This document shows, piece by piece, positions 1 through 64,000 of a DNA stretch of 64,000 bases. The notes beneath the pieces are model-generated. The model had not been told where the DNA came from. It saw only the letters and a program-made list of their open reading frames with translations, and made no database searches. Source of the stretch: Janibacter sp. HTCC2649 (GTDB lineage: Bacteria; Actinomycetota; Actinomycetes; Actinomycetales; Dermatophilaceae); NCBI RefSeq assembly GCF_000152705.1, contig NZ_CH672413.1, positions 3,166,139 to 3,230,138 of the forward strand, read 5' to 3'. The stretch's first letter is position 1; each line of letters opens with the position of its first letter. A program made the position numbers and the translations under genes.

Positions 1-602
1 AGCAGGCGTACGCGTACTACGGCGGGCTCCTCCACGACCACGGCCCCAAGAACGTCAGCACGGACATGAGCTGGCCCGAGGCCATGGCGATCTTCACCCA
101 GGGCCAGGCCGCCTTCTACACCGAGGCGAGCTCGCTCTACAAGAACGCCACCGACCCGGCCAAGTCCAAGGTTTCCGAGACGGTCGGCTTCGCTCCCTTC
201 CCGGAGGGCCCCGCCGGCTCCAAGCCCTACAACGTCCCGTCGTGGGCGCTGGGCATCAACGAGGCCTCCGAGAACAAGGCCAACGCGTGGAAGTTCATCG
301 AGTGGGCCACCACCAAGGAACAGACCCTCGCCAACCAGAAGGCCGGCGTTCCCGGCGCACGCACCTCGGTCTCGAGTGACGCGGACGCGACGTCGACCTA
401 CCCGAAGGACCTCGTCGAGGCGTCCACCGCCGGCGCCAAGAACGGTGTCGGTTTCGACCGACCCCAGGTCGTCAAGGTCCCCGAGGCTCGCGAGCTCGTC
501 GGACTCCCGATCGTCGATGCGATCACCGGCAAGGACTCGGGCGCAGCAGCGGACGAGGCTGCCAAGGCCTTCCAGGCCCTGCTCGACGACGAAGCGAAGT
601 GA
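1..602 (+). CDS. Sugar ABC transporter substrate-binding protein, C-terminal part
   Basis: The reading frame is open from the window edge (first full codon at base 3) to a TGA at 600-602, so only about the last 199 residues are present. The stretch has the look of a family 1 (CUT1) extracellular solute-binding protein: a segment ending in FTQGQAAFYTEAS, then FAPFPEGPAG, then a helix rich in Trp and Lys (KANAWKFIEWATTKEQ), which is typical of the C-terminal lobe. The signal peptide and lipobox lie outside the window. It is followed by two permeases and sugar-acid catabolic genes, so the likely ligand is an aldonate, a uronate or a sugar that yields them. The ligand itself is inference. Confidence 0.85.
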   Translation, partial: QAYAYYGGLLHDHGPKNVSTDMSWPEAMAIFTQGQAAFYTEASSLYKNATDPAKSKVSETVGFAPFPEGPAGSKPYNVPSWALGINEASENKANAWKFIEWATTKEQTLANQKAGVPGARTSVSSDADATSTYPKDLVEASTAGAKNGVGFDRPQVVKVPEARELVGLPIVDAITGKDSGAAADEAAKAFQALLDDEAK

Positions 603-722
603 CGGGCTGACTCAAGCCCTCGTCACGACCCGCGGGACCTGGTGCCGAGCGCCGCAGTGCACTCGGCACCAGGACCCGGGCCAGATCCACCCGACACCCA
701 CAGCAGCGAAGGTGAACCATCC

Positions 723-1640
723 ATGTCAGCTGACGCGCTCCCCGTGACGGGAACCTCAGGGTTCTCGCGCTGGGCGAACAATCACCGCAAGTGGCTCTTT
801 GCCTCTCCTGCCATGGCGTTCGTCGCCGTGCTCATCATCTTCCCGGTTGCCTGGACCCTCTTTCTCAGCCTCACCGACGCCGAAGGGTCGGTGCGCGCGG
901 AAAAGGAGTTCGTCGGGGCTCAGAACTACCTCGACGTGCTCACCGACACCGCGCGTTTCTGGCCCGCGGTGTGGCGCACCGTGCAGTTCACGGGTGTCGT
1001 GCTCCTCGTCGAGGTCGTCCTCGGCATGGCCATCGCTCTGCTCCTGTGGCGTCCGTTCAGGGGAGAGAAGTGGGTGAGGGTCGCGATCCTCATGCCCCTC
1101 GTCGCAACCCCGGTCGCCGTCGGCATGATGTGGCGGCTGATCTTCGACCCCAACATCGGCCTGGCCAACCAGGCCCTCGGCTGGGTCGGGATCCCCGCGC
1201 AGCCGTGGCTGGCCGGTGAGAACTCGGCCCTGTGGACGACGATGTTCATCGACATCTGGCAGTGGACCCCGATGGTGGTGCTCATCCTCCTCGCCGGCCT
1301 GACGTCCCTCTCGGACGAGCCGCAGGAGGCCGCCCTCATCGACGGTGCCAACGGCTGGCAGCGCTTCCGCTACATCACGCTCCCGCTGCTGAAGTCGACG
1401 GTGATCGTCGCGATCCTGCTCCGCGGCATCGACGCGCTCAAGACCTTCGACATCCTCTATGCCACCAAGGGCAAGGGCGGTGGCAGCTACCACGAGGTCG
1501 AGACGCTCAACGTCTACGCCTACGGCCTGAGCTTCGACTACAACGAGTACGGCACGAGCTCAACGGTCCTCATCATCTTCTTCCTCCTCATCATCGGCTC
1601 CATGTGGGTCCTCACCTCACGTCGGAAGGCGGACTACTGA
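723..1640 (+). CDS. Sugar ABC transporter permease, first subunit
   Basis: This is a 305-residue CUT1-type inner-membrane permease of the MalF/UgpA family. About six hydrophobic segments are visible, the first near residues 25-50 (FASPAMAFVAVLIIFPVAW). The cytoplasmic coupling loop EAALIDGANGWQRFRYITLP, near residues 200-220, matches the EAA motif that docks on the ATPase. I chose ATG 723 because a GAAGGTG ribosome site precedes it; an in-frame ATG at 642 would place about 27 unlikely residues before it. Its stop overlaps the next permease by one base (TGATG). No ATP-binding subunit follows, so a shared MsiK-type ATPase encoded elsewhere is likely. Confidence 0.9.
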   Translation: MSADALPVTGTSGFSRWANNHRKWLFASPAMAFVAVLIIFPVAWTLFLSLTDAEGSVRAEKEFVGAQNYLDVLTDTARFWPAVWRTVQFTGVVLLVEVVLGMAIALLLWRPFRGEKWVRVAILMPLVATPVAVGMMWRLIFDPNIGLANQALGWVGIPAQPWLAGENSALWTTMFIDIWQWTPMVVLILLAGLTSLSDEPQEAALIDGANGWQRFRYITLPLLKSTVIVAILLRGIDALKTFDILYATKGKGGGSYHEVETLNVYAYGLSFDYNEYGTSSTVLIIFFLLIIGSMWVLTSRRKADY

Positions 1641-2455
1641 TGCGCAGCGGATCTGCATACAAGGTCTTTCGGATCGCCGCCCTGGTCCTCGTCGTCATCG
1701 GGCTCCTCCTGCCCCTCATCTGGATGGTGGCGGCGTCACTCAAGACGAACGTCGACATCTACGACACGAGCAAGGCGTTGCTCTTCTCGCCCACCGTCGA
1801 GAACTACAAGACCGTCCTCGACCAGGCCAACTACGTCACCTTCATCATCAACAGCCTCTGGGTTGCGTTCGCCTCGACCGTGCTGTCGCTCCTGCTCGGC
1901 GTCCCGGCTGCCTACTCCATGAGCCGGTTCGCGATGAAGCGCTCGGCTCTCGTCGTCCTCATGGCCCGAGTCATCCCCGGCGTCTCGCTCCTCGTGCCGT
2001 GGTTCTACGTCTTCAGCAACCTCAAGCTCGTCGGCGGCTTCACGGTCCTCGTCCTCAGCCACATGTTCGTGTCGCTGCCGCTCGTCGTCTACATCATGAT
2101 GGGGTTCTTCGACGGCATGCCGCTCGAGCTGGAGGAGTCGGGCCAGGTCGACGGACTGACCCCGATCGGCGCGTTCCGCCTGATCACCCTGCCACTGTCG
2201 ACGCCCGGGATCGCGACGGCCGGGATCCTGGCCTTCATCTTCTCGTGGAACAACTTCATGTTCGCGCTGGTGCTCTCGGGTGCCAAGACGAAGACCCTGC
2301 CGGTCGCGATCTTCGACTTCGTCGGGTATGCCGCGATCGACTGGGGTGGCCTCATGGCCGCCGCGACCGTCGTCACGGTGCCGATCATGGTCATCGCCCT
2401 CCTCGCCCAGAAGTACGTCGTCTCCGGCCTCACCGCCGGTGCGACCAAGGGCTGA
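1640..2455 (+). CDS. Sugar ABC transporter permease, second subunit
   Basis: This 271-residue protein belongs to the MalG/UgpE family of CUT1 permeases. Six hydrophobic segments are visible, starting with residues 9-30. The EAA-like loop reads LELEESGQVDGLTPIGAFRL (about residues 165-185), and the C-terminus ends KYVVSGLTAGATKG, which is typical of the family. The start overlaps the stop of the first permease (TGATG), so the two are translationally coupled and should form a heterodimer. The first GTATGCCG octamer of the window lies in this gene at 2326, read as Tyr-Ala. Confidence 0.9.
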   Translation: MRSGSAYKVFRIAALVLVVIGLLLPLIWMVAASLKTNVDIYDTSKALLFSPTVENYKTVLDQANYVTFIINSLWVAFASTVLSLLLGVPAAYSMSRFAMKRSALVVLMARVIPGVSLLVPWFYVFSNLKLVGGFTVLVLSHMFVSLPLVVYIMMGFFDGMPLELEESGQVDGLTPIGAFRLITLPLSTPGIATAGILAFIFSWNNFMFALVLSGAKTKTLPVAIFDFVGYAAIDWGGLMAAATVVTVPIMVIALLAQKYVVSGLTAGATKG

Positions 2456-2461
2456 TCGCGG

Positions 2462-3613
2462 ATGGCATCCACGATCGAGCGGGTCGAGACCTTCCTCGTC
2501 GCACCCCGGTGGCTCTTCGTGCGGATCGAGACCTCTGACGGGATCGTCGGCTGGGGCGAGGCCACGTGCGAGGGCCGGTCCGAGACCGTGCGCACCGCAG
2601 TGGAGCAGCTCGCCGAGATGGTCATCGGTGGCGATCCGGAACGGATCGAGGACCACTGGGCGGTCATGACCAAGGGGTCGTTCTATCGCGGCGGCCCGAT
2701 CCTGGGCAGTGCCGTCTCCGGTATTGACCAGGCGCTCTGGGACATCAAGGGCAAGAGGTATGCCGTTCCCGTGCACCAGCTGCTCGGCGGGGCCGTGCGT
2801 GACCGGGTGCGGGTGTACGGCTGGGTCGGGGGCGACGAGCCCAACGAGGTCCGTGACCACATCGCCGAGCAGATGGCGGCTGGCCTCACGGCCGTGAAGA
2901 TGAACGCGAGCGGACGCATGTCCCCACTGGGGACGGTGGCCGAGATCGACGGTGTCGTCGCTCGTGTCGCTGCCGCTCGTGAGGTGCTCGGAGACCACGG
3001 CGACGTGGCCGTGGACTTCCACGGCCGCTTCACCCTCGCCAACGCACGCCGGGTCGCACCTCTGCTCGAGCCCTACCGACCGATGTTCCTCGAGGAGCCG
3101 GTGACCCCGGAGAACTCGCACCTCATCGGTGAGTTCGTCCGCTCGACGACGACTCCGGTGTCGACGGGGGAGCGGCTCTACGGCCGCCAGGAGTTCCTTC
3201 CCGTGCTCCAGGCCGGGGTGGCCGTGGTCCAGCCTGACCTCTCACACGCTGGCGGGATCACCGAGGTCCGCAAGATCGCCTCGCTCGCCGAGACCTTCGA
3301 CGCGGCCCTGGCGCCGCACTGCCCGCTGGGGCCACTCGCCCTCGCGTCCTCCCTGCAGGTGGCCTTCGCGACGTCGAACCACCTCATCCAGGAGCAGAGC
3401 ATCGGCATCCACTACAACCAGACAGCGGACGTCCTCGACTACCTCGTGGACACCAAACCGCTGGAGTTCGTCGACGGCCACATCGCTCGGCTCACGGGTC
3501 CCGGGCTCGGCATCGAGATCGACGAGGCCGCCGTGCGTGCCGCAGACAAGGCGGGTCACGCGTGGCGCGGCCCGGTGTGGCGTCAGCCCGACGGCACGTT
3601 CGCGGAGTGGTGA
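2462..3613 (+). CDS. dgoD: D-galactonate dehydratase (enolase superfamily)
   Basis: This 383-residue enzyme has the size of E. coli DgoD (EC 4.2.1.6), which converts D-galactonate to 2-keto-3-deoxygalactonate. Enolase-superfamily features can be read directly: KMNA at 146-149, Asp185 and His187 in DFHGRF, the LEEP glutamate near 211, Glu237 in STGERL, and His286 in APHCPLGP. These match the DgoD metal ligands and the acid/base histidines. The ATG lies six bases after the permease stop. The aldolase that follows overlaps by one base, so dehydration and cleavage are co-expressed. The substrate could be a related aldonate, but all the DgoD hallmark residues are present. Confidence 0.88.
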   Translation: MASTIERVETFLVAPRWLFVRIETSDGIVGWGEATCEGRSETVRTAVEQLAEMVIGGDPERIEDHWAVMTKGSFYRGGPILGSAVSGIDQALWDIKGKRYAVPVHQLLGGAVRDRVRVYGWVGGDEPNEVRDHIAEQMAAGLTAVKMNASGRMSPLGTVAEIDGVVARVAAAREVLGDHGDVAVDFHGRFTLANARRVAPLLEPYRPMFLEEPVTPENSHLIGEFVRSTTTPVSTGERLYGRQEFLPVLQAGVAVVQPDLSHAGGITEVRKIASLAETFDAALAPHCPLGPLALASSLQVAFATSNHLIQEQSIGIHYNQTADVLDYLVDTKPLEFVDGHIARLTGPGLGIEIDEAAVRAADKAGHAWRGPVWRQPDGTFAEW

Positions 3614-4257
3614 TGCAACCCGGACAGCTGCCTGCGCTCGTGCGGGCCCACCGCATCATGGCCATCATTCGCGGCACATCGCAGGAGGCTGCGCTCGACA
3701 CCGGCCGGGTGCTGATCGAGGAGGGGATTCGCCTCGTCGAGATCACCCTCACGACGCCGGGGGCACTGGCCACGATCGAGGCCCTTCGCGCCCTGACCCC
3801 AGAGGGGTCCTTCGTCGGGGCCGGGACCGTGCTCACCGAGGATGACGTTGCCGCGGCCCAGAGCGCTGGCGCCGAGTTCGTCGTCACCCCAGCCGTGACG
3901 CCCTCGGTCGCCGAGGCCGCGCGACGCGGGATGCCCTGTGCTGCAGGGGCATTCACGGCAAGCGAGGCCTATCTGGCGTTCACGGCGGGCGCGGAGCTCA
4001 TCAAGCTCTTCCCGGCCTCGACCGGCGGCCCTGCCTACCTCAAGGCCCTGCGGGACCCCTTCCCGCAGATTCCCTTCATGGCCGTTGGCGGTGTCGGCAT
4101 CTCCGAGGCCCGGGCCTACCTCACGGCCGGCGCCATCGGTGCCGGTGTGGGTGGACCGCTCGTCGGGGACGCCGCCAACGGGGGGTCGCTCGACGCGCTG
4201 CGCCACCGCGCCCGGGCCTTCGCCTCGTGGGCGGGGGATGCGGGGGAGTCGTCGTGA
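3613..4257 (+). CDS. 2-keto-3-deoxy-6-phosphogluconate/galactonate aldolase
   Basis: This 214-residue class I aldolase of the KDPG/KDPGal family (Eda/DgoA) splits the phosphorylated 2-keto-3-deoxy acid into pyruvate and glyceraldehyde-3-phosphate. Glu43 in EITLTTP and the Schiff-base Lys131 in LIKLFPAS are both present, as is the FVGAGTVLT strand. The ATG at 3613 overlaps the dehydratase stop (TGATG). An in-frame ATG at 3562 lies inside the previous gene and is unlikely. Enzymes of this family often accept both epimers, which fits an operon carrying both galactonate and mannonate dehydratases. Confidence 0.9.
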   Translation: MQPGQLPALVRAHRIMAIIRGTSQEAALDTGRVLIEEGIRLVEITLTTPGALATIEALRALTPEGSFVGAGTVLTEDDVAAAQSAGAEFVVTPAVTPSVAEAARRGMPCAAGAFTASEAYLAFTAGAELIKLFPASTGGPAYLKALRDPFPQIPFMAVGGVGISEARAYLTAGAIGAGVGGPLVGDAANGGSLDALRHRARAFASWAGDAGESS

Positions 4258-5198
4258 CCGTGGACGTCCTCACCATCGGCGAAGCCCTCGTCTCGTTCCG
4301 CTCACCGGGCCCACTCGCGTTCGGTGCCGCCATCACCCCGGGACTGGCGGGAGCAGAGTCCAACGTTGCCATCGGGTTGGCCCGCCTCGGGCACTCGGTG
4401 CAGTGGCTCGGCCGGGTCGGCGACGACGCCTTCGGTGGTGAGATCGTGCGAACCCTGCGCGGCGAGGGTGTGGAGGTCGACCGGGTCGTCGTCGACGGCA
4501 CCGCCCCCACGGGACTCATGCTCCTCGAGCAGCGCACCGCTGATCTCACGCGCGTCGAGTACCACCGCGCTGGTTCAGCCGGCTCGCGGCTGTCACCGGA
4601 GGACCTTGATCCGATCGCCTTCGAGGACGTCCGCTCCCTCCACGTCACGGGCATCACCACGGCGATCTCTGCATCGGCAGCCGCCACCGTGCAGGCCGCC
4701 GTCGAACGCGCCTCTGCCGCGGGCGCTTTCGTCTCCCTCGACGTCAACCACCGCGCCCGGCTCTGGGCCAGGGGCGACGCGACGGCCACCCTGCGCCCCT
4801 TGCTCCCTCACGTGTCCCTCCTCATCGCCAGTGAGGACGAGCTCGACCTCGTGGCCCCCGGCCCTGAGGACGAAGCCGTGGCCTCCCTCCTGGGCGGGCG
4901 CGTCGAGCAGGTCGCCATCAAGCGCGGCTCCGACGGCGCCTCCCTGCTCACGTCCGACGGACGGGTGGACGCAGCCGCCCGGGCCGTCACGGCGATCGAC
5001 ACGGTCGGGGCCGGTGACGCGTTCTGCGCCGGCCTGATCAGCGGCCACCTCGACGGGCTCGATCCCGTGGGCCGGCTCGACCGGGCGGTCCAGCTGGGGG
5101 CCTGGGCCGTGAGCACCTTCGGGGACTGGCAGGGGCTCCCGCGTCGCCACGACCTGGTCGACCTTGCGACGCACCGCCCCGGCGAGACGATCCGCTGA
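4254..5198 (+). CDS. PfkB-family 2-keto-3-deoxy sugar acid kinase
   Basis: This 314-residue ribokinase-fold kinase most likely phosphorylates 2-keto-3-deoxygluconate or galactonate (KdgK-like) before the aldolase step. The N-terminal GEALVSFR and AGAESNVAIGLARLG segments and the C-terminal PfkB signature DTVGAGDAF, with the catalytic Asp at about residue 255, are visible. I chose GTG 4254 because it overlaps the aldolase stop (GTGA) and follows GGGGGAG at 4242-4248. Substrate assignment rests on position between an aldolase and two aldonate dehydratases; other sugar kinases of the family cannot be excluded by sequence alone. Confidence 0.82.
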   Translation: MTVDVLTIGEALVSFRSPGPLAFGAAITPGLAGAESNVAIGLARLGHSVQWLGRVGDDAFGGEIVRTLRGEGVEVDRVVVDGTAPTGLMLLEQRTADLTRVEYHRAGSAGSRLSPEDLDPIAFEDVRSLHVTGITTAISASAAATVQAAVERASAAGAFVSLDVNHRARLWARGDATATLRPLLPHVSLLIASEDELDLVAPGPEDEAVASLLGGRVEQVAIKRGSDGASLLTSDGRVDAAARAVTAIDTVGAGDAFCAGLISGHLDGLDPVGRLDRAVQLGAWAVSTFGDWQGLPRRHDLVDLATHRPGETIR

Positions 5199-5262
5199 CC
5201 CACGCACCCGGCATACGCCGCTGAATGTCACCTGACCACAACGCAACTCGAGAGGACAGCTC

Positions 5263-6492
5263 GTGAAGATCGTCGCCGCAGACGTCATCGTCTCCAGCCC
5301 CGACCGCAACTTCGTGACGCTCCAGATCACGACCGACGAAGGCATCACGGGCCTCGGCGACGCCACCCTCAACGGGCGTGAGCTCGCCGTCGCGTCCTAC
5401 CTCAAGGACCACGTCGTCCCGCTCCTGATCGGCCGTGACCCGCACCGGATCGAGGACGCCTGGCAGTTCCTCTACCGCTCGGCCTACTGGCGCCGCGGGC
5501 CCGTGACCATGGCTGCCATCGCCGCGGTCGATGTCGCGCTGTGGGACATCAAGGCCAAGGCGGCGGGGATGCCGCTCTACCAGCTCCTCGGGGGTGCCTC
5601 GCGCACCGGGATCATGGCCTACGGTCACGCGTCGGGTCGCGACACGGAGGAGCTCTTCGACTCCATCCGCAAGCACCTCGACCTCGGCTACCGGTCGATC
5701 CGCGTGCAGACGGCCGTGCCGGGGATCAACGCCGTATACGGGGTGGCGGCCCAGCCCAGCGCCGACGGGAAGCGCTATGACTACGAGCCGGCGCAGCGCA
5801 CCCCGCTCCCGGCCGAGGAGGACTGGGACACGCGGGCCTACCTGCGGCACATCCCCGCGGTGTTCGAGGCCGTCCGCTCCGAGTTCGGTCCCGAGCTGCC
5901 GCTGCTGCACGACGGACACCACCGGATGACACCGATCCAGGCCGCGAAGCTCGGGAAGTCCCTCGAGCCCTACGACCTCTTCTGGCTCGAGGACTGCACA
6001 CCGGCCGAGAACCAGGACGCCTTGCGGCTCGTGCGCCAGCACACGACGACCCCGCTCGCGATCGGCGAGATCTTCAACACCGTGTGGGACTACCAGACGC
6101 TCATCCAGGAACAGCTCATCGACTATGTGCGCTCGGCTGTCACTCACACCGGTGGCATCACGGCGCTCAAGAAGATCCTCGACTTCGCGGCGCAGTACCA
6201 GGTGAAGTCCGGCATCCACGGGCCCACCGACATCTCACCGGTCGGCATGGCGGCGGCGCTGCACCTCGACCTCGCGATCCACAACTTCGGGATCCAGGAG
6301 TACATGCAGCACGGCGCCCTCACCAACGAGGTGTTCCAGCAGTCGTTCAGCTTCGAGGACGGGTACCTTCACCCGGGGGAGCAGCCGGGCCTCGGGGTCG
6401 AGCTCGACCTGACGGCCGCGGCAGCGCACCCTTACCAAGCGGCGTACCTGCCGTTCAACCGACTGAAGGACGGAACCGTCCATGACTGGTGA
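5263..6492 (+). CDS. D-mannonate/D-gluconate dehydratase, ManD type (RspA-like)
   Basis: This 409-residue enolase-superfamily dehydratase closely follows the ManD pattern ([10 protein letters not shown] start, TVHDW end). Readable active-site residues are Tyr159, Asp217 and His219 in LHDGHH, Glu243 in WLEDC, Glu269 in IGEI, and His319 in HGPTD. With a constant offset of seven these correspond to Asp210, His212, Glu236, Glu262, His312 and Pro314 of characterised ManD. From memory, Pro at position 314 marks low-activity enzymes that also take gluconate, while Ala marks true mannonate dehydratases. The GTG start follows AGAGGA. The product 2-keto-3-deoxygluconate would feed the kinase and aldolase upstream. 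Confidence 0.88.
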
Positions 6493-7015
6493 GCCGACCC
6501 GGCACGTCGTCGTCATGGGGGTGTCGGGCAGTGGGAAGACGACCATCGCGCACGGAGTCGCCGACGAGACCGGGCTCGAGTTCGCGGAGGCTGATGCGTT
6601 CCACTCGCCCGAGAACATCGCCACAATGCAGCGCGGGATCCCGCTGACCGACGAGGACCGCTGGCCGTGGCTGCGCTCGCTGGCCGAGTGGATGGACGCC
6701 AGGGCGGACGCCGGGGTCTCGACGATCATCACGTGTTCGGCGCTCAAGCGGACCTACCGAGACGTGCTGCGCGAGGGGCCGCCGTCGGTCGACTTCCTCC
6801 ACCTCGACGGGCCGGCCGAGGTCATCAAGGGCCGGATGTCGAAGCGTGAGGGCCACTTCATGCCGGCCAGCCTGCTCCAGTCGCAGCTCGCGACCCTGGA
6901 GGCGCTTGAGCCCGACGAGAGCGGCATCGTCCTCGACCTGCGCCAGCCCCCGGAGCAGCTCATCGAGCGCGCGCTCACCTGGCTCGACATCGCACCGGCG
7001 GTTGCCACCCACTGA
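6482..7015 (+). CDS. gntK: Gluconokinase
   Basis: This 177-residue P-loop kinase of the GntK family (EC 2.7.1.12) makes 6-phosphogluconate from gluconate. The Walker A motif GVSGSGKTT spans residues 13-21. [19 protein letters not shown] and TDEDRWPWL are characteristic of gluconate binding, and [10 protein letters not shown] and [12 protein letters not shown] follow in the usual order. The ATG lies inside the last codons of the dehydratase gene (11-base overlap), so it is the last gene of the operon. Only 11 bases separate its stop from the convergent SGNH hydrolase stop. Confidence 0.93.
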
Positions 7016-7026
7016 CGTCGAGTCGA

Positions 7027-7875
7027 TCAACGACGGCGTATGCCGCCCGCTCGCCCGGACGTCTCGAGTTCCGTTCTCGCGAGGGCGCGTTCGCGAGCGA
7101 GGCGCTTCATGCCGTCGGCTGGTCGGATCGGCTCGGGCCACTTGGGCAGGGCGTGGTCGCCCTCCGACCGACCGGTCAGCCGACGGCGCACCAGCGGCGC
7201 CACCTCGGTGCGCAGGAACCGGCCCTCGTCGCGCACTGCCCGGCGCCACCCACGAGGCTCCCACTCGTCGAGCTCACGCACCTTGAGGGTGTGGGGGACC
7301 CCGAGCTCGCGCAGGACGAACGCCGCCATGCGCTTGTGCCCCAACCGGTTCATGTGGATCTTGTCGGGCGCCCAGAGGCGGCGGTCGTCGTACTCCCGCA
7401 TCAGGGAGTGGTCGAGCAACGTCGCGCCATGGGTCGACGCGAGGTCGCGCACCGCGTCGTTGAAGGTGAGGACCCGGCGCCGCAACGGTTCGAGCAGCGC
7501 GGTCGTGCGCATGTCGAAGGCCGTGAAGACGAGGACGTGGGCGCCGCTCTCCGTGAGTCGCGTCAACGCTTCCTCGTAGCGACCCATCAACGCCTCGAGA
7601 TCCGAACGCAGCGAGAGCAGGTCGTTGCCTCCGGCGTAGAACGAGATGTGCGTCGGTGCCAGCGCCAAAGCATCGTCGAACTGGTCCTCGACGATCTGGT
7701 CGAGCACCTTGCTACGGATGGCGAAGTTCGCGTACTCCCACCGGCGATCGGCTCGGCCCAGCTGTCGAGCCATCCGGTCGGCCCACCCGCGAAACCCGTT
7801 GGGGTAGTGCAGGTTCGGATCGCCCACGCCCTCGGTGAAGGAGTCTCCGAGCGCGACGAACCGACCTGGCTGCAT
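7027..7875 (-). CDS. SGNH/GDSL-family hydrolase, first of a divergent pair
   Basis: This 282-residue protein carries the SGNH esterase blocks: FVALGDSFTEG (nucleophile Ser12), an Asn-containing YAGGNDLL block and DKIHMNRLGH with the catalytic Asp-x-x-His. No signal peptide is visible, so it is probably cytoplasmic. The C-terminal third is Arg-rich and ends GGIRRR. Its own isoleucine there uses ATA, within a GTATGCCG octamer at 7038. Its paralog at 8008-8823 is transcribed away from it. Substrates of such actinobacterial SGNH proteins are generally unknown; acyl ester hydrolysis is inferred from the fold. Confidence 0.85.
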   Translation of the reverse strand: MQPGRFVALGDSFTEGVGDPNLHYPNGFRGWADRMARQLGRADRRWEYANFAIRSKVLDQIVEDQFDDALALAPTHISFYAGGNDLLSLRSDLEALMGRYEEALTRLTESGAHVLVFTAFDMRTTALLEPLRRRVLTFNDAVRDLASTHGATLLDHSLMREYDDRRLWAPDKIHMNRLGHKRMAAFVLRELGVPHTLKVRELDEWEPRGWRRAVRDEGRFLRTEVAPLVRRRLTGRSEGDHALPKWPEPIRPADGMKRLARERALARTELETSGRAGGIRRR

Positions 7876-7976
7876 ACGCCATGCCTTTCACGAATCTCGT
7901 CCCGTCTCAATGCCCTGCGGGCCCTGTCGGCAGGTGTTCTTCGAGATGTCCCCTTCCCGTCAACGGGACGACACGG

Positions 7977-7999
7977 GGTATGCCGCGGCACGGCATACC
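7977..7999. promoter_or_regulatory. Inverted octamer pair just before the 8008 start codon
   Basis: GGTATGCCG (7977-7985) and CGGCATACC (7991-7999) form a perfect 9-base inverted repeat with a 5-base loop. The pair lies between the two divergent SGNH hydrolase genes and ends 8 bases before the GTG at 8008. A TACCGT hexamer at 7996-8001 overlaps the right arm and has the spacing of a -10 box for a leaderless transcript. It could therefore act as an operator or hairpin, or simply be a paired copy of the dispersed octamer. Confidence 0.6.
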
Positions 8000-8007
8000 G
8001 TCCGCTC

Positions 8008-8823
8008 GTGGCCAGGTTCGTCGCTCTGGGCGACTCACTCACGGAAGGGGTCGGCGACCCCCACCCTGCCTGGCCCAACGGGCTGCGGGGCTGGGCGGAT
8101 CTCGTCGCGGCTCTGCTCGCAGCGCACGACCCCGCCTCGGACTACGCGAACCTCGCGCTGCGCGGCAAGACCGCGCGCGACGTTGCGGCCGAACAGCTGC
8201 CTGCCGCCGTGGAGCTCCAGCCCGACATCGTGACGATCTGGGCCGGCGGCAACGACATCCTGCGTCCGAGGCTGCGGCTCGACAACGTGTTGGCACCTCT
8301 CGACCATGCCCTCGCGCAGTTCGCGGCGACGACCACGGTCATCGTCTTCACCGGCTTCGAGATCAGCGGGTCGCCGGTCCTCACGCCTCTGCGCGCACGC
8401 GTCCGGGCCCTCAACACCGGCTTGCGCGAGATCGCCGGGGATCGTGGTGCCCTCGTCGCGGACGTGTCGGAGCGTGGCGCCTGGGCGGATCGGCGGCTCT
8501 GGGCGGGGGACCGGGTCCATCCGTCGCCGCTGGGCCACCAACGTCTGGCGGCCCAGGTCGCACACCTCCTTGGACTCGGTGCCCACGCCGCTGAGGCGCC
8601 GGCGCTGGATCCGCCGCGCCCGTCCCGGTTCGGCCAGACCCTCGCTGCCGAGGTCGAGTGGTGGCGCGTCCACGCTGCTCCGCACATCGCGCGCTGGGCC
8701 ACCGGCGCCTCCCGGCGCGAGCTCGTCGTGCCCAAGTGGTCGGTACCGGTGAGGCCGGCCGGGACCTTCCCGTGGTTCGACATCGACAACGATCTGGGGG
8801 CAAGTTCCGCGCCGTCGCAGTGA
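8008..8823 (+). CDS. SGNH/GDSL-family hydrolase, second of a divergent pair
   Basis: This 271-residue paralog of the 7027-7875 protein has FVALGDSLTEGVGDP (nucleophile near Ser10), IWAGGNDILRPR and DRVHPSPLGHQRL with the Asp-x-x-His pair. I chose GTG 8008 because the SGNH block 1 begins within five residues of it. No ribosome site is visible and a TACCGT hexamer sits 6 bases upstream, which suggests a leaderless mRNA. Both paralogs share a C-terminal arm with a PKW-x-x-P-x-RP motif before the end. No signal peptide is seen. The function beyond esterase/lipase chemistry is unknown. Confidence 0.85.
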   Translation: MARFVALGDSLTEGVGDPHPAWPNGLRGWADLVAALLAAHDPASDYANLALRGKTARDVAAEQLPAAVELQPDIVTIWAGGNDILRPRLRLDNVLAPLDHALAQFAATTTVIVFTGFEISGSPVLTPLRARVRALNTGLREIAGDRGALVADVSERGAWADRRLWAGDRVHPSPLGHQRLAAQVAHLLGLGAHAAEAPALDPPRPSRFGQTLAAEVEWWRVHAAPHIARWATGASRRELVVPKWSVPVRPAGTFPWFDIDNDLGASSAPSQ

Positions 8824-8853
8824 AGTCCCAGCCTTGGGCGGCATGATGGCGGG

Positions 8854-10383
8854 GTGCCCTTCCACGACGACGACGTCCACGACGTCCACGATGCCGATGG
8901 CGACGAGTGGGACGACGACTATGACGAGTACGACACGCGAGGTGCCCGCCGCCGCCGCGTCATGGGTGGGCCGGGTCGTTTCTTCGGCCTGACCGCCCTG
9001 AGCACGCTTTTCCCCGGGGCCGGGCTCATCCCGACCCGACGTCGAAGCCTTGGCCTGGCGCTGACCCTCGGTGCGGTACTCCTCGGTTCGCTCTTCCTCT
9101 TCTATGCCTGGCGCAAGGGTTTCGTCGTGGCCGCCCTCGACCTTGCCGTCCGTCCGCGTGTCCTGGTGGGGCTCGTCGTCGCGACGGTCGTGGTGGCCCT
9201 GCTCTGGTGTGCGGGGATCGTCGCCACCGCACGCGAGACCTCACCGAGGGGTCCGGGTAGCGCTTGGCGCGTGGCCTTCGCCATGGTCTGCTGCCTCCTC
9301 GTGATCGGTCCCGCCGCGACCGCGGTGCGCTACCTGACGATCCAACGCGATGTCATCACGGCCCTCACGGGCGACACCGGCAGTGGCAGTGGTGGCGCAG
9401 CCAAGGCCAACGCCTGGGCGGACAAGCCACGGGTCAACGTGCTCCTTCTCGGCTCCGACGCGGGTGACGACCGCATCGGCGTGCGCACCGACTCGATGAT
9501 GGTCGCGAGCATCGACACCGAGACCGGTGACACCGTCCTCTTCGGTCTCCCGCGCAACCTCGAGCACGTGCCGATCCCGTCGTCGAACCCGCTCTCGAAG
9601 CTCTATCCCAACGGTTATGACTGCGGCGACGCCTGCCTGCTCAACGGGGTCTGGACACTCGCCACCGACCATCTGGACCTGTTTCCCGGCGTCGACAATC
9701 CCGGGCTCATGACGACCCGAGACGTCATCGGCGACATCCTCGGCCTCGAGATCGACCGCAGCCTCGTCGTCAACCTGCGCGGCTTCCAGGCGCTCGTCAA
9801 CGCGATGGGTGGCGTGGACATCGACGTCAAGGAGCGGGTCTGCGTCAGTTGCAAGAACGTCAACGGTCGGATCGTCTTCACCGGAGGTGAGGAGCGCTGG
9901 ATCGAACCCGGCGTCCAGCACCTCGACGGCTACCACGCCCTCTGGTATGCCCGTTCGCGTGCCGGCAGCGACGACTTCAGTCGCATGCGGCGCCAGCGCT
10001 GCGTGACCGGAGCGATCCTCGACCAGGCGAACCCGGTCGAGCTGTTGCGCAACTACCCGGCCCTGGCCGACGTCGTCAAGGACAACGTCACGATTGACAT
10101 CCCCCAGACCGAGCTGCCCGCCTGGGCCGAGCTCATCGGAACCCTTCAGAGCAAGGGGTCCATCAAGAGCCTGCCGATCACCAACAAGGTCGTGAAGGTC
10201 ACCGACCCCGACTTCGACAAGATCCGCGAGCTGGTGAAGTCCGCGATCGACCCGTCGTCGGCGCCCAAGCCGAGCACGACGACGCCGAAGCCGAGCCTGA
10301 CCCCCAGCAGGTCCGTGCCCGGCAGCACCCCGAGCCCGAGCGAGCCGACCGACCAGGTGGAGGATCTGGCGGCAACCTGCTGA
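8854..10383 (+). CDS. LytR-CpsA-Psr (LCP) family cell-wall glycopolymer ligase
   Basis: This 509-residue membrane protein opens with a strongly acidic Asp/His-rich tail (residues 1-25). Three hydrophobic segments follow at about 65-85, 95-120 and 135-160. The extracellular LCP domain then begins RVNVLLLGSDAGDDR and includes RTDSMMVASID, LPRNLEHVPI, NAMGGVDIDV and YARSRAGSDDFSRMRRQ, the Arg and Asp residues that bind polyprenyl pyrophosphate. LCP proteins move glycopolymers such as teichoic acid or arabinogalactan from lipid carrier to peptidoglycan. The C-terminus is a Pro/Ser/Thr-rich linker. The GTG start follows a CATGAT hexamer by 6 bases, consistent with leaderless expression. Confidence 0.9.
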   Translation: MPFHDDDVHDVHDADGDEWDDDYDEYDTRGARRRRVMGGPGRFFGLTALSTLFPGAGLIPTRRRSLGLALTLGAVLLGSLFLFYAWRKGFVVAALDLAVRPRVLVGLVVATVVVALLWCAGIVATARETSPRGPGSAWRVAFAMVCCLLVIGPAATAVRYLTIQRDVITALTGDTGSGSGGAAKANAWADKPRVNVLLLGSDAGDDRIGVRTDSMMVASIDTETGDTVLFGLPRNLEHVPIPSSNPLSKLYPNGYDCGDACLLNGVWTLATDHLDLFPGVDNPGLMTTRDVIGDILGLEIDRSLVVNLRGFQALVNAMGGVDIDVKERVCVSCKNVNGRIVFTGGEERWIEPGVQHLDGYHALWYARSRAGSDDFSRMRRQRCVTGAILDQANPVELLRNYPALADVVKDNVTIDIPQTELPAWAELIGTLQSKGSIKSLPITNKVVKVTDPDFDKIRELVKSAIDPSSAPKPSTTTPKPSLTPSRSVPGSTPSPSEPTDQVEDLAATC

Positions 10384-10392
10384 TCGGAGGTC

Positions 10393-10419
10393 AAAGTTGA
10401 GTGGAATCAACTCAACTTT
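10393..10419. promoter_or_regulatory. HAIR element (HspR operator) before clpB
   Basis: GTTGAGT (10396-10402), seven bases, then ACTCAAC (10410-10416) match the HspR-associated inverted repeat CTTGAGT-N7-ACTCAAG except for the outermost base pair, which is G/C exchanged symmetrically. The symmetry extends three more bases on each side (AAA/TTT). It sits 60 bases before clpB, a classic HspR target in actinobacteria. HspR itself is not encoded in the window. Heat-induced derepression of clpB is inferred from this site. Confidence 0.88.
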
Positions 10420-10478
10420 GTGGGCGTTGGAACTCATGAACACCTGACCCGACGTCTGACCCCCAGGAGGTCCTGCCG

Positions 10479-13046
<2,568 letters not shown>

Positions 13047-13179
13047 TCCTCGCCCTTGCCTGGGTGGAGGTCTCGAGTGGATGGCGAACTCTCGCCAAAC
13101 CCTTGCGGGTGTCGGCGTGGGCCATTACGGTGCGAGCGTGCCGCGCTGTGCGGCCCCACTCAGTCAGGGGAAATCACCT

Positions 13180-14124
13180 ATGAATCTCGCCTCCACGCTG
13201 CGCGTCCGCACCCGCCGGGTCGCGCTCGTTGCGGTCACCGCAGCCTCGGTCGTCACCCTCGGCGCCTCGGTCGCCGCGGCGGCTCCGTCGCCCACGCCCA
13301 AGGCCACCGCTCACCACACGACCAAGCAGGGCCCCCTCGGCACCCTCACCGCGGTGCCGTCCGCCGGTGCGCGCACCTCGGACGTCGCCATCCCGACGAC
13401 CTGCGCCGGCATCGTCCACCGCACGGTGAACGGGAACCTCGACCGCTACATCTACCGCGGTGAGCGGTTCACCCGCGTTCCCCTGGGCACCCTGTCGTTC
13501 GACGGTGTCGTCCAGACCCCGAAGACCCTGGCCCTCGCGGTGCAGACCGAGGAGTTCGACGTCTTCTTCGCGATCCTCAACGACGGGTCGCTCTGGCGCG
13601 TCACCGGCGACAACAGTGGCCTCCACTCCGAGCAGCTGAGCGCGCGTGGCTGGGGCGGGGTCCGCCACATCACGGCGTCCCCGACCGGGACCCGTCTCTA
13701 CGCCCTCACGAACGACGGCGGCCTCTACCGTTACGCCATCACGTCGGCTCTCGGCATCAAGAGCATGGGTGCACTCGCGACCTCCGGCTGGGGCGCCGTG
13801 AAGTTCCTCAGCCCGCTTCCCGCGGACAACACCTATGACGCGTTCGTCGGAGTCATCTCCACCACCGGTGGCGTCAACGAGTACCTCACCGACCGCGCCG
13901 CCGGCACGGTCTCGAGCACACGCCTCTTCGCCTCCGGCTGGGGCACGATGCGTCACCTCTCCGTCGGCAGCTGCTCTGACTCGCTGGCCGTCCCGATCAT
14001 CGGTTTCAACTCCAGCAACAACGCCTACGCCTACTACGACACCAACGTCTTCAACAGCAGCGGTGCTGACTGGCGCAGCGCCGGCCAGGTCGGAAGCGGC
14101 TTCAGCGGTCTGCTCAGCGACTGA
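13180..14124 (+). CDS. Secreted GWG-repeat protein A (tachylectin/propeller-like)
   Basis: This 314-residue exported protein has a signal peptide over residues 1-34 (Arg-rich start, then VALVAVTAASVVTLGASVAAAA). The mature part has about five repeats of roughly 45-50 residues. In each, a blade-like strand pair ends in a G-W-G turn: RGWGGVRHITA, SGWGAVKFLSP, SGWGTMRHLSV. Alternating LYALTNDGGLYRY and LWRVTG strands resemble a tachylectin-2-like beta-propeller, a lectin-type fold. AGGGGAA precedes the ATG at 13180; an ATG at 13081 is upstream of that site and unlikely. A paralog follows directly. Sugar or cell-surface binding is inference only. Confidence 0.75.
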   Translation: MNLASTLRVRTRRVALVAVTAASVVTLGASVAAAAPSPTPKATAHHTTKQGPLGTLTAVPSAGARTSDVAIPTTCAGIVHRTVNGNLDRYIYRGERFTRVPLGTLSFDGVVQTPKTLALAVQTEEFDVFFAILNDGSLWRVTGDNSGLHSEQLSARGWGGVRHITASPTGTRLYALTNDGGLYRYAITSALGIKSMGALATSGWGAVKFLSPLPADNTYDAFVGVISTTGGVNEYLTDRAAGTVSSTRLFASGWGTMRHLSVGSCSDSLAVPIIGFNSSNNAYAYYDTNVFNSSGADWRSAGQVGSGFSGLLSD

Positions 14125-14142
14125 CCGATCGACCTGACCCAC

Positions 14143-14200
14143 CAACAGGGCGGGGTATGCCGTGAACGACTTCACGGCATACCCCGCCTGTTGTTTTCTT
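14143..14200 (+). terminator. Rho-independent terminator built from an inverted octamer pair
   Basis: The left arm 14143-14166 and right arm 14171-14193 pair almost perfectly (23 pairs, one bulged G) around the four-base loop CGAC, followed by TTGTTTTCTTTC. GTATGCCG (14155-14162) and its complement (14175-14182) form the middle of the stem. This is the same arrangement known for paired DNA uptake sequences in Neisseria terminators. It ends transcription of the first GWG-repeat gene. Confidence 0.9.
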
Positions 14201-14309
14201 TCGAAAGTTTCCGGGTCACCGAGACAACCTTGCGGGCTCCGTCCGCGTAGTGATGGGTGTCAGCTCACACCGTCGTCCGGGGGACGACTCACTCAGGGGG
14301 TTCCACATC

Positions 14310-15218
14310 ATGTCCATCGCCACCACCGTTCGCCGCTCCAGCCGGCGACTCGGTCTCACTCTTGTCGCCGTCGCGTCAGTCACCGGTGGGGCGGTTTTCG
14401 CCGCAACTCCATCCACGGCGGGGACTGGCTCGACAGCAGTGACCGCACCATCCTTGGCCGCATCGGCCCTGCCTCTGCCGGGAGACTGCAATGCAGCATT
14501 CCAGGAGGCCACCGGTGAAGGAACGTTGTCGACAGTCACGCGGGTCCCTCGCGGATTGTCCCGAAGCGTCATGTACGAGATGCCCGACTACGGCAACGGC
14601 CCGGAGCGACCCAAGGCGATGGCTGGGGTCGGGACCTCCGGAGGGCCCATTCTCATCAGCGTCCGAGAGGACGGCACGCTCTGGTCGCACAGACCATTCA
14701 AGACGGGTAAGCCCGTGCAGGTGGGCAAGGGCTGGGGTGCCATCCGGCAGATGACCGGTTTTGCCACCGGGAAGGTCTATGCACTCACCACTTATGGCGG
14801 CCTGGTGCGCTACGACGTCCGGCTCAGCCGGGCGGGGAACGCCGTCGTGACCAGTGCGGGTGCCGTCAGTGGACGTGGATGGAACGGGATCGCGTTCCTC
14901 ACGGCGGTTGAGACGACGAGGCAGGCCGAGGTCCTCATGGGTGTCAGCACCAGCTCTGGTGAGCTCATGGAGTACTGGGTCAACCTGGGTGGGCTTGGCG
15001 CGCGCGGATATGCCCTCCGACCGAGCTGGGGTGGCATGAAGCACGTGTCCGTCGGGGGGTGCCGGACGTCCGGGGCGCGGACCATCCTCGGCGTGCACGA
15101 GAACGGCAACGTCTACTCGTACGTCGACCAGGTGAACGACAGGTCGGGCGCGGACATCAAGGGCTACGGCGTCCTGTCCGAAGGGTTCGCCGCGCCGACT
15201 TCGCTGTACTCCGACTGA
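14310..15218 (+). CDS. Secreted GWG-repeat protein B, paralog of the preceding gene
   Basis: This 302-residue exported protein is similar in layout to the 13180-14124 product. It has a signal peptide over about residues 1-34 (RRLGLTLVAVASVTGGAVFAA), then repeats with the turns KGWGAIRQMTG, RGWNGIAFLTA and PSWGGMKHVSVGGC, and strands such as VYALTTYGGLVRYD. The same C-terminal pattern, a Cys after the last W-G block and a final S-G-A-D segment ending YSD, is shared by both proteins. CAGGGGG lies before ATG 14310. The two are separated by a strong terminator, so they are likely separate transcription units from tandem duplication. Function unknown. Confidence 0.75.
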   Translation: MSIATTVRRSSRRLGLTLVAVASVTGGAVFAATPSTAGTGSTAVTAPSLAASALPLPGDCNAAFQEATGEGTLSTVTRVPRGLSRSVMYEMPDYGNGPERPKAMAGVGTSGGPILISVREDGTLWSHRPFKTGKPVQVGKGWGAIRQMTGFATGKVYALTTYGGLVRYDVRLSRAGNAVVTSAGAVSGRGWNGIAFLTAVETTRQAEVLMGVSTSSGELMEYWVNLGGLGARGYALRPSWGGMKHVSVGGCRTSGARTILGVHENGNVYSYVDQVNDRSGADIKGYGVLSEGFAAPTSLYSD

Positions 15219-15259
15219 CCACCGGGGGACGAAGGGAACCGGCCAGTAGGGTGGGCGTC

Positions 15260-15958
15260 ATGCGACGACGTGCTCTGCTGGCCGGTTCAGTCACGGTGGC
15301 CGCCTCCCTTGTTCTCATGGGTTGTTCGGGTGGTGACGCCCCCGAGGCCAAGGCGGACCCCAAGGCCCAGCTCGCAGCGGCCAAGAAGGTGTTCGACGAG
15401 GCGAAGTTCGTCGGCCTCACGCTGTCGAGCAAGAACGTCCCCAAGACCGAGAACGGCGTCACGGGCGCCATCGGCACGGGAGCCATCAGCGCCACCGAGC
15501 CGAAGTTCAAGGGCAACGTGACCGCGACGATCAAGGGCGTCAGCGGGGCGGCCGAGGTCATCACGATCGGCGACGCGGCCTACATGAAGTTCTTCACGCC
15601 GACCTACAACCCGGCCAACCTTGCCGACCTCGGTGCGCCGAACCCGTCGGACTTCTTCGACCCGGCCAAGGGGATCTCGCAACTGCTCGTCGAGACGGGC
15701 AACCCGGTCGCCGGCGAGAAGGTTCGCGACGGTGCGACGGTCCTCGAGCAGGTCTCCGGCACGCTCCCCGGCTCGCAGATCAAGGCGCTGTTCAACCTCG
15801 GCGACGGCCAGGGCGAGTTCAAGGTCACCTACGGCATCGGCGAGGGCGACAAGCTCCAGCTCGCCACGATGACCGGACCGTTCTTCGCGGGCGCCAGCTC
15901 GACCTACACGCTGCGCCTCAAGAACTACGGGACCCCGGTTGAGATCACCCGCCCCTAG
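15260..15958 (+). CDS. LprG/LppX-family lipoprotein
   Basis: This 232-residue lipoprotein has a type II signal peptide with lipobox LVLMGC (acylated Cys22). The mature domain has the LppX/LprA/LprF/LprG layout: an N-terminal helix AAAKKVFDEAKFVGL, long beta strands containing TATIKGVSGAAEVITIGDAAYMKF, and a C-terminal EFKVTYGIGEGDKLQ strand. Such proteins shield acyl chains of glycolipids or triacylglycerol on the way across the envelope. The ATG lies 7 bases after a TAGGGT hexamer, so the mRNA may be leaderless. The gene overlaps an MFS transporter, the same order as mycobacterial lprG-Rv1410c, which supports an LprG-like role. Confidence 0.85.
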   Translation: MRRRALLAGSVTVAASLVLMGCSGGDAPEAKADPKAQLAAAKKVFDEAKFVGLTLSSKNVPKTENGVTGAIGTGAISATEPKFKGNVTATIKGVSGAAEVITIGDAAYMKFFTPTYNPANLADLGAPNPSDFFDPAKGISQLLVETGNPVAGEKVRDGATVLEQVSGTLPGSQIKALFNLGDGQGEFKVTYGIGEGDKLQLATMTGPFFAGASSTYTLRLKNYGTPVEITRP

Positions 15959-17582
15959 GGCGCTGCTCGCGACGGCGTCCGTCGCGGTGGCTCTTGCGGC
16001 CGCCGACACCTACGTCGTCGTGCTCGCCCTCACCGACATGATGTCCGGCGTGGGCATCGGCATCGACGCCCTGCAACGCGCGACGCCGATCATCTCGGGC
16101 TTCCTCCTGGGCTACATCGCAGTGCTGCCGCTCATCGGTCGGCTCGCGGATCTCACCGAGAGACAACGGGTTCTGCTCGGGTGTCTCGCGATCTTCGTCG
16201 TCGGCTCGGCCATCACCGCGCTCGCCGTGGAGCTGCCGGTGCTGGTGGCTGGCCGCGTCATCCAGGGCATCGGCGGCGGTGGGCTCGTGCCCGCCACCCT
16301 GGCGATCGTCGCGCAGCTGTGGGACCGCGACCGCCGCGGGACACCCCTCGGTGTCGTGGGTGCGGTGCAGGAGCTCGGCTCCGTCGTGGGGCCGGTGCTC
16401 GGTGCCGCGGTTCTCGCCATCGCGGACTGGCGCGCGATCTTCTGGCTCAATGCCCTGCTCGGTGTCCTGCTCGCCGGCGCCGTGGTCGTCGTCGGAGGGG
16501 GTATGCCGTCCCGCCCCCGTGCGCTTCCCGTCGCTGTCTCGCTCGTCGCGGGAGTCGTCGGCTGGCTCGCGCTGGCCGCTCCCGAATCGCTCGTGACGTC
16601 GGTGTCGCTGGGCGTGCCGTTCGTGCCGTTCGGTGGGTCGACCTCACGCGTGATGACACCGATGGGTGTCGTTGCACTGGTCCTCGCCGTCGCTGCCGTG
16701 GGGTTGTGGGTGCGTGGTGCCTGGCCGGTCCTGCGTCGCGCTGACCTCTTGGGGGCGCTGTTGCTCGGTGGTGCTCTGGGCTGCGTCGTCCTGACCTTCG
16801 CGGCGGCCAACCCGGAGAAGGAGATCGTCGGCCCGCTCGGCTTCGCCCTCCTGCCCGTGGCCGCCGTGCTGGCCGGTCTCTATCTCCTGCACCACCGCCG
16901 TGCTGCTCAGCCGCTGGTGCCTCGAGGGGTCGTCGTCGGCCGCGCGCGGTGGGCGCTGCTCGTCTCGCTGTGTGTCGGTGTCGCCCTCGTCGCGGTCATC
17001 GTCGACGTGCCGCTGCTGGCCCGGTTGGTCCACACCGAGAGCGAGACGGTGGCGGCGTTCGTCCTCGTCCGCTTCCTCATCGCCGTGCCCGTGGGTGCCC
17101 TGGTCGGTGGCTGGTCGCTCCGTTGGCTGGGCGACGGGCTCGTGAGCGGAGCCGGGCTGGCCCTGGCTGCAGTGGGGCTGGTCATCATGTCGACGTGGGG
17201 CCGAGGGTCGCTGGCCGAGATCTCGTCGACCGTCGTCCTCGCCCTCGTCGGGCTCGGCATCGGTCTGGCCCTCGCCCCCGTCAACAACGCTGCGCTCGCC
17301 GACTCACCCGATGACGCGCACGGGACGGCGAGCGCGCTCGTCGTCGTCGCCCGGATGATCGGCATGGTCGTCGGACTCGCCCTGCTCACCGCGATCGGCC
17401 TGCACCAGTACTACGCCGCCGTCGCCGCGTTGCCCGACCAGACCGACGGGCAGGCGCTGCTCGATGCCGCTGTCGTGCAGGTCGAGTGGGTCTTCCGTGG
17501 AGCCGCGATCGCGGCCGTCGTCGGAGCCCTGTCCTCGGTCGCGCTCGGCCTCACCCGCAAGCTTCCCGCCTCGACCCCCTGA
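15939..17582 (+). CDS. MFS transporter, P55 (Rv1410c)-like partner of LprG
   Basis: This protein of up to 547 residues has about 14 predicted membrane spans. It begins with DTYVVVLALTDMM, then LLGYIAVLPLIGRLADL and VAGRVIQGIGGGGLVPATLA, blocks that I recognise from the mycobacterial efflux protein P55. The antiporter motif C-like VQELGSVVGPVLGA is present. The start used is TTG 15939, overlapping the lipoprotein stop by 20 bases. A downstream start cannot be excluded, but the overlap argues for tight coupling. With the lipoprotein it probably exports triacylated lipids and affects envelope permeability. The C-terminus lies just before a small repeat cluster. Confidence 0.85.
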   Translation: MRSPAPRALLATASVAVALAAADTYVVVLALTDMMSGVGIGIDALQRATPIISGFLLGYIAVLPLIGRLADLTERQRVLLGCLAIFVVGSAITALAVELPVLVAGRVIQGIGGGGLVPATLAIVAQLWDRDRRGTPLGVVGAVQELGSVVGPVLGAAVLAIADWRAIFWLNALLGVLLAGAVVVVGGGMPSRPRALPVAVSLVAGVVGWLALAAPESLVTSVSLGVPFVPFGGSTSRVMTPMGVVALVLAVAAVGLWVRGAWPVLRRADLLGALLLGGALGCVVLTFAAANPEKEIVGPLGFALLPVAAVLAGLYLLHHRRAAQPLVPRGVVVGRARWALLVSLCVGVALVAVIVDVPLLARLVHTESETVAAFVLVRFLIAVPVGALVGGWSLRWLGDGLVSGAGLALAAVGLVIMSTWGRGSLAEISSTVVLALVGLGIGLALAPVNNAALADSPDDAHGTASALVVVARMIGMVVGLALLTAIGLHQYYAAVAALPDQTDGQALLDAAVVQVEWVFRGAAIAAVVGALSSVALGLTRKLPASTP

Positions 17583-17587
17583 CACCT

Positions 17588-17710
17588 TTCGACCTATTGG
17601 GCACGAAATGCGCACCGACACTCCGTGACAACGTTCGACCAAGAGGTCACGAAATGTGGGTCACGAGATGCGCGCCGACATTCTTCGACCAATTGGGCGA
17701 ACAATGTCGG
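17588..17710. repeat. Cluster of short imperfect intergenic repeats
   Basis: TTCGACC occurs at 17588, 17634 and 17684. Two copies are followed by CTATTGGGC- or CAATTGGGC-like sequence. ACGAAATG occurs at 17603 and 17649. An 18-base block, ACGAAATGCGCACCGACA at 17603-17620, recurs with two changes at 17663-17680. The cluster sits between the convergent MFS gene and the membrane-protein gene at 17661-18203, and supplies the last codons of the latter. Its purpose is not apparent; a repeated extragenic element or degenerate tandem duplication is possible. Confidence 0.6.
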
Positions 17711-18203
17711 CCCGGGCGGGTGCTCGCCAGCCCGTGAGGGCGGCGCGGGCGGCGGCTGCCACTGCGGCGCAGCAACCGAGCAGGACGACGACCCCAGCCG
17801 GCATTCGCCAGGTGATCGGCTCACCCGACGTCCCGACGAGGATCGGGAGCCCGACCGCGTAGGCGATGAGGATGGCCAGGCCGACGAGGCGAACCCTGGG
17901 CCGTCGGGACATCGCCAGACTCATGCCGAGCAATCCGGGGATGAGGAGCATCCCCTGCCCCAGACCCACCCCGATGGCGGGGAGTGCGAGCAGCTTCCAC
18001 CAGCGTGACCGGTGACGCAGCTTCAGGTCGCGCGCCGCCGAGAACGCCAAGCCCGCGACGGTGAAGATCGCGAGGATCAGGCTCGTGCCCTCCCAGGTGA
18101 AGGAGGGGTCCGCCGCGAACAGAGCCATGAAGCCTCGGGCCACGGCACCCGTCAGCGCCCCGAGGACGAGCCCGGCACCGAGGTGGCGGAGCAAAGTCAC
18201 CAC
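17661..18203 (-). CDS. Small integral membrane protein of unknown function
   Basis: This 180-residue protein is mostly hydrophobic with about five membrane spans, beginning VTLLRHLGAGLVLGALTGAVARGFMALF. A short conserved-looking EGTSLILAIFTVAGLAFSAARD segment follows. The GTG start overlaps the end of the SodC-like gene by 7 bases, so the two are probably co-translated. The last 20 codons run into the repeat cluster at 17588-17710, so the native C-terminus may originally have been different. I do not recognise the family. Confidence 0.7.
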   Translation of the reverse strand: MVTLLRHLGAGLVLGALTGAVARGFMALFAADPSFTWEGTSLILAIFTVAGLAFSAARDLKLRHRSRWWKLLALPAIGVGLGQGMLLIPGLLGMSLAMSRRPRVRLVGLAILIAYAVGLPILVGTSGEPITWRMPAGVVVLLGCCAAVAAAARAALTGWRAPARADIVRPIGRRMSARIS

Positions 18204-18721
18204 GCCACCGTGAGGCAGGCGAGCCGAGCACCGGCGGTGCCGGTCTGCGGGTTCGTCGGGAGCGCGTGGATGACGACCGAGCGTGAGCCCGACTCAGGGA
18301 CGAAGGGCACATTCGCGTTGCCGGTGCCCTCGCCGTTCGAGACGGTGAAGTCGAGCCAGACCTCGGTCTGGTCGCTGATCTCCGCGGGGAGGCCAGCGTG
18401 GACGTGGGAGTTGTAGTGGCCCAGGGCCGAGGCTCCGTCCCCGGCGATGCACGGTCCGTCGTGGACGTGTGCGCCGAAGGTCTGCCCCTCGGCCGTCGCG
18501 CCGATGCCCTTCACCGTGAGGACGGCATGGCTCGCCCCTGAGGACTCGACCAGCTGCACACGCGCACTCGCCCCGTCGAAGGGCCCCGAGGCGGCGGGCG
18601 CCAGGTCACTGAGCACTCCGGAGGAGCGGGCGAATGGCCCAAGGGCCAGCGCCGGGCCGGCCGTGAGGAGGACGATGGCGGTGGCGCCGACTGCGGTCCG
18701 CAGCTTCGTGGAGGTGATCAT
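18197..18721 (-). CDS. SodC-like (Cu/Zn superoxide dismutase family) exported protein
   Basis: This 174-residue protein has an N-terminal signal sequence (residues 1-27). The mature part follows the Cu/Zn SOD pattern: HVH at 85-87, Cys91 in DGPC, GHYN with His102, His106 and His108, SVVIHA with His152, and ARLAC with Cys169, which would pair with Cys91. The usual long zinc loop ending in a GDLGN-type segment is missing between residues 109 and 120, so zinc binding or activity may be altered. AGGA precedes the ATG at 18721. It is divergent from an ECF sigma factor. Superoxide removal outside the membrane is the expected role. Confidence 0.75.
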   Translation of the reverse strand: MITSTKLRTAVGATAIVLLTAGPALALGPFARSSGVLSDLAPAASGPFDGASARVQLVESSGASHAVLTVKGIGATAEGQTFGAHVHDGPCIAGDGASALGHYNSHVHAGLPAEISDQTEVWLDFTVSNGEGTGNANVPFVPESGSRSVVIHALPTNPQTGTAGARLACLTVAW

Positions 18722-18866
18722 CGAGGTGTCCTTTCTCCGAGGTCGACGAGGTGCCGACACAGAAGCAGACGGCGACCGGCGCCCGCCGGGTGACAGCGCG
18801 AACACCCCTGAAATACCTGCCTTTTCGAGTCACCCGGATGCCACTTCTCGCGCGTCTGTCAGGGCG

Positions 18867-19397
18867 ATGGAGACCGTCGCCGAGTTCGTTCTCGACCCGA
18901 TCGACGTCGGGGCCGCCCCCGACGTCATGGCGCTGTTTGCCCGGGAGGGGGCCTCGCTCACCCGGCTGGCCCGCTTCTACCTTGACGACCGGACAGCAGC
19001 CGAGGACCTCGTGCAGGAGGCCTTCATCCGGCTGTCTCGGTCGGCGAGCCGCATTCGCAAAGGTGGCAGCGCGGCGGCATACCTGCGTTCGATCGTCATC
19101 AACCTGGCCCGTGACCACAACCGTCGCGGACTGGTGTCCCTGCGGCACCGTCCGTCCGCGGTGCCGGACTCACCGTCGGCCGAGGAGGACGCCTCCGCCC
19201 GAGCAGAACGGCAGGCGGTCATCGATGCGTTGCGGACCCTGCCGCGCCGCCAGCGCGACTGCGTCACTCTCCGCTACTACCTCGACCTGTCGATCCCGGA
19301 CATCGCCGAGACCCTCGGCCTCTCGGCCAACACCGTCAAGACCCATCTCCAACGCGGGCTCGCCAGCCTTGCCCAGACCCTGGAGGCCAACCGATGA
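18867..19397 (+). CDS. ECF-type RNA polymerase sigma factor
   Basis: This 176-residue sigma-70 family factor has region 2 (LARFYLDDRTAAEDLVQEAFIRL, YLRSIVINLARDHNRR) and region 4 (LRTLPRRQRDCVTLRYYLDLS, ADIAETLG-like helix, then SANTVKTHLQRGLASL), with no extra domain. ATG 18867 is chosen because region 2 begins shortly after; the open frame extends upstream but would run across the divergent promoter region. The stop overlaps the next gene (ATGA), whose membrane product is a candidate anti-sigma factor. Its targets may include the divergent SodC-like gene, which is inference. Confidence 0.9.
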   Translation: METVAEFVLDPIDVGAAPDVMALFAREGASLTRLARFYLDDRTAAEDLVQEAFIRLSRSASRIRKGGSAAAYLRSIVINLARDHNRRGLVSLRHRPSAVPDSPSAEEDASARAERQAVIDALRTLPRRQRDCVTLRYYLDLSIPDIAETLGLSANTVKTHLQRGLASLAQTLEANR

Positions 19398-20026
19398 GCA
19401 ATCTCGAGGACCGGCTCACACATGCCCTGTCCGACTACCCGATGGAGCCCTCGCCCGACCTCTTCGAGCGGGTCGTCGAGGGGATCGCCGCGGACCGGGT
19501 CCGTCGCCGCTCGATCCTGCGCTGGTCGCTCGCTGCCGTGCTCGTCGTCACCCTGGCCACCACGGCCGTCCTCAGCCTCACCCCCCGAGTGAACGGAGCT
19601 CTCGCCATGCCCTGGTGGATCCTCGAAATCGCCACCAACCTCGTGCTCGTCGCCATCGCCCTCTGGCTCGGGCCCTTCATCAAGCGGTTCGGTCGGGCCT
19701 ACGCCGCCGACGTCTTCCACGACAACCCGCTGACGGGCAAGAGCTACATCGTCCTCACGGACATCGTCTACTACCTGATCTTCACGGCCTACATCCTCTT
19801 CTCGATCCTGATCGTGCCGCACGACGAGTGGTCGTCGGTGAACCCGATCACGACGGTGACGGCTGGGCAGGTCACCTACGAGCTGTCCCGGATCGGCGGG
19901 ATCCTGCTCATCATCGGGATCCTCCACGGACTCAACATCGTCCTCATGCCGGTCCTTGGTCGACTGTTCTCACTCAACCGTCGGCTGCCCGATCCCTCAG
20001 CACGGGAGCGCACTACCCGGGCGTAA
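19394..20026 (+). CDS. Membrane protein coupled to the sigma factor, candidate anti-sigma
   Basis: This 210-residue protein has a short N-terminal cytoplasmic part (about 45 residues, LEDRLTHALSDYPMEPSPDLFERVVEGIAADR). Four hydrophobic segments follow, starting at about 45, 75, 115 and 165. The N-terminal stretch resembles the short sigma-linked head seen in several actinobacterial sigma-partner proteins. No zinc HxxxCxxC motif is present, so it is not a ZAS-type anti-sigma factor. Start and sigma stop overlap (ATGA). The role as regulator of the sigma factor is inferred from gene order. Confidence 0.65.
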   Translation: MSNLEDRLTHALSDYPMEPSPDLFERVVEGIAADRVRRRSILRWSLAAVLVVTLATTAVLSLTPRVNGALAMPWWILEIATNLVLVAIALWLGPFIKRFGRAYAADVFHDNPLTGKSYIVLTDIVYYLIFTAYILFSILIVPHDEWSSVNPITTVTAGQVTYELSRIGGILLIIGILHGLNIVLMPVLGRLFSLNRRLPDPSARERTTRA

Positions 20027-20054
20027 CTTCGCCTTGCCGACCTAGGTTGGGTCC

Positions 20055-21899
20055 ATGGCCCCTTCGCGCCCTCGCGCCACCCGTGTCCTTGCCCTCGCCA
20101 CTGTCGCCGTGTGCGGCGTCGGACTCGGGGGAGGTGCAGCCCGTGCCGCAGACCCGACGACGATGACGCCGATCGGTGGCGGCTACACCGTCGAGACGTT
20201 GCAGGGCTTCGGCCGGGCCGCAGCCAACGGGGCAACCGGTCCCACGGTGGACATCGTCGTCGTGCCGTCGTCATATGGCGATGCCCCCGCCGACCGGGCC
20301 GAGAACCTCGTCCTCGCGCAGCAACGCACCAACGAGGTCGACGCCGCGTGCGACGCCGTCGTCACAGCACCCTTCACCGGCTGCACGGCCGTCCTCGCGC
20401 CCCTGCTCAACCGGGCCGATGCCGACGACCCCGCCAACTCGGCGATGATCACCGACCAGACCGACGGCTTCTTCATCCTCGGCGGCGACCAGGGCCTGGC
20501 GATGTCGATCCTTGCGGACTCACCCGCCGAGACGAGGATGGCGGCAGCCTTCGCTCGCGGCGCGGCCGTGGGTGGCACGAGCGCGGGTGCGGCCGTCGAG
20601 TCGAAGACCATGATCAACGGCTACGTCGGCGCCCTCGGGCCGGCCGAGGGCCTGCGACAGGGGAGTTCGATCATCTGGTGGGGCGATGACGCCGACCGCG
20701 AGCGGGGCCTGAGCTTTGCGTCGCAGCGGGCGATCTTCGACCAGCACTTCTATCAGCGCGGGCGCTTCGGCCGCCTCCTCTCCACCCTGGCCACGTCCGA
20801 CGCGCACTTCGGAGGCGTGAGCAAGGTCGGCGTCGGCGTCGACTACGCGACCGGCGTCCACAACACGGCCGACACCACCATCACCCAGACCTTCGGTGCA
20901 TCCTCGGCTGCCGTCCTCGACCTCGAGTCGCTGTCATCACCCATCGCCTGGGTCGGCCCCAACAAGGTGCTCTCGACCCGCAACGTCGTCACGCACCTCC
21001 TGCCGCCCGACAGCGCAGGCAGCCCGACGGCATACGACCTCACGACGCGCACGGTGACCCGAGCGGGAGCAGCCGTGGCAGCACCGACCCCGGCCGCAGC
21101 GGCTGGACCGGCGGTTCCCGGAGCAACGGGCAAGGTCTATCTCGGCGGTGACGTGGTCGGCGGTGGTTCCTCAACCGTGGTGAGCCAGGTCGTCGCAGAC
21201 GCCAAGGCTGCTGTCACGGGGGGAGCGCAGGCGCGGATCGTCATGCTCGCGGCCTCCTCGAAGGACAAGAAGGCGATCAATGCCTACTCGGGCGCGCTCA
21301 AGTCTGCGGGCTGGAGCGGCAAGGTCGACGTCGTCGAGCAGGGCAAGAACTCCAAGGTCGTCACCAACGGCGCCGCGGGTGTCGTCCTCATCGGCGAGAC
21401 GCCCGCTGCCGTGGTCACTGCCCTGGCCGACCCGGCGTTCGCCGGGCTCGTGCGCTCGGCCGTCCTCACCACGCCCGTCGTCCTCGCCGACCGACACCTG
21501 ACCGCCGCTCTGGGCACGTGGTTCTCGACGAAGGCCGATCCGACGGCGACGAACTACGAGGAAGAGAGCGTCGAGAACTTCCGGGCCGGTGACGGCGCCT
21601 GGCAGCGTGGACTGGGCCTCGTCACAGGCTCTCTCGTCCCGTCGCTCACGGCCGACTACCGCTGGGGCAAGCTCTATGACCTCGGCGCTCTGGAGCCGGG
21701 CCAGGTCGTCTGGGGCCTCGGCGAGGACACCGCGGTGCGTGTGACTCCCGGTGCGGCGGCGACCGTGGTCGGCGACGGATCGGTCGTCGGACTCGACCCG
21801 CGAGGAGCCCAGTTCTGGACCGGACCCAATAGTGCGATCGGTGCGATCAACGTCCTGCTCAACACCTTCGGCGCGGGCGAAGCTGTCCGGGTCGGCTGA
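20055..21899 (+). CDS. Secreted cyanophycinase-like peptidase (family S51)
   Basis: This 614-residue exported protein has a signal peptide at residues 1-32. The first half is an S51 fold with FFILGGDQGLAMSI and the nucleophile elbow GGTSAGA (Ser176), the hallmark of cyanophycinase and peptidase E. The second half starts near 355 with GKVYLGGDVVGGGSS and repeats a similar alpha/beta layout without the GGTSAGA elbow, so it may be a degenerate second domain. The ATG lies 6 bases after TAGGTT, suggesting a leaderless transcript. Secreted cyanophycinases degrade beta-Asp-Arg polymer; another isoaspartyl substrate is possible. Confidence 0.8.
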   Translation: MAPSRPRATRVLALATVAVCGVGLGGGAARAADPTTMTPIGGGYTVETLQGFGRAAANGATGPTVDIVVVPSSYGDAPADRAENLVLAQQRTNEVDAACDAVVTAPFTGCTAVLAPLLNRADADDPANSAMITDQTDGFFILGGDQGLAMSILADSPAETRMAAAFARGAAVGGTSAGAAVESKTMINGYVGALGPAEGLRQGSSIIWWGDDADRERGLSFASQRAIFDQHFYQRGRFGRLLSTLATSDAHFGGVSKVGVGVDYATGVHNTADTTITQTFGASSAAVLDLESLSSPIAWVGPNKVLSTRNVVTHLLPPDSAGSPTAYDLTTRTVTRAGAAVAAPTPAAAAGPAVPGATGKVYLGGDVVGGGSSTVVSQVVADAKAAVTGGAQARIVMLAASSKDKKAINAYSGALKSAGWSGKVDVVEQGKNSKVVTNGAAGVVLIGETPAAVVTALADPAFAGLVRSAVLTTPVVLADRHLTAALGTWFSTKADPTATNYEEESVENFRAGDGAWQRGLGLVTGSLVPSLTADYRWGKLYDLGALEPGQVVWGLGEDTAVRVTPGAAATVVGDGSVVGLDPRGAQFWTGPNSAIGAINVLLNTFGAGEAVRVG

Positions 21900-21900
21900 G

Positions 21901-22776
21901 TCAGCGCTGGTCGACGAGCTCGATGATCGCGTCGCCCACGACCTCGGTCGCCTCGTGCATGAGCATGTGTCCCTTGCCGGGCAGGACCGTCAACTGTGAA
22001 CCGGGTATGCCGTCGTGCAGGCTGCGTGCCCACCTCACCGGTGTGAGCCTGTCCTTGGTGCCGACGAGGACGTGGGTGGGGATGTCGGCGAACTCGGCCA
22101 GCGCCTCGGTCTCGTCGTGGTCGCGGATCGAGGCGAAGTAGCGGCCCAGCGTCGCCAGTGAGGTCTGGCCGATGAGTCGGGTCATGTCGCGCACGCTGCC
22201 CTTGTCAGGGTTCTCGCCGAAGTTGAGGTCGCGCAGGACACGGCTGGGCACGAACATTCCGGTGCGCAACAACGGAACTCGCGCCGCGACGGCCATGGCG
22301 AGGGCCTCGCCCCGTGCCTCCGTGCGGCCGTCGATCGAGGCCGTCGTCGACACCAAGGCGACTCCACGGACACGGTCACGGAAGTCGGAACTGTGGGACC
22401 CGGCATACGCGAGGATCGTCATTCCGCCCATCGAGTGGCCGCCGAGGACGAGCGGTCCGGTGGGTGCGGTGGCCGCGATGACGGTGGTGAGGTCGTCGGC
22501 CAGGCCCTTGATCGACTGCGATGTCAACGAGCCCCAGGTGGAGCGTCCGTGACCCCTCTGGTCGTAGGTGATGACGCGAACAGCCCTGTGCGACTGGACT
22601 TCTCGCACGACGGGCTCCCAGCTGGCGCGGGTGAGCGTCCAGCCGTGGGAGAGGATCAGCGTGGGGGCGTCGGCGTCCGGAGTGGTCGACGGGAGGAACT
22701 CGGTCGCCGTGAGGGTTCCGCCGTTCGCTGCCGGGATCGACAGCGTCCGGGTGTTCAGGGTCGTCGTGCTGCTCAT
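21901..22776 (-). CDS. Alpha/beta hydrolase
   Basis: This 291-residue protein has the alpha/beta hydrolase core: LILSHGWTLTR (oxyanion His-Gly), YDQRGHGRS, the nucleophile elbow GGHSMGG (Ser115), a late Asp in VLVGTKDRLTP, and His in LPGKGHMLMHE. No signal peptide is visible. The ATG at 22776 lies one base past the xthA stop at 22778, so both are on one transcript. Substrate cannot be told. A GTATGCCG octamer at 22005 falls in the frame where it is read through the rare Ile codon ATA (GIPG). Confidence 0.88.
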   Translation of the reverse strand: MSSTTTLNTRTLSIPAANGGTLTATEFLPSTTPDADAPTLILSHGWTLTRASWEPVVREVQSHRAVRVITYDQRGHGRSTWGSLTSQSIKGLADDLTTVIAATAPTGPLVLGGHSMGGMTILAYAGSHSSDFRDRVRGVALVSTTASIDGRTEARGEALAMAVAARVPLLRTGMFVPSRVLRDLNFGENPDKGSVRDMTRLIGQTSLATLGRYFASIRDHDETEALAEFADIPTHVLVGTKDRLTPVRWARSLHDGIPGSQLTVLPGKGHMLMHEATEVVGDAIIELVDQR

Positions 22777-22777
22777 G

Positions 22778-23563
22778 TCAGTTCTCCACTTCGATGACGA
22801 CGGGCGCATGGTCGCTCGCACCCTTGCCCTTGCGTTCTTCACGGTCGATGGCCGCGCCACGAACCCGCTGTGCCAGTGGGTCGCTCGCGAGGATGAAGTC
22901 GATCCGCATGCCACGCCGCTTCTGGAAGGCGAGGCGCTGGTAGTCCCAGTAGGTGAAGGTGCCCGGCTCCGGCGTGTGCGGGCGGACGACGTCGCTCACG
23001 CCGGCGTCGAGCACGGCCTGGAAGGCGGCGCGCTCGGGCGGGCTGACGTGGCTCTTGTCGAGGTAGTAGTCCATCGACCAGACGTCCTCGTCCTGGGGCG
23101 CGATGTTCCAGTCGCCCATGAGCGCAAAGGGCTGGCCCTCGGCGGCCCACGCGGCGGTCTGGACGCGCAGCTGCTCGAGCCACGCGAGCTTGTAGTGCAT
23201 GTGCGGGTCCTCGAGCGCGCGCCCGTTGGGGACGTAGAGGGACCAGAGACGGATGCCGTTGCACGTGGCCCCGATGGCCCGCGCCTCCGCGACGGCCGGC
23301 TCACCCCAGTGCGGCACGTCCGGGAAGCCGCGGCTGACGTCGTCGAGACCCACGCGGGAGGCGATCGCGACGCCGTTCCACTGGCTCAGCCCGTGGTGGG
23401 CCACGGCATACCCCAGGGCCTCGAAGCGGTCGAACGGGAACTGCTCCTCGCGGCATTTCGTCTCCTGGATCGCCAGGACGTCGACGTCGGTGCGCTCGAG
23501 CCACGCCTCGACGCGGTCGATGCGTGAACGGATGGAGTTGACGTTCCAGGTGGCGATGCGCAC
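22778..23563 (-). CDS. xthA: Exodeoxyribonuclease III (AP endonuclease)
   Basis: This 261-residue enzyme of the Xth family acts in base excision repair. Visible motifs are RIATWNVNSIR (Asn7), LAIQETK (metal ligand Glu34), a SLYVPNG block, MGDWNIAPQD, the RIDFILAS strand and the final SDHAPV with the catalytic His. Two GTG codons lie in tandem at 23566 and 23563. I chose 23563 because it gives the usual MRIATWN start and lies 6 bases from a TAGGGT hexamer (minus strand, 23575-23570), consistent with a leaderless transcript. The SDR gene is divergent from it. Confidence 0.95.
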   Translation of the reverse strand: MRIATWNVNSIRSRIDRVEAWLERTDVDVLAIQETKCREEQFPFDRFEALGYAVAHHGLSQWNGVAIASRVGLDDVSRGFPDVPHWGEPAVAEARAIGATCNGIRLWSLYVPNGRALEDPHMHYKLAWLEQLRVQTAAWAAEGQPFALMGDWNIAPQDEDVWSMDYYLDKSHVSPPERAAFQAVLDAGVSDVVRPHTPEPGTFTYWDYQRLAFQKRRGMRIDFILASDPLAQRVRGAAIDREERKGKGASDHAPVVIEVEN

Positions 23564-23609
23564 CACTGCACCCTACCCACGGGTATGCGCAGTGCTTAGG
23601 GTCGTCACC

Positions 23610-24380
23610 ATGACCACCGCACTTGTCACGGGCGCCACCGCCGGCATCGGCCGCGAATTCGCCCTCCAGCTCGCCGCCCGCGGCGACAACCTCGTCCTCG
23701 TCGCCCGTGACGTCGCCCGGCTCGAGGCCTTTGCGCAGGAGCTGCGTGCCGCTCACGGGGTGGAGGTCGAGGTCCTCGGGGCCGACCTGAGCGACCGGGA
23801 GCAGCTGGGGCGCGTCGCCGATCGGGTCGCCTCGACCGACAGGTCGGTCGATGTCCTCGTCAACAACGCGGGCTACTCGCTCAAGAAGCGCTTCCTCGAC
23901 AACGACGTCTCCGCCGAGGAGGCCGTGTTCGACGTGCTCACCCGTGCGGTGCTCGTGCTCTCTCACGCTGCCGGTAATGCCATGCGGGTGCGGGGGCGCG
24001 GCGCGATCATCAACGTGTCGTCCGTGGCGTCGTTCATGGCGGCTGGCCCCTACAGCGCCAACAAGTCGTTCGTGACCGTCTTCAGTGAGGGTCTTGCGGC
24101 CGAGCTGACCGGGACCGGGGTGACGGTGACGGCGCTCTGCCCCGGCTTCACCCACACCGAGTTCCACGAGCGGGCCAACCTCGACATGTCCAAGATGCCC
24201 GAGTTCATGTGGCTCGACGCTCCTCGGCTCGTCCGTGATGCCCTCGCCGACGTCGACAAGGGCAAGGTCGTGTCCGTTCCGGGTCGCCAGTACAAGGCGA
24301 TCGTCACAGCCCTGCGGATCCTCCCTCGCCCGCTCGTCCGCAGGCAGTCGCGCGGAGCCCATCGCCCCAGCAGCCCCTGA
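23610..24380 (+). CDS. Short-chain dehydrogenase/reductase
   Basis: This 256-residue classical SDR has cofactor motif TGATAGIG (7-14), NNAG (85-88), a catalytic Ser near 138 in INVSSVASF, and Tyr148/Lys152 in the YSANK box. The PGFTHTEFHER segment follows the active site, as in the fatty-acyl or sterol-type SDRs of actinobacteria. A TAGGGT hexamer ends 7 bases before the ATG, so the mRNA is likely leaderless. The NAD(P)-dependent oxidoreductase activity is secure; the substrate is unknown. Confidence 0.9.
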   Translation: MTTALVTGATAGIGREFALQLAARGDNLVLVARDVARLEAFAQELRAAHGVEVEVLGADLSDREQLGRVADRVASTDRSVDVLVNNAGYSLKKRFLDNDVSAEEAVFDVLTRAVLVLSHAAGNAMRVRGRGAIINVSSVASFMAAGPYSANKSFVTVFSEGLAAELTGTGVTVTALCPGFTHTEFHERANLDMSKMPEFMWLDAPRLVRDALADVDKGKVVSVPGRQYKAIVTALRILPRPLVRRQSRGAHRPSSP

Positions 24381-24415
24381 CGCGAGATCACCGTCGAGTC
24401 GGTAGCCTCGGGGCC

Positions 24416-24970
24416 GTGACTGACATTGCCGCCGACCGCGCCCGCCTGCTCGAGATCATCAAGGACAAGGCCATCGTTCACGGCCGCGTCACCCTGTCCT
24501 CCGGCAAGGAGGCCGACTACTACGTCGACCTGCGCCGCATCACGCTCGATGGTGAGGCCAGCCCACTTGTCGGCCGCGTCATGCGCGACCTCGCCGCCGA
24601 CCTCGAGTTCGACGCCGTCGGCGGACTGACCCTGGGCGCCGACCCGGTCGCCACGTCCATGCTCCACGCCGCCGCCGCTGCCGGTGAGCGCCTCGACGCG
24701 TTCGTCGTCCGCAAGGCCGGCAAGGCGCACGGCCTCCAGCAGCGGATCGAGGGTCCGTCGATCGAGGGCCGCCGCGTCCTCATCGTCGAGGACACCTCAA
24801 CCACGGGCGCCTCGCCGCTCGATGCCGCGAAGGCCGCGCAGGAGGCTGGCGCGATCGTCGTCGGTGTCGCGACCATCGCCGACCGGGCCACCGGTGCCGC
24901 TGAGGTCTTCGCCGACGCCGGCCTCGAGTACCGCCATGCGTTCGGGCTGACGGACCTCGGCCTCGCCTGA
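24416..24970 (+). CDS. pyrE: Orotate phosphoribosyltransferase
   Basis: This 184-residue enzyme (EC 2.4.2.10) joins orotate to PRPP in UMP synthesis. It shows the substrate loop VTLSSGKEADYYVDLRRI, the LTLGADPVATS segment, KAGKAHGLQQRIEG as flexible catalytic loop, and the PRPP-binding motif VLIVEDTSTTGAS. GTG 24416 sits 7 bases after TAGCCT with no ribosome site, a leaderless arrangement. Other pyrimidine genes are not nearby, which is common for pyrE in this phylum. Confidence 0.96.
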   Translation: MTDIAADRARLLEIIKDKAIVHGRVTLSSGKEADYYVDLRRITLDGEASPLVGRVMRDLAADLEFDAVGGLTLGADPVATSMLHAAAAAGERLDAFVVRKAGKAHGLQQRIEGPSIEGRRVLIVEDTSTTGASPLDAAKAAQEAGAIVVGVATIADRATGAAEVFADAGLEYRHAFGLTDLGLA

Positions 24971-25051
24971 CCTGACCTCTCCCGCATCCCCGGCCACGCG
25001 GCACGCAGGCTCTAGGATCGCGAGCGAGACGCCACCAACAGGGGAGTTCCC

Positions 25052-25804
25052 ATGATCACCGCCATCGTCATCATCGTCGTCCTACTGCTGCTCGTCGGCA
25101 TCGTCGTCGGGATGTACAACGGCCTCATCAAGCTGCGCAACCTCGTGCAGGAGGCCTGGCGCCAGATCGATGTCGAGCTGACCCGTCGCCACGATCTCAT
25201 CGGCAACCTCGTCGAGACGGTCAAGGGCTATGCGGCGCACGAGCGCGGCACCCTCGAGGACGTCGTCAAGGCGCGCAGCCAGGCGATGGCGCCGAACCAG
25301 TCTCCGGCTCAGCAGGCCGAGAGCGAGAACATGCTGAGCCAGGCGCTCGGCCGCCTGCTGGCGATTGCTGAGGCCTACCCGGACCTGAAGGCCAACCAGA
25401 ACTTCATGGCCCTGCAGCAGGAGCTGACCAGCACCGAGGACCGCATCGCGTCTGCGCGGCGCTACTACAACGCGACCGTGCGTGACCTCAACACCAAGGT
25501 CGAGACCGTCCCCACGAACTTCGTCGCCGGCATGTTCGGCATCAAGACGGCTGAGTACTTCGAGGCTGTCGGCGAGCAGCGCGAGGCCCCCAAGGTCGAC
25601 TTCGGTCAGCGCGACGCGACGATCCCGCCGCCCAGCTCGTATGCCGCTCCGTCGCCTTCCGCGTCCACCCCGCCTGCTGCTGCGTCTCCGGCGACGACGC
25701 CCGCGGCGCCGGTGGATCCGACGACGCCGATCGCGCAGACCCAGCCGATCGAGCCCACCAACCCGGGAGACGTCCCGCCCGCACCTCCGGCGCCACAGGC
25801 CTGA
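25052..25804 (+). CDS. LemA family membrane protein
   Basis: This 250-residue protein has one N-terminal membrane span (residues 3-20), then the LemA helical domain with GLIKLRNLVQEAWRQIDVELTRRHDLIGNLVETVKGYAAHE, LLAIAEAYPDLKANQNF and ARRYYNATVRDLN. After residue 185 comes a Pro/Ala/Thr tail (about 60 residues) that is not typical of LemA and is probably disordered. GGGGAG precedes the ATG. The FHA-domain gene follows eight bases later and may be its signalling partner. LemA function is poorly defined. Confidence 0.9.
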   Translation: MITAIVIIVVLLLLVGIVVGMYNGLIKLRNLVQEAWRQIDVELTRRHDLIGNLVETVKGYAAHERGTLEDVVKARSQAMAPNQSPAQQAESENMLSQALGRLLAIAEAYPDLKANQNFMALQQELTSTEDRIASARRYYNATVRDLNTKVETVPTNFVAGMFGIKTAEYFEAVGEQREAPKVDFGQRDATIPPPSSYAAPSPSASTPPAAASPATTPAAPVDPTTPIAQTQPIEPTNPGDVPPAPPAPQA

Positions 25805-25811
25805 GCTGGTC

Positions 25812-26240
25812 ATGTCCGTTCTGGGGGGAATTCGCAACACCGTCGCTGCGCCCTGGGTGGCCGAGGTCTGGGTCGACCCTCAGTGGTACGAGTGCCAGAG
25901 CAGCCCTGACCGGCTCCCTGACCCGGGGCCTCCGACGATCGTGACGTTGCGCGGGAGCCAGGTCCTCATCGGCCGCCACAGCGAGGTGAAGTCGGTGGTG
26001 CCGCACATCGACTGTGACGGTGACGCTGGAGTGAGCCGGCGTCATGCCCAGCTCACCCGCCACAACCTCGGCTGGGTCGTCGAGGATCTCGGCTCGGCCA
26101 ACGGCACCTATGTCAGCTCGATGATCGGCGACATCCCCGACGACCCCATCGACGCCGGCCACCCGATCGCGTCGGGTCACGTGCTCTACCTCGGATCGTG
26201 GACCCGGATCGTCCTCCGCCAGGAGTCCGTCCCCGCCTGA
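25812..26240 (+). CDS. FHA-domain protein
   Basis: This 142-residue soluble protein is mostly one forkhead-associated domain: VLIGRHSE, GVSRRHAQLTRH, VVEDLGSANGTYVS and LYLGSWTRIVLR are the GR, SxxH and NGT blocks that bind phosphothreonine. An acidic CDGDAG segment precedes the SRRH block. It begins eight bases after the LemA stop, so the two form one unit. The partner is likely phosphorylated by a Ser/Thr kinase encoded elsewhere; none is in the window. Confidence 0.88.
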   Translation: MSVLGGIRNTVAAPWVAEVWVDPQWYECQSSPDRLPDPGPPTIVTLRGSQVLIGRHSEVKSVVPHIDCDGDAGVSRRHAQLTRHNLGWVVEDLGSANGTYVSSMIGDIPDDPIDAGHPIASGHVLYLGSWTRIVLRQESVPA

Positions 26241-26255
26241 CTGTGAATCAGGACT

Positions 26256-26323
26256 CGAGGCGACCACCTCTTGGTGAGCCGACCAGTCCCGCGTGGTCGG
26301 CTCGTCAACTACTGGTCGCCTCG
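26256..26323. terminator. Nested bidirectional hairpin between convergent genes
   Basis: Two perfect inverted repeats nest: an outer pair 26256-26266 with 26313-26323 (11 bases) and an inner pair 26276-26285 with 26294-26303 (10 bases, loop 8). They lie between the convergent FHA and META-domain genes. The right outer arm covers the last codons of the META gene. No long T-run is present, so it may act by the stem alone or simply block read-through in both directions. Confidence 0.7.
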
Positions 26324-26788
26324 GATGAAGCCGATCCAGCCTGCATCAGTGTCGAACGCGAGCATCGACCCCTCCGTCGAACCCTTGAGCGCGACGGTCG
26401 CGTGGTTGTCGATGAGGGCAGCCAGCCAGGCGTCCACGGCGGCTGGTTCCTCGGGGCAGCCGATCTGCGTCATCCCGACACCGCCGTTCGCGAAGACCCG
26501 GTGATCCTCGACGGCGACCTTGGCGCCCAGGTGGTTGCACGCGGCATACAAGCTGAGAACGTCGTCCCTGATGGTGAGTCGCACCGGCGTGGTCCACGGC
26601 TTCGTCCCGTCGGAGGCGAAGCCGGCGTTCGAGACCCAGGAGCCCTGGACGCCATCGAGGGAGTCGAGCCAGCCCGCGTCGTTCCGGGGCGAGTCACCGC
26701 GAGCCGACCACACGGCATACCCACCTCCCAAGAGCAGTGCGGCGACCACGCCGATCACGGTCCAGGAGCGCCAACCGCGAGGTCTCAT
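26309..26788 (-). CDS. Membrane-anchored META (HslJ-like) domain protein
   Basis: This 159-residue protein has one N-terminal membrane span (SWTVIGVVAALLLGGGYAVW). It is followed by a META/HslJ-like domain: GSWVSNAG, PVRLTIRDDVLSLYAACNHLGAKVAVEDHRV, MTQIGCPEEPAAVDAWLAALI, and TVALKGSTEGSML. Family members are small secreted or periplasmic proteins of unclear role in heat or drug resistance. Two cysteines (in AACNH and IGCPEE) are conserved in the family and may form a disulfide. It stands alone, convergent to the FHA gene. Confidence 0.75.
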   Translation of the reverse strand: MRPRGWRSWTVIGVVAALLLGGGYAVWSARGDSPRNDAGWLDSLDGVQGSWVSNAGFASDGTKPWTTPVRLTIRDDVLSLYAACNHLGAKVAVEDHRVFANGGVGMTQIGCPEEPAAVDAWLAALIDNHATVALKGSTEGSMLAFDTDAGWIGFIRGDQ

Positions 26789-26822
26789 GAGACTTGGACC
26801 GCGTCGCGCACGGTTCGGTTCC

Positions 26823-27380
26823 CTACTTCTCCGCGGGCAGCACGAGGGCGTAGACGTCCCACGGCCGCGCGTCGGCGGGGTGGTCGCGCCGCGTCCGCCC
26901 GCGGTGTGCGCGGAACACCTCGTGCAGCTGCTCCTTGAGTACCTCGAGCTCGGCGTCGGTGACCCACAGGCGTCCTCGCGAGGTCATGCCGACCTCATCA
27001 CCGGTCTCGAGCGACTCCGCCAGCCGATCCAGGCCCGCATCCAGACCGACGAACCACTTCGCCAGCGACGTCCGACTCAGATCCCGCCCGGCCGCCCGGT
27101 GCGCTTCCGGCAGGATCGAGATCGTCGTCGCGGTCGATCGCCAGGGCCGTTCGCGTCCGTCGGTGGAGGTGTCGCGCTCGACGACACCCCACTTCTCGAG
27201 CGCCCGCAGGTGATAGCTCGTCGCGGAGGGGGTGAGGTCCACGAGTGAGGCAGCCTCGGTCGCGGTGAGCACCTCGCCCGAGAAGAGCTCGGTGATGAGG
27301 CGCTGCCGGGCCGGATGAGCGAGGGCGCGCAGGGCCCGCGGGTCGGTGATGCGCAGCTCGTCGGGACGCTTCTTCGCCAT
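26823..27380 (-). CDS. ArsR-family winged-helix regulator
   Basis: This 185-residue regulator starts KKRPDELRITDPRALRALAHPARQRLITEL. The helix-turn-helix ATEAASLVDLTPSATSYHLRALEKWGVVER is near residues 40-70. The rest is an effector domain rich in Trp and Arg. I chose ATG 27380 because AAGGTGGG precedes it by 4 bases. It is divergent from an MFS pump with nested inverted repeats between, so autoregulation and repression of the pump are likely. No metal-binding Cys motif is present, so its ligand is probably an organic compound. Confidence 0.88.
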   Translation of the reverse strand: MAKKRPDELRITDPRALRALAHPARQRLITELFSGEVLTATEAASLVDLTPSATSYHLRALEKWGVVERDTSTDGRERPWRSTATTISILPEAHRAAGRDLSRTSLAKWFVGLDAGLDRLAESLETGDEVGMTSRGRLWVTDAELEVLKEQLHEVFRAHRGRTRRDHPADARPWDVYALVLPAEK

Positions 27381-27396
27381 GGATCCCACCTTAGTG

Positions 27397-27453
27397 TTGA
27401 CGCGCCAATTCGTGAAGCGTTACCTTCATAACTATGAAACGACTGCTTCACGA
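27397..27453. promoter_or_regulatory. ArsR-type operator and leaderless promoter of the MFS pump
   Basis: TTGACG (27397-27402), an 18-base spacer, TACCTT (27421-27426) and seven bases before ATG 27434 form a good promoter giving a leaderless mRNA. Over it lie two nested inverted repeats: TTCATA-AC-TATGAA (27425-27438), covering the start codon, and TCGTGAAGC (27410-27418) with GCTTCACGA (27445-27453). An ArsR dimer bound here would block transcription in both directions. Confidence 0.75.
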
Positions 27454-28831
27454 GTATGCCGGTGTGCTGGCTGTGCCGCAGGCTCGCCTTGTCCTCGGGG
27501 CAGGTCTGGCATCCGTGGTCGGCGACGTTCTGGCCATGGTGGCCCTCCTCCTGCGCCTCCACGACGAGGGCCACGGCCCGTACGCCGTGTCCGCGCTGCT
27601 CGTCTGTTTCGCCCTGCCGTTGGTGCTCACGATGGGGATCGCGGGCTCGGTCGCGGATGCCCACGACCCGCGTCGCGTCCTCGTCGCCGCGACCCTGGTC
27701 CAGGCGCTCGGAGCCGTCGGCCTCGTCGTCGCGCCCTCCTTGGCATGGACCTGCGTCTCAGTACTCGTGCTCCAGACCGGGTTCGCCTTCGCCAACCCGG
27801 TCTGGAGCGCCGTGATGCCGCTCGTCGTCGGCGAGGACCTCTCCGGCACCTATGTCTCGCTGTCGCAAGGGCTGCGATCCATCGCGTCGCCCATCGGTGC
27901 CGCCCTCGCCGGTGTCCTCGTCCAGCACTGGGGGAGCCAAGTGGCCCTGGGCATCAACGCGGCCAGCTTTGTCGGACTCCTCGCTGCCGCCCTCGCCCTG
28001 CGCGTCACCCGCACGCCAGCAACGCGCCCTGCGACATCGTTCCTCCCACGTGACGGGCTCCTGGCTCTGCGCGCCAACCCGGTCATCGCCGCCCTCGTCT
28101 TCGGCGTCGTGCCGATCATCCTCACCGTCGAGGCCGTCAACGCCGTCGAGGTCTTCCTCGTACGGGGTGAACTCGGCGCCTCGCCCGCCCAGTTCGGACT
28201 CGCCGAGGCGTGCGGCGGCGTCGGTGCCGTGGTCGGCTCGTTCGCGGCCGCCGCGGTGAGGACTCGCGACCGCCGCATCCTCGGCCTTCTCATCGGTATC
28301 ACTGCCACGCCCATCGTCCAGATCGCACAGGGGATGGCTCCCCATCTCGGTGTGTATGCCGTGTGCACCATGGCCATTGGTCTCGCCCTGGGCGTCGTGA
28401 ACGCGTTGATCTTCGCCCTCCTGCTGCACGAGATCACCGAGGGTGATCGCGGCAAGGTCGTCGCCCTCGTGAGTGGTCTCTCGAGAACGACGACCATCGC
28501 GGCCCTGGCCATCGGGGGAGCGCTGGGTACGCAGTTGGGCGCGCGGACGGCATACGTCGTCTGCGGTTCTGTTGGGCTGCTCATCGCGGTGACCGCCGCG
28601 CTCCGGGTCCGCTCCGCGCTACGCAAGCCAGGTGGTGACGATCTCCCTGCCTGCGTCCGTTCCTGGAAGGACGATGAATCCGCCGAATGCCAGGATGCCG
28701 AGCAACAGGTAGAGGGCGGAACGTCGCACGCGATGCGACGTCCAGGCGTCCGGTCCGCGCAGCCCCATCAGGAGCGTCCCGACCGCGACAGCGGGCGCCA
28801 ACACGAGGACGAGGGCGGTCTTCAGCGGTGA
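27434..28831 (+). CDS. MFS efflux transporter controlled by the ArsR regulator
   Basis: The 12 predicted spans begin near residue 17 and end about residue 395. Motif-A-like AGSVADAHDPRRVLVAATL and motif-C-like segments are present, and the family resembles DHA1-type drug exporters. The open frame gives 465 residues, but residues after about 396 (from PGGDDLPACV) are hydrophilic and look like the reverse shadow of the gene on the other strand. The last 213 bases overlap the real-looking minus-strand gene 28619-28981. A stop in another frame (TGA at 28636-28638) suggests a lost stop or a frameshift. Confidence 0.82.
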   Translation: MKRLLHEYAGVLAVPQARLVLGAGLASVVGDVLAMVALLLRLHDEGHGPYAVSALLVCFALPLVLTMGIAGSVADAHDPRRVLVAATLVQALGAVGLVVAPSLAWTCVSVLVLQTGFAFANPVWSAVMPLVVGEDLSGTYVSLSQGLRSIASPIGAALAGVLVQHWGSQVALGINAASFVGLLAAALALRVTRTPATRPATSFLPRDGLLALRANPVIAALVFGVVPIILTVEAVNAVEVFLVRGELGASPAQFGLAEACGGVGAVVGSFAAAAVRTRDRRILGLLIGITATPIVQIAQGMAPHLGVYAVCTMAIGLALGVVNALIFALLLHEITEGDRGKVVALVSGLSRTTTIAALAIGGALGTQLGARTAYVVCGSVGLLIAVTAALRVRSALRKPGGDDLPACVRSWKDDESAECQDAEQQVEGGTSHAMRRPGVRSAQPHQERPDRDSGRQHEDEGGLQR

Positions 28832-28981
28832 CACCGCCGCGAGATCCGTGACCGAGGCCCACCACGTGGCGGCCGTCCAAACGCCCACGAGAGTCAGTAC
28901 GAGCAGGACCGCGAGTCCGACGAGGAGCATCCAACCAAGATCGCGACCCACGGTGTCGTGCTTCGCCACGCCGTCATCCAT
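28619..28981 (-). CDS. Small membrane protein, function unknown
   Basis: This 120-residue product has three hydrophobic spans: LGWMLLVGLAVLLVLTLVGVW, KTALVLVLAPAVAVGTLLMGL, and SALYLLLGILAFGGFIVLPG. ATG 28981 gives the shortest start before the first span; the open frame runs much further upstream through the ABC gene and would be antisense. It lies between the convergent MFS gene and the divergent ABC-transporter gene, with a perfect palindrome 10 bases before it. The family is not recognised. Confidence 0.65.
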   Translation of the reverse strand: MDDGVAKHDTVGRDLGWMLLVGLAVLLVLTLVGVWTAATWWASVTDLAAVSPLKTALVLVLAPAVAVGTLLMGLRGPDAWTSHRVRRSALYLLLGILAFGGFIVLPGTDAGREIVTTWLA

Positions 28982-28990
28982 GGCGAGAGT

Positions 28991-29008
28991 ATCCACCGGT
29001 CGGTGGAT
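28991..29008. promoter_or_regulatory. Palindrome in divergent promoter region
   Basis: ATCCACCG and CGGTGGAT form a perfect inverted repeat with a two-base centre, between the divergent membrane-protein gene (start 28981) and the ABC ATPase gene (start 29066). Its size and place fit a dimeric repressor site. The response regulator downstream (31948-32580) is one candidate; this is a guess. Confidence 0.45.
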
Positions 29009-29065
29009 GCCGTCTCCACCGCTCAGTCGGCGCGACGCCTGCGTTGAGGAGAGCACTCTGAACGT

Positions 29066-29935
29066 ATGACAGCGATCAGCATCCGCGGGCTCGTCAAGGG
29101 CTATGGCGACAAACGAGCCGTTGATGGGCTCGACCTGGACATCGAATCCGGCGAGGTCTTCTCGCTCCTCGGTCCCAACGGCGCCGGCAAGACGACGACC
29201 GTGGAGATCCTTGAGGGGTTCCGTACCCGTGACGCCGGCGAGGTGAGCGTCCTCGGGCAGGACCCAGCATCCGCAGATCGCCTGTGGCGCAACCGGATCG
29301 GCATCGTCCTGCAGAGCTCGTCGGGCCTCGACCTCCTCACGCCGCGCGAGATCCTTCGGTCGACGGGTCGTGCCTATGCCAATCCTCGGGACATTGATGA
29401 CGTCATCGCCTCGGTCGGGCTCGAGGAGAAGGCCGACGTGCGCATCGCTGGGCTCTCGGGGGGACAGCGTCGCCGCCTCGACGTCGGACTGGGCATCGTC
29501 GGTCGACCCGAGCTGCTCTTCCTCGATGAGCCCACGACCGGCTTCGACCCGCAGGCCCGCCGCGACTTCTGGGGGCTCATCCGCAGCCTCGCCGCGGAGG
29601 GCACGACGATCCTCCTCACGACCCACTACCTCGACGAGGCCGAGCAGCTCGCGGACCGCGTCGGAGTCATCGCGGCCGGCAAGCTGCTCGCACTCGACAC
29701 CCCGGCCAACCTCGGCGGCCGCGCCTCCGAGGAGGCCACCGTCTCGTGGACCGAAGGCGGCCAACGGCAGACGCTGCGGTCGGCCACCCCGACCCTTGAG
29801 GTGACTCGTCTCGCCCAGCGGCTCGGCGGCGAGATCCCCGAGCTCGTCGTCAGTCGCCCCTCGCTCGAGGACACCTACCTGACGCTCATCGCACCGCACA
29901 TCGAAGCTGTCCAGACAGAAGAGGTCATGGCATGA
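29066..29935 (+). CDS. ABC-2 exporter ATP-binding subunit
   Basis: This 289-residue ATPase of the DrrA/CcmA type has Walker A LGPNGAGKTTT, Q-loop IVLQSSSGLD, signature LSGGQRRRLDVGL, Walker B LLFLDEPTTGFD and H-loop LLTTHYLDEAEQLADRV. A C-terminal domain of about 60 residues after the H-loop carries the SLEDTYLTL motif common to antibiotic-type exporters. Its stop overlaps the permease start (ATGA). The pair is followed by a two-component system, the usual order in actinobacterial self-protection modules. Confidence 0.93.
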   Translation: MTAISIRGLVKGYGDKRAVDGLDLDIESGEVFSLLGPNGAGKTTTVEILEGFRTRDAGEVSVLGQDPASADRLWRNRIGIVLQSSSGLDLLTPREILRSTGRAYANPRDIDDVIASVGLEEKADVRIAGLSGGQRRRLDVGLGIVGRPELLFLDEPTTGFDPQARRDFWGLIRSLAAEGTTILLTTHYLDEAEQLADRVGVIAAGKLLALDTPANLGGRASEEATVSWTEGGQRQTLRSATPTLEVTRLAQRLGGEIPELVVSRPSLEDTYLTLIAPHIEAVQTEEVMA

Positions 29936-30729
29936 ACGCCCTCGCACTCGGAGTCGACCGCACGGTCCTCGAGCTCAAGATGTACTCCCGCGAGAAGGAG
30001 GCAGTCTTCTTCTCGTTCCTCTTCCCCATCCTCATGCTCGGCCTCTTCTCGGTGATCTTCGGTGACCAGATGGAGGCGGGTGGCTCGCAGATGAGTGCTG
30101 CCGAGTACTTCCTGCCCGGCATGATCTCGGCCGGCATCCTGCTCACGTCATTCCAGACGATGGCGATGTCGGTGACGGCCGAGCGCGACGACGGCACGCT
30201 CAAGCGACTGCGCAGCACCCCGATGCCGCCGGTCTCCTACTTCCTCGGCAAGGTCGGGTTGGTCGTCGTCACCGCGCTTGCCCAGCAGGTGCTGCTCCTC
30301 GCCGTGGCCAGGTTCGCCTTCGGGGTGGACCTGCCCGACACGGCCGACCGCTGGTTCACTTTCGCATGGGTCTTCGGGCTGGGGGCGTTCGCCGGCACCG
30401 TCCTCGGCACGGCCTACAGCTCGCTCGCCTCGGCGCGCTCGGTCGGCGCCATCGTCATCGCGCCGATGCTCATCCTGCAGTTCATCTCGGGCGTCTACTT
30501 CGCCTTCACCGACATCCCGTCGTGGCTGCAGCAGATTGCCTCGGTCTTCCCACTCAAGTGGATCGCCCAGGGTATGCGCTCGGTCTTCTTCCCCGACTCC
30601 ATGGCATCCCTGGAGATGGGCGGAGCCTGGGAGCCCGGACGCACCGCCATGGTCCTCGGGGTCTGGGCCGTCGCCGGCCTGGTCCTGTGTGTCCTCACCT
30701 TCCGCTGGTTCAAGCGCGGCACGACATGA
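29932..30729 (+). CDS. ABC-2 exporter permease
   Basis: This 265-residue membrane protein has six spans. ELKMYSREKEAVFFSFLFPILMLGLFSVIFG opens the first pair, and AMSVTAERDDGTLKRLRSTPMPP is the conserved cytoplasmic loop that contacts the ATPase. The C-terminal SVFPLKWIAQGMRSVFFPD segment is typical of DrrB-like permeases. Together with the preceding ATPase it forms a half-transporter pair for export of a drug, lipid or natural product. The cargo cannot be read from sequence. Confidence 0.92.
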   Translation: MNALALGVDRTVLELKMYSREKEAVFFSFLFPILMLGLFSVIFGDQMEAGGSQMSAAEYFLPGMISAGILLTSFQTMAMSVTAERDDGTLKRLRSTPMPPVSYFLGKVGLVVVTALAQQVLLLAVARFAFGVDLPDTADRWFTFAWVFGLGAFAGTVLGTAYSSLASARSVGAIVIAPMLILQFISGVYFAFTDIPSWLQQIASVFPLKWIAQGMRSVFFPDSMASLEMGGAWEPGRTAMVLGVWAVAGLVLCVLTFRWFKRGTT

Positions 30730-30736
30730 TGGCCCG

Positions 30737-31951
30737 GTGACCGCTTCACCGACCCCGTCCGCAGAGCTCTCGAGCGACCAGCTCGCGGCCATGTGGCGCG
30801 GGCAGGCGAAGTGGTGGCACCTCAGCTGCTACGCGATCATCGCGACGGCCTGCGCCATCGCTCTCGTGGACGCGCCGGGCGAGCACGGCCGCCTGCCGAC
30901 CCTGCTCCTCCTGCTGGGGATCGCGCTCGCCTACACGCTCTTCGGTCGCCGTGCGATCCAGCGCGAGGGAACGGTGTATGCCGTTCTGTATCAGCTGAGT
31001 GCCTGGGCCTGCGTCCTCGCCGTCATCCTCATCGACCCCGACTTCGAGTCGTGGTTGCTGTTCTTCTGTCTCTTTCCCCAGATCTGGGCGACGTTCGAGA
31101 AGCGCCACGCCCTCATCGGAACGGGTCTTGCCCTCCTGGCCCTCTTCACAGCCACGGTTCTGCCCTCGGACGACCCGGCAGACATGGTGCCGGCAGCCCT
31201 CGTCTCCGTGCTCATCTCGTTCGTCCTGTCGGCCACGCTCGGCCTCTTCATCCACCGCATCATCAGAGAGGCGGAGGAGCGTGCCCTGGTCATCGACGAG
31301 CTCCAGTCGACCCGCGCGCAGCTCGCCGCCGTCGAGCACGCCCAAGGAGTGCAGGACGAGCGGAGCCGCCTCTCCCGCGAGATCCACGACACCCTGGCGC
31401 AAGGCTTCACGTCGGTCATCGCGCTCTCTCGCGCCGCCAGCTCCGCCCTCGAGCGTGACGACGTCGACAAGGCCCGCGAGCGGCTCGCGATGATCGAGAG
31501 CACAGCCGTCGACAACCTCGCCGAGGCCCGGGTCATCGTCGCCGAGCTCACGCCCGGACACCTTCAGTCGCGCACTCTCGTCGAGGCGCTCGCACGGCTC
31601 GCCGAGACGATGACGCGAGAGACCGGCATACAGGTGTCGTCGTCGGTCGCCGGGGAACCGGCGCCGCTCGGGGGCAACGCCGAGGTCGTCGTCCTACGCG
31701 GGGCACAGGAGGCCCTGTCCAACGTCCGACGCCACTCGGGCGCCAAGGCCGCCGCGGTGACGCTCACCTATGAAGCCGAGCGCGTTGCCCTCGAGGTCAA
31801 GGACGACGGCGCTGGGTTCGATCCCACGACTGCCCAGATGGGCTTCGGACTCGACGGATTGCGCTCTCGCGCAACCGAACTCGGGGGAGAGGTCAGCATC
31901 GCTCGCGCCAAGCCGCGCGGAACCCGACTCGTCATGGAGCTGCCCCGATGA
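30737..31951 (+). CDS. Sensor histidine kinase, HisKA_3 (DesK/NarX) type
   Basis: This 404-residue kinase has about five membrane spans over residues 30-165, without a large external domain. A coiled coil follows, then the HisKA_3 box LSREIHDTLAQGFTSVI with the phosphoacceptor near His217, then an ATPase domain ending DDGAGFDPTTAQMGFGLDGLRSRA. GTG 30737 follows CATGAT by 6 bases, suggesting leaderless expression despite the short gap after the permease. The spans-only sensor fits membrane-stress or drug sensing. It pairs with the overlapping response regulator. Confidence 0.92.
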   Translation: MTASPTPSAELSSDQLAAMWRGQAKWWHLSCYAIIATACAIALVDAPGEHGRLPTLLLLLGIALAYTLFGRRAIQREGTVYAVLYQLSAWACVLAVILIDPDFESWLLFFCLFPQIWATFEKRHALIGTGLALLALFTATVLPSDDPADMVPAALVSVLISFVLSATLGLFIHRIIREAEERALVIDELQSTRAQLAAVEHAQGVQDERSRLSREIHDTLAQGFTSVIALSRAASSALERDDVDKARERLAMIESTAVDNLAEARVIVAELTPGHLQSRTLVEALARLAETMTRETGIQVSSSVAGEPAPLGGNAEVVVLRGAQEALSNVRRHSGAKAAAVTLTYEAERVALEVKDDGAGFDPTTAQMGFGLDGLRSRATELGGEVSIARAKPRGTRLVMELPR

Positions 31952-32580
31952 TCCGCATCCTCGTCGTCGACGACCACCCCGTCGTACGCGCCGGCATGGT
32001 GGCCCTGCTCAGTGAGCTCGAGGACCTCGACGTCGTCGGCGAGGCCGGCAACGGTGCCGAGGCGCTCGCCCTCTCGCCCCGGCTCGCGCCCGACGTGGTC
32101 CTGATGGATCTGCGTATGCCGGTCATGGACGGTGCCGAGGCCACCGCTCGGCTGCGTGCCCAACCCGACCCGCCCGAGGTCCTCGTCCTCACGACCTACG
32201 ACACCGACGCCGACATCGTGCGAGCCGTCGAGTCCGGAGCGCGCGGCTACCTGCTCAAGGACACGCCGCCAGCCGTCCTCGCCGACGCCATCCGACGGGC
32301 CGCACTGGGTGAGACCGTCCTGGCCCCGCCCGTGGCAGCCCGGCTCGCCGAACGGTTGCGCGCCCCCGCACAGGTCGAGCTGACCCCGCGTGAACTCGAC
32401 GTCCTTCAGGCCGTCGCCCGGGGACTGTCCAACGGTGAGGTGGGACGAGAACTCTTCATCGGCGAGGCGACGGTCAAGACCCACCTGCTGCGGATCTTCG
32501 CCAAGCTCGAAGTGACGGACAGGACGGCCGCGGTCACGGCGGCATACAAGATCGGTCTGATCTCCCTGCCCCGCAACTGA
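31948..32580 (+). CDS. LuxR/NarL-type response regulator
   Basis: This 210-residue regulator has a receiver with Asp8/Asp9, the phosphoacceptor Asp54 in VLMDLRMP, a switch Thr in LVLTTYD, and Lys in LLKDTP. A GerE-type DNA-binding domain follows (ELTPRELDVLQAVARGLSNGEVGRELF, then ATVKTHLLRIFAKL). It overlaps the kinase by four bases (ATGA). With the ABC-2 exporter upstream it forms one operon of about 3.5 kb, so the exporter is the likely target. Confidence 0.95.
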   Translation: MIRILVVDDHPVVRAGMVALLSELEDLDVVGEAGNGAEALALSPRLAPDVVLMDLRMPVMDGAEATARLRAQPDPPEVLVLTTYDTDADIVRAVESGARGYLLKDTPPAVLADAIRRAALGETVLAPPVAARLAERLRAPAQVELTPRELDVLQAVARGLSNGEVGRELFIGEATVKTHLLRIFAKLEVTDRTAAVTAAYKIGLISLPRN

Positions 32581-32589
32581 TCCGAGCGC

Positions 32590-33324
32590 CTAGCCGAGGA
32601 CCTGCCCGAGGAGGCCGCCCGCGCCCCCACCTCCGCCGCCACCATGCTGCTGGTGGCTGCCGTCGACGACCGACTCACTGGGCTGGACGAGGACGTAGCC
32701 CTGACCGCTGAAGGCCATCTGCAACGTCTCGCCGGTCCCACCGCGCACGAGCGAGCCGATGCCACCCGTGTCCACGCGGACGTCCATGTGGACTCCGGCC
32801 GTCCACAGGACCACCGCCTGGGCGTCACCGAACGTGGGGGCGCTCGCGACATCGAGGGCCACGGGGTCGCCCTTGGTGGTCACGGCGACATAGCCGGTGC
32901 CCTGCAGTGACACGTTGTAGAGACCGCCGGTCATGGCCGCCCCACGAGCCTGGATCCGGTGGATGTCCCACGTGATCGAGCTGCTGAACGCGAGGACGTT
33001 GTTGCCGTTGACCGAGATGGCGTCGTTCTCCAGATACATGATCTGAACCTCGGCGGCGGACTCGGCGAGGAACAGGTCGCCCTGCCCGGAGCAGGTCATC
33101 ATCGTGATGCCCTCGCCCGTGACCGCGGACTTGAGGAACTTCCCCATGCCCGAGCCCTTCTTGGCGAAGCGCACGTCGCCCTGATAGGCGACCATCGAAC
33201 CGGCCCGAGCCATGACCTCGCCGTAGCGCATGTCGACACGGAGCAGCTTCTTGTTCTGCAGGGAGAACGGGTCGGCCGTCTCCTTCTCCTTGAAGTCCTG
33301 GAACAGCGAGCCGTGAATCGTCAT
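32590..33324 (-). CDS. AIM24 family protein
   Basis: This 244-residue beta-rich protein of the AIM24/TIGR00266 family reads FQDFKEKETADPFSLQNKKLLRVDM at the start. Then come VMARAGSMVAYQGDVRF, VTGEGITMMTCSGQGDLFLAESAAEVQIMYLE, and SGQGYVLVQPSE, ending in a Gly-rich tail. GAGGGGT precedes the ATG at 33324. Function in bacteria is unknown; the fold suggests a ligand-binding or membrane-surface beta-helix. It is divergent from the small Pro-rich gene at 33456. Confidence 0.9.
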   Translation of the reverse strand: MTIHGSLFQDFKEKETADPFSLQNKKLLRVDMRYGEVMARAGSMVAYQGDVRFAKKGSGMGKFLKSAVTGEGITMMTCSGQGDLFLAESAAEVQIMYLENDAISVNGNNVLAFSSSITWDIHRIQARGAAMTGGLYNVSLQGTGYVAVTTKGDPVALDVASAPTFGDAQAVVLWTAGVHMDVRVDTGGIGSLVRGGTGETLQMAFSGQGYVLVQPSESVVDGSHQQHGGGGGGGAGGLLGQVLG

Positions 33325-33455
33325 CGTCAGTACCCCTCGCGGGTGTGATGTCGCACGCCCGAGACGGCGGCGAACTCCTGCTCCGAACCTAGGCCTCAGC
33401 CTCACCGCGGGACTAAGGTTTCGACAGACTCGTCACGACGATGCAGGAGGCATTC

Positions 33456-33941
33456 ATGGGGTTCCTCGACAAGGCCACCGCCGCGGCCAAGCAGGCCGCG
33501 ACCGACGCGAAGAAGGCGGCGGCCGACTTCCAGGCCGCCAACCCCAACCTGATGAGCGGCAACCTCGGGGGCGGGGGCGGCGGCGGTGCGCAGGCCGACC
33601 GGCTGCTGCGCGACCTCGGGGCCCTCACCTATCTCAGCGCGCAGGGCCGTCCCGGATCGGCGGAGGAGCACCAGCGGATCATGGGAGAGCTGCAGCGTCT
33701 GGAGTCCACGGGTGGACTCAACCTCACGCTGACTTCGGCGTATGCCGCGCCCGGAGCTCCGCCGCCGCCTCCCGGTGCCGTGCGCAGCGCCCATGAAGCC
33801 ACTCAGGCTGCGCCTCCTCCGCCCGGAAGCGTGCCTCCGCCGCCACCGCCCTCGGCCGCGCCCGCCCAGCAGGTCCAGGACGAGGACCTCGGTGGGGGGC
33901 AGGGGACTGGCGCTCCGCCTCCGCCGCCCAGCTGGAGCTGA
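33456..33941 (+). CDS. Small protein with Lys/Ala helix and poly-Pro tail
   Basis: This 161-residue soluble protein has an Ala/Lys helix at the start (DKATAAAKQAATDAKKAAADFQ), a Gly-run, a helical middle (ADRLLRDLGALTYLSAQ, RIMGELQRLES) and a disordered C-terminal half of repeated Pro blocks. I chose ATG 33456 because AGGAGG (33445-33450) sits five bases before it; the ATG at 33441 lies upstream of that site. It is divergent from the AIM24 gene and could be its partner, but I do not recognise a family. Confidence 0.75.
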   Translation: MGFLDKATAAAKQAATDAKKAAADFQAANPNLMSGNLGGGGGGGAQADRLLRDLGALTYLSAQGRPGSAEEHQRIMGELQRLESTGGLNLTLTSAYAAPGAPPPPPGAVRSAHEATQAAPPPPGSVPPPPPPSAAPAQQVQDEDLGGGQGTGAPPPPPSWS

Positions 33942-33947
33942 CTTCGC

Positions 33948-34580
33948 TCAGGCGCTCTGGCGGGCCTTGCTGCGGTGCCGGAGGTACTCGAAGACCATGG
34001 GCAGGACGGACACCAGGACGATGAGCAGGACGGCGGCCTCGAGGTTGTCCTGGATGAACTTGATGCCACCGAGGAAGTAGCCGAGGAGCGTGATGGTCGT
34101 CGCCCACAGGACGGCGCCGACGGCGCTCCACACGAAGAAGTGGCGGCGATCCATCTTGCCGACGCCGGCAACGACGGTGATGAAGGTGCGCACGATCGGC
34201 ACGAACCGGCCGATGACGAGGGCCTTGGCGCCGTACTTCTCGAAGAAGGCGTGGGTCTGGTCGAAGTACTTCTTGTTGATGAAGCGACCCTCGCGCTCAT
34301 ACAGCGGGGTGCCGATGGCTCGTCCGATCTCGTAGCCGGCGACGTTGCCGAGGAACGCGGCGATGCTGAGGATGACGCACGCCAAGACAATGTTGATGCT
34401 GATTTCGCCGCCGTGGATGAACAGGCCGATCGCAAAGAGCAGTGAGTCACCGGGGAGGATCGGGAAGAGCAGCCCACACTCGACGAAGACGATGAGGACA
34501 CTGACCCAGAAGAACTGGGAGCCGAAGCGGTCGAGGAGCCACTGAGGATCCATGAAGTCGGGGCCGAGCGAGGGCATCAT
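33948..34580 (-). CDS. DedA family membrane protein
   Basis: This 210-residue DedA/SNARE-associated protein has the key stretch FVECGLLFPILPGDSLLFAIGLF (with the acidic and GDS residues needed for activity), LGYEIG-type segment NVAGYEIGRAIG, and FFEKYGAKALVIGRFVPIVRTFITVVAGVGKMDRRHF with its paired Arg residues. The ATG at 34580 is chosen as the first of two tandem ATGs; one at 34553 is also possible. Family members flip undecaprenyl phosphate or phospholipids. Its stop is seven bases from the convergent Pro-rich gene. Confidence 0.93.
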   Translation of the reverse strand: MMPSLGPDFMDPQWLLDRFGSQFFWVSVLIVFVECGLLFPILPGDSLLFAIGLFIHGGEISINIVLACVILSIAAFLGNVAGYEIGRAIGTPLYEREGRFINKKYFDQTHAFFEKYGAKALVIGRFVPIVRTFITVVAGVGKMDRRHFFVWSAVGAVLWATTITLLGYFLGGIKFIQDNLEAAVLLIVLVSVLPMVFEYLRHRSKARQSA

Positions 34581-34626
34581 CACGGGCGCAAGCGTATGCC
34601 GTGTCGCTGAGCGACCGCTGAAAGGT

Positions 34627-35175
34627 TCACTGCCCGGTGCTGCCGTCGATGCACTCGCGCAGCAGGTCGGCGTGCCCGAGGTGCTGGGCGTACTCCTCGA
34701 TGAGGTGGACGACGACGTCGCGAACGTTGAGTTCGCCGTGGTGGCCCGCGTCGATGACCTCGCCCATGTCGTCGTGCGCGGCGAGCCACGCCTCGGCGTA
34801 GGCGACCTCCTCGCGCCATGCCGCCCAAGCGTCGTCGACCGCCGCTTGGTCACCGACCACATTGTTGAAGTCCGCGTCGGCGCGCGGCGGACCCCAGAGT
34901 CGGTCCGCCTCCTCCCCAGCGAGGGTGCGACGCCACCAGCCGCGCTCGACCTCGGCGAGGTGTCGCACGAGCCCGAGGAGGGACATCGACGACGGCGGGA
35001 CGGAACGCTGCGCCATCTGCTCGGGGGTGAGCCCGTCGCACTTCAGCTCGAGCGTCTGCCGACGATGACGCAGGTATGCCGCGTAGTTGTCGCGTTCCCC
35101 CATGGGCGGGCTGTCGCTCTCGCGGGGGTCCTCGTCGGGCGCCACCCACATGTCGTCGTACGTCTGGTCGGTCAT
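34627..35175 (-). CDS. DinB/DUF664 family protein
   Basis: This 182-residue protein of the DinB-like four-helix fold has readable blocks RHRRQTLELKCDGLTPEQMAQR, SLLGLVRHLAEVERGWWRRTL, WREEVAYAEAWLA and VRDVVVHLIEEYAQHLGHADLLRE. The His in VRHLAEVE and two His in HLIEEYAQHLGH form the usual metal triad. Related proteins are mycothiol- or bacillithiol-dependent transferases, which would fit an actinobacterium. ATG 35175 or one three codons upstream could start it. It is divergent from the TrmH gene with 19 bases between. Confidence 0.85.
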   Translation of the reverse strand: MTDQTYDDMWVAPDEDPRESDSPPMGERDNYAAYLRHRRQTLELKCDGLTPEQMAQRSVPPSSMSLLGLVRHLAEVERGWWRRTLAGEEADRLWGPPRADADFNNVVGDQAAVDDAWAAWREEVAYAEAWLAAHDDMGEVIDAGHHGELNVRDVVVHLIEEYAQHLGHADLLRECIDGSTGQ

Positions 35176-35194
35176 GCCTGACATTGTTGGCCCC

Positions 35195-35836
35195 GTGAGT
35201 GACGAGCGCGACCGGATTCCCGGCGAGACCGTTGGCGTGGGCCCCTGGGAGGGGCCGCTGCCCGACGACGACCGGCTCGACCCAGACCTCCTGCGCGACG
35301 GCGACCGACGCAACGTCGTGGACGGCTACCGCTACTGGCGGCACGACGCGATCGTCGCCGACCTCGACACCCGCCGCCACGACTTCCACATCGCGATCGA
35401 GAACTGGGAGCACGACTTCAACATCGGCTCCGTCGTCCGCACCGCCAACGCCATGGGCGCGGCCGCCTTCCACATCGTCGGCAAACGCCGATGGAACCGG
35501 CGCGGTGCGATGGTCACGGACCGCTACCAGCACGAACACCACCACCCCACACCAGGTGACCTGGCCACGTGGGCCGCTGCGAACGGCATACGCCTCATCG
35601 GGATCGACAACCTCCCCGGCAGCCGCCCGCTCGAGACGTTCGACCTGCCGAGGAACGCGATGCTCGTCTTCGGGCAGGAGGGGCCGGGGCTGTCGGAGGC
35701 GATGCGCGCCGAGTGCGAGGCGACGCTGCACATCGAGCAGTTCGGGTCGACCCGTTCCATCAACGCCGGCGCTGCCGCCGCCATCGCCATGCACGCCTGG
35801 GTGCGACGGCACGTCTTCGACCAGCCGATCACCTAG
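35195..35836 (+). CDS. TrmH/SpoU-family RNA 2'-O-methyltransferase
   Basis: This 213-residue enzyme has the knotted SPOUT fold motifs: ENWEHDFNIGSVVRTANAMGA (motif 1 with the catalytic Arg), MLVFGQEGPGLS (motif 2), and GSTRSINAGAAAAIAMHAW (motif 3). An N-terminal extension of about 65 residues precedes them. GTG 35195 lies seven bases after a CATTGT hexamer without a ribosome site. The target RNA, a tRNA or rRNA 2'-hydroxyl, cannot be decided. It may share regulation with the divergent DinB gene. Confidence 0.9.
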   Translation: MSDERDRIPGETVGVGPWEGPLPDDDRLDPDLLRDGDRRNVVDGYRYWRHDAIVADLDTRRHDFHIAIENWEHDFNIGSVVRTANAMGAAAFHIVGKRRWNRRGAMVTDRYQHEHHHPTPGDLATWAAANGIRLIGIDNLPGSRPLETFDLPRNAMLVFGQEGPGLSEAMRAECEATLHIEQFGSTRSINAGAAAAIAMHAWVRRHVFDQPIT

Positions 35837-35884
35837 GCTGTCTCTTCCCCCCAACACACCTGAGCTCAGGAGAGGCACTTCGTC

Positions 35885-37894
35885 ATGCCCATGAACGAGG
35901 AGCTCACGGAAGAACAGCACCACCTCGCGAACGCCCGCGCCGAGCTGGGTCGCATGCGCGAACGCACCCTCTCGCTCGACATCCAGGGCGGTGACGCCGT
36001 CTCGTCGGAGCGGCTCGCCGAGACCCTGTGGCGCCGGGCCCGATCCCTTGAGGACGACCCGACGACCGCGCTCTTCTTCGGCCGCGTCGACCTCGACACG
36101 GACGAGCGCTGGTACATCGGCCGCCGTCACGTCACCGACGACGCCGGCGATCCCTTGGTCATCGACTGGCGGGCGCCGGTGTCGACGACGTTCTATCGGG
36201 CGTCGCACACGGAGCCGATGGGCGTGCGGCTGCGGCGACGCTTCGGCTACGACCACGGCTCGATCACTGCGATGGAGGACGAGCACCTGCTCGATGTCCG
36301 TGAGCCGGAGGCGCGCTCGCAGATCCTCGCCAGTGAGATCGAGCGTCCGCGCGTCGGCCCCATGCGAGACATCGTGGCCACGATCCAGCCCGAGCAGGAC
36401 GCGTTGGTTCGAGTCGACGCGACGACGACGGTCTGCATCCAGGGTGCGCCGGGCACGGGCAAGACGGCCGTGGGTCTGCACCGTGCGGCGTGGCTGCTCT
36501 ACGCCTATCGTGCGCGGCTCGGTCGGAGTGGCGTCCTCGTCATCGGACCCAACGACGCCTTCCTCGACCACATCGGCGCGGTCCTGCCCACGCTCGGTGA
36601 GGTCGAGGTCCGGCACACGAGTATCGAGGCGCTCACGGCATCGGTGCCGATCCGTGCGACCGAGGCGACTGCCGTTGCCCAACTCAAGGGTGACGCGCGG
36701 ATGGCGGCGGTGCTGCATCGGGCTGTGTGGTCGCATCTCGTGCCGCCGAGTGAGGCGATGGTCGTGCCGCGAGGGGCGCGGCGGTGGCGCGTGGCGGCAT
36801 ACGACATTGCTCCTCTGGTCGATGGGCTCGCGGGACGCGAGATCCGCTATGACGCGGCCCGGTTTCTGTTGCCGCAGAGGCTTGCTCACGCGGTGTTGGT
36901 CAAGATGGAGGCTCTGGGGGAGTACCCGGACGACCGCGTCCAGGACGCCATCGCGCGCAGCGCTCCGGTCAAGGCGTATGCCGCATCGCTCTGGCCCAAG
37001 GTCGACGCCCGTGCGCTGTTGCACAGGTTGTTGTCGGATCCGGTCGTGCTCGCCGCTGCCGCGGATGGGGTCTTGAGCGACGACGAACAGCAGCTGCTGC
37101 TGTGGGAGAAGCCCTCTCGCACAGCGGGATCCACGAAGTGGTCGTTGGCTGACACGGTGCTGCTCGACGAGTTGGCCGACCTGCTCAACCGGACGCCGAG
37201 CCTGGGCCACGTGGTGTTGGACGAGGCGCAGGATCTCTCGCCGATGCAGCTGCGGGCGGTCGGGCGTCGGTGCTCGACCGGGGCGGCGACAGTGCTGGGT
37301 GACATTGCGCAGGGGACCACCCCGTGGTCGACGGCGTCATGGGCGGAGAGTCTCGAACACCTCGGCAAACCCGACGGAATCGTGTCGGAACTGCGGCGTG
37401 GCTTCCGTGTGCCGGCATCGGTGATCGAGTTCGCGGCGCGGTTGCTGCCTCAGGCTGCGCCCGGCCTCGCGGCTCCGGAATCGGTGCGAGACAATCCTGG
37501 TCGGTTGGACCTGGTGTCCGTGGAGATGGCCGAACTCGTTGCTGGTGCGGTGATCGAGGTGGATCGGTTGCGGATGCTCGCGGGGAGCATCGGCGTCATC
37601 GTTCCCGACGCACGGGTGTCCGAGGTGTCCCGCGCGCTGGATTCGGGTGGGATCGAGCACGGCACTCTCGGTGCCACTCATGGGGACGTGGACCACCAGG
37701 TCGATGTTGTGCCAGCGACGGTGGCCAAGGGGCTCGAGTTCGACCACGTCCTCGTGGTGGAACCGGCCGAGATCGCGGCCGCGGAGCCCGACGAACGAAC
37801 GGGTCTGCGGCGCCTGTATGTCGTCCTCACCCGAGCCGTCTCGGATCTCACCGTCGTCCACTCCGCGCCCCTGCCGGACGCTTTGCGCGACTGA
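35885..37894 (+). CDS. HelD-like UvrD-family ATPase (669 residues)
   Basis: This superfamily 1 ATPase has the HelD layout. It has an N-terminal coiled arm (NEELTEEQHHLANARAELGRM), then FGRVDLDTDERWYIGRRHV and PLVIDWRAP. The P-loop GAPGTGKT spans 187-194; VLDEAQDLSPMQL, LEFDHVLVVEP and LYVVLTRAVSDLTVVHS follow. HelD proteins bind RNA polymerase and release stalled or rifampicin-bound complexes. A perfect palindrome CCTGAGCTCAGG overlaps the ribosome site. A second, longer HelD-like gene is at 46574-48793, so the genome carries at least two. It could be the short-arm class; the exact subgroup is inference. Confidence 0.88.
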   Translation: MPMNEELTEEQHHLANARAELGRMRERTLSLDIQGGDAVSSERLAETLWRRARSLEDDPTTALFFGRVDLDTDERWYIGRRHVTDDAGDPLVIDWRAPVSTTFYRASHTEPMGVRLRRRFGYDHGSITAMEDEHLLDVREPEARSQILASEIERPRVGPMRDIVATIQPEQDALVRVDATTTVCIQGAPGTGKTAVGLHRAAWLLYAYRARLGRSGVLVIGPNDAFLDHIGAVLPTLGEVEVRHTSIEALTASVPIRATEATAVAQLKGDARMAAVLHRAVWSHLVPPSEAMVVPRGARRWRVAAYDIAPLVDGLAGREIRYDAARFLLPQRLAHAVLVKMEALGEYPDDRVQDAIARSAPVKAYAASLWPKVDARALLHRLLSDPVVLAAAADGVLSDDEQQLLLWEKPSRTAGSTKWSLADTVLLDELADLLNRTPSLGHVVLDEAQDLSPMQLRAVGRRCSTGAATVLGDIAQGTTPWSTASWAESLEHLGKPDGIVSELRRGFRVPASVIEFAARLLPQAAPGLAAPESVRDNPGRLDLVSVEMAELVAGAVIEVDRLRMLAGSIGVIVPDARVSEVSRALDSGGIEHGTLGATHGDVDHQVDVVPATVAKGLEFDHVLVVEPAEIAAAEPDERTGLRRLYVVLTRAVSDLTVVHSAPLPDALRD

Positions 37895-38051
37895 GGCTGG
37901 GGTCGTTGTCAGTGTGCATTGCTAGCGTGGTTGACGAGGGCCTGACGTGGGTTGCCCAATTGCTGAATTGTGTTGTGGGAGTGAGGAATTCAGCCCAGGG
38001 CGTATCTCGAAATCCTTGACTCTAGAACTCACGTTCGAGTAAAATCAGGTC

Positions 38052-39724
38052 ATGGAAAGCACCTCCGCGACCGCCGCCCTTGAGGGCCGGTATGCCGCGT
38101 TGCGTGCTTCCGCTCACCAGTTGAGTTCCGAGGAGCTCCTGGATGTCATCGAGCTCGCGCAGCGGGAGAAGGACGCGGCGTCGGCCCGGCAGGCGGTCGC
38201 GTTGGCGCACCTGTCCGCGCGTGATGTCCACCGTCAGGAGGACGGCACCAGCGTGGAGGTCCATCACGGGTTGGGGCACCAACGCCAGGACGGTCCCGAG
38301 CTGGCGGCGCCCCGGTTGGGGGGTGTCGGTGCATGTCGCGACGAACCGGATCCTCGATGCGATCCGTCAGCTGACCCGCACCCCGGTCGTGGTCGATGCC
38401 ATGGCCTCAGGGGATTTGGATGAGCAGCGTGCCCGGGTCGTCACGGAGGAGACGGAGTTCCTGTCTCCGGAGTCCGCGGCTGAGGTTGTGGAGCGGGTCA
38501 AGGACGTGTGGGGACAACTGACCACGGGGCCGCTGCGCCGGCTCCTGGCGCGCACCGCGGCGCAGGTCGACCCGGACGCGGTCGCCCAGGAAGCCGAGGA
38601 CGAGCGGGCCCGGCGTGGGTTGACCCGCCGAACCGGGGAGCACGGCACCGATCACTGGCGTGGTGACTTCCGCGTCGAAGACGCCCGAGGTGCGTGGGCT
38701 GCTGTCACCGAACGCGCCCGTCAGCTGGTGCGCGACAAGAAAGCCAGCAACCTGGAGATGGCTCGGTCTGACGCGATGATGGAACTCATCCTCGAACACT
38801 CCGACGTCAAGGTCATCATCCACGCCACCCGCGCCGCCGACGACGAAGCGACCCACCGACACCACCGCCGACGAGACCACCACTGCTGACGAGACCACCA
38901 GATCACGGGAGGCCCCTGCACCTTCTGGTGCGGCCGAGGACCTCGTCGAAGTGGGCGGGCTTGGGCAGGGTGGGACGACGTTCGTCCGCCGTGAATGGCT
39001 CGACCAAGCCGGCACCTCGAACCCCGACCGCGACCTGACTTGCGACAACGACACCGGTGCGCTCTTGCGCGGTGACGTCCCAGCCGCGTACGCCCGCGGT
39101 CAGGCCCGAGCCCGGCACGCTCACCGCAAAGCCGAACGCTGCGGGCAAGACCTCGAAGACTTCAGCCAGTCCTACCGGGTCCCCGATCCCATGGCCAGAC
39201 TCATCAGGTTGCGCGACGGATCCTGCCGCTTCCCCGCCTGCGGTGTGCCCTCACGCCAGTGCGACCTCGACCACGTCCGACCCTGGCCCGTCGGTCCCAC
39301 CACACCCTCAAACCTCATGTGCCTGTGCCGACGCCACCACCAGATCAAGCAACGCGACGGCTGGAGCGTGAAGCTCCACCCCGACGGCACCGTCACCTGG
39401 AGCGACCCCACCGGACTGCAACGCACCACCTGGCCTGTGGACCACCTCCACCTCATCACCGCTGGCACCACCACGTCGGGACGCGCCACAACCGACCCCG
39501 TCGAGATCTCGACGACCTTCGAGGAAGAACTCATCGAACTCCTCGGCGGCCCCGCCAACGCCCAACCCCGCGCCCACCCGATCACCTTCGACGTTCGCGG
39601 CAACACCTACGGCGGCCCACCGCACCCCATCGAGCTCGACCGCACCCTCGAGAACGGCGTGGGGTTCTGGGACGAGATCCTGCTCGACTTCCCACCGCCA
39701 CCACCCGAAGTCATCCCGTTCTGA
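38052..39724 (+). pseudogene. DUF222/HNH endonuclease (13E12-type), broken by two frameshifts
   Basis: Three successive frames carry one DUF222-HNH protein. The first starts at 38052 (RYAALRASAHQLSSEELLDVIELAQREKD). The frame changes by one at the six-G run 38318-38323, after which VSVHVATNRILDAIRQL continues. It changes again by one near 38852-38855, where DDEAT joins TDTTADETT. The last frame holds the HNH domain: CRFPACGVP, CDLDHVRPWP and CRRHHQIKQRDGW. An extra base at each place would explain both shifts. Full-length members are often mobile or multicopy in actinobacteria. Either this copy is dead or the shifts are sequencing errors. Confidence 0.85.
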
Positions 39725-39824
39725 GCGAGCTTGGGGTCGAGTTGTCGATTCGCCTGTGGTTCGCTCGTCAGGGGAGTGAGGTCGCACTCGCGCCCTCACT
39801 CACCACAACCATCAGGAGAACTCG

Positions 39825-40175
39825 ATGAGTCGCTTTCTCATCCTGCTGCCGGCACCCGAGGCCGAGTGGGCAGAGCTGCCACCCGAGGAGCACGAGAAGG
39901 GGATGCGTTCGCACGAGCAGTTCCACCGCGACCTCGCCGCAGGTCAGCACGAGATCGTCGCCGCCGGACCGTTGGAGCCGTCGGCGCACGCTGTCTCGAT
40001 GCGCCCCGGCGAGAACGGCGGGAAGGCTCTCGTCACCGAGGGCCCGTTCACCGAATGCGTCGAGCAGATCGTCGGTTTCTACCTCGTCGACTCCGATGAC
40101 GGCCCGGGCCTGCGTCGCATCTGCGAGGAGTTCGCCGGACGTGGCGAACACATCGAGTTCCGCCAGATGGTCTGA
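39825..40175 (+). CDS. YCII/DGPF-domain protein 1
   Basis: This 116-residue small protein has a YCII-related ferredoxin-like fold (MSRFLILLPAPEAEW, HEQFHRDLAAGQHEIVAAGPL), and TEGPF in place of the DGPF motif, then ECVEQIVGFYLVD. ATCAGGAG lies before the ATG. Three such genes in a row precede an ECF42-type sigma factor, the arrangement known for ECF42-DGPF modules of actinobacteria. DGPF proteins are thought to bear on sigma activity; this copy has Glu for Asp in the motif. Confidence 0.88.
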   Translation: MSRFLILLPAPEAEWAELPPEEHEKGMRSHEQFHRDLAAGQHEIVAAGPLEPSAHAVSMRPGENGGKALVTEGPFTECVEQIVGFYLVDSDDGPGLRRICEEFAGRGEHIEFRQMV

Positions 40176-40190
40176 GACAAGGAGAGCGCC

Positions 40191-40556
40191 ATGAAGGAAT
40201 ACGTCGTCCTCATCATCGGAGACGCCGACCGTTGGTGGATCACGATGACCGACGAGGAACGCAAGGCAGGGTATGCCGTCTACGGCCGGTTCGGTGAAGA
40301 GCTCGCCAAGCGCGGTCACCAGGTCACAGGCGGCGCGGAGCTGCACCGCCCCACAACCGCGAAGACCGTCCGCGCCGGAGGTGGCCCGGTCACCGACGGC
40401 CCGTTCGCCGAGTCTGCCGAACAGGTTGGCGGCTTCTACCAGGTCAAGACCGAGAACCTCGATGACCTCCTCGAGTGCTGCCGCCTGCTCGCCGAACTCG
40501 GTGACGTGATCGAGGTCCGCCCGGTCGTCACCGACGAGGAGCGGGCGGCGTCATGA
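40191..40556 (+). CDS. YCII/DGPF-domain protein 2
   Basis: This 121-residue protein has EYVVLIIGDADRWW at the start, YAVYGRFGEELAKRGHQVTGGAEL, then the motif VTDGPFAESAEQVGGFYQVK with an intact DGPF. AAGGAGAG precedes the ATG. It starts 15 bases after the first copy and overlaps the third (ATGA). As a conserved partner of ECF42-type sigma factors it probably affects their activity, by a mechanism that is not settled. Confidence 0.9.
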   Translation: MKEYVVLIIGDADRWWITMTDEERKAGYAVYGRFGEELAKRGHQVTGGAELHRPTTAKTVRAGGGPVTDGPFAESAEQVGGFYQVKTENLDDLLECCRLLAELGDVIEVRPVVTDEERAAS

Positions 40557-40915
40557 AGCGCTACGTCTTCCTCCTCGCCTACCGCGAGAGCATCTGGGGT
40601 GAGGCGACAGTCGAGCAGCAGCAGTCGTGGATGGATGATCACGAGCGCTTCCATGCGTTCATCGCCCAGCGTGGGCGCACGATCGCGACGGCTCCGTTGG
40701 CCGGCGTCAGCGATGCGACCACCGTCCGCCACGTCGAGGGTGAACGAGTGGTCACCGACGGCCCGTTCGTCGAGACGGCGGAGACCATCGGCGGCTACTA
40801 CGACGTTGAGCTCCCGAGCCTCGACGTCGCCATCGAAGGGGCGGCACTGCTGCCGTCCGACTACGCCATCGAGATCCGACCGACCATCTCGACGGGCGAG
40901 GTCGCGCCCGCGTGA
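40553..40915 (+). CDS. YCII/DGPF-domain protein 3
   Basis: This 120-residue copy has KRYVFLLAYRESIWGEA, DDHERFHAFIAQRGRTIATAPL, then VVTDGPFVETAETIGGYYDVE with intact DGPF. The start overlaps copy 2 (ATGA) and its stop overlaps the sigma gene (GTGA), so all four genes from 39825 to 42168 are one operon. The three copies differ enough to be old duplications, perhaps allowing heterodimers. Role as for the neighbouring copies. Confidence 0.9.
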   Translation: MKRYVFLLAYRESIWGEATVEQQQSWMDDHERFHAFIAQRGRTIATAPLAGVSDATTVRHVEGERVVTDGPFVETAETIGGYYDVELPSLDVAIEGAALLPSDYAIEIRPTISTGEVAPA

Positions 40916-42168
40916 CCGCCCTCGAGCGCGTCGTGCGCGAGGAGTGGGGTCGTCTGGTGGCCCTCCTCCTCGCGCAGTTCCGACGCCTCGATCTCGTCGA
41001 GGATGCCCTCGCCGAAGCCGTTGCGACGGCTCAGGCCCGCTGGCCAAAAGACGGCGAACCCGACAATCCCAGTGCCTGGCTCGTCACTGCGGCCCGGCGC
41101 CGCATCCTCGACCGGCTTCGCGCCGAAGCCATGGCCGCCCGCAAGGAACCACTCCTGCTCGTCGAGGCGACCCACCGTCAACCCCAGGAGGGAGTCATGG
41201 TCGATGACGGCTCTGTCGTCAACGACGACCTCCTGCGGCTCGTCCTCATGTGTGCCCACCCCGCTCTGCCGGCAGAGGGCGCTGCCGCCCTGTCGCTCCG
41301 CCTCGTCATGGGCATCTCGACCGCCGACGTCGCGCGCCTCTTCCTCGTCCCCGAACCAACGATGGCGGCGCGCATCACCCGGGCCAAGAAGAAGATCGTC
41401 AGTGCGGGCATCCCGTTCGCCATCCCCGGGACCGAAGCGATCGGTGGGCGGCTCGACATCGTGGCGCACACGGCATACCTGGCCTTCACGGCCGGCTACG
41501 CGCCGGGGAGCGGACCCGACCTCCTGCGCGCCGAGCTCGCAGGCGAGGCGATCCGACTCGCCCGCGTCGCCCACGCCCTTCGCCCGACCGACGCGCTCGC
41601 CCACCTCATCGCCCTCATGTCGCTCCAGCACTCGCGACGCGATGCCCGGGTGAGTCCCGACGGGTCGCTCGTCCTCCTCCCCGACCAGGACCGCACCCGC
41701 TGGCACCACGACGAGATCGCCGAGGCGGTGGCACTCCTCGACGTCACGGGATCCGGGTCGTCGCCGCAGTCCGAGAGCTATCGCCTGCAGGCGCGCATCG
41801 CCGCCGAGCACGCAACGGCACCGTCGCCCGAAGCCACGCGTTGGGATCGCATCACCACCCTGTATGCCGCACTCGAGCAGGTCTCCCCGTCACCGGCCGT
41901 GCGCGTCGCCAGGGCAGTCGCTGTGGCGGAGTTCGACGGGCCGCGGGCAGGGTTGGCACTGCTCGACGACCTCGACCTCCCGGGGCACCGACTGCCCGCT
42001 GTCCGAGGCGAGCTCCTCGCCCGTGCCGGGGACGTCGAGGGTGCCAGGAGCGCGCTCGACACGGCGATTTCTCTGTGTGACAACGAGATCGAACGACGGC
42101 ATCTGGAGCGCCGACGTGGTGAGGTTCGCCACGATGGGGCACCAACTCCCTCGATTCCCAAGACCTGA
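40912..42168 (+). CDS. ECF42-type sigma factor with C-terminal TPR-like extension
   Basis: This 418-residue sigma factor has regions 2 (LERVVREEWGRLVALLLAQFRRLDLVEDALAEAV, WLVTAARRRILDRL) and 4 (ALSLRLVMGISTADVARLFLVPEPTMAARITRAKKKI). A large C-terminal part of about 230 residues (RADELAGEAIRLARVAHALRP-like helices) then resembles TPR repeats. This is the ECF42 architecture, in which the extension and linked DGPF proteins replace an anti-sigma factor. GTG 40912 overlaps the last DGPF gene. The regulon in other actinobacteria includes the DGPF operon itself. Confidence 0.9.
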   Translation: MTALERVVREEWGRLVALLLAQFRRLDLVEDALAEAVATAQARWPKDGEPDNPSAWLVTAARRRILDRLRAEAMAARKEPLLLVEATHRQPQEGVMVDDGSVVNDDLLRLVLMCAHPALPAEGAAALSLRLVMGISTADVARLFLVPEPTMAARITRAKKKIVSAGIPFAIPGTEAIGGRLDIVAHTAYLAFTAGYAPGSGPDLLRAELAGEAIRLARVAHALRPTDALAHLIALMSLQHSRRDARVSPDGSLVLLPDQDRTRWHHDEIAEAVALLDVTGSGSSPQSESYRLQARIAAEHATAPSPEATRWDRITTLYAALEQVSPSPAVRVARAVAVAEFDGPRAGLALLDDLDLPGHRLPAVRGELLARAGDVEGARSALDTAISLCDNEIERRHLERRRGEVRHDGAPTPSIPKT

Positions 42169-42189
42169 CCCCCACACCCTTCCTGGGAT

Positions 42190-42491
42190 CCGGCACGACG
42201 TCATCGGGAACTTGCTCGGCGGCGCCATCGCGCTGGAGCTCGCGGCCCGGGGCCGAGTCGCATCCGCCACGGCGATCTCGCCGGCCGGCTTCGACGATGA
42301 TCCTCTGGGGCGATCGCGACCGCGTCCTCCTCCCGACCCAGGCCAAGGTGGCCAGGCGTCGACTTCCCGACGCCACCCATGCGTCGTTGGGCCACGCCGG
42401 GCACTGTGCCCAGCACGACGTCCCGGAGCTCGTGATCGAGCACGCGGTCGCGACCTTCGCCAAGGCCGGCCCCGCACGCATCACCGCCTGA
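42190..42491 (+). pseudogene. Alpha/beta hydrolase remnant
   Basis: Two frames read parts of one alpha/beta hydrolase. One gives GNLLGGAIALELAARGRVASATAISPAGF (about 42200-42290). After a gap, another gives ILWGDRDRVLLPTQAKVARRRLPDATH and a final block with LGHAGHC and VIEHAVATFAKA (42297-42491). The nucleophile elbow, usually GNSLGG, reads GNLLGG here, so the catalytic Ser is lost (TCG to TTG). The part between the elbow and the acid loop, including the cap domain, is missing, as is the N-terminal third. It is a decayed gene downstream of the sigma operon. Confidence 0.8.
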
Positions 42492-42583
42492 CGGCGGTCG
42501 GTGGTTGGGACTTGCCTGTTGTCGCGGAGGCCCTCGTGGAAGGATCGGTGGGAGATCCTGCTCACCGTTGACAAGGAGACCCC

Positions 42584-43615
42584 ATGCCCATCGCCACACC
42601 TGAGATCTATGCCGACATGCTCGACCGGGCCAAGAACGGCTCGTTCGCCTACCCGGCCATCAACATCACGTCGAGCCAGACCATCACTGCGGCGATCCGC
42701 GGCTTCGCCGAGGCCGGCAGCGACGGCATCATCCAGGTCTCCACGGGTGGCGGTGAGTACGCGTCCGGCTCGACGATCAAGGACATGGTGACGGGCTCGC
42801 TCGCACTCGCGGCCTACGCCGAGGTCGTGGCCAAGAACTACCCGGTCAACATCGCGCTCCACACGGACCACTGCCCCAAGGACAAGCTCGACGGATTCGT
42901 CCGGCCCCTCCTCGCGGCCAGCACTGAGCGGGTCAAGGCCGGCGGCCTCCCGATCTTCCAGAGCCACATGTGGGACGGCTCGGCCGTGCCGCTCGAGGAG
43001 AACCTCGACCTCGCCGAGGAGCTGCTTGCCGCCTGCCACGCCGCCAACGTCATCCTCGAGATCGAGGTCGGCGTCGTCGGTGGCGAGGAGGACGGCGTCG
43101 AGGGTGCGATCGACGAGAAGCTCTACTCGACCCCCGAGGACGCCATTGCCACGGCCAAGAAGCTCGGTCTCGGCGAGAACGGTTACTACATGACCGCGCT
43201 GACGTTCGGCAACGTGCACGGCGTCTACAAGCCGGGCAACGTCAAGCTCCGCCCCGAGGTGCTCCAGGCCGCCCAGGCTGCGGTCGCCAAGGAGTTCGGC
43301 CTCGCCGAGGGTGCCAAGCCGTTCCACCTCGTCTTCCACGGCGGGTCCGGTTCGCTGCCCGAGGAGATCTCGGCCGCGGTCGACTACGGCGTCGTCAAGA
43401 TGAACGTCGACACCGACACCCAGTACGCGTTCACCCGTCCGGTCGCCGACTGGATGCTCAAGAACTACGACGGCGTGCTCAAGATCGACGGTGAGGTCGG
43501 CAACAAGAAGCAGTACGACCCCCGCGCCTGGGGCAAGGAGGCCGAGGCCGGCCTGGCCAAGCGCGTCGTCGAGGCGTGCCAGAACCTCCGCTCCGCCGGC
43601 ACCCACCAGAACTGA
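42584..43615 (+). CDS. fbaA: Class II fructose-bisphosphate aldolase
   Basis: This 343-residue zinc aldolase of glycolysis and gluconeogenesis (EC 4.1.2.13) has YPAINITSSQT, HTDHCPKDKLDG (zinc His), QSHMWDGS, LEIEVGVVGGEEDGV and the substrate loop FHGGSGS, ending in MNVDTDTQYAFTRPV. ACAAGGAGACC precedes the ATG. A DUF3151 gene follows nine bases later, a conserved pair in actinobacteria. The aldolases of the sugar-acid operon feed its substrate glyceraldehyde-3-phosphate. Confidence 0.97.
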   Translation: MPIATPEIYADMLDRAKNGSFAYPAINITSSQTITAAIRGFAEAGSDGIIQVSTGGGEYASGSTIKDMVTGSLALAAYAEVVAKNYPVNIALHTDHCPKDKLDGFVRPLLAASTERVKAGGLPIFQSHMWDGSAVPLEENLDLAEELLAACHAANVILEIEVGVVGGEEDGVEGAIDEKLYSTPEDAIATAKKLGLGENGYYMTALTFGNVHGVYKPGNVKLRPEVLQAAQAAVAKEFGLAEGAKPFHLVFHGGSGSLPEEISAAVDYGVVKMNVDTDTQYAFTRPVADWMLKNYDGVLKIDGEVGNKKQYDPRAWGKEAEAGLAKRVVEACQNLRSAGTHQN

Positions 43616-43624
43616 CAGGACTCC

Positions 43625-44029
43625 ATGACAGAGAACCTCCTCGGCATCCCCGAGACCCGCCTCCCGCAGGATCCCGCAGCGCGACTGCTCGACGAGGGTG
43701 TGGCGGCCGACCAGGTCGCCGCGGCCCACCCGACGTCGTCGCTCGCCTGGGCCACGCTCGCCGAGGACGCGCTCGCCGACGGTCGCACGGTCGAGGGCTA
43801 CGCCTACGCGCGCACCGGCTACCACCGTGCCCTCGACTCGCTGCGCAAGAACGGCTGGCGTGGTCAGGGCCCGGTCCCGTGGGAGCACGAACCCAACCGC
43901 GGCTTCCTGCGCGCCCTCGCCGCACTCTCCAAGGCAGCCGGCGCCATCGGCGAGACCGATGAGGAACGTCGCTGCGCCGACTTCCTGCGTGACTCCTCGG
44001 CCGCTGGCGCGCGCGAGCTGGGACTGTAA
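43625..44029 (+). CDS. DUF3151 protein
   Basis: This 134-residue protein has the pattern NLLGIPETRLPQDPAARLLDEGV, HPTSSLAWATLAEDALADGRTVEGYAYARTGYHRALDSLRKNGWRGQGPVPWEHEPNRGFLRAL, typical of DUF3151. The family is restricted to actinobacteria and lies next to fba, as here, but no function is known. It is followed by a strong terminator at 44082-44113. Confidence 0.9.
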   Translation: MTENLLGIPETRLPQDPAARLLDEGVAADQVAAAHPTSSLAWATLAEDALADGRTVEGYAYARTGYHRALDSLRKNGWRGQGPVPWEHEPNRGFLRALAALSKAAGAIGETDEERRCADFLRDSSAAGARELGL

Positions 44030-44081
44030 CCGCACGACACCAGCCAGCCGGACGGCATACCCGTCAGTGAAAAGGCACGCG

Positions 44082-44113
44082 AGAGGGGCTCGGACCTTGG
44101 TCCGAGCCCCTCT
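44082..44113 (+). terminator. Terminator after the fba-DUF3151 operon
   Basis: Arms 44082-44096 and 44099-44113 are a perfect 15-base inverted repeat with a two-base spacer, G+C-rich at the base of the stem and followed by TTCCCC. It lies 53 bases after the DUF3151 stop. Confidence 0.85.
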
Positions 44114-44235
44114 TCCCCTGCCAGGGAGCGCCGCGCCGAAGCGCGTACCCGTCCGCGAGTGTCCCCTGCCACCTTGGGACGAGCGTGCAGCCATCATGCA
44201 CTCCGCACAGACTTTTCTGCGACACTTACATGCCA

Positions 44236-44253
44236 ATGGCAGCAACCTGCCAT
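44236..44253. promoter_or_regulatory. Inverted repeat before the LuxR-type regulator
   Basis: ATGGCAG (44236-44242), CAAC, CTGCCAT (44247-44253) is a perfect inverted repeat ending 21 bases before the regulator ATG at 44275. A dimeric regulator, perhaps the product of that gene itself, could bind here. Only position and symmetry support it. Confidence 0.45.
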
Positions 44254-44274
44254 CTCGCACGTGCTGGAGGCCCC

Positions 44275-45060
44275 ATGTCAGTGAACTCCCCGGACATCAC
44301 CTCGCCGGGTCGACTGCTCGAGGAGTACTTCGACCGCGAGGACGCGCGGATCGAGGAGCGACTGCGCGACCTCGGCCAGGTGCGAGGCCTGCTCGACCGG
44401 CTGCGTGAAACCGACCCTGCCCATCCGACGCCCGGCGTCGAGCCGATCAGCGACGAGATGGCGCCGACGGTCGTGCAGCGGCTCATCCACGACTCGAGCG
44501 GGATCCTGCGCAATCTGGTGATGGTCGTCGATGCCGGTCCTGCGCTGGACGACGCCACGATGCGGCACAACCAGCAGTGGGTCGCCGACGGCAACATCCA
44601 GCGGACGATCTATCCCGCGAAGGCGCTCGACACCCCGCAGGGGCTCCAGTGGCTTCGATCGTGGTCGACGGTCGGCGAGGCGCAGCGACTCCTGCCCGAG
44701 GTCGGGTCGGAGTATGCCGTGTTCGGTGACGTCGGCGCCGTGGCCCTGCGGCAGTGGGGCGACATCAGCTCCGGCTACGTGGTCATCCGAGACCCCTTGC
44801 TCATCTCGACTCTCGCGGCCCACTTCGATCTCGCGTGGGAGCACGCGCACGCCGTGCCGTTCGCGGCCAGCCTGCCCGGCGACGAGCGACTCCTCGAGCT
44901 GCTCGGCATGGGTCTCAAGGACGAGGCGATCGCGCGCTTCCTCGGTATCGGGTTGCGTACCGTGCGTCGGCGGATCGCGGCGCTCATGTCGGTCCACGGA
45001 GTCGACACCCGCTTCCAGCTCGGCGCCGCCCTCTCATCCAAGCGACCGAGGATCCGTTAG
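44275..45060 (+). CDS. LuxR-type transcriptional regulator with unknown sensor part
   Basis: This 261-residue protein has an N-terminal coiled region (LLEEYFDREDARIEERLRDLGQVRGLLDRL), a central domain around ILRNLVMVVDAGPALDD and QWLRSWSTVGEAQRLLPEVGSEYAVFGDV, and a C-terminal HTH (ERLLELLGMGLKDEAIARFLGIGLRTVRRRIAALM). Such layouts occur in TrmB/LuxR hybrid regulators of actinobacteria. TGGAGG lies 4 bases before ATG 44275. A gene of the same kind but with an added winged-helix start is at 48912-49904. Target genes are unknown. Confidence 0.8.
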   Translation: MSVNSPDITSPGRLLEEYFDREDARIEERLRDLGQVRGLLDRLRETDPAHPTPGVEPISDEMAPTVVQRLIHDSSGILRNLVMVVDAGPALDDATMRHNQQWVADGNIQRTIYPAKALDTPQGLQWLRSWSTVGEAQRLLPEVGSEYAVFGDVGAVALRQWGDISSGYVVIRDPLLISTLAAHFDLAWEHAHAVPFAASLPGDERLLELLGMGLKDEAIARFLGIGLRTVRRRIAALMSVHGVDTRFQLGAALSSKRPRIR

Positions 45061-45097
45061 GCAGTCATCGGACGAGGCGTGACCGGCGCCACGCTAG

Positions 45098-46495
<1,398 letters not shown>

Positions 46496-46506
46496 CGGAA
46501 CCCCGC

Positions 46507-46554
46507 TTGCGTCCGCGCGGATGGCTGGGTTCGCGACCATTGGCGCGGACGCAA
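46507..46554. terminator. Bidirectional hairpin between purA and the convergent HelD-like gene
   Basis: TTGCGTCCGCGC (46507-46518) and GCGCGGACGCAA (46543-46554) form a perfect 12-base inverted repeat with a 24-base loop, followed on the plus strand by AGGGGG. It lies between the stops of the convergent genes at 46495 and 46574. Confidence 0.7.
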
Positions 46555-46573
46555 AGGGGGGAAGTGCGGCGGG

Positions 46574-48793
46574 TCAGACGGTATTCGGGCGGAGGACCGT
46601 CATGCGGTGTGCGGCTCGGGTGAGCACCACGTAGAGGACGCGCACCCCGCCGGGTGACTCGTCGATGATCGCGTCGGGGTCGATGACCACGGTCGCATCC
46701 CATTCCAGGCCCTTGGTCGACAGCGGGTCGATGACCTGGACCCGCCCGTTGCCGGCGCCGTCGAGGTGTGCGAGCCGGTCGGCCCAGCGCGCCGGTGTGA
46801 TGACCGCGATCGAGCCCTCGACCTCGGTGAGGAGCTCGTCGACTGCGGCCTCTGCAGACGCGATCGGCGGTGCCTCGACGACACGGTCGATCGGGTCAAT
46901 TCCGGTCTCGCGCACCGCCACTGGGATGTCGGCGTCGGGGACGAGGGGCAGGATGACGTCGCGGGCGTAGTCGAAGATCTCGGTGGCGTTGCGATAGTTC
47001 GTGTCCATGTGGAAGTCGCGCAGCTGGTGCGACCCGTAGGCCTCGAGGCGAGCGGCGCGCGCTTCCTCGAGGTCTCCCCAGGAAGCCTGTGCGGCGTCGC
47101 CGACGACGGTCCACGAGGCGTTGCGTCCGCGGCGGGCCAGCATGCGCCACTGCATCGGTGAGAGGTCCTGTGCCTCGTCGACGAGGACGTGGGCGCTGCT
47201 GGACGGGCGGTCGATGCGCCCGTGGAGCAGGCGCTCGCGGGCGTCGGTCGGAGTGACGACGCTGCGGTTGTCGTCGTCTCGGACTCGACGGTCGACACCG
47301 GCCCGGACGTCGAGGACGCCGTAGGACGAGAGGTCGTCGTACTCCTCGATGTCATAGAAGCCGCGCTCCTCGGCCTCGGGCTCCTGGACCTGGCCGAGCT
47401 TGGCCGAGAGGTCGTCGATGAGCGCGATGTCGGACACGGACCACGAGCCGAGTTCGAGGGCCTCGCGCATCGAGTGGGCCAGTGCCGCGGCCTCTTCGTG
47501 GTCGAGCACGCCCCTGGCGAGGCCGTAGACGTGGTCCGTGTCGGCCAGGGTCAGCAGGACCTCGCGTGGGTCGAGCTGGCGCCACCAGGCCCGCATGAAC
47601 TCGTCGATGTCGCGAGAGGAGTCGAAGGCGTCGAAGAACTCGTCGCGCTCACCCTGGCGGATCGACTTCCAGGCCGCCTGGACAAGCTCCTCGCGGGCGT
47701 GCTTCGTGGCGACGTTGTGCTGGCTCGAGCGGAGCACCTGGCGCCGAATGCGGTGCAGGACAGCCTCATCGAGCCGCACGGCGTGGCCGTTGATGAAGGC
47801 GCGCAGCTGGGTCGGGGCGCCCTCAGGCGGTCGGGTGGCGGCGCGGGACAGCAGGCGCCGGATGCGCAGCGAGCCCTTGACCGCAGCGACCTCGGGCTGG
47901 TCCAGGCGCGTCGCCGTGACACCGTCGACGAGGTCGCCGAGGGCGCGGAGCGAGACGCTGTCCTCGCCCAGTGAGGGCAGGACCCGCTCGATGTAGGCGG
48001 TGTAGGCGGACGAGGGTCCGACGACGAGGATGCCGCCCGATTCGAAGCGTCGCCGCTCGGAATAGAGCAGGTAGGCCGCGCGGTGCAGGGCGACGACCGT
48101 CTTGCCGGTGCCTGGCCCGCCGGTGATCTCGGTGACGCCACGAGAAGGCGCGCGGATCGCCTCGTCCTGGTGGCGCTGGATGGTGGCGACGATGTCGCGC
48201 ATCTGCCGCCCGCGGCTGCGGGTCAGAGCAGCGATGAGGGCGCCGTCGCCGAGGACCACAAGGCCTTCGGGGGCTTCGGGGACCATGAGGTCGTCCTCGG
48301 CTCCGATGACGGTGGCGCCGCTGCAGCGCAGCACCCGGCGGCGGAGCACGCCCATCGGGTCCACCGGCGTGGCGCGATAGAAGGCGGCAGCAGCGGGCGC
48401 GCGCCAGTCGATGACGAGCGGCTCGTAGTCGTCGTCCCGCACGCCGAGCCGGCCGATGTGGCGGACGTCCCGGTCGCCCGGAGCGGTCTCCATGTCGCCG
48501 AGGTCGAGGCGCCCGAAGACGAGGCCTTCGTATTGCTTCTCGATCGCGGCACGGCGCTTCGCGGCGGCATACACAAGCGCATCGCGTTCGAAGAGTCCGG
48601 TCATCTCCTCGTCGCGGACGTTGCCGGTGCGCATCGTCTTGCCGCGCGCCATGCCGTCGGCCTCGACGTCGTTCGCGCGACGCGACGCCTTCTCGAGCTC
48701 GGCGTAGACGCGATCGACATGAGCCTGTTCGATCTCGATCTCACGGGCGACATCAGCCGAGGTGTCAGTGGCACCGGGGCGCGTGGTCGTCAC
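46574..48793 (-). CDS. HelD/HelR-like RNA polymerase-associated ATPase (739 residues)
   Basis: This superfamily 1 ATPase starts with a long charged coiled arm (IEIEQAHVDRVYAELEKASRRANDVE). The HelD core follows: FGRLDLGD, VIDWRAPAAAAFYR, P-loop GGPGTGKT at 225-232, LVDEAQDLSPMQW, VVGDAAQASWGD, TNYRNATEIF, GLEWDATVVIDP and LYVVLTRAAHRMTVL. It is closer to actinobacterial HelR, which removes rifamycin-bound polymerase, than the shorter 35885-37894 copy, though this ranking is by eye. No rifamycin-associated element was seen upstream. It is monocistronic. Confidence 0.88.
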   Translation of the reverse strand: MTTTRPGATDTSADVAREIEIEQAHVDRVYAELEKASRRANDVEADGMARGKTMRTGNVRDEEMTGLFERDALVYAAAKRRAAIEKQYEGLVFGRLDLGDMETAPGDRDVRHIGRLGVRDDDYEPLVIDWRAPAAAAFYRATPVDPMGVLRRRVLRCSGATVIGAEDDLMVPEAPEGLVVLGDGALIAALTRSRGRQMRDIVATIQRHQDEAIRAPSRGVTEITGGPGTGKTVVALHRAAYLLYSERRRFESGGILVVGPSSAYTAYIERVLPSLGEDSVSLRALGDLVDGVTATRLDQPEVAAVKGSLRIRRLLSRAATRPPEGAPTQLRAFINGHAVRLDEAVLHRIRRQVLRSSQHNVATKHAREELVQAAWKSIRQGERDEFFDAFDSSRDIDEFMRAWWRQLDPREVLLTLADTDHVYGLARGVLDHEEAAALAHSMREALELGSWSVSDIALIDDLSAKLGQVQEPEAEERGFYDIEEYDDLSSYGVLDVRAGVDRRVRDDDNRSVVTPTDARERLLHGRIDRPSSSAHVLVDEAQDLSPMQWRMLARRGRNASWTVVGDAAQASWGDLEEARAARLEAYGSHQLRDFHMDTNYRNATEIFDYARDVILPLVPDADIPVAVRETGIDPIDRVVEAPPIASAEAAVDELLTEVEGSIAVITPARWADRLAHLDGAGNGRVQVIDPLSTKGLEWDATVVIDPDAIIDESPGGVRVLYVVLTRAAHRMTVLRPNTV

Positions 48794-48911
48794 GTTCGAG
48801 GCCCTCCCTGCAGTGCTGCGGATGTGCCGTGCGCCCAGCGCACGGAAACAACGAGTCTACGCGCGCGCAGGACCCTTCGTGACCGGGTCGCCATGACGCC
48901 CAGGAGCCCGC

Positions 48912-49904
48912 TCAGAGGAAGCCGCGGCGCACGGCGATGGTGCCGGCCTGGAAGCGCGTCGTGGCGCCGAGCTCCTCCAGGATCGTGCGGACCCGTCGCT
49001 CGACCGTGCGCTGCGAGATGCTCAGCTGACGGGCGATCGTGAGGTCGCTCGCGCCCGCGGCGAGCATGGCGATGATCTGCCCGTCGCGGTCGGTGAGGCG
49101 CCTCAGGGTCGGTCCCCGGGGGGTGCGCGGCAGAGGCGTGCTCAGGGAGTACAGGCCGATGCACATGTCCATGAGCGCGCTGGCGAGCTGGCGTTGCTGG
49201 ACGTAGAGGGAGCCGCCGCCGCCTGGCTCGAGGTGGCTGATGTCGATGACGGAGGCGGTGCGGTCGACGGCGAGCACGGAGAACGCGAGGTGCGGTGTGA
49301 GTCGCACGTCGATGCCGTCGGCGCGCATGGTCTCGAGCGCGCTGAAGGCCCCTTCGACCTCGAGGATCGACTGCTCGAAGACGACCATGCGTTCCAGGCT
49401 CGGCCGCGTCGTCGTGGGACGGGCCGCGATGATCGACTCGGCGTGCCGGATGACGACCTTGTCCATGCGGTCGCTGCGGGCGACGAGGCGCACGATGCGG
49501 CTCTCGGCCCGGCTGGCCGCGCGGAAGAACGCGGCCTCGATGTCCTCGACCGTGTCCAGCAGGGAGACCTCGGGGCTCGTGCGGCCGCCGCCGCCCTCGC
49601 TGCGGGCCTCGTAGTACATGTGGGCAAGGCCGTCGATCGCCGATCGCGTGGCCCGGGCCTGGCGTTCGAGGTCGGCCGCGTAGGCCGGGAGGGTCGTGTC
49701 GGGCGGATAGACGTGGATGACGTCGCGCCGGGCCGAGTCGACCATGCCGCGTTCGTGGAGGTTGGCCAGGGCGGTGGCGACTTCCTCGCCGGTGAATCCC
49801 TCCTGGAGCAGTGCTGTCCGCCGGGGGGAGGGCAGACGCAGCAGGAGGAGGTAGATCCGAGTGGTCAACTCGTCTTCCAGCGGGCGGGAATGGGCCTCGG
49901 TCAC
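48912..49904 (-). CDS. TrmB/LuxR hybrid transcriptional regulator
   Basis: This 330-residue regulator starts with a winged-helix TrmB-like part (LTTRIYLLLLRLPSPRRTALLQEGFTGEEVATALANLHERGMV). A middle domain follows with IEAAFFRAASRAESRIVRLVARSDRMDK and VEGAFSALETMRADGIDVRLTPHLAFSV. The C-terminal LuxR helix-turn-helix is TDRDGQIIAMLAAGASDLTIARQLSISQRTVERRVRTILEEL. Related proteins often control secondary metabolism or cell-surface genes. A phased array of GTGAAC/GTTCAC half-sites lies upstream of it and of purD. Confidence 0.88.
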   Translation of the reverse strand: MTEAHSRPLEDELTTRIYLLLLRLPSPRRTALLQEGFTGEEVATALANLHERGMVDSARRDVIHVYPPDTTLPAYAADLERQARATRSAIDGLAHMYYEARSEGGGGRTSPEVSLLDTVEDIEAAFFRAASRAESRIVRLVARSDRMDKVVIRHAESIIAARPTTTRPSLERMVVFEQSILEVEGAFSALETMRADGIDVRLTPHLAFSVLAVDRTASVIDISHLEPGGGGSLYVQQRQLASALMDMCIGLYSLSTPLPRTPRGPTLRRLTDRDGQIIAMLAAGASDLTIARQLSISQRTVERRVRTILEELGATTRFQAGTIAVRRGFL

Positions 49905-49970
49905 ACGCTCACACTAATGGCGGGAAAGCGACATTGTCAGGAATCCGCCGCCGTTCGGTTTGAATGAAGG

Positions 49971-50060
49971 GTGAACGACGTGTCATGGTTGTTCACGTCG
50001 ACCTCGTCGACGTTCACGCAGAGCCTCCAGTTCCCCCCAACTGTGAGTGCCGCGTGAACG
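49971..50060. promoter_or_regulatory. Phased GTGAAC/GTTCAC elements upstream of the LuxR-type gene and purD
   Basis: The core GTGAAC or its complement begins at 49971, 49991, 50012 and 50054, so spacings are 20, 21 and 42 bases, close to two and four turns of the helix. The array lies in the 308-base gap between the regulator (start 49904) and purD (start 50213). Such phasing suggests several dimers bound on one face of DNA. The adjacent regulator is the natural candidate, but no experiment links them. Confidence 0.45.
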
Positions 50061-50106
50061 GGCGCGGCGCACCCGGGGGTACCCCCCTGCTCCCCGGGCG
50101 CGTCGC

Positions 50107-50132
50107 GCCCACACCTTTGTCCGGGTGTGGGC
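50107..50132. other. Hairpin in the purD upstream gap
   Basis: GCCCACACC (50107-50115) and GGTGTGGGC (50124-50132) form a perfect 9-base stem with an 8-base loop, near a second G+C-rich symmetrical stretch at 50073-50099. No T-run follows on the plus strand. It could be a terminator for a short upstream transcript or a leader structure. The -10-like TAGGCT of purD lies 67 bases downstream, so the hairpin is probably not in the purD mRNA. Confidence 0.4.
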
Positions 50133-50212
50133 AAGACCAAGAACCAGCCGCGTATGCCGTGTTGCGGACTGCCGTCCCGGCCGCACCGTCCTCGCCCCTA
50201 GGCTTGGCGCCC

Positions 50213-51493
50213 ATGAAGGTCCTTGTCGTCGGCTCCGGTGCTCGTGAGCACGCCATCGTTCGCAGCCTCGTGGCGGATCAGGTCGTCGACGCGGTCATCG
50301 CCGCGCCCGGCAACCCGGGTATCGACGCGCTCGCCCTGTGCGAGCCCCTGCGTGATGCGACCGACGGAGGCGCGATCCTGGCGATCGCCCAGCGGCACGC
50401 GGTGGACCTCGTGGTCATCGGCCCGGAGGCTCCCCTCGTCGCCGGTGTGGCGGATGTCCTGCGCGAGAACGGGTTTGATGTCTTCGGCCCCTCGGCCGAG
50501 GCGGCTCGCCTCGAGGGCAGCAAGTCCTTCGCCAAGGACGTCATGTCGGCCGCTGATGTGCCGACCGGTCTGGCGCACGTGTGCACCACCATCGAGCAGG
50601 TCGCGGATGCGATGGATGCGCTGGGTGCCCCTCACGTCATCAAGGAGGACGGCCTCGCGGCAGGCAAGGGCGTCGTCGTCACCGAGAACCGTGACGCGGC
50701 CCTGGCTCATGCCGAGGCCTGCCTGGCCAAGGAGGGTGGCAGCGTCGTCGTCGAGGAGTTCCTCGACGGTCCGGAGGTCTCGCTGTTCGTCCTCAGCGAC
50801 GGTGTGACTGTCCTTCCGCTGTCGCCCGCCCAGGACTTCAAGCGCGTTGGCGACGACGACCAGGGCCCCAACACCGGTGGCATGGGTGCCTACAGCCCGC
50901 TGGGCTGGGCCCCCGACAGCCTCACGGCTGATCTCGTGGCTCGGGTGGCGCAGCCGACGATCGACGAGATGCGGCGCCGCGGGGCCCCGTTCGTCGGCGT
51001 GCTCTTCATCGGTCTGGCCATCACGTCGAGGGGGCCGCGTGTGATCGAGTTCAACGCGCGCTTCGGTGATCCCGAGACGCAGGTCGTCCTGGCCCGCCTC
51101 CTGACTCCTCTGGGTGGCCTGCTCAAGGCCGCAGCAACCCATCGGCTCGACGACTACGAGGTCCTGCGCTGGTCACCGGATCACGCCGTGACCGTCGTCG
51201 TCGCTTCCCACAACTACCCGGGGACGCCGCGCACGGGTGACCCCATTGCCGGGCTGGAGGAGGTCGAAGGTGTGCCGACGGCATACGTTCTCCACGCCGG
51301 CACGACCCTCGACAGTGATGGTGCGCTCGTCTCGTCTGGAGGTCGGGTGCTGTCCGTCGTCGCCACGGGGGCCGACCTCGCGGAGGCTCGGGATCGCGCC
51401 TACGCCGCTGTGGAGCTCGTTGAGCTCGACGGATCGCACCACCGCAGCGACATCGCGCTCAAGGCTTCACGAGACGAGATCTCGATCGGCTGA
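50213..51493 (+). CDS. purD: Phosphoribosylamine-glycine ligase (GAR synthetase)
   Basis: This 426-residue ATP-grasp enzyme (EC 6.3.4.13) has KVLVVGSGAREHAIV at the start, VIGPEAPLVAGVADVLRENGFDVFGPSAEAARLEGSKSFAKDVM, KEDGLAAGKGVVV, and EFNARFGDPETQVVLARL. The ATG at 50213 lies eight bases after TAGGCT, without a ribosome site; a leaderless mRNA is likely. The open frame extends to 49964 but those codons read through the regulatory gap. It is single, not in a pur operon. Confidence 0.96.
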   Translation: MKVLVVGSGAREHAIVRSLVADQVVDAVIAAPGNPGIDALALCEPLRDATDGGAILAIAQRHAVDLVVIGPEAPLVAGVADVLRENGFDVFGPSAEAARLEGSKSFAKDVMSAADVPTGLAHVCTTIEQVADAMDALGAPHVIKEDGLAAGKGVVVTENRDAALAHAEACLAKEGGSVVVEEFLDGPEVSLFVLSDGVTVLPLSPAQDFKRVGDDDQGPNTGGMGAYSPLGWAPDSLTADLVARVAQPTIDEMRRRGAPFVGVLFIGLAITSRGPRVIEFNARFGDPETQVVLARLLTPLGGLLKAAATHRLDDYEVLRWSPDHAVTVVVASHNYPGTPRTGDPIAGLEEVEGVPTAYVLHAGTTLDSDGALVSSGGRVLSVVATGADLAEARDRAYAAVELVELDGSHHRSDIALKASRDEISIG

Positions 51494-51701
51494 CCGAGCC
51501 GCCAGATTCGGTGAGTTGCGTTGCGCGACAGGGGAACTGAGCGTAGCCGGGGGTTCTTGCAGCGCTCGATCCGGGCCTTGTTCGGCATGCCCGTCGTGGG
51601 GTTGGATCTCCTCGACATGCGGGCGGTGGAGTTCACTGGTAAACCTTTGACGCACAGGGGGGAAGCAATGGGGCTTTTTCCCGGACACTGAGGAGGCTCA
51701 C

Positions 51702-52169
51702 GTGGGAACTCTGAGGAAAGCTCGGCGGGCAGCGGTCGGAATGGCGTTGGCCAGTCTGATCACCACACCTGTGGTGCTGGGCGCTGGGATGGGGTCGGCA
51801 GCAGCCGTCGACGGAGACGTCTATTCGCACTACACGGCGATGGGCGGGGGCGGGTCCACGGCCACGGCCTACGTGAACTGGTCCAGCTCGACCAAGGTGG
51901 TGTGGCAGGACATCTACGTCAACGACACCTGCCCGGGCGACGGCCACGTGGCCATCCTGAAGTTCCAGGTCCGCTACGAGGGCGACTCCGGGTGGACCAC
52001 GGTGGGGACCCGCCGGGACGAGGGAACCTGCGAGTCCGCGCCCTACACGGAGTCGTCGGCGTCGTGGTCCTCGTCGCGGCGCATCAATGACGCCACGGTC
52101 GTTGCCTGCGTGGAGTCCGTGGGCTGTGCGGCTGCCGGCAGCGACTACCGGGACAACCCCTACTGGTGA
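51702..52169 (+). CDS. Small secreted protein with Cys pairs
   Basis: This 155-residue exported protein has a signal peptide over residues 1-35 (RRAAVGMALASLITTPVVLGAG, cleavage near SAAAVD). The mature part is Tyr/Ser/Asp-rich (VDGDVYSHYTAMGGGGSTATAYVNWSS-type) and contains four Cys residues, in DTCPGDG, GTCESA, VACVESVGCAA, that could form two disulfides. GAGGAGG precedes the GTG 51702. The composition suggests a small beta-sandwich or coat protein. I do not recognise the family. Confidence 0.7.
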   Translation: MGTLRKARRAAVGMALASLITTPVVLGAGMGSAAAVDGDVYSHYTAMGGGGSTATAYVNWSSSTKVVWQDIYVNDTCPGDGHVAILKFQVRYEGDSGWTTVGTRRDEGTCESAPYTESSASWSSSRRINDATVVACVESVGCAAAGSDYRDNPYW

Positions 52170-52207
52170 GCCTCGTGGGTCTCACTGGGGCCCTCGACCT
52201 GTGACAC

Positions 52208-52249
52208 CGAAGTGCCCCGCCCCTCAGCGTCGAGGGGCGGGGCACTTCG
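52208..52249. terminator. Strong bidirectional terminator
   Basis: Arms 52208-52224 and 52233-52249 are a perfect 17-base inverted repeat with an 8-base loop, lying between the small secreted protein (stop 52169) and the convergent LLM-family gene (stop 52254). It should stop transcription from both sides. Confidence 0.85.
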
Positions 52250-52253
52250 CTGG

Positions 52254-53183
52254 TCAGGGCAGCTGCGGCACGACGGTGGCCGCGAACTCCTCGATGTGGT
52301 CGAGGTCTCCGAGGTCGAGAACCTGGAGGTAGAAGCGGGTCGTTCCGACCTCGGTGAACCGGCCGATCTTGTCGACGATCTCGTCGCTCGAGCCAGCAAA
52401 ACCGCTGGCGCGCAGCTCATCGACGTCGCGCGAGATCGCCTCGGCGCGACGGCGCAGAGTGGCATCGTCGTTGCCGAGGCAGACGACGTTGGCGGCAGAG
52501 AGGGTGAGCTCGTCGGGGTCGCGGTGCCGGTCCTCGCAGGCGGCGCGGACCCGGGCGTAGAGGTCGCGGGTCTCGTCGGCGGGCCGGAAGACGGAGTTGA
52601 ACTCGCTGGCGTAGCGGGCCGCGAGCTCCGGAGTGCGGCGCTTGCCGGTGCCCCCGATGATGATCGGGATGCCACCGCGGTGATCGGGCGCACCGAGACC
52701 AGGTGCGTCGACGATGGGGTAGTGCGAGCCGTCGTGGTCGAAGGTCTCGCCCCGAGGTGTCGTCCACAGCCCCGTGATGACGGCCAGCTGCTCCTCGAAC
52801 CGGTCGAAGCGTTCCTTCACGTCAGGAAAAGGAATCCCGTATGCCGTGTGCTCGGCTTCGAACCACCCCGCACCGAGTCCCATCTCGACTCGACCACCGG
52901 ACATCTGGTCGACGCCCGCGACCTGGATGGCGAGCGGTGCCGGGAGGCGGAAGGTGGCTGCCGTGACGAGGGTGCCGAGGCGGATCCGAGAGGTGTCGCG
53001 GGCCAGGCCGGCGAGCGTGATCCAGGCATCGGTCGGGCCAGGGGCGCCGTCACCGCTCATGTGCAGGAAGTGGTCCGACCTGAAGAACCCATCGAACCCC
53101 GCGTCCTCGGTCGTGCGCGCGACAGCGAGCAGGTCGTCGTAGGTGGCGCCCTGCTGTGGCTCGGTGAAGATCCGGAAGTCCAT
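52254..53183 (-). CDS. LLM class F420-dependent oxidoreductase
   Basis: This 309-residue luciferase-like protein has DFRIFTEPQQGATYDDLLAVARTTEDAGFDGFFRSDHF at the start, then TDAWITLAGLARDTSRIRLGTLVTAATFRLPAPLAIQVAGVDQMSGGRVEMGLGAGWFEAEH, and IIIGGTGKRRTPELAARYASEFN. This is the F420-using subgroup common in actinobacteria. ATG 53183 is selected since the first block begins directly there; the longer open frame overlaps the divergent VOC gene. Substrate unknown. It is divergent from the VOC gene. Confidence 0.9.
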   Translation of the reverse strand: MDFRIFTEPQQGATYDDLLAVARTTEDAGFDGFFRSDHFLHMSGDGAPGPTDAWITLAGLARDTSRIRLGTLVTAATFRLPAPLAIQVAGVDQMSGGRVEMGLGAGWFEAEHTAYGIPFPDVKERFDRFEEQLAVITGLWTTPRGETFDHDGSHYPIVDAPGLGAPDHRGGIPIIIGGTGKRRTPELAARYASEFNSVFRPADETRDLYARVRAACEDRHRDPDELTLSAANVVCLGNDDATLRRRAEAISRDVDELRASGFAGSSDEIVDKIGRFTEVGTTRFYLQVLDLGDLDHIEEFAATVVPQLP

Positions 53184-53228
53184 GGCCACAACACTATGGG
53201 TGTCGGTGCTGCTCGCTAGTTTGGCCAG

Positions 53229-53672
53229 ATGGATCGGACTCCGGGGCTGGGCATCACCTTCGACTGCCACGACGCTCAGGTGGTGGCCGCGTTCTGGCGC
53301 CACGCGCTGGGCTACGTCGAGTCGCCGCCTCCGTCGGGATGGGCGGACTGGGCGAGCTTCCTGACCGACCACGACGTGCCCGAGGAGGAGTGGGGTGACG
53401 GGGCCACGATCCGCGCGGCCTCGGGGGATGGGCCCTCCATCAGCTTCCTCAGGGTGCCCGAGGCCAAAACCATCAAGAACCGCGTCCATCTCGACGTCAA
53501 GGTGAGTGGTGGACGCGATGTCGAGCAGCCACTGCGCGAGTCCCGGATCCTCGCCACCGAGGCGGATCTCGTGGCCCACGGCGCCCGGCGGCAGGGTGAG
53601 AGCCGCGTCGACGAGCGGCTCGATCACCTCATCATGGAGGACCCCGAAGGCAACGAGTTCTGCATCGTCTGA
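53229..53672 (+). CDS. VOC/glyoxalase-like protein
   Basis: This 147-residue protein has the paired beta-alpha-beta-beta-beta repeats of the vicinal oxygen chelate fold: GLGITFDCHDAQVVAAFWRHALGYVE at the start and HLDVKVSGG with LDHLIMEDPEGNEFCIV at the end. The metal positions in this small subgroup are often lost, and here only some His/Glu can be assigned. A TAGTTT hexamer lies 6 bases before the ATG, so the mRNA is likely leaderless. Function unknown. Confidence 0.85.
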   Translation: MDRTPGLGITFDCHDAQVVAAFWRHALGYVESPPPSGWADWASFLTDHDVPEEEWGDGATIRAASGDGPSISFLRVPEAKTIKNRVHLDVKVSGGRDVEQPLRESRILATEADLVAHGARRQGESRVDERLDHLIMEDPEGNEFCIV

Positions 53673-53690
53673 CCGGCTCCTCCCTGGAGT

Positions 53691-54296
53691 TCAGTCGTCG
53701 ACGCCTCGCGCGGTCAGGGCCTCGCCCAGGCGGTCGGCATGACGCAACGACCGGACGATGAGCGGAACGGCGAACGCCCGCGGGCTCGCCCGCAGCCCTC
53801 GCGCGTGCTGGGCCTCACGGACCTCCTCGGCGAGCCCGATGACGACGTGCACAGACCGGATCCCGAGAGCGAGCATCAGCCCGACTCGTTCAGGGTCGAC
53901 GCCGAACCGCCGCAGCCACCCACTCATGCGGACGACGATGTCGACCATGGCCGTGGTGCGTGTCGTCAGTGTCACGAGCCCGGCGAGCAGGACGAGCGAC
54001 ACGAACGAACCCACGACCCCGACCCCCGCCTGCCACGACGCGAAGATCCACTGGATCACCAACAACGGCACGGCAATCCACGCCAACTGCTTCACCTGAC
54101 GAAGGAGAGCGCGAAGCGGCAGGCGCGCGACGGCATACCCGACAAGAACGAGCGCAAGGGCGAGCCCGACCTGCCACGGTGAGCGCCAGATCGCCAGGGC
54201 GATGCCGGAGGCCAACAGCACGAGGAGTTTCGTCCCGGCGCCGAGGCGGTGCACGACGGACGTGCCGGGGTGGAAGAGCGGGACGGCCTGAGCCAT
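53691..54296 (-). CDS. bioN: ECF transporter T component (biotin), BioN-like
   Basis: This 201-residue membrane protein has five to six spans and the two Ala-Arg-Gly cytoplasmic helices of EcfT (AQHARGLRAS and ALTARGVDD), which press on the ATPase. Its start overlaps the ATPase stop by one base. With the bioM-like and bioY-like genes upstream it forms the three-part biotin importer. It is convergent with the VOC gene. Confidence 0.9.
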   Translation of the reverse strand: MAQAVPLFHPGTSVVHRLGAGTKLLVLLASGIALAIWRSPWQVGLALALVLVGYAVARLPLRALLRQVKQLAWIAVPLLVIQWIFASWQAGVGVVGSFVSLVLLAGLVTLTTRTTAMVDIVVRMSGWLRRFGVDPERVGLMLALGIRSVHVVIGLAEEVREAQHARGLRASPRAFAVPLIVRSLRHADRLGEALTARGVDD

Positions 54297-54991
54297 CAGC
54301 GAGTGGCGAGCGTGCGGTAGGCCGCCACGGCCCCGGCGGGCGCTCCGTCGTGGACGATCCGGCCGTCGTCGAAGACGAGCACACGGTCGAAGCCGTCGAG
54401 GAGGTCGAGGTGGTGGGTGACGAGGACGACCTGTTGCGGCAGGCCGTCGACGACCCGGCGGACCATGGCGGCGTTGCGGAGATCGAGCAGGGTCGTGGGT
54501 TCGTCGAGGACGAGCAGGTCGGGTTCGGTGACGAGGACGCTGGCGAGCGCGAGGAGCTGCTTCTGCCCGCCGGAGAGCAGGTGGGCGGGGTGGTCGGCGT
54601 GACCATCGAGCCCGTATGCCGTGAGCGCTGCCTGCGTGCGGGCGCGCATCTCGTCCTTGGAGAGACCGCGACGACGCAGCCCGAAGGCGATGTCCTCGCC
54701 GACGGTCGGCATGACGATCTGCGCGTCGGGGTCGGTGAAGCAGAAACCCACGCGGCGTCGGACCTCACGTCCGTCGCGCACGGTGTCGAGCCCGTCGATC
54801 GTCACGGCGCCCGAGTCGGGGTGGACGAGGCCGTTGAGGAGGCGGACGAAGGTGGACTTGCCCGAGCCGTTGGCCCCGACGATGCCGATGCGTGGCTCGG
54901 TGAGAGTGACGTCGAGGTCGACCAGGACGGGCCGCCGCGCCGCTCCGTCGCCGAATGAGTGGCTGACGGACGCGACGCGGATCTGTGGCAT
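54296..54991 (-). CDS. bioM: ECF transporter ATPase (biotin), BioM-like
   Basis: This 231-residue ABC ATPase has GANGSGKSTFVRLLNGL (Walker A), Q-loop FTDPDAQIVMPTVGEDIAFG, LSGGQKQLLALASVLV (signature), DLLVLDEPTTLLD (Walker B) and LVTHHLDLLDGFDR. The DPDAQI Q-loop is typical of cobalt/biotin ECF ATPases. ATG 54991 is selected; the open frame upstream runs into bioY. Overlap with bioN and a 7-base gap to bioY make one operon. Confidence 0.92.
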   Translation of the reverse strand: MPQIRVASVSHSFGDGAARRPVLVDLDVTLTEPRIGIVGANGSGKSTFVRLLNGLVHPDSGAVTIDGLDTVRDGREVRRRVGFCFTDPDAQIVMPTVGEDIAFGLRRRGLSKDEMRARTQAALTAYGLDGHADHPAHLLSGGQKQLLALASVLVTEPDLLVLDEPTTLLDLRNAAMVRRVVDGLPQQVVLVTHHLDLLDGFDRVLVFDDGRIVHDGAPAGAVAAYRTLATR

Positions 54992-54998
54992 TCCTGGG

Positions 54999-55586
54999 TC
55001 AGACGGCGACGCGGTCGGCCGGCGCCGTCCGCGGGGCGCGCGCCGGGATGAGGCCGGGGTAGGCGGAGTGGACGCCCGCCGCGACGAACGCGGTGATGAC
55101 GGCCTTGACGACGTCGCCGGGCATGAAGACCGCAGCCAGCGTCGTGGCCTTGACCAGCGAGACGTCGAGCATGATCGCCATGCCGATGATGCCAATGATG
55201 TTGAGCACGATGACGCCGCCCAGGATGTTGGCCATCACGCCGAGGGTCAGCTTGTAGGGGCGGCCGACCTTCTCGGTGAGCAGGCCGACGAGGAACGCCG
55301 CGACGGGGAAGCCGACGAGGTAGCCGACGCTCGGGCCGGCGAAGACGCCGAGGCCGCCGCGGCCGCCCGAGAGGAGCGGCAGGCCGATCGCGACGAGCGC
55401 GAGGAAGAGCAGGACCGACAGGGCGCCGCGCTTCGATCCGAGGATCGCGCCGGCGAGCATGATGCCCATCGACTGCGCGGTGATCGGCACGGAGCCGCCG
55501 AACGGGGCGATGGCCGGGATGAGGCCCAGGGCGGCGATGACGCCGGTGAAGATGGCGATGAGCGCGAGGTCGCGGGACTTGAGCAT
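54999..55586 (-). CDS. bioY: ECF transporter S component, biotin-binding BioY
   Basis: This 195-residue membrane protein has six spans and typical BioY blocks: LIAIFTGVIAALGLIPAIAPFGGSVPITAQSMGIMLAGAILGSKRGALSVLLFLALVAIGLPLLSGGRGGLG, then VGYLVGFPVAAFLVGLLTEK. It captures biotin for the BioM/BioN module. ATG 55586 is chosen because the first span follows directly. The gene leads the operon; its promoter must lie in the short gap to the MFS gene stop at 55648. Confidence 0.95.
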   Translation of the reverse strand: MLKSRDLALIAIFTGVIAALGLIPAIAPFGGSVPITAQSMGIMLAGAILGSKRGALSVLLFLALVAIGLPLLSGGRGGLGVFAGPSVGYLVGFPVAAFLVGLLTEKVGRPYKLTLGVMANILGGVIVLNIIGIIGMAIMLDVSLVKATTLAAVFMPGDVVKAVITAFVAAGVHSAYPGLIPARAPRTAPADRVAV

Positions 55587-55647
55587 GGGAGGGAGTGTGC
55601 CAGTCCGACAGGGGGTTGCGGCACCCACGTCCGTGCCCGGAAATCTT

Positions 55648-57087
55648 CTACGGACGCATCCTGTGCGTGAGCGTGAGGGCAATCACGGCGGCGCCCAGGG
55701 AGATACCCATGAGTAGGGCGAAGACGGCCCCGTCGAGGGTGTCGTGACGGGCCGCGATGAGGGCTCCACCGCCGGCTGTCGTGAGGGCGCTGCCGAGGCT
55801 GGCGCCGATCTGGCTCGCCGCCGTGGCCTGCCCCTGCTCGTGCTCCGGGGCGAGGGTGAAGATCTCGGTGGACAGGCTCGGTGACGACAGACCCATGCCC
55901 GTGGCGGCGAGAGCCCAGCCCATGAGTCCGGGGACGAGGTCGACGATCTCGAGCGAGAGCAGGATGGGGCCGATCCCGCCGATGGCGATGAGGGAGAGGC
56001 CGAGACGGACGCGAGCGGCGGCGTCGAACCGGCGCTGCACCGCATCGAGGCTGTGGATGGCCGAGCCCGCCGCCCAGAACACGCCCGTGACGCTCAGGCT
56101 GATCCCGGCGAGGGCCGGCCCGACGTCGTGGGTGACGTCGAGCATGAGCGGCAGGTAGCCGCCGATGCCGCCGAAGGCGATGACGAGCAACGTGCGCAGA
56201 GCAACGACGGCGGGTATGCCGGGTGCTGCCGTGAGCGTTCCGGCTGGCAGTGCCGCTCGGATCGTGGCGACGAGGGCGATGGCGCCGACGACAAGGCTGG
56301 CGAGTCCGGCGATGCGGTGGTCGCCGCCGTCGAAGGCGAGGGGTCCGCCGATGCTGAGCAGGGCGACGGCGCTGGCGAGTCCGAGAGCGGGCAGGAGCGG
56401 CTTCTCGTGGCTCGGGTCCGCGGGTGTGGCGGCCGAGCCGGCATCGCGCGGACCGCTGACCCGGCGGAGCCCGGGGAGCAGCAGGAGGACGGCAGGGACG
56501 AGGAGCACGGTGGGCAGGAGGAAGACGAGCCGCCAACCCACGAGGGCCTCGGCAGCGCCGGCTGCTCCGGGGCCGAGGAGGCTGGGCAGGATCCAGGCCG
56601 CGGCGAAGGTCGCGAAGACCTTGGCCCGCAGGTGCTCGGGCAGGGCCCGGGCCGCGAAGACGAGGGTGGAGACGTCGATGAGCCCCTCGGCGATGCCCGA
56701 CAGGCCGCGCCCGGCGATGAAGACCGCCATCGACGGGGCACTCGCTGTGACGACCTGGGCGGCCGCGAAGGTCGCGAGTCCGGTGAGCAGGACGGTCCGG
56801 GAGCCGAGGCGATCGACCCAACGTCCGGCGACGACGACGGCCACCATGAAGGTCACCATCGACGCGGCGTTGGCCGGTCCGAACCACGCGAGACCGTCGA
56901 GGGCGCGGGCCGCTGTCGGCATGATGCTGATCGTGGCGCGGTTCTCGAAGGCGCCGAGGGTGACGAGGGCGATGATGCCGATCGCCACGGGCAGGTGCTT
57001 GGCGCTGAAGAGCTTGTCCGGCGGGAGCTCTGTCTGGGTTGACGCGGTGGAGGCGTCGGCCGTCGAGGTCATGGGGAGCATCTTCAT
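55648..57087 (-). CDS. MFS transporter under a SoxR box
   Basis: This 479-residue transporter has about 14 hydrophobic segments. It includes VAGRWVDRLGSRTVLLTGLATFAAAQVVTASAPSMAVFIAGRGLSGIAEGLIDVSTLVFAARALPE (motif A and the DHA2-like motif) and EALVGWRLVFLLPTV. The start may be ATG 57087 or 57072. It is divergent from a SoxR gene, with a SoxR box between. SoxR in streptomycetes controls exporters of redox-active compounds, so a redox-cycling antibiotic or dye is a likely substrate, as inference. Confidence 0.88.
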   Translation of the reverse strand: MKMLPMTSTADASTASTQTELPPDKLFSAKHLPVAIGIIALVTLGAFENRATISIMPTAARALDGLAWFGPANAASMVTFMVAVVVAGRWVDRLGSRTVLLTGLATFAAAQVVTASAPSMAVFIAGRGLSGIAEGLIDVSTLVFAARALPEHLRAKVFATFAAAWILPSLLGPGAAGAAEALVGWRLVFLLPTVLLVPAVLLLLPGLRRVSGPRDAGSAATPADPSHEKPLLPALGLASAVALLSIGGPLAFDGGDHRIAGLASLVVGAIALVATIRAALPAGTLTAAPGIPAVVALRTLLVIAFGGIGGYLPLMLDVTHDVGPALAGISLSVTGVFWAAGSAIHSLDAVQRRFDAAARVRLGLSLIAIGGIGPILLSLEIVDLVPGLMGWALAATGMGLSSPSLSTEIFTLAPEHEQGQATAASQIGASLGSALTTAGGGALIAARHDTLDGAVFALLMGISLGAAVIALTLTHRMRP

Positions 57088-57107
57088 ATCTCAAGCGCAC
57101 TTGAGAT
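57088..57107. promoter_or_regulatory. SoxR box
   Basis: ATCTCAAG-CGCA-CTTGAGAT is a perfect 20-base palindrome and contains the SoxR core TCAAG-N4-CTTGA. It lies between soxR (start 57127) and the MFS gene (start 57087 or 57072). The oxidised Fe-S form of SoxR would open a divergent promoter here. Confidence 0.85.
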
Positions 57108-57126
57108 CAAGCCCTACTCTGGAGTG

Positions 57127-57579
57127 GTGGACAAGAACGACGAACTGCCCATCGGTGAGGTCGCTGCCCGCAGCGGCGTCTCCGTCCCCACCGTCCGGTT
57201 CTACGAGGACCGCGGACTCATCCAGAGCGTGAGGAACGCCGGGAACCATCGCCGGTATCCACGGCATACGCTCCGCCGGATTGCGGTCGTGCGCGCGGGG
57301 CAACGGTTCGGGCTAAGCCTGGCCGAGATCGGGGAGGCGCTCGCGACCCTGCCGTCGGACCACCCGCCGACCAAGCGTGACTGGGCCCGGCTCTCGACCG
57401 TCTGGCACGACGCGCTGTCGGAGCGGATCGAGGCGCTCACCAAGGTTCGCGACGGGCTCACCGACTGCATCGGGTGCGGCTGCCTGTCGTTGACGTCATG
57501 CCCGATCTACAACGCCGACGATGGGCGCGCTGCCGATGGTCCGGGCGCCCAGCGTTGGCCAGCCGCCGCGAGGGCGTGA
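57127..57579 (+). CDS. soxR: Redox-sensing MerR-family activator SoxR
   Basis: This 150-residue regulator has a MerR helix-turn-helix at 8-30 (IGEVAARSGVSVPTVRFYEDRGLI). The C-terminal [2Fe-2S] ligand set Cys114, Cys117, Cys119 and Cys125 follows the SoxR spacing CxxCxC-x5-C (CIGCGCLSLTSC). A dimerisation helix lies between. GTG 57127 or 57124 starts it. In actinobacteria SoxR responds to redox-active compounds rather than superoxide and drives exporters; the divergent MFS gene with the SoxR box supports this. Confidence 0.92.
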   Translation: MDKNDELPIGEVAARSGVSVPTVRFYEDRGLIQSVRNAGNHRRYPRHTLRRIAVVRAGQRFGLSLAEIGEALATLPSDHPPTKRDWARLSTVWHDALSERIEALTKVRDGLTDCIGCGCLSLTSCPIYNADDGRAADGPGAQRWPAAARA

Positions 57580-57613
57580 CTCGTCCGTCGGTGCGGCTGA
57601 CAGAATCGGCGGC

Positions 57614-58504
57614 ATGACGACGCCCGCGACGCAGTCACCCCTCGAGGTCCCCGGCTTCACCCACGTCTACTCCGGCAAGGTCCGTGATCTCTATGAGCCG
57701 GACGGCCGCGACGACCAGCTGCTCCTCGTGGCGTCGGACCGGATCTCGGCGTTCGACTTCATCCTCGACCCGCCGATCCCCGACAAGGGTGCGGTGCTGA
57801 CGCAGCTGTCGCTGTGGTGGTTCGACCAGCTGGCCGACCTCGTGCCCAACCACGTCGTGTCCGTTGACGTCCCCGAGGTGGTGGCCGGCCGCGCGGTGCT
57901 CGTGCGCAAGCTCGACATGGTGCCGGTCGAGTGTGTGGCCCGGGCCTATCTCACCGGTGGCGGACTGCGTGAGTATGCCGCCGACGGCACCGTGAGCGGG
58001 TTGTCCCTGCCTGGCGGGCTGCGGGACGGAGATCGGTTCGAGGCGCCACTGTTCACGCCGTCGACGAAGGCGCCGATGGGGGAGCATGACGAGCCGATGA
58101 CCTATGAGGCGGTCGAGGCCGAGGTCGGGCCCGAGCTGGCCGCGACCCTGCGCGACCTCACGACGCGAATCCTGTCTCGTGGCAACGAGATCGCGGGGGA
58201 GCGGGGCATCCTCATCGCTGACACCAAGGTCGAGTTCGGCATCGATGGTGACGGGACGCTCATCCTCGCGGACGAAGTGCTGACGCCCGACTCGTCGCGC
58301 TTCTGGCCGGCCGACCAGTGGGAGCCCGGGCACACCCAGCCGAGCTTCGACAAGGAGTTCGTGCGCGAGTGGCTGCTGTCTCCGGAGAGCGGCTGGGACA
58401 AGTCGTCCGGCGAGGCGCCGCCGGCACTGCCCGCAGAGGTGGTCGAGCGGACGCGCGCGAAGTACGTCGAGGCCTACGAGCGCCTCACCGGCAAGACCTT
58501 CTGA
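57614..58504 (+). CDS. purC: SAICAR synthetase
   Basis: This 296-residue enzyme (EC 6.3.2.6) joins CAIR and aspartate in purine synthesis. HVYSGKVRDLYE, ASDRISAFDFILDPPIPDKGAVL, VPVECVARAYLTGG, RGILIADTKVEFG and DEVLTPDSSRFWP are the family blocks. The size is in the upper range, as in other actinobacteria. CAGAAT lies seven bases before the ATG, a leaderless layout. A hairpin pair follows at 58519-58583. It stands next to soxR rather than other pur genes. Confidence 0.96.
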   Translation: MTTPATQSPLEVPGFTHVYSGKVRDLYEPDGRDDQLLLVASDRISAFDFILDPPIPDKGAVLTQLSLWWFDQLADLVPNHVVSVDVPEVVAGRAVLVRKLDMVPVECVARAYLTGGGLREYAADGTVSGLSLPGGLRDGDRFEAPLFTPSTKAPMGEHDEPMTYEAVEAEVGPELAATLRDLTTRILSRGNEIAGERGILIADTKVEFGIDGDGTLILADEVLTPDSSRFWPADQWEPGHTQPSFDKEFVREWLLSPESGWDKSSGEAPPALPAEVVERTRAKYVEAYERLTGKTF

Positions 58505-58518
58505 TCCAGCCGCCACCA

Positions 58519-58583
58519 GTCGGGGCTTCTGTGACGAGTCGGGGGTCGCGGATGCCCCGACCCGTCACACAACCCCCGACTCG
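58519..58583 (+). terminator. Two overlapping hairpins after purC
   Basis: CGAGTCGGGGGT (58535-58546) pairs with 58572-58583, a perfect 12-base stem. GTCGGGGC (58519-58526) alternatively pairs with GCCCCGAC (58554-58561). The two structures share sequence and exclude each other, so either could form. No T-run follows. It lies in the 107-base gap before the methyltransferase gene. Confidence 0.65.
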
Positions 58584-58611
58584 CGAGCCTGGCTCGGGCT
58601 AACGTCGGAGG

Positions 58612-59277
58612 ATGAGCACTGAGCCGAGGGGATGGCAGGCAGAGGCTGATCGACTGGCCAATGCGAGCGTGGGGCGGGGCGACCCGACGGGCTGGTTCGA
58701 GGAGCTCTATGCCGCAGGCGAGTCCGGCGAGGTGACGATGGCGTGGGACCACGACGACCCCCAGCCGCTGCTCGCGGACTGGACCCATGAGGGAGACGTC
58801 ACAGGCGCGGGGCTCCGTGCACTCGTCGTCGGTTGTGGACTCGGCGCCGAGGCAGAGCACCTCGCAGCCCTGGGGTTCGCCACGACAGCGTTCGACCTCT
58901 CGCCGACGGCGATCCGCACGGCCCGCTCGAGGCACCCGGGCTCGAGCGTCGACTACCAGGTGGCTGACCTCCTCGATCCGCCGCGTGAGTGGCACCGGGC
59001 CTTCGACCTGGTCGTCGAGATCTACACCGTCCAGGCAGTGCCCCGCGACCTCCGCGACCGCATGATCTCGGCAGTGAGTGATCTGGTCGCGAGCGGAGGC
59101 ACGCTGCTCGCCATCCAGGCGGTGCTCGACCCCGCCGACGACGGTTCGGGTCCGCCGTGGCCGCTCACGCGCGAGGAGATCGAGTCCTTCGTCCGGCACG
59201 GTCTCACCAAGGTTGCCGTCGAAGAGCTCCACCTCGCCGACACCAGCCCGCGTTGGAGGGCCGAGTTCGTCCGCTGA
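58612..59277 (+). CDS. Class I SAM-dependent methyltransferase (TPMT-like)
   Basis: This 221-residue enzyme has the SAM motif VVGCGLGAEAEHLAALG, FDLSPTAIRTARSRHPG as motif II, and an acidic FDLVVEIYTVQAVP block as motif IV. The N-terminal PTGWFEELY and late ADTSPRWRAEF segments resemble small-molecule methyltransferases of the thiopurine type. TAACGT and GGAGG lie before the ATG. The substrate is unknown. Confidence 0.88.
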   Translation: MSTEPRGWQAEADRLANASVGRGDPTGWFEELYAAGESGEVTMAWDHDDPQPLLADWTHEGDVTGAGLRALVVGCGLGAEAEHLAALGFATTAFDLSPTAIRTARSRHPGSSVDYQVADLLDPPREWHRAFDLVVEIYTVQAVPRDLRDRMISAVSDLVASGGTLLAIQAVLDPADDGSGPPWPLTREEIESFVRHGLTKVAVEELHLADTSPRWRAEFVR

Positions 59278-59318
59278 GGGTGGATCACCCTGTCGCCCAC
59301 CTGGCATGCCATCGAAGC

Positions 59319-59549
59319 ATGAGCACCCAGGTCTCCGTCCGCCTCGCTTGTCAAGTCCGCACTGGGACCTTGAGCGTCGAACTCCCCGTCGGCATCGGTG
59401 AAGGTCTTGATCGCGAGTCCGTTGCCAATCTCGACGAAGTCATGACCATTCGAGAAGAGGATCCTGGCCCCCAGATCGGTGTGTTGCCGCAGGTCAAGGA
59501 GACAGACCTTGCCGCCGCCGTGTTCCAGGCCTTCTCGCTCAGGTGGTGA
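59319..59549 (+). pseudogene. MazF/PemK-like toxin, C-terminal remnant
   Basis: The 76-codon frame from ATG 59319 reads VELPVGIGEGLDRESVANLDEVMTI and IGVLPQ, then AAAVFQAFSL. This matches the C-terminal half of MazF/PemK toxins (LDRxSVAN-xxxxxTI, then an IG-L block and a final helix). The N-terminal part, with the conserved R-G-E-I-W and R-P-x-L-V blocks, is missing; the previous bases belong to the methyltransferase gene. No antitoxin gene is near. It is probably a broken toxin gene; a short independent gene is possible. Confidence 0.5.
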
Positions 59550-59635
59550 GGGCCGAGGTCGCGGACCAACGCTGTTCGCCGGGCCAGTAGCCTGTGACTC
59601 GGCCCAGCCGCACCTCCCTGGAGATCGCCCACGTG

Positions 59636-62600
59636 ATGGTTTCGACGCATGACCTCGCCCTGACCACTGTCGATGGAGGGTCTGCGCTCTCACCCTTTCG
59701 GGCCCGCGCCCTGCTCGCGAGGCTGCAACAGGTCGATCCCGCGATCGCAGGGGTCACGGCTCGCTTCGTCCACTGGGTCGCGAGCGAAGCGCCCCTCGAC
59801 GACGCTGGGCGAGCCACGGTCGAGCGCCTCCTGACCTACGGCGATGCGTATGCCGGTCAGTCGCCTTCCGGTGATCCGCGGACTCTCGTCGTGGTTGCGC
59901 CGCGCCTGGGCACCATCTCGCCCTGGGCGAGCAAGGCCACCGACATCGCGCACAACTGCGGCATCGACATCCGACGCGTCGAGCGGGTCACGGAGTTCGT
60001 CGTCGAGGGCGTCGAGCTGACCAGCAGTGAGTCCGACGCAGAGCAGTGGGGCGCGATCGCAGCCGTCCTCCATGACCGGATGACCGAGACCGCGCTGCCC
60101 CTGCGTGAGGCCGCCGCCGCTCTCTTCGAGGAGCGCGAGGCCGAGCCGATGGAGCACGTCGACGTCCTCGGCGGAGGGCGCGAAGCGCTGGAAGGTGCGA
60201 ACACGGCATACGGGCTGGCCTTGTCGGACGACGAGATCGACTATCTGGCGGCAGCGTTCACCGGACTGCAGCGCAACCCCACCGACGTCGAGCTGATGAT
60301 GTTCGCGCAGGCCAACTCCGAGCACTGTCGGCACAAGATCTTCAATGCCGACTTCATCGTCGACGGCGAGCCGCAGGTGCGCAGCCTCTTCGGGATGATC
60401 CGGCACACCGAGAAAGTTGCCGGCGCGGGCACGATCGTGGCCTACAAGGACAACGCCAGCGTCATGGAAGGCGGGCGGATCGAGCGCTGGCTGCCCGGGC
60501 GCGGTGACGGCCCGACGGCCTACGCCGCTCGCGAGGAGGACGTCCACGTCCTCATGAAGGTCGAGACGCACAACCACCCGACCGCGATCTCACCCTTCCC
60601 GGGGGCCGCGACCGGCGCCGGTGGCGAGATCCGCGACGAGGGTGCGACGGGTCGGGGTTCGGCACCCAAGGCGGGGCTCACCGGGTTCGTCGTCTCGAAC
60701 CTCCATCTCCCCGGGACCAACGAGCCGTGGGAGTCCGAGGTCTACGGCTCGCCCGACCACATCGCGACCCCCCTCGAGATCATGGTCGACGGCCCGATCG
60801 GTGCGGCGGCGTTCAACAACGAGTTCGGCCGGCCGGGGCTCGGCGGCTTCTTCCGGGTCTATGAGCAGACCGTCGACGGCGTGCGCCGCGGCTATCACAA
60901 GCCGATCATGAGCGCCGGTGGCCTCGGCTCGATCAGCGCCGACCAGACCGAGAAGGTCCTCTTCCCCGCCGGCACCCTGCTCGTCCAGATCGGTGGACCG
61001 GGCATGCGCATCGGCATGGGCGGTGGCGCCGCGTCGTCGATGGCCGCTGGTACCAACGCTGCTGACCTCGACTTCAACTCCGTGCAGCGTGGCAACCCCG
61101 AGATGGAGCGCCGCGCGCAGGAGGTCATCAACCACTGCTGGTCCCTCGGCGCCGACAACCCCGTGCTCGCGATCCACGACGTCGGTGCGGGCGGGCTGTC
61201 CAACGCCTTCCCCGAGCTCGTCAACGACGCTGGGCTCGGCGCGCGCTTCGACCTGTCCGCGATCCAGCTCGAGGAGTCCGGTCTCGCACCCAAGGAGATC
61301 TGGGTCAACGAGAGCCAGGAGCGCTATGTCATGGCGATCGCGCCGGAGTCGCTCGAGCTGCTCGAGTCGTTCGCCGCGCGTGAGCGTTGCCCGCTGGCCG
61401 TCATCGGTGTCGCCGCTGACGATGCGCAGCTGTTGGTGGCCGGTGACTCCGACGACGACGTGCCGATCGACATGCCCATGGAGGTTCTCCTCGGCAAGCC
61501 CCCGCGCATGACCCGCGACGCGACCCGGGTGTCCTGGACCGCTGACTCGCTCGACGTGAGCGACATCGATGTCCGCGACGCGGCATACGCCGTCCTTCGT
61601 CACCCCTCGGTTGCGAGCAAGCGCTTCCTCATCACCATCGGCGACCGCACGGTGGGCGGGTTCTCGCACCGCGACCAGCTCGTCGGTCCGTGGCAGGTTC
61701 CCGTGGCGGACGTTGCGGTCACCTTGGCCGACCACGTCGGCTTCGCGGGCGAGGCCATGGCCTCGGGGGAGCGTATGCCGCTCGCTTCCGTCAACGCTCC
61801 TGCCTCCGGTCGCATGGCGGTCGGGGAGGCGCTGACCAACCTCTTGGCGGCGCCGCTGCCCGCGCTGTCGGCCGTCAAGCTGTCGTGCAACTGGATGGCC
61901 GCGGCGGGCGAGGCCGGCGAGGACGCTGCGCTGTTCGACACGGTCGAGGCCGTGGCCATGGAGTTGTGCCCGGCCCTGGGGATCTCGGTCCCGGTCGGCA
62001 AGGACTCGATGTCGATGCGGACGAAGTGGACGGACCAGGCCTCGGGTGAGGGCCGCCAGGTGACGTCGCCGGTGTCGCTCGTCGTGTCGGCCTTTGCGGC
62101 CCTGCCCGACGTGCGCGGGACCCTCACACCTCAGCTCGAGCCTGACTCGGCCCTGGTGCTCGTGGACCTCGGGGCTGGTGCCAATCGTCTGGGGGGCTCG
62201 ATGCTCGCTCAGGTGTCCGGCGTCTTTGGTGGCGCCGTGCCCGACCTCGACGACCCGTCGCGCCTGGTGGCATTTGCCGAGGCTGTGGGTGAGTTGCGTT
62301 CTCGTGGGCTGGTTTCGGCCTATCACGACCGCTCCGACGGTGGCCTCTGGGCGACCGTGTGCGAGATGGCGTTTGCCAGTGGGCTCGGGGTCGAGATCGC
62401 GGTTGACTCGGTCGAGGCCCTGTTCACCGAAGAGCTTGGCGCTGTGCTGGGCGTGCGCGCCGACTCGGTCAGCGAGGTCCGCGAGGTCCTCATCGCGTCT
62501 GGCGTCGGCGAGTTCTCGTCGATCATCGGCGGAACGCACCCGGAGCGTCGGGTCACCGTGTCCGTCGACGGTGAGGTGCCGCTCGACGAGTCCACCCAGG

Positions 62601-63538
62601 ACCTTGCCCAGGCATGGGACGAGGTCTCCTGGCGGATCTCGTCGCTGCGTGACAACCCGGAGTGCGCCGACGAGGAGCACGCGGCGTTCGGCTCCGAGGA
62701 CGACCCGGGACTGCACGTGTCGACGTCGTTCGACCCGACCGATGACATTGCTGCGCCGTTCCTCAACATCGGTGCGCGTCCTCGCGTCGCTGTGTTGCGC
62801 GAGCAGGGCGTCAACTCCCACATCGAGACGGCCTACGCGTTCCACCGCGCCGGGTTCGAGACGCTCGACGTCCACATGACCGACCTCCAGACGGGTCGGG
62901 CCTCCCTGTCCGACGTCGTCGGTTTGGTGGCGTGCGGCGGGTTCTCCTATGGCGACACGTTGGGCGCCGGCGAGGGCTGGGCGCGCTCGGTGCTCTTCAA
63001 CGAAGGGCTCACCGAGGAGTTCTCGACCTTCTTCTCGCGCGGCGACACGTTCGGGCTCGGTATCTGCAACGGCGCCCAGATGTTCGCTGCGCTCGCGGAC
63101 CTCATCCCCGGCGCCGACGCGTGGCCGCGGTTCACCCGCAACCGGTCCGAGCAGTACGAAGCCCGGCTCTCGCTCGTCGAGGTCCTCGAGTCACCGTCGA
63201 TCTTCACGTCAGGCATGGCTGGCTCACGCATCCCGATCGCCGTGGCCCACGGTGAGGGCTTCGCGAACTTCTCGACCCGGGGCGACCAGGCCTCAGTCCA
63301 GCGGGTGGCCCGGTTCGTCAACAACGATGGTGGCGCCGCGACGGCATACCCGTTCAATCCCAACGGTTCCCCGGACGGGCTCACCTCGGTGACCACGACG
63401 GACGGAAGGTTCACCGCGATGATGCCGCACCCCGAGCGGGTCCAGCGCAACGCGCAGATGTCGTGGACCAGCGGTCGCGTCGAAGAGGTCTCCCCGTGGA
63501 TGCGCATGTTCCGCAACGCCCGCACCTACACCGGCTGA
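59636..63538 (+). CDS. purL: Single-chain FGAM synthase (fused PurL/PurQ form)
   Basis: This 1300-residue enzyme (EC 6.3.5.3) uses glutamine to make FGAM in purine synthesis. It combines a PurS-like start, two PurM-like halves ([51 protein letters not shown], then a second half with HDRSDGG) and a C-terminal glutaminase with GLGICNGAQ (Cys1144) and MMPHPERV. It is the proteobacterial/eukaryotic layout, not the separate PurS-PurQ-PurL set usual in this phylum. The ATG 59636 follows a TAGCCT box at 59588-59593, so earlier codons would lie upstream of transcription. Confidence 0.95.
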
Positions 63539-63626
63539 TCCGAACTCCCCACCGCCCACCGAATGCGCGCCTAGCCTGTGACACATAGGTTGAGCAGAGA
63601 TTCCGGACTCGATGCAGGGGGTGCCA

Positions 63627-64000
63627 GTGCGGGCAATGTCGGAGGCGCGTCTCTCCACCCTGACCACCCGGCTGCTGGCTGGCGCGTCGGTGCTGAGTCT
63701 GGTCGGGGTCGGGCTGGTCATGCGGTTCGCGTGGGACTCCGCCGCTGTGGTCTACGGACCGCAGGGGGAGACCTCCACTGGCTCCCCTGCGCTCGAGCAA
63801 CGGCTCCAGATGGTCCTACAGGATCTCTCCTATCGGCAGGTGGGCATTCCGCTCGTGGTGTCGTCCGCGCTGGCCGCTGCGGCCGTCGCGACCCTGCACA
63901 GGCACCCGTCGCCGGCGCAGGTCCGACGGCTTCGGTGGGAGGTCCTGGGCGCCGGCCTCCTCACGCTGGTCGTCGTTGTCCTGTTCGCCCTCGCCAACCT
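63627..64000 (+). CDS. Membrane protein, N-terminal part, cut by window end
   Basis: The open frame runs from GTG 63627 to the window edge (about 124 codons). It shows an N-terminal span (TTRLLAGASVLSLVGVGLVMRFAW), an external stretch of about 35 residues, a second span (GIPLVVSSALAAAAVATL) and a third beginning GAGLLTLVVVVLFALAN. AGGGGG lies five bases before the GTG. The rest is beyond the window, so the family cannot be named. Confidence 0.6.
   Translation, partial: MRAMSEARLSTLTTRLLAGASVLSLVGVGLVMRFAWDSAAVVYGPQGETSTGSPALEQRLQMVLQDLSYRQVGIPLVVSSALAAAAVATLHRHPSPAQVRRLRWEVLGAGLLTLVVVVLFALAN

Follow-up and report, generated by a model that had tools for sequence, protein, structure and literature searches.

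Introduction

Abundant genomic words are used for self-specific DNA uptake by the Neisseriaceae and the Pasteurellaceae, and pairs of these words facing one another act as terminators (PMC1852404, PMC13020248). An earlier note on the DNA studied here had called paired uptake words in terminators a known trait of Neisseria, in agreement with the literature (PMC1852404). The DNA uptake sequence (DUS) of the Neisseriaceae comes in dialects that differ by one base from clade to clade; two dialects can share one genome, and some members of the family lack the word (Frye et al.; PMC3630211). According to the literature that we searched, such words are known in these two Gram-negative families only (PMC12616744, PMC5031613), and a candidate from Actinomycetota would therefore be new to the phylum. 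Within the open-licence literature we found no report of the octamer discussed below, GTATGCCG, or of any actinobacterial or Gram-positive uptake sequence. Transformation itself has been described for the actinobacterium Micrococcus luteus, where it requires ComEC and Flp/Tad pili (PMC4322843).

Here, we analyse a hairpin located at positions 14143-14193 of a 64,000-nucleotide stretch of DNA (the window), whose proteins find their best matches, of up to 99%, in loci of Knoellia. The genus of the window is therefore probably Knoellia (GTDB family Dermatophilaceae). We consider it probable that the feature is a 3'-end hairpin, likely an intrinsic terminator, in which two copies of a genome-wide word face each other, and that this word most likely serves as a DNA uptake sequence; uptake and termination are both inferred.

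Results

A hairpin with paired octamers follows a tachylectin-like gene

The features of the locus, together with the second octamer pair of the window, are as follows.

7978 to 7998, no strand assigned: a second inverted pair of octamers, spaced by 5 nt and situated between divergent genes rather than at the end of a gene
13180 to 14124, + strand: upstream gene, a secreted tachylectin-like beta-propeller of 314 amino acids with 'GWG repeats' (gene call; PF14517 Tachylectin, E = 3.9e-8)
14143 to 14166, + strand: 5' arm of the 23-pair stem, with a bulged G at 14150 (RNA fold)
14155 to 14162, + strand: octamer copy 1, GTATGCCG, within the 5' arm (sequence; genome-wide over-representation)
14167 to 14170, + strand: loop CGAC (RNA fold)
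14171 to 14193, + strand: 3' arm of the stem (RNA fold; terminator scan match 14148-14189)
14175 to 14182, - strand: octamer copy 2 within the 3' arm, reading CGGCATAC on the + strand (sequence)
14194 to 14202, + strand: T-rich tail TTTTCTTTC (sequence)
14310 to 15218, + strand: downstream gene, a second and weaker tachylectin-like paralogue (ATG at 14310; PF14517 E = 3e-5, under the family cut-off)

The earlier note had placed a near-perfect stem of 23 pairs, with inverted octamers at its centre and a T-rich stretch behind it, after the first GWG-repeat gene, and each of these statements is borne out. The hairpin starts 18 nt past the stop codon of the upstream gene, its 23 pairs (7 + 16, interrupted by the bulged G) are reproduced exactly by the RNA fold, and seven of the nine bases read directly 3' of the stem are T. 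Folding of positions 14125-14215 gives -46.5 kcal/mol compared with a shuffle mean of -24.9 (z = -7.0), a stability that none of 200 shuffles reached, and a consensus terminator scan also calls the hairpin on the + strand. Thus, a stable GC-rich hairpin near a stop codon and a T-rich tract behind it meet the sequence criteria of an intrinsic terminator, and we regard the feature at 14143-14202 as a 3'-end hairpin that is very probably a terminator-type element. That it stops transcription is inferred without transcription data; if it does, it would insulate the downstream tachylectin-like gene, which is read in the same direction, from the upstream one. The pair at 7978-7998 precedes a predicted start codon by 9 nt, a position in which a terminator would make no obvious sense.

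Inverted octamer pairs concentrate at gene ends

Head-to-head pairs of the form GTATGCCG-N(0-30)-CGGCATAC occur 78 times in the genome, compared with about 16 expected from the density of sites; the opposite arrangement (not head-to-head) is found 42 times vs about 16 expected, and pairs of the reversed pattern are absent genome-wide. Gene context was assigned with a home-made gene caller in an unselected 623-kb sample and in regions picked around pairs. Within the unselected sample, 11 of 16 inverted pairs lie no more than 60 nt past a stop codon, compared with 24 of 434 single copies (odds ratio 38, p = 4e-10); this was the check that the earlier note had proposed for its suggestion that the word can serve in transcription ending, and the suggestion gains support from it, with termination remaining an inference. 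Among all pairs examined, 42 of 54 fall within 60 nt downstream of a stop, mostly with 18-36 nt between stop and octamer, and their stems reach beyond the octamers with gene-specific sequence. Viewed from the hairpins, the octamer is present in 15 of the 59 strong hairpins that follow candidate transcript ends, i.e. about a quarter, and always in both arms (a few convergent hairpins were counted from both sides). None of the intragenic control regions gave a hairpin as strong as those at 3' ends.

Several hairpins at gene ends have further features in common. Many octamer hairpins of the same genome (e.g. L001:7725, L008:11650, and L195:14601) share the interior CCGCTCACCAGAGCGG or TGCTCACC..GGTGAGCA, which constitutes a recurrent inner stem. 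Other recurrent, long 3' hairpins without the octamer follow several genes, for example in L013, and read CGACTTCGTGCCC..GGACGGC/GGACAAC..GAGCGCCAGCGAG..

Comparison between genomes provides a second view of the element. Within the genus, G017 is the only further genome with a match over the length of the upstream gene, and a homologue search with the upstream protein over genome contigs gave no match. Directly after the orthologous stop codon, G017 carries a hairpin of 17 pairs, GAGCC-GGTATGCCG-TGG-TGCG-CCA-CGGCATACC-GGCTC, which retains the same two octamers and has no T-run, and in which most outer and inner stem bases differ from those of the window. At another gene, L009_16841, the corresponding position carries octamer-pair hairpins with different stems in Knoellia sinensis, K. 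subterranea, Terrabacter sp. Root85, and Tetrasphaera australiensis; this cross-genus example is biased, given that the loci had been fetched for containing pairs.

The absent T-run in G017 raises the possibility that the hairpins act on transcript stability, as a 3' cap against exonucleases or as ends remaining from Rho-dependent termination, rather than as intrinsic terminators. T-tails are indeed modest in most octamer hairpins, the majority of which lack a run of T. On average, however, 2.9 T are found in the 9 nt after the stem of octamer hairpins, compared with 2.1 for other hairpins and 1.55 for the background, and the hairpin at 14143-14193, with its tail of seven T in nine, is called by the terminator scan. 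We therefore judge a pure stability element to be unlikely, though by no means negligible, and continue to favour termination. The shared interior CCGCTCACCAGAGCGG could alternatively suggest that the hairpins are copies of a mobile, REP- or MITE-like repeat inserting after genes. This explanation fails on two counts: about 75% of the copies of the word are single octamers in genes without a conserved flank, and in orthologous hairpins the octamers persist and the remaining stem turns over around them, which is the reverse of what a transposed unit would leave behind. We reject it as highly improbable.

A word found on both strands and evenly spread

An initial count in the window concerned GGTATGCC, with 20 copies vs 0.47 expected, which proved to be only one context of the true core, GTATGCCG. 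The core is present 52 times in the window (28 + 24). In a 464-kb sample from the same genome, no other 8-mer is as strongly over-represented (355 copies vs 8.8), with 40 times the expectation of an order-2 Markov model. With a background model in which GTATGCCG was masked, the 623-kb sample contains 482 copies vs 7.5 expected, or about 64-fold. The complete genome of 4.24 Mb harbours 2,982 copies (704/Mb), compared with 59 of the reversed control word. The 24 one-mismatch neighbours show no clear excess in the 623 kb (396 vs 365 expected); Neisseria genomes contain many one-mismatch neighbours of their uptake word.

Copies are divided almost equally between the strands (1,486 + and 1,496 -), and the balance holds in all 17 chromosome bins with no trend along the chromosome. 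These numbers bear on whether the word could be a replication or recombination signal of the Chi or FtsK-orienting (KOPS) type, as a short, very abundant, and non-palindromic octamer might suggest. Signals of this kind are strand-biased by replication arm, whereas the copies described here are split evenly between the strands throughout the chromosome; nor do Chi and KOPS form inverted pairs after stop codons. The strand balance in all 17 bins leads us to discard this possibility, which we hold to be very improbable.

The spacing of the word is more even than chance. Counts in 5-kb bins have a variance-to-mean ratio of 0.51, below that of all 2,000 uniform simulations and of all 39 control words, and none of 123 bins is empty. 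With a frequency of roughly one copy per 1.3-1.4 kb, about 75% of copies are located inside genes, and the density is approximately three times higher between genes (1.7-2.2 per kb) than within them (0.65 per kb). Single genic copies are bare octamers without a conserved flank.

The complete octamer overrides codon preference

Genic copies are mainly read as ..G TAT GCC G.. (Tyr-Ala) or ..CG GCA TAC (Ala-Tyr). Given that most copies are genic and occupy these two preferred frames, one might suppose that the word merely reflects codon or oligonucleotide bias at high GC content. TAT is, however, the minority tyrosine codon overall (628 vs 2,580 for TAC), and it prevails by 165 to 14 in the context G-Tyr-GCC-G, from which the full octamer results; the same context without the final G has TAT once and TAC 23 times. 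Likewise, GCA precedes TAC in 110 cases when CG stands before it and in 3 cases otherwise. Both rare codons are favoured solely where a complete octamer is formed, which argues for selection or drive and not codon bias. Moreover, codon bias would have to account for a 64-fold excess, for an intergenic density three times the genic one, and for the absence of enrichment from 19 sister families. The context tests for TAT/TAC and GCA rule out such an artefact, to which we attach practically no credence.

Genes with the strongest codon bias and those with the lowest GC content contain the word least often: the density is 0.17 per kb in the most biased tenth of genes (about 4 times lower) and 0.10 per kb in the tenth with the lowest GC content (about 6 times lower). 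The low densities fit avoidance of constrained genes, and recent imports are possibly poor in the word.

Restriction to one family and divergence into dialects

Setting the threshold at a minimum of 350 copies, about 84 of 150 family genomes (53 genera) are rich in GTATGCCG, and the remainder have far fewer copies; outside the family, no enrichment is seen in any of 273 genomes, which represent 19 further families of the order. All nine genomes of the window's genus are rich (1,971-3,277 copies). Richness can switch within a genus, e.g. in g25 (G070 with 19, G025 with 1,062, and G097 with 3,681 copies) and in g35 (G126 with 37 vs G117 with 1,660). Among the matches listed, pairs were found in Knoellia, Intrasporangium, Terrabacter, Pedococcus, Phycicoccus, Humibacillus, Tetrasphaera, and relatives; the pattern scan used for this purpose also returns chance matches in unrelated phyla.

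A one-base dialect, GGATGCCG, reaches 3,949 copies in G026 (L242-L245), a genome poor in GTATGCCG, and is also found in genera g17 and g44 (G016 with 3,816 and G104 with 4,480 copies). At 2,100-4,500 copies per genome, it replaces or accompanies GTATGCCG in G026, G016, G065, G044, G080, G104, and G119, i.e. in the dialect genera g17, g26, and g44, with G044 carrying both words. The dialect forms pairs of its own: 69 in G026, 52 in G016, and 73 in G104, vs 0, 1, and 0 in the GTATGCCG genomes G000, G122, and G061. About half of the few dialect pairs that we inspected are intergenic, several of them 18-50 nt after stop codons.

Pairing of GTATGCCG is itself variable. The ratio of observed to expected pairs is 0.5-1.6 in the word-rich genera g5, g18, and g47 (no clear excess), 3-5 in the window's genus, and 8-14 in g16, g43, g50, and g52. 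This variation by genus suggests that the word is primary and that its use in hairpins is a secondary, lineage-dependent habit. By count, pairing is strongest in G043 (g43), with 209 inverted GTATGCCG pairs in 3.6 Mb, 10 times the expectation.

Other words are prominent in some of the genomes. In G126 (L238-L241), where GTATGCCG is down to 37 copies and whose genus has GTATGCCG-rich members, GTAGACC/GGTCTAC occurs 52 times in 80 kb vs 5.8 expected; it shows a clear frame preference and could be a further dialect or unrelated. In G070 (L226-L229), which has lost GTATGCCG though its genus has the word, GTACGGCGT/ACGCCGTAC is found 18 times vs 1.5 in 80 kb. CGAAGGGGG appears 31 times vs 1.9 in 80 kb of G145 (L230-L233), in all reading frames and hardly ever between genes, and resembles an FtsK-orienting or Chi-like signal more closely than an uptake word.

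Competence genes and the search for a reader

The genome contains adjacent comEA (SLBB + HHH_3) and comEC genes as well as a DUF4244 gene, which we take to encode the actinobacterial Flp-type pilin. These genes are present in nearly all genomes, word-rich and word-poor alike, and some word-poor genomes with competence genes carry another dialect. ComEC, ComEA, and the Flp pilin consequently fail to discriminate rich from poor genomes, and their presence in word-poor genomes neither proves nor excludes a role of the word in uptake. PilM, a marker of type IVa pili, is absent from the genome, which makes a type IVa pilin of the ComP type an unlikely reader there; with PilM in only 5 of 150 family genomes, a type IVa pilus is ruled out as the common reader of the word.

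Since competence genes do not separate rich from poor genomes and no receptor has been identified (none was sought beyond PilM), the word might instead be the site of a chromosomal DNA-binding protein, such as a nucleoid organiser or another genome-wide factor, with pairs reused as terminators and no role in uptake. Even spacing at about one copy per 1.3-1.4 kb would suit an organising site. On the other hand, some 700 exact copies per Mb, including changes in protein-coding sequence, exceed what known organising sites need, and genus-level dialects together with loss from single species reproduce the pattern of DUS dialects in the Neisseriaceae (PMC3630211). We consider such a site improbable, while keeping it in play, and prefer to read the octamer as an uptake sequence.

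Discussion

The earlier note had taken the hairpin as strengthening the idea of an uptake sequence. The genomic signature of DUS and USS is present, in that GTATGCCG meets their criteria of abundance, strand balance and spread, inverted pairs at gene ends, and family restriction with dialects; the idea is upheld to this extent, and uptake as such is inferred. Our sequence data establish that the word is abundant, occurs on both strands with even spacing, overrides codon preference, and is restricted to the family. Comparison of the genomes, again a matter of sequence alone, likewise establishes the dialect GGATGCCG, the 3' placement of pairs, and the conservation of octamer pairs amid turnover of the stems. 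Three further steps are inferences drawn from these observations: a stop of transcription at the hairpin, a gain in DNA uptake through the word, and recognition of the word by a surface receptor.

We propose that GTATGCCG may be a mark of self that is favoured when the cell takes up DNA in natural transformation. Biased uptake followed by recombination could have led to its accumulation across the GTDB Dermatophilaceae, where it would have diverged into the dialects of individual genera. A surface receptor, for which ComEA or a component of the Flp/Tad pilus would be candidates, is inferred to read the word. Given how frequent both the word and its complement are, facing copies arise easily, and they might be kept where the resulting stem is useful after a stop codon. 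Overall, we lean towards an undescribed self-specific uptake system, the third independent one and the first in a Gram-positive lineage, which employs an 8-base word of one family in genus dialects, reuses it in terminators, and has a reader other than a type IVa pilin here.

If true, a family-wide word with dialects and use in terminators would make Actinomycetota a third, convergent case with a different cell envelope, and how uptake specificity can work in the absence of an outer membrane and of type IVa pili could then be put to the test. It would also predict naturally transformable soil actinobacteria and offer a simple tag for engineering them. The independent recurrence of terminators made from paired words would show that any abundant word will, as a general side effect, come to be reused in this way.

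As in the M. luteus system, comEA, comEC, and a gene for a Flp-type pilin of the actinobacterial kind are present in the genome studied here, whereas an uptake sequence goes unmentioned in the M. luteus paper (PMC4322843). The likeness to the DUS of the Neisseriaceae is more extensive: the copies number in the thousands and lie on both strands, inverted pairs of the '+-' type are concentrated after genes (PMC3630211, PMC1852404), and the word is confined to one family, with one-base dialects, sometimes two per genome, and with some genera that lack it (PMC3630211). GTATGCCGT and the 12-mer DUS also have the letters ATGCCGT in common. In contrast to DUS, GTATGCCG lacks the CTG core that is essential to all DUS dialects, provides no A/T-rich extended motif to give a T-tail, and belongs to Actinomycetota, with a single membrane and, in this genome, no type IVa pilus. 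The USS of the Pasteurellaceae is a different word, has flanking A/T tracts that are missing here, and is found in another phylum with another envelope. The two are nevertheless alike in frequency, with 704 copies per Mb here and 500-800 per Mb for Hin-USS (PMC12616744), and 16-29% of terminator-bearing gene ends carry the word in the Pasteurellaceae (PMC1852404) vs about 25% of the strong 3' hairpins in the genome described here.
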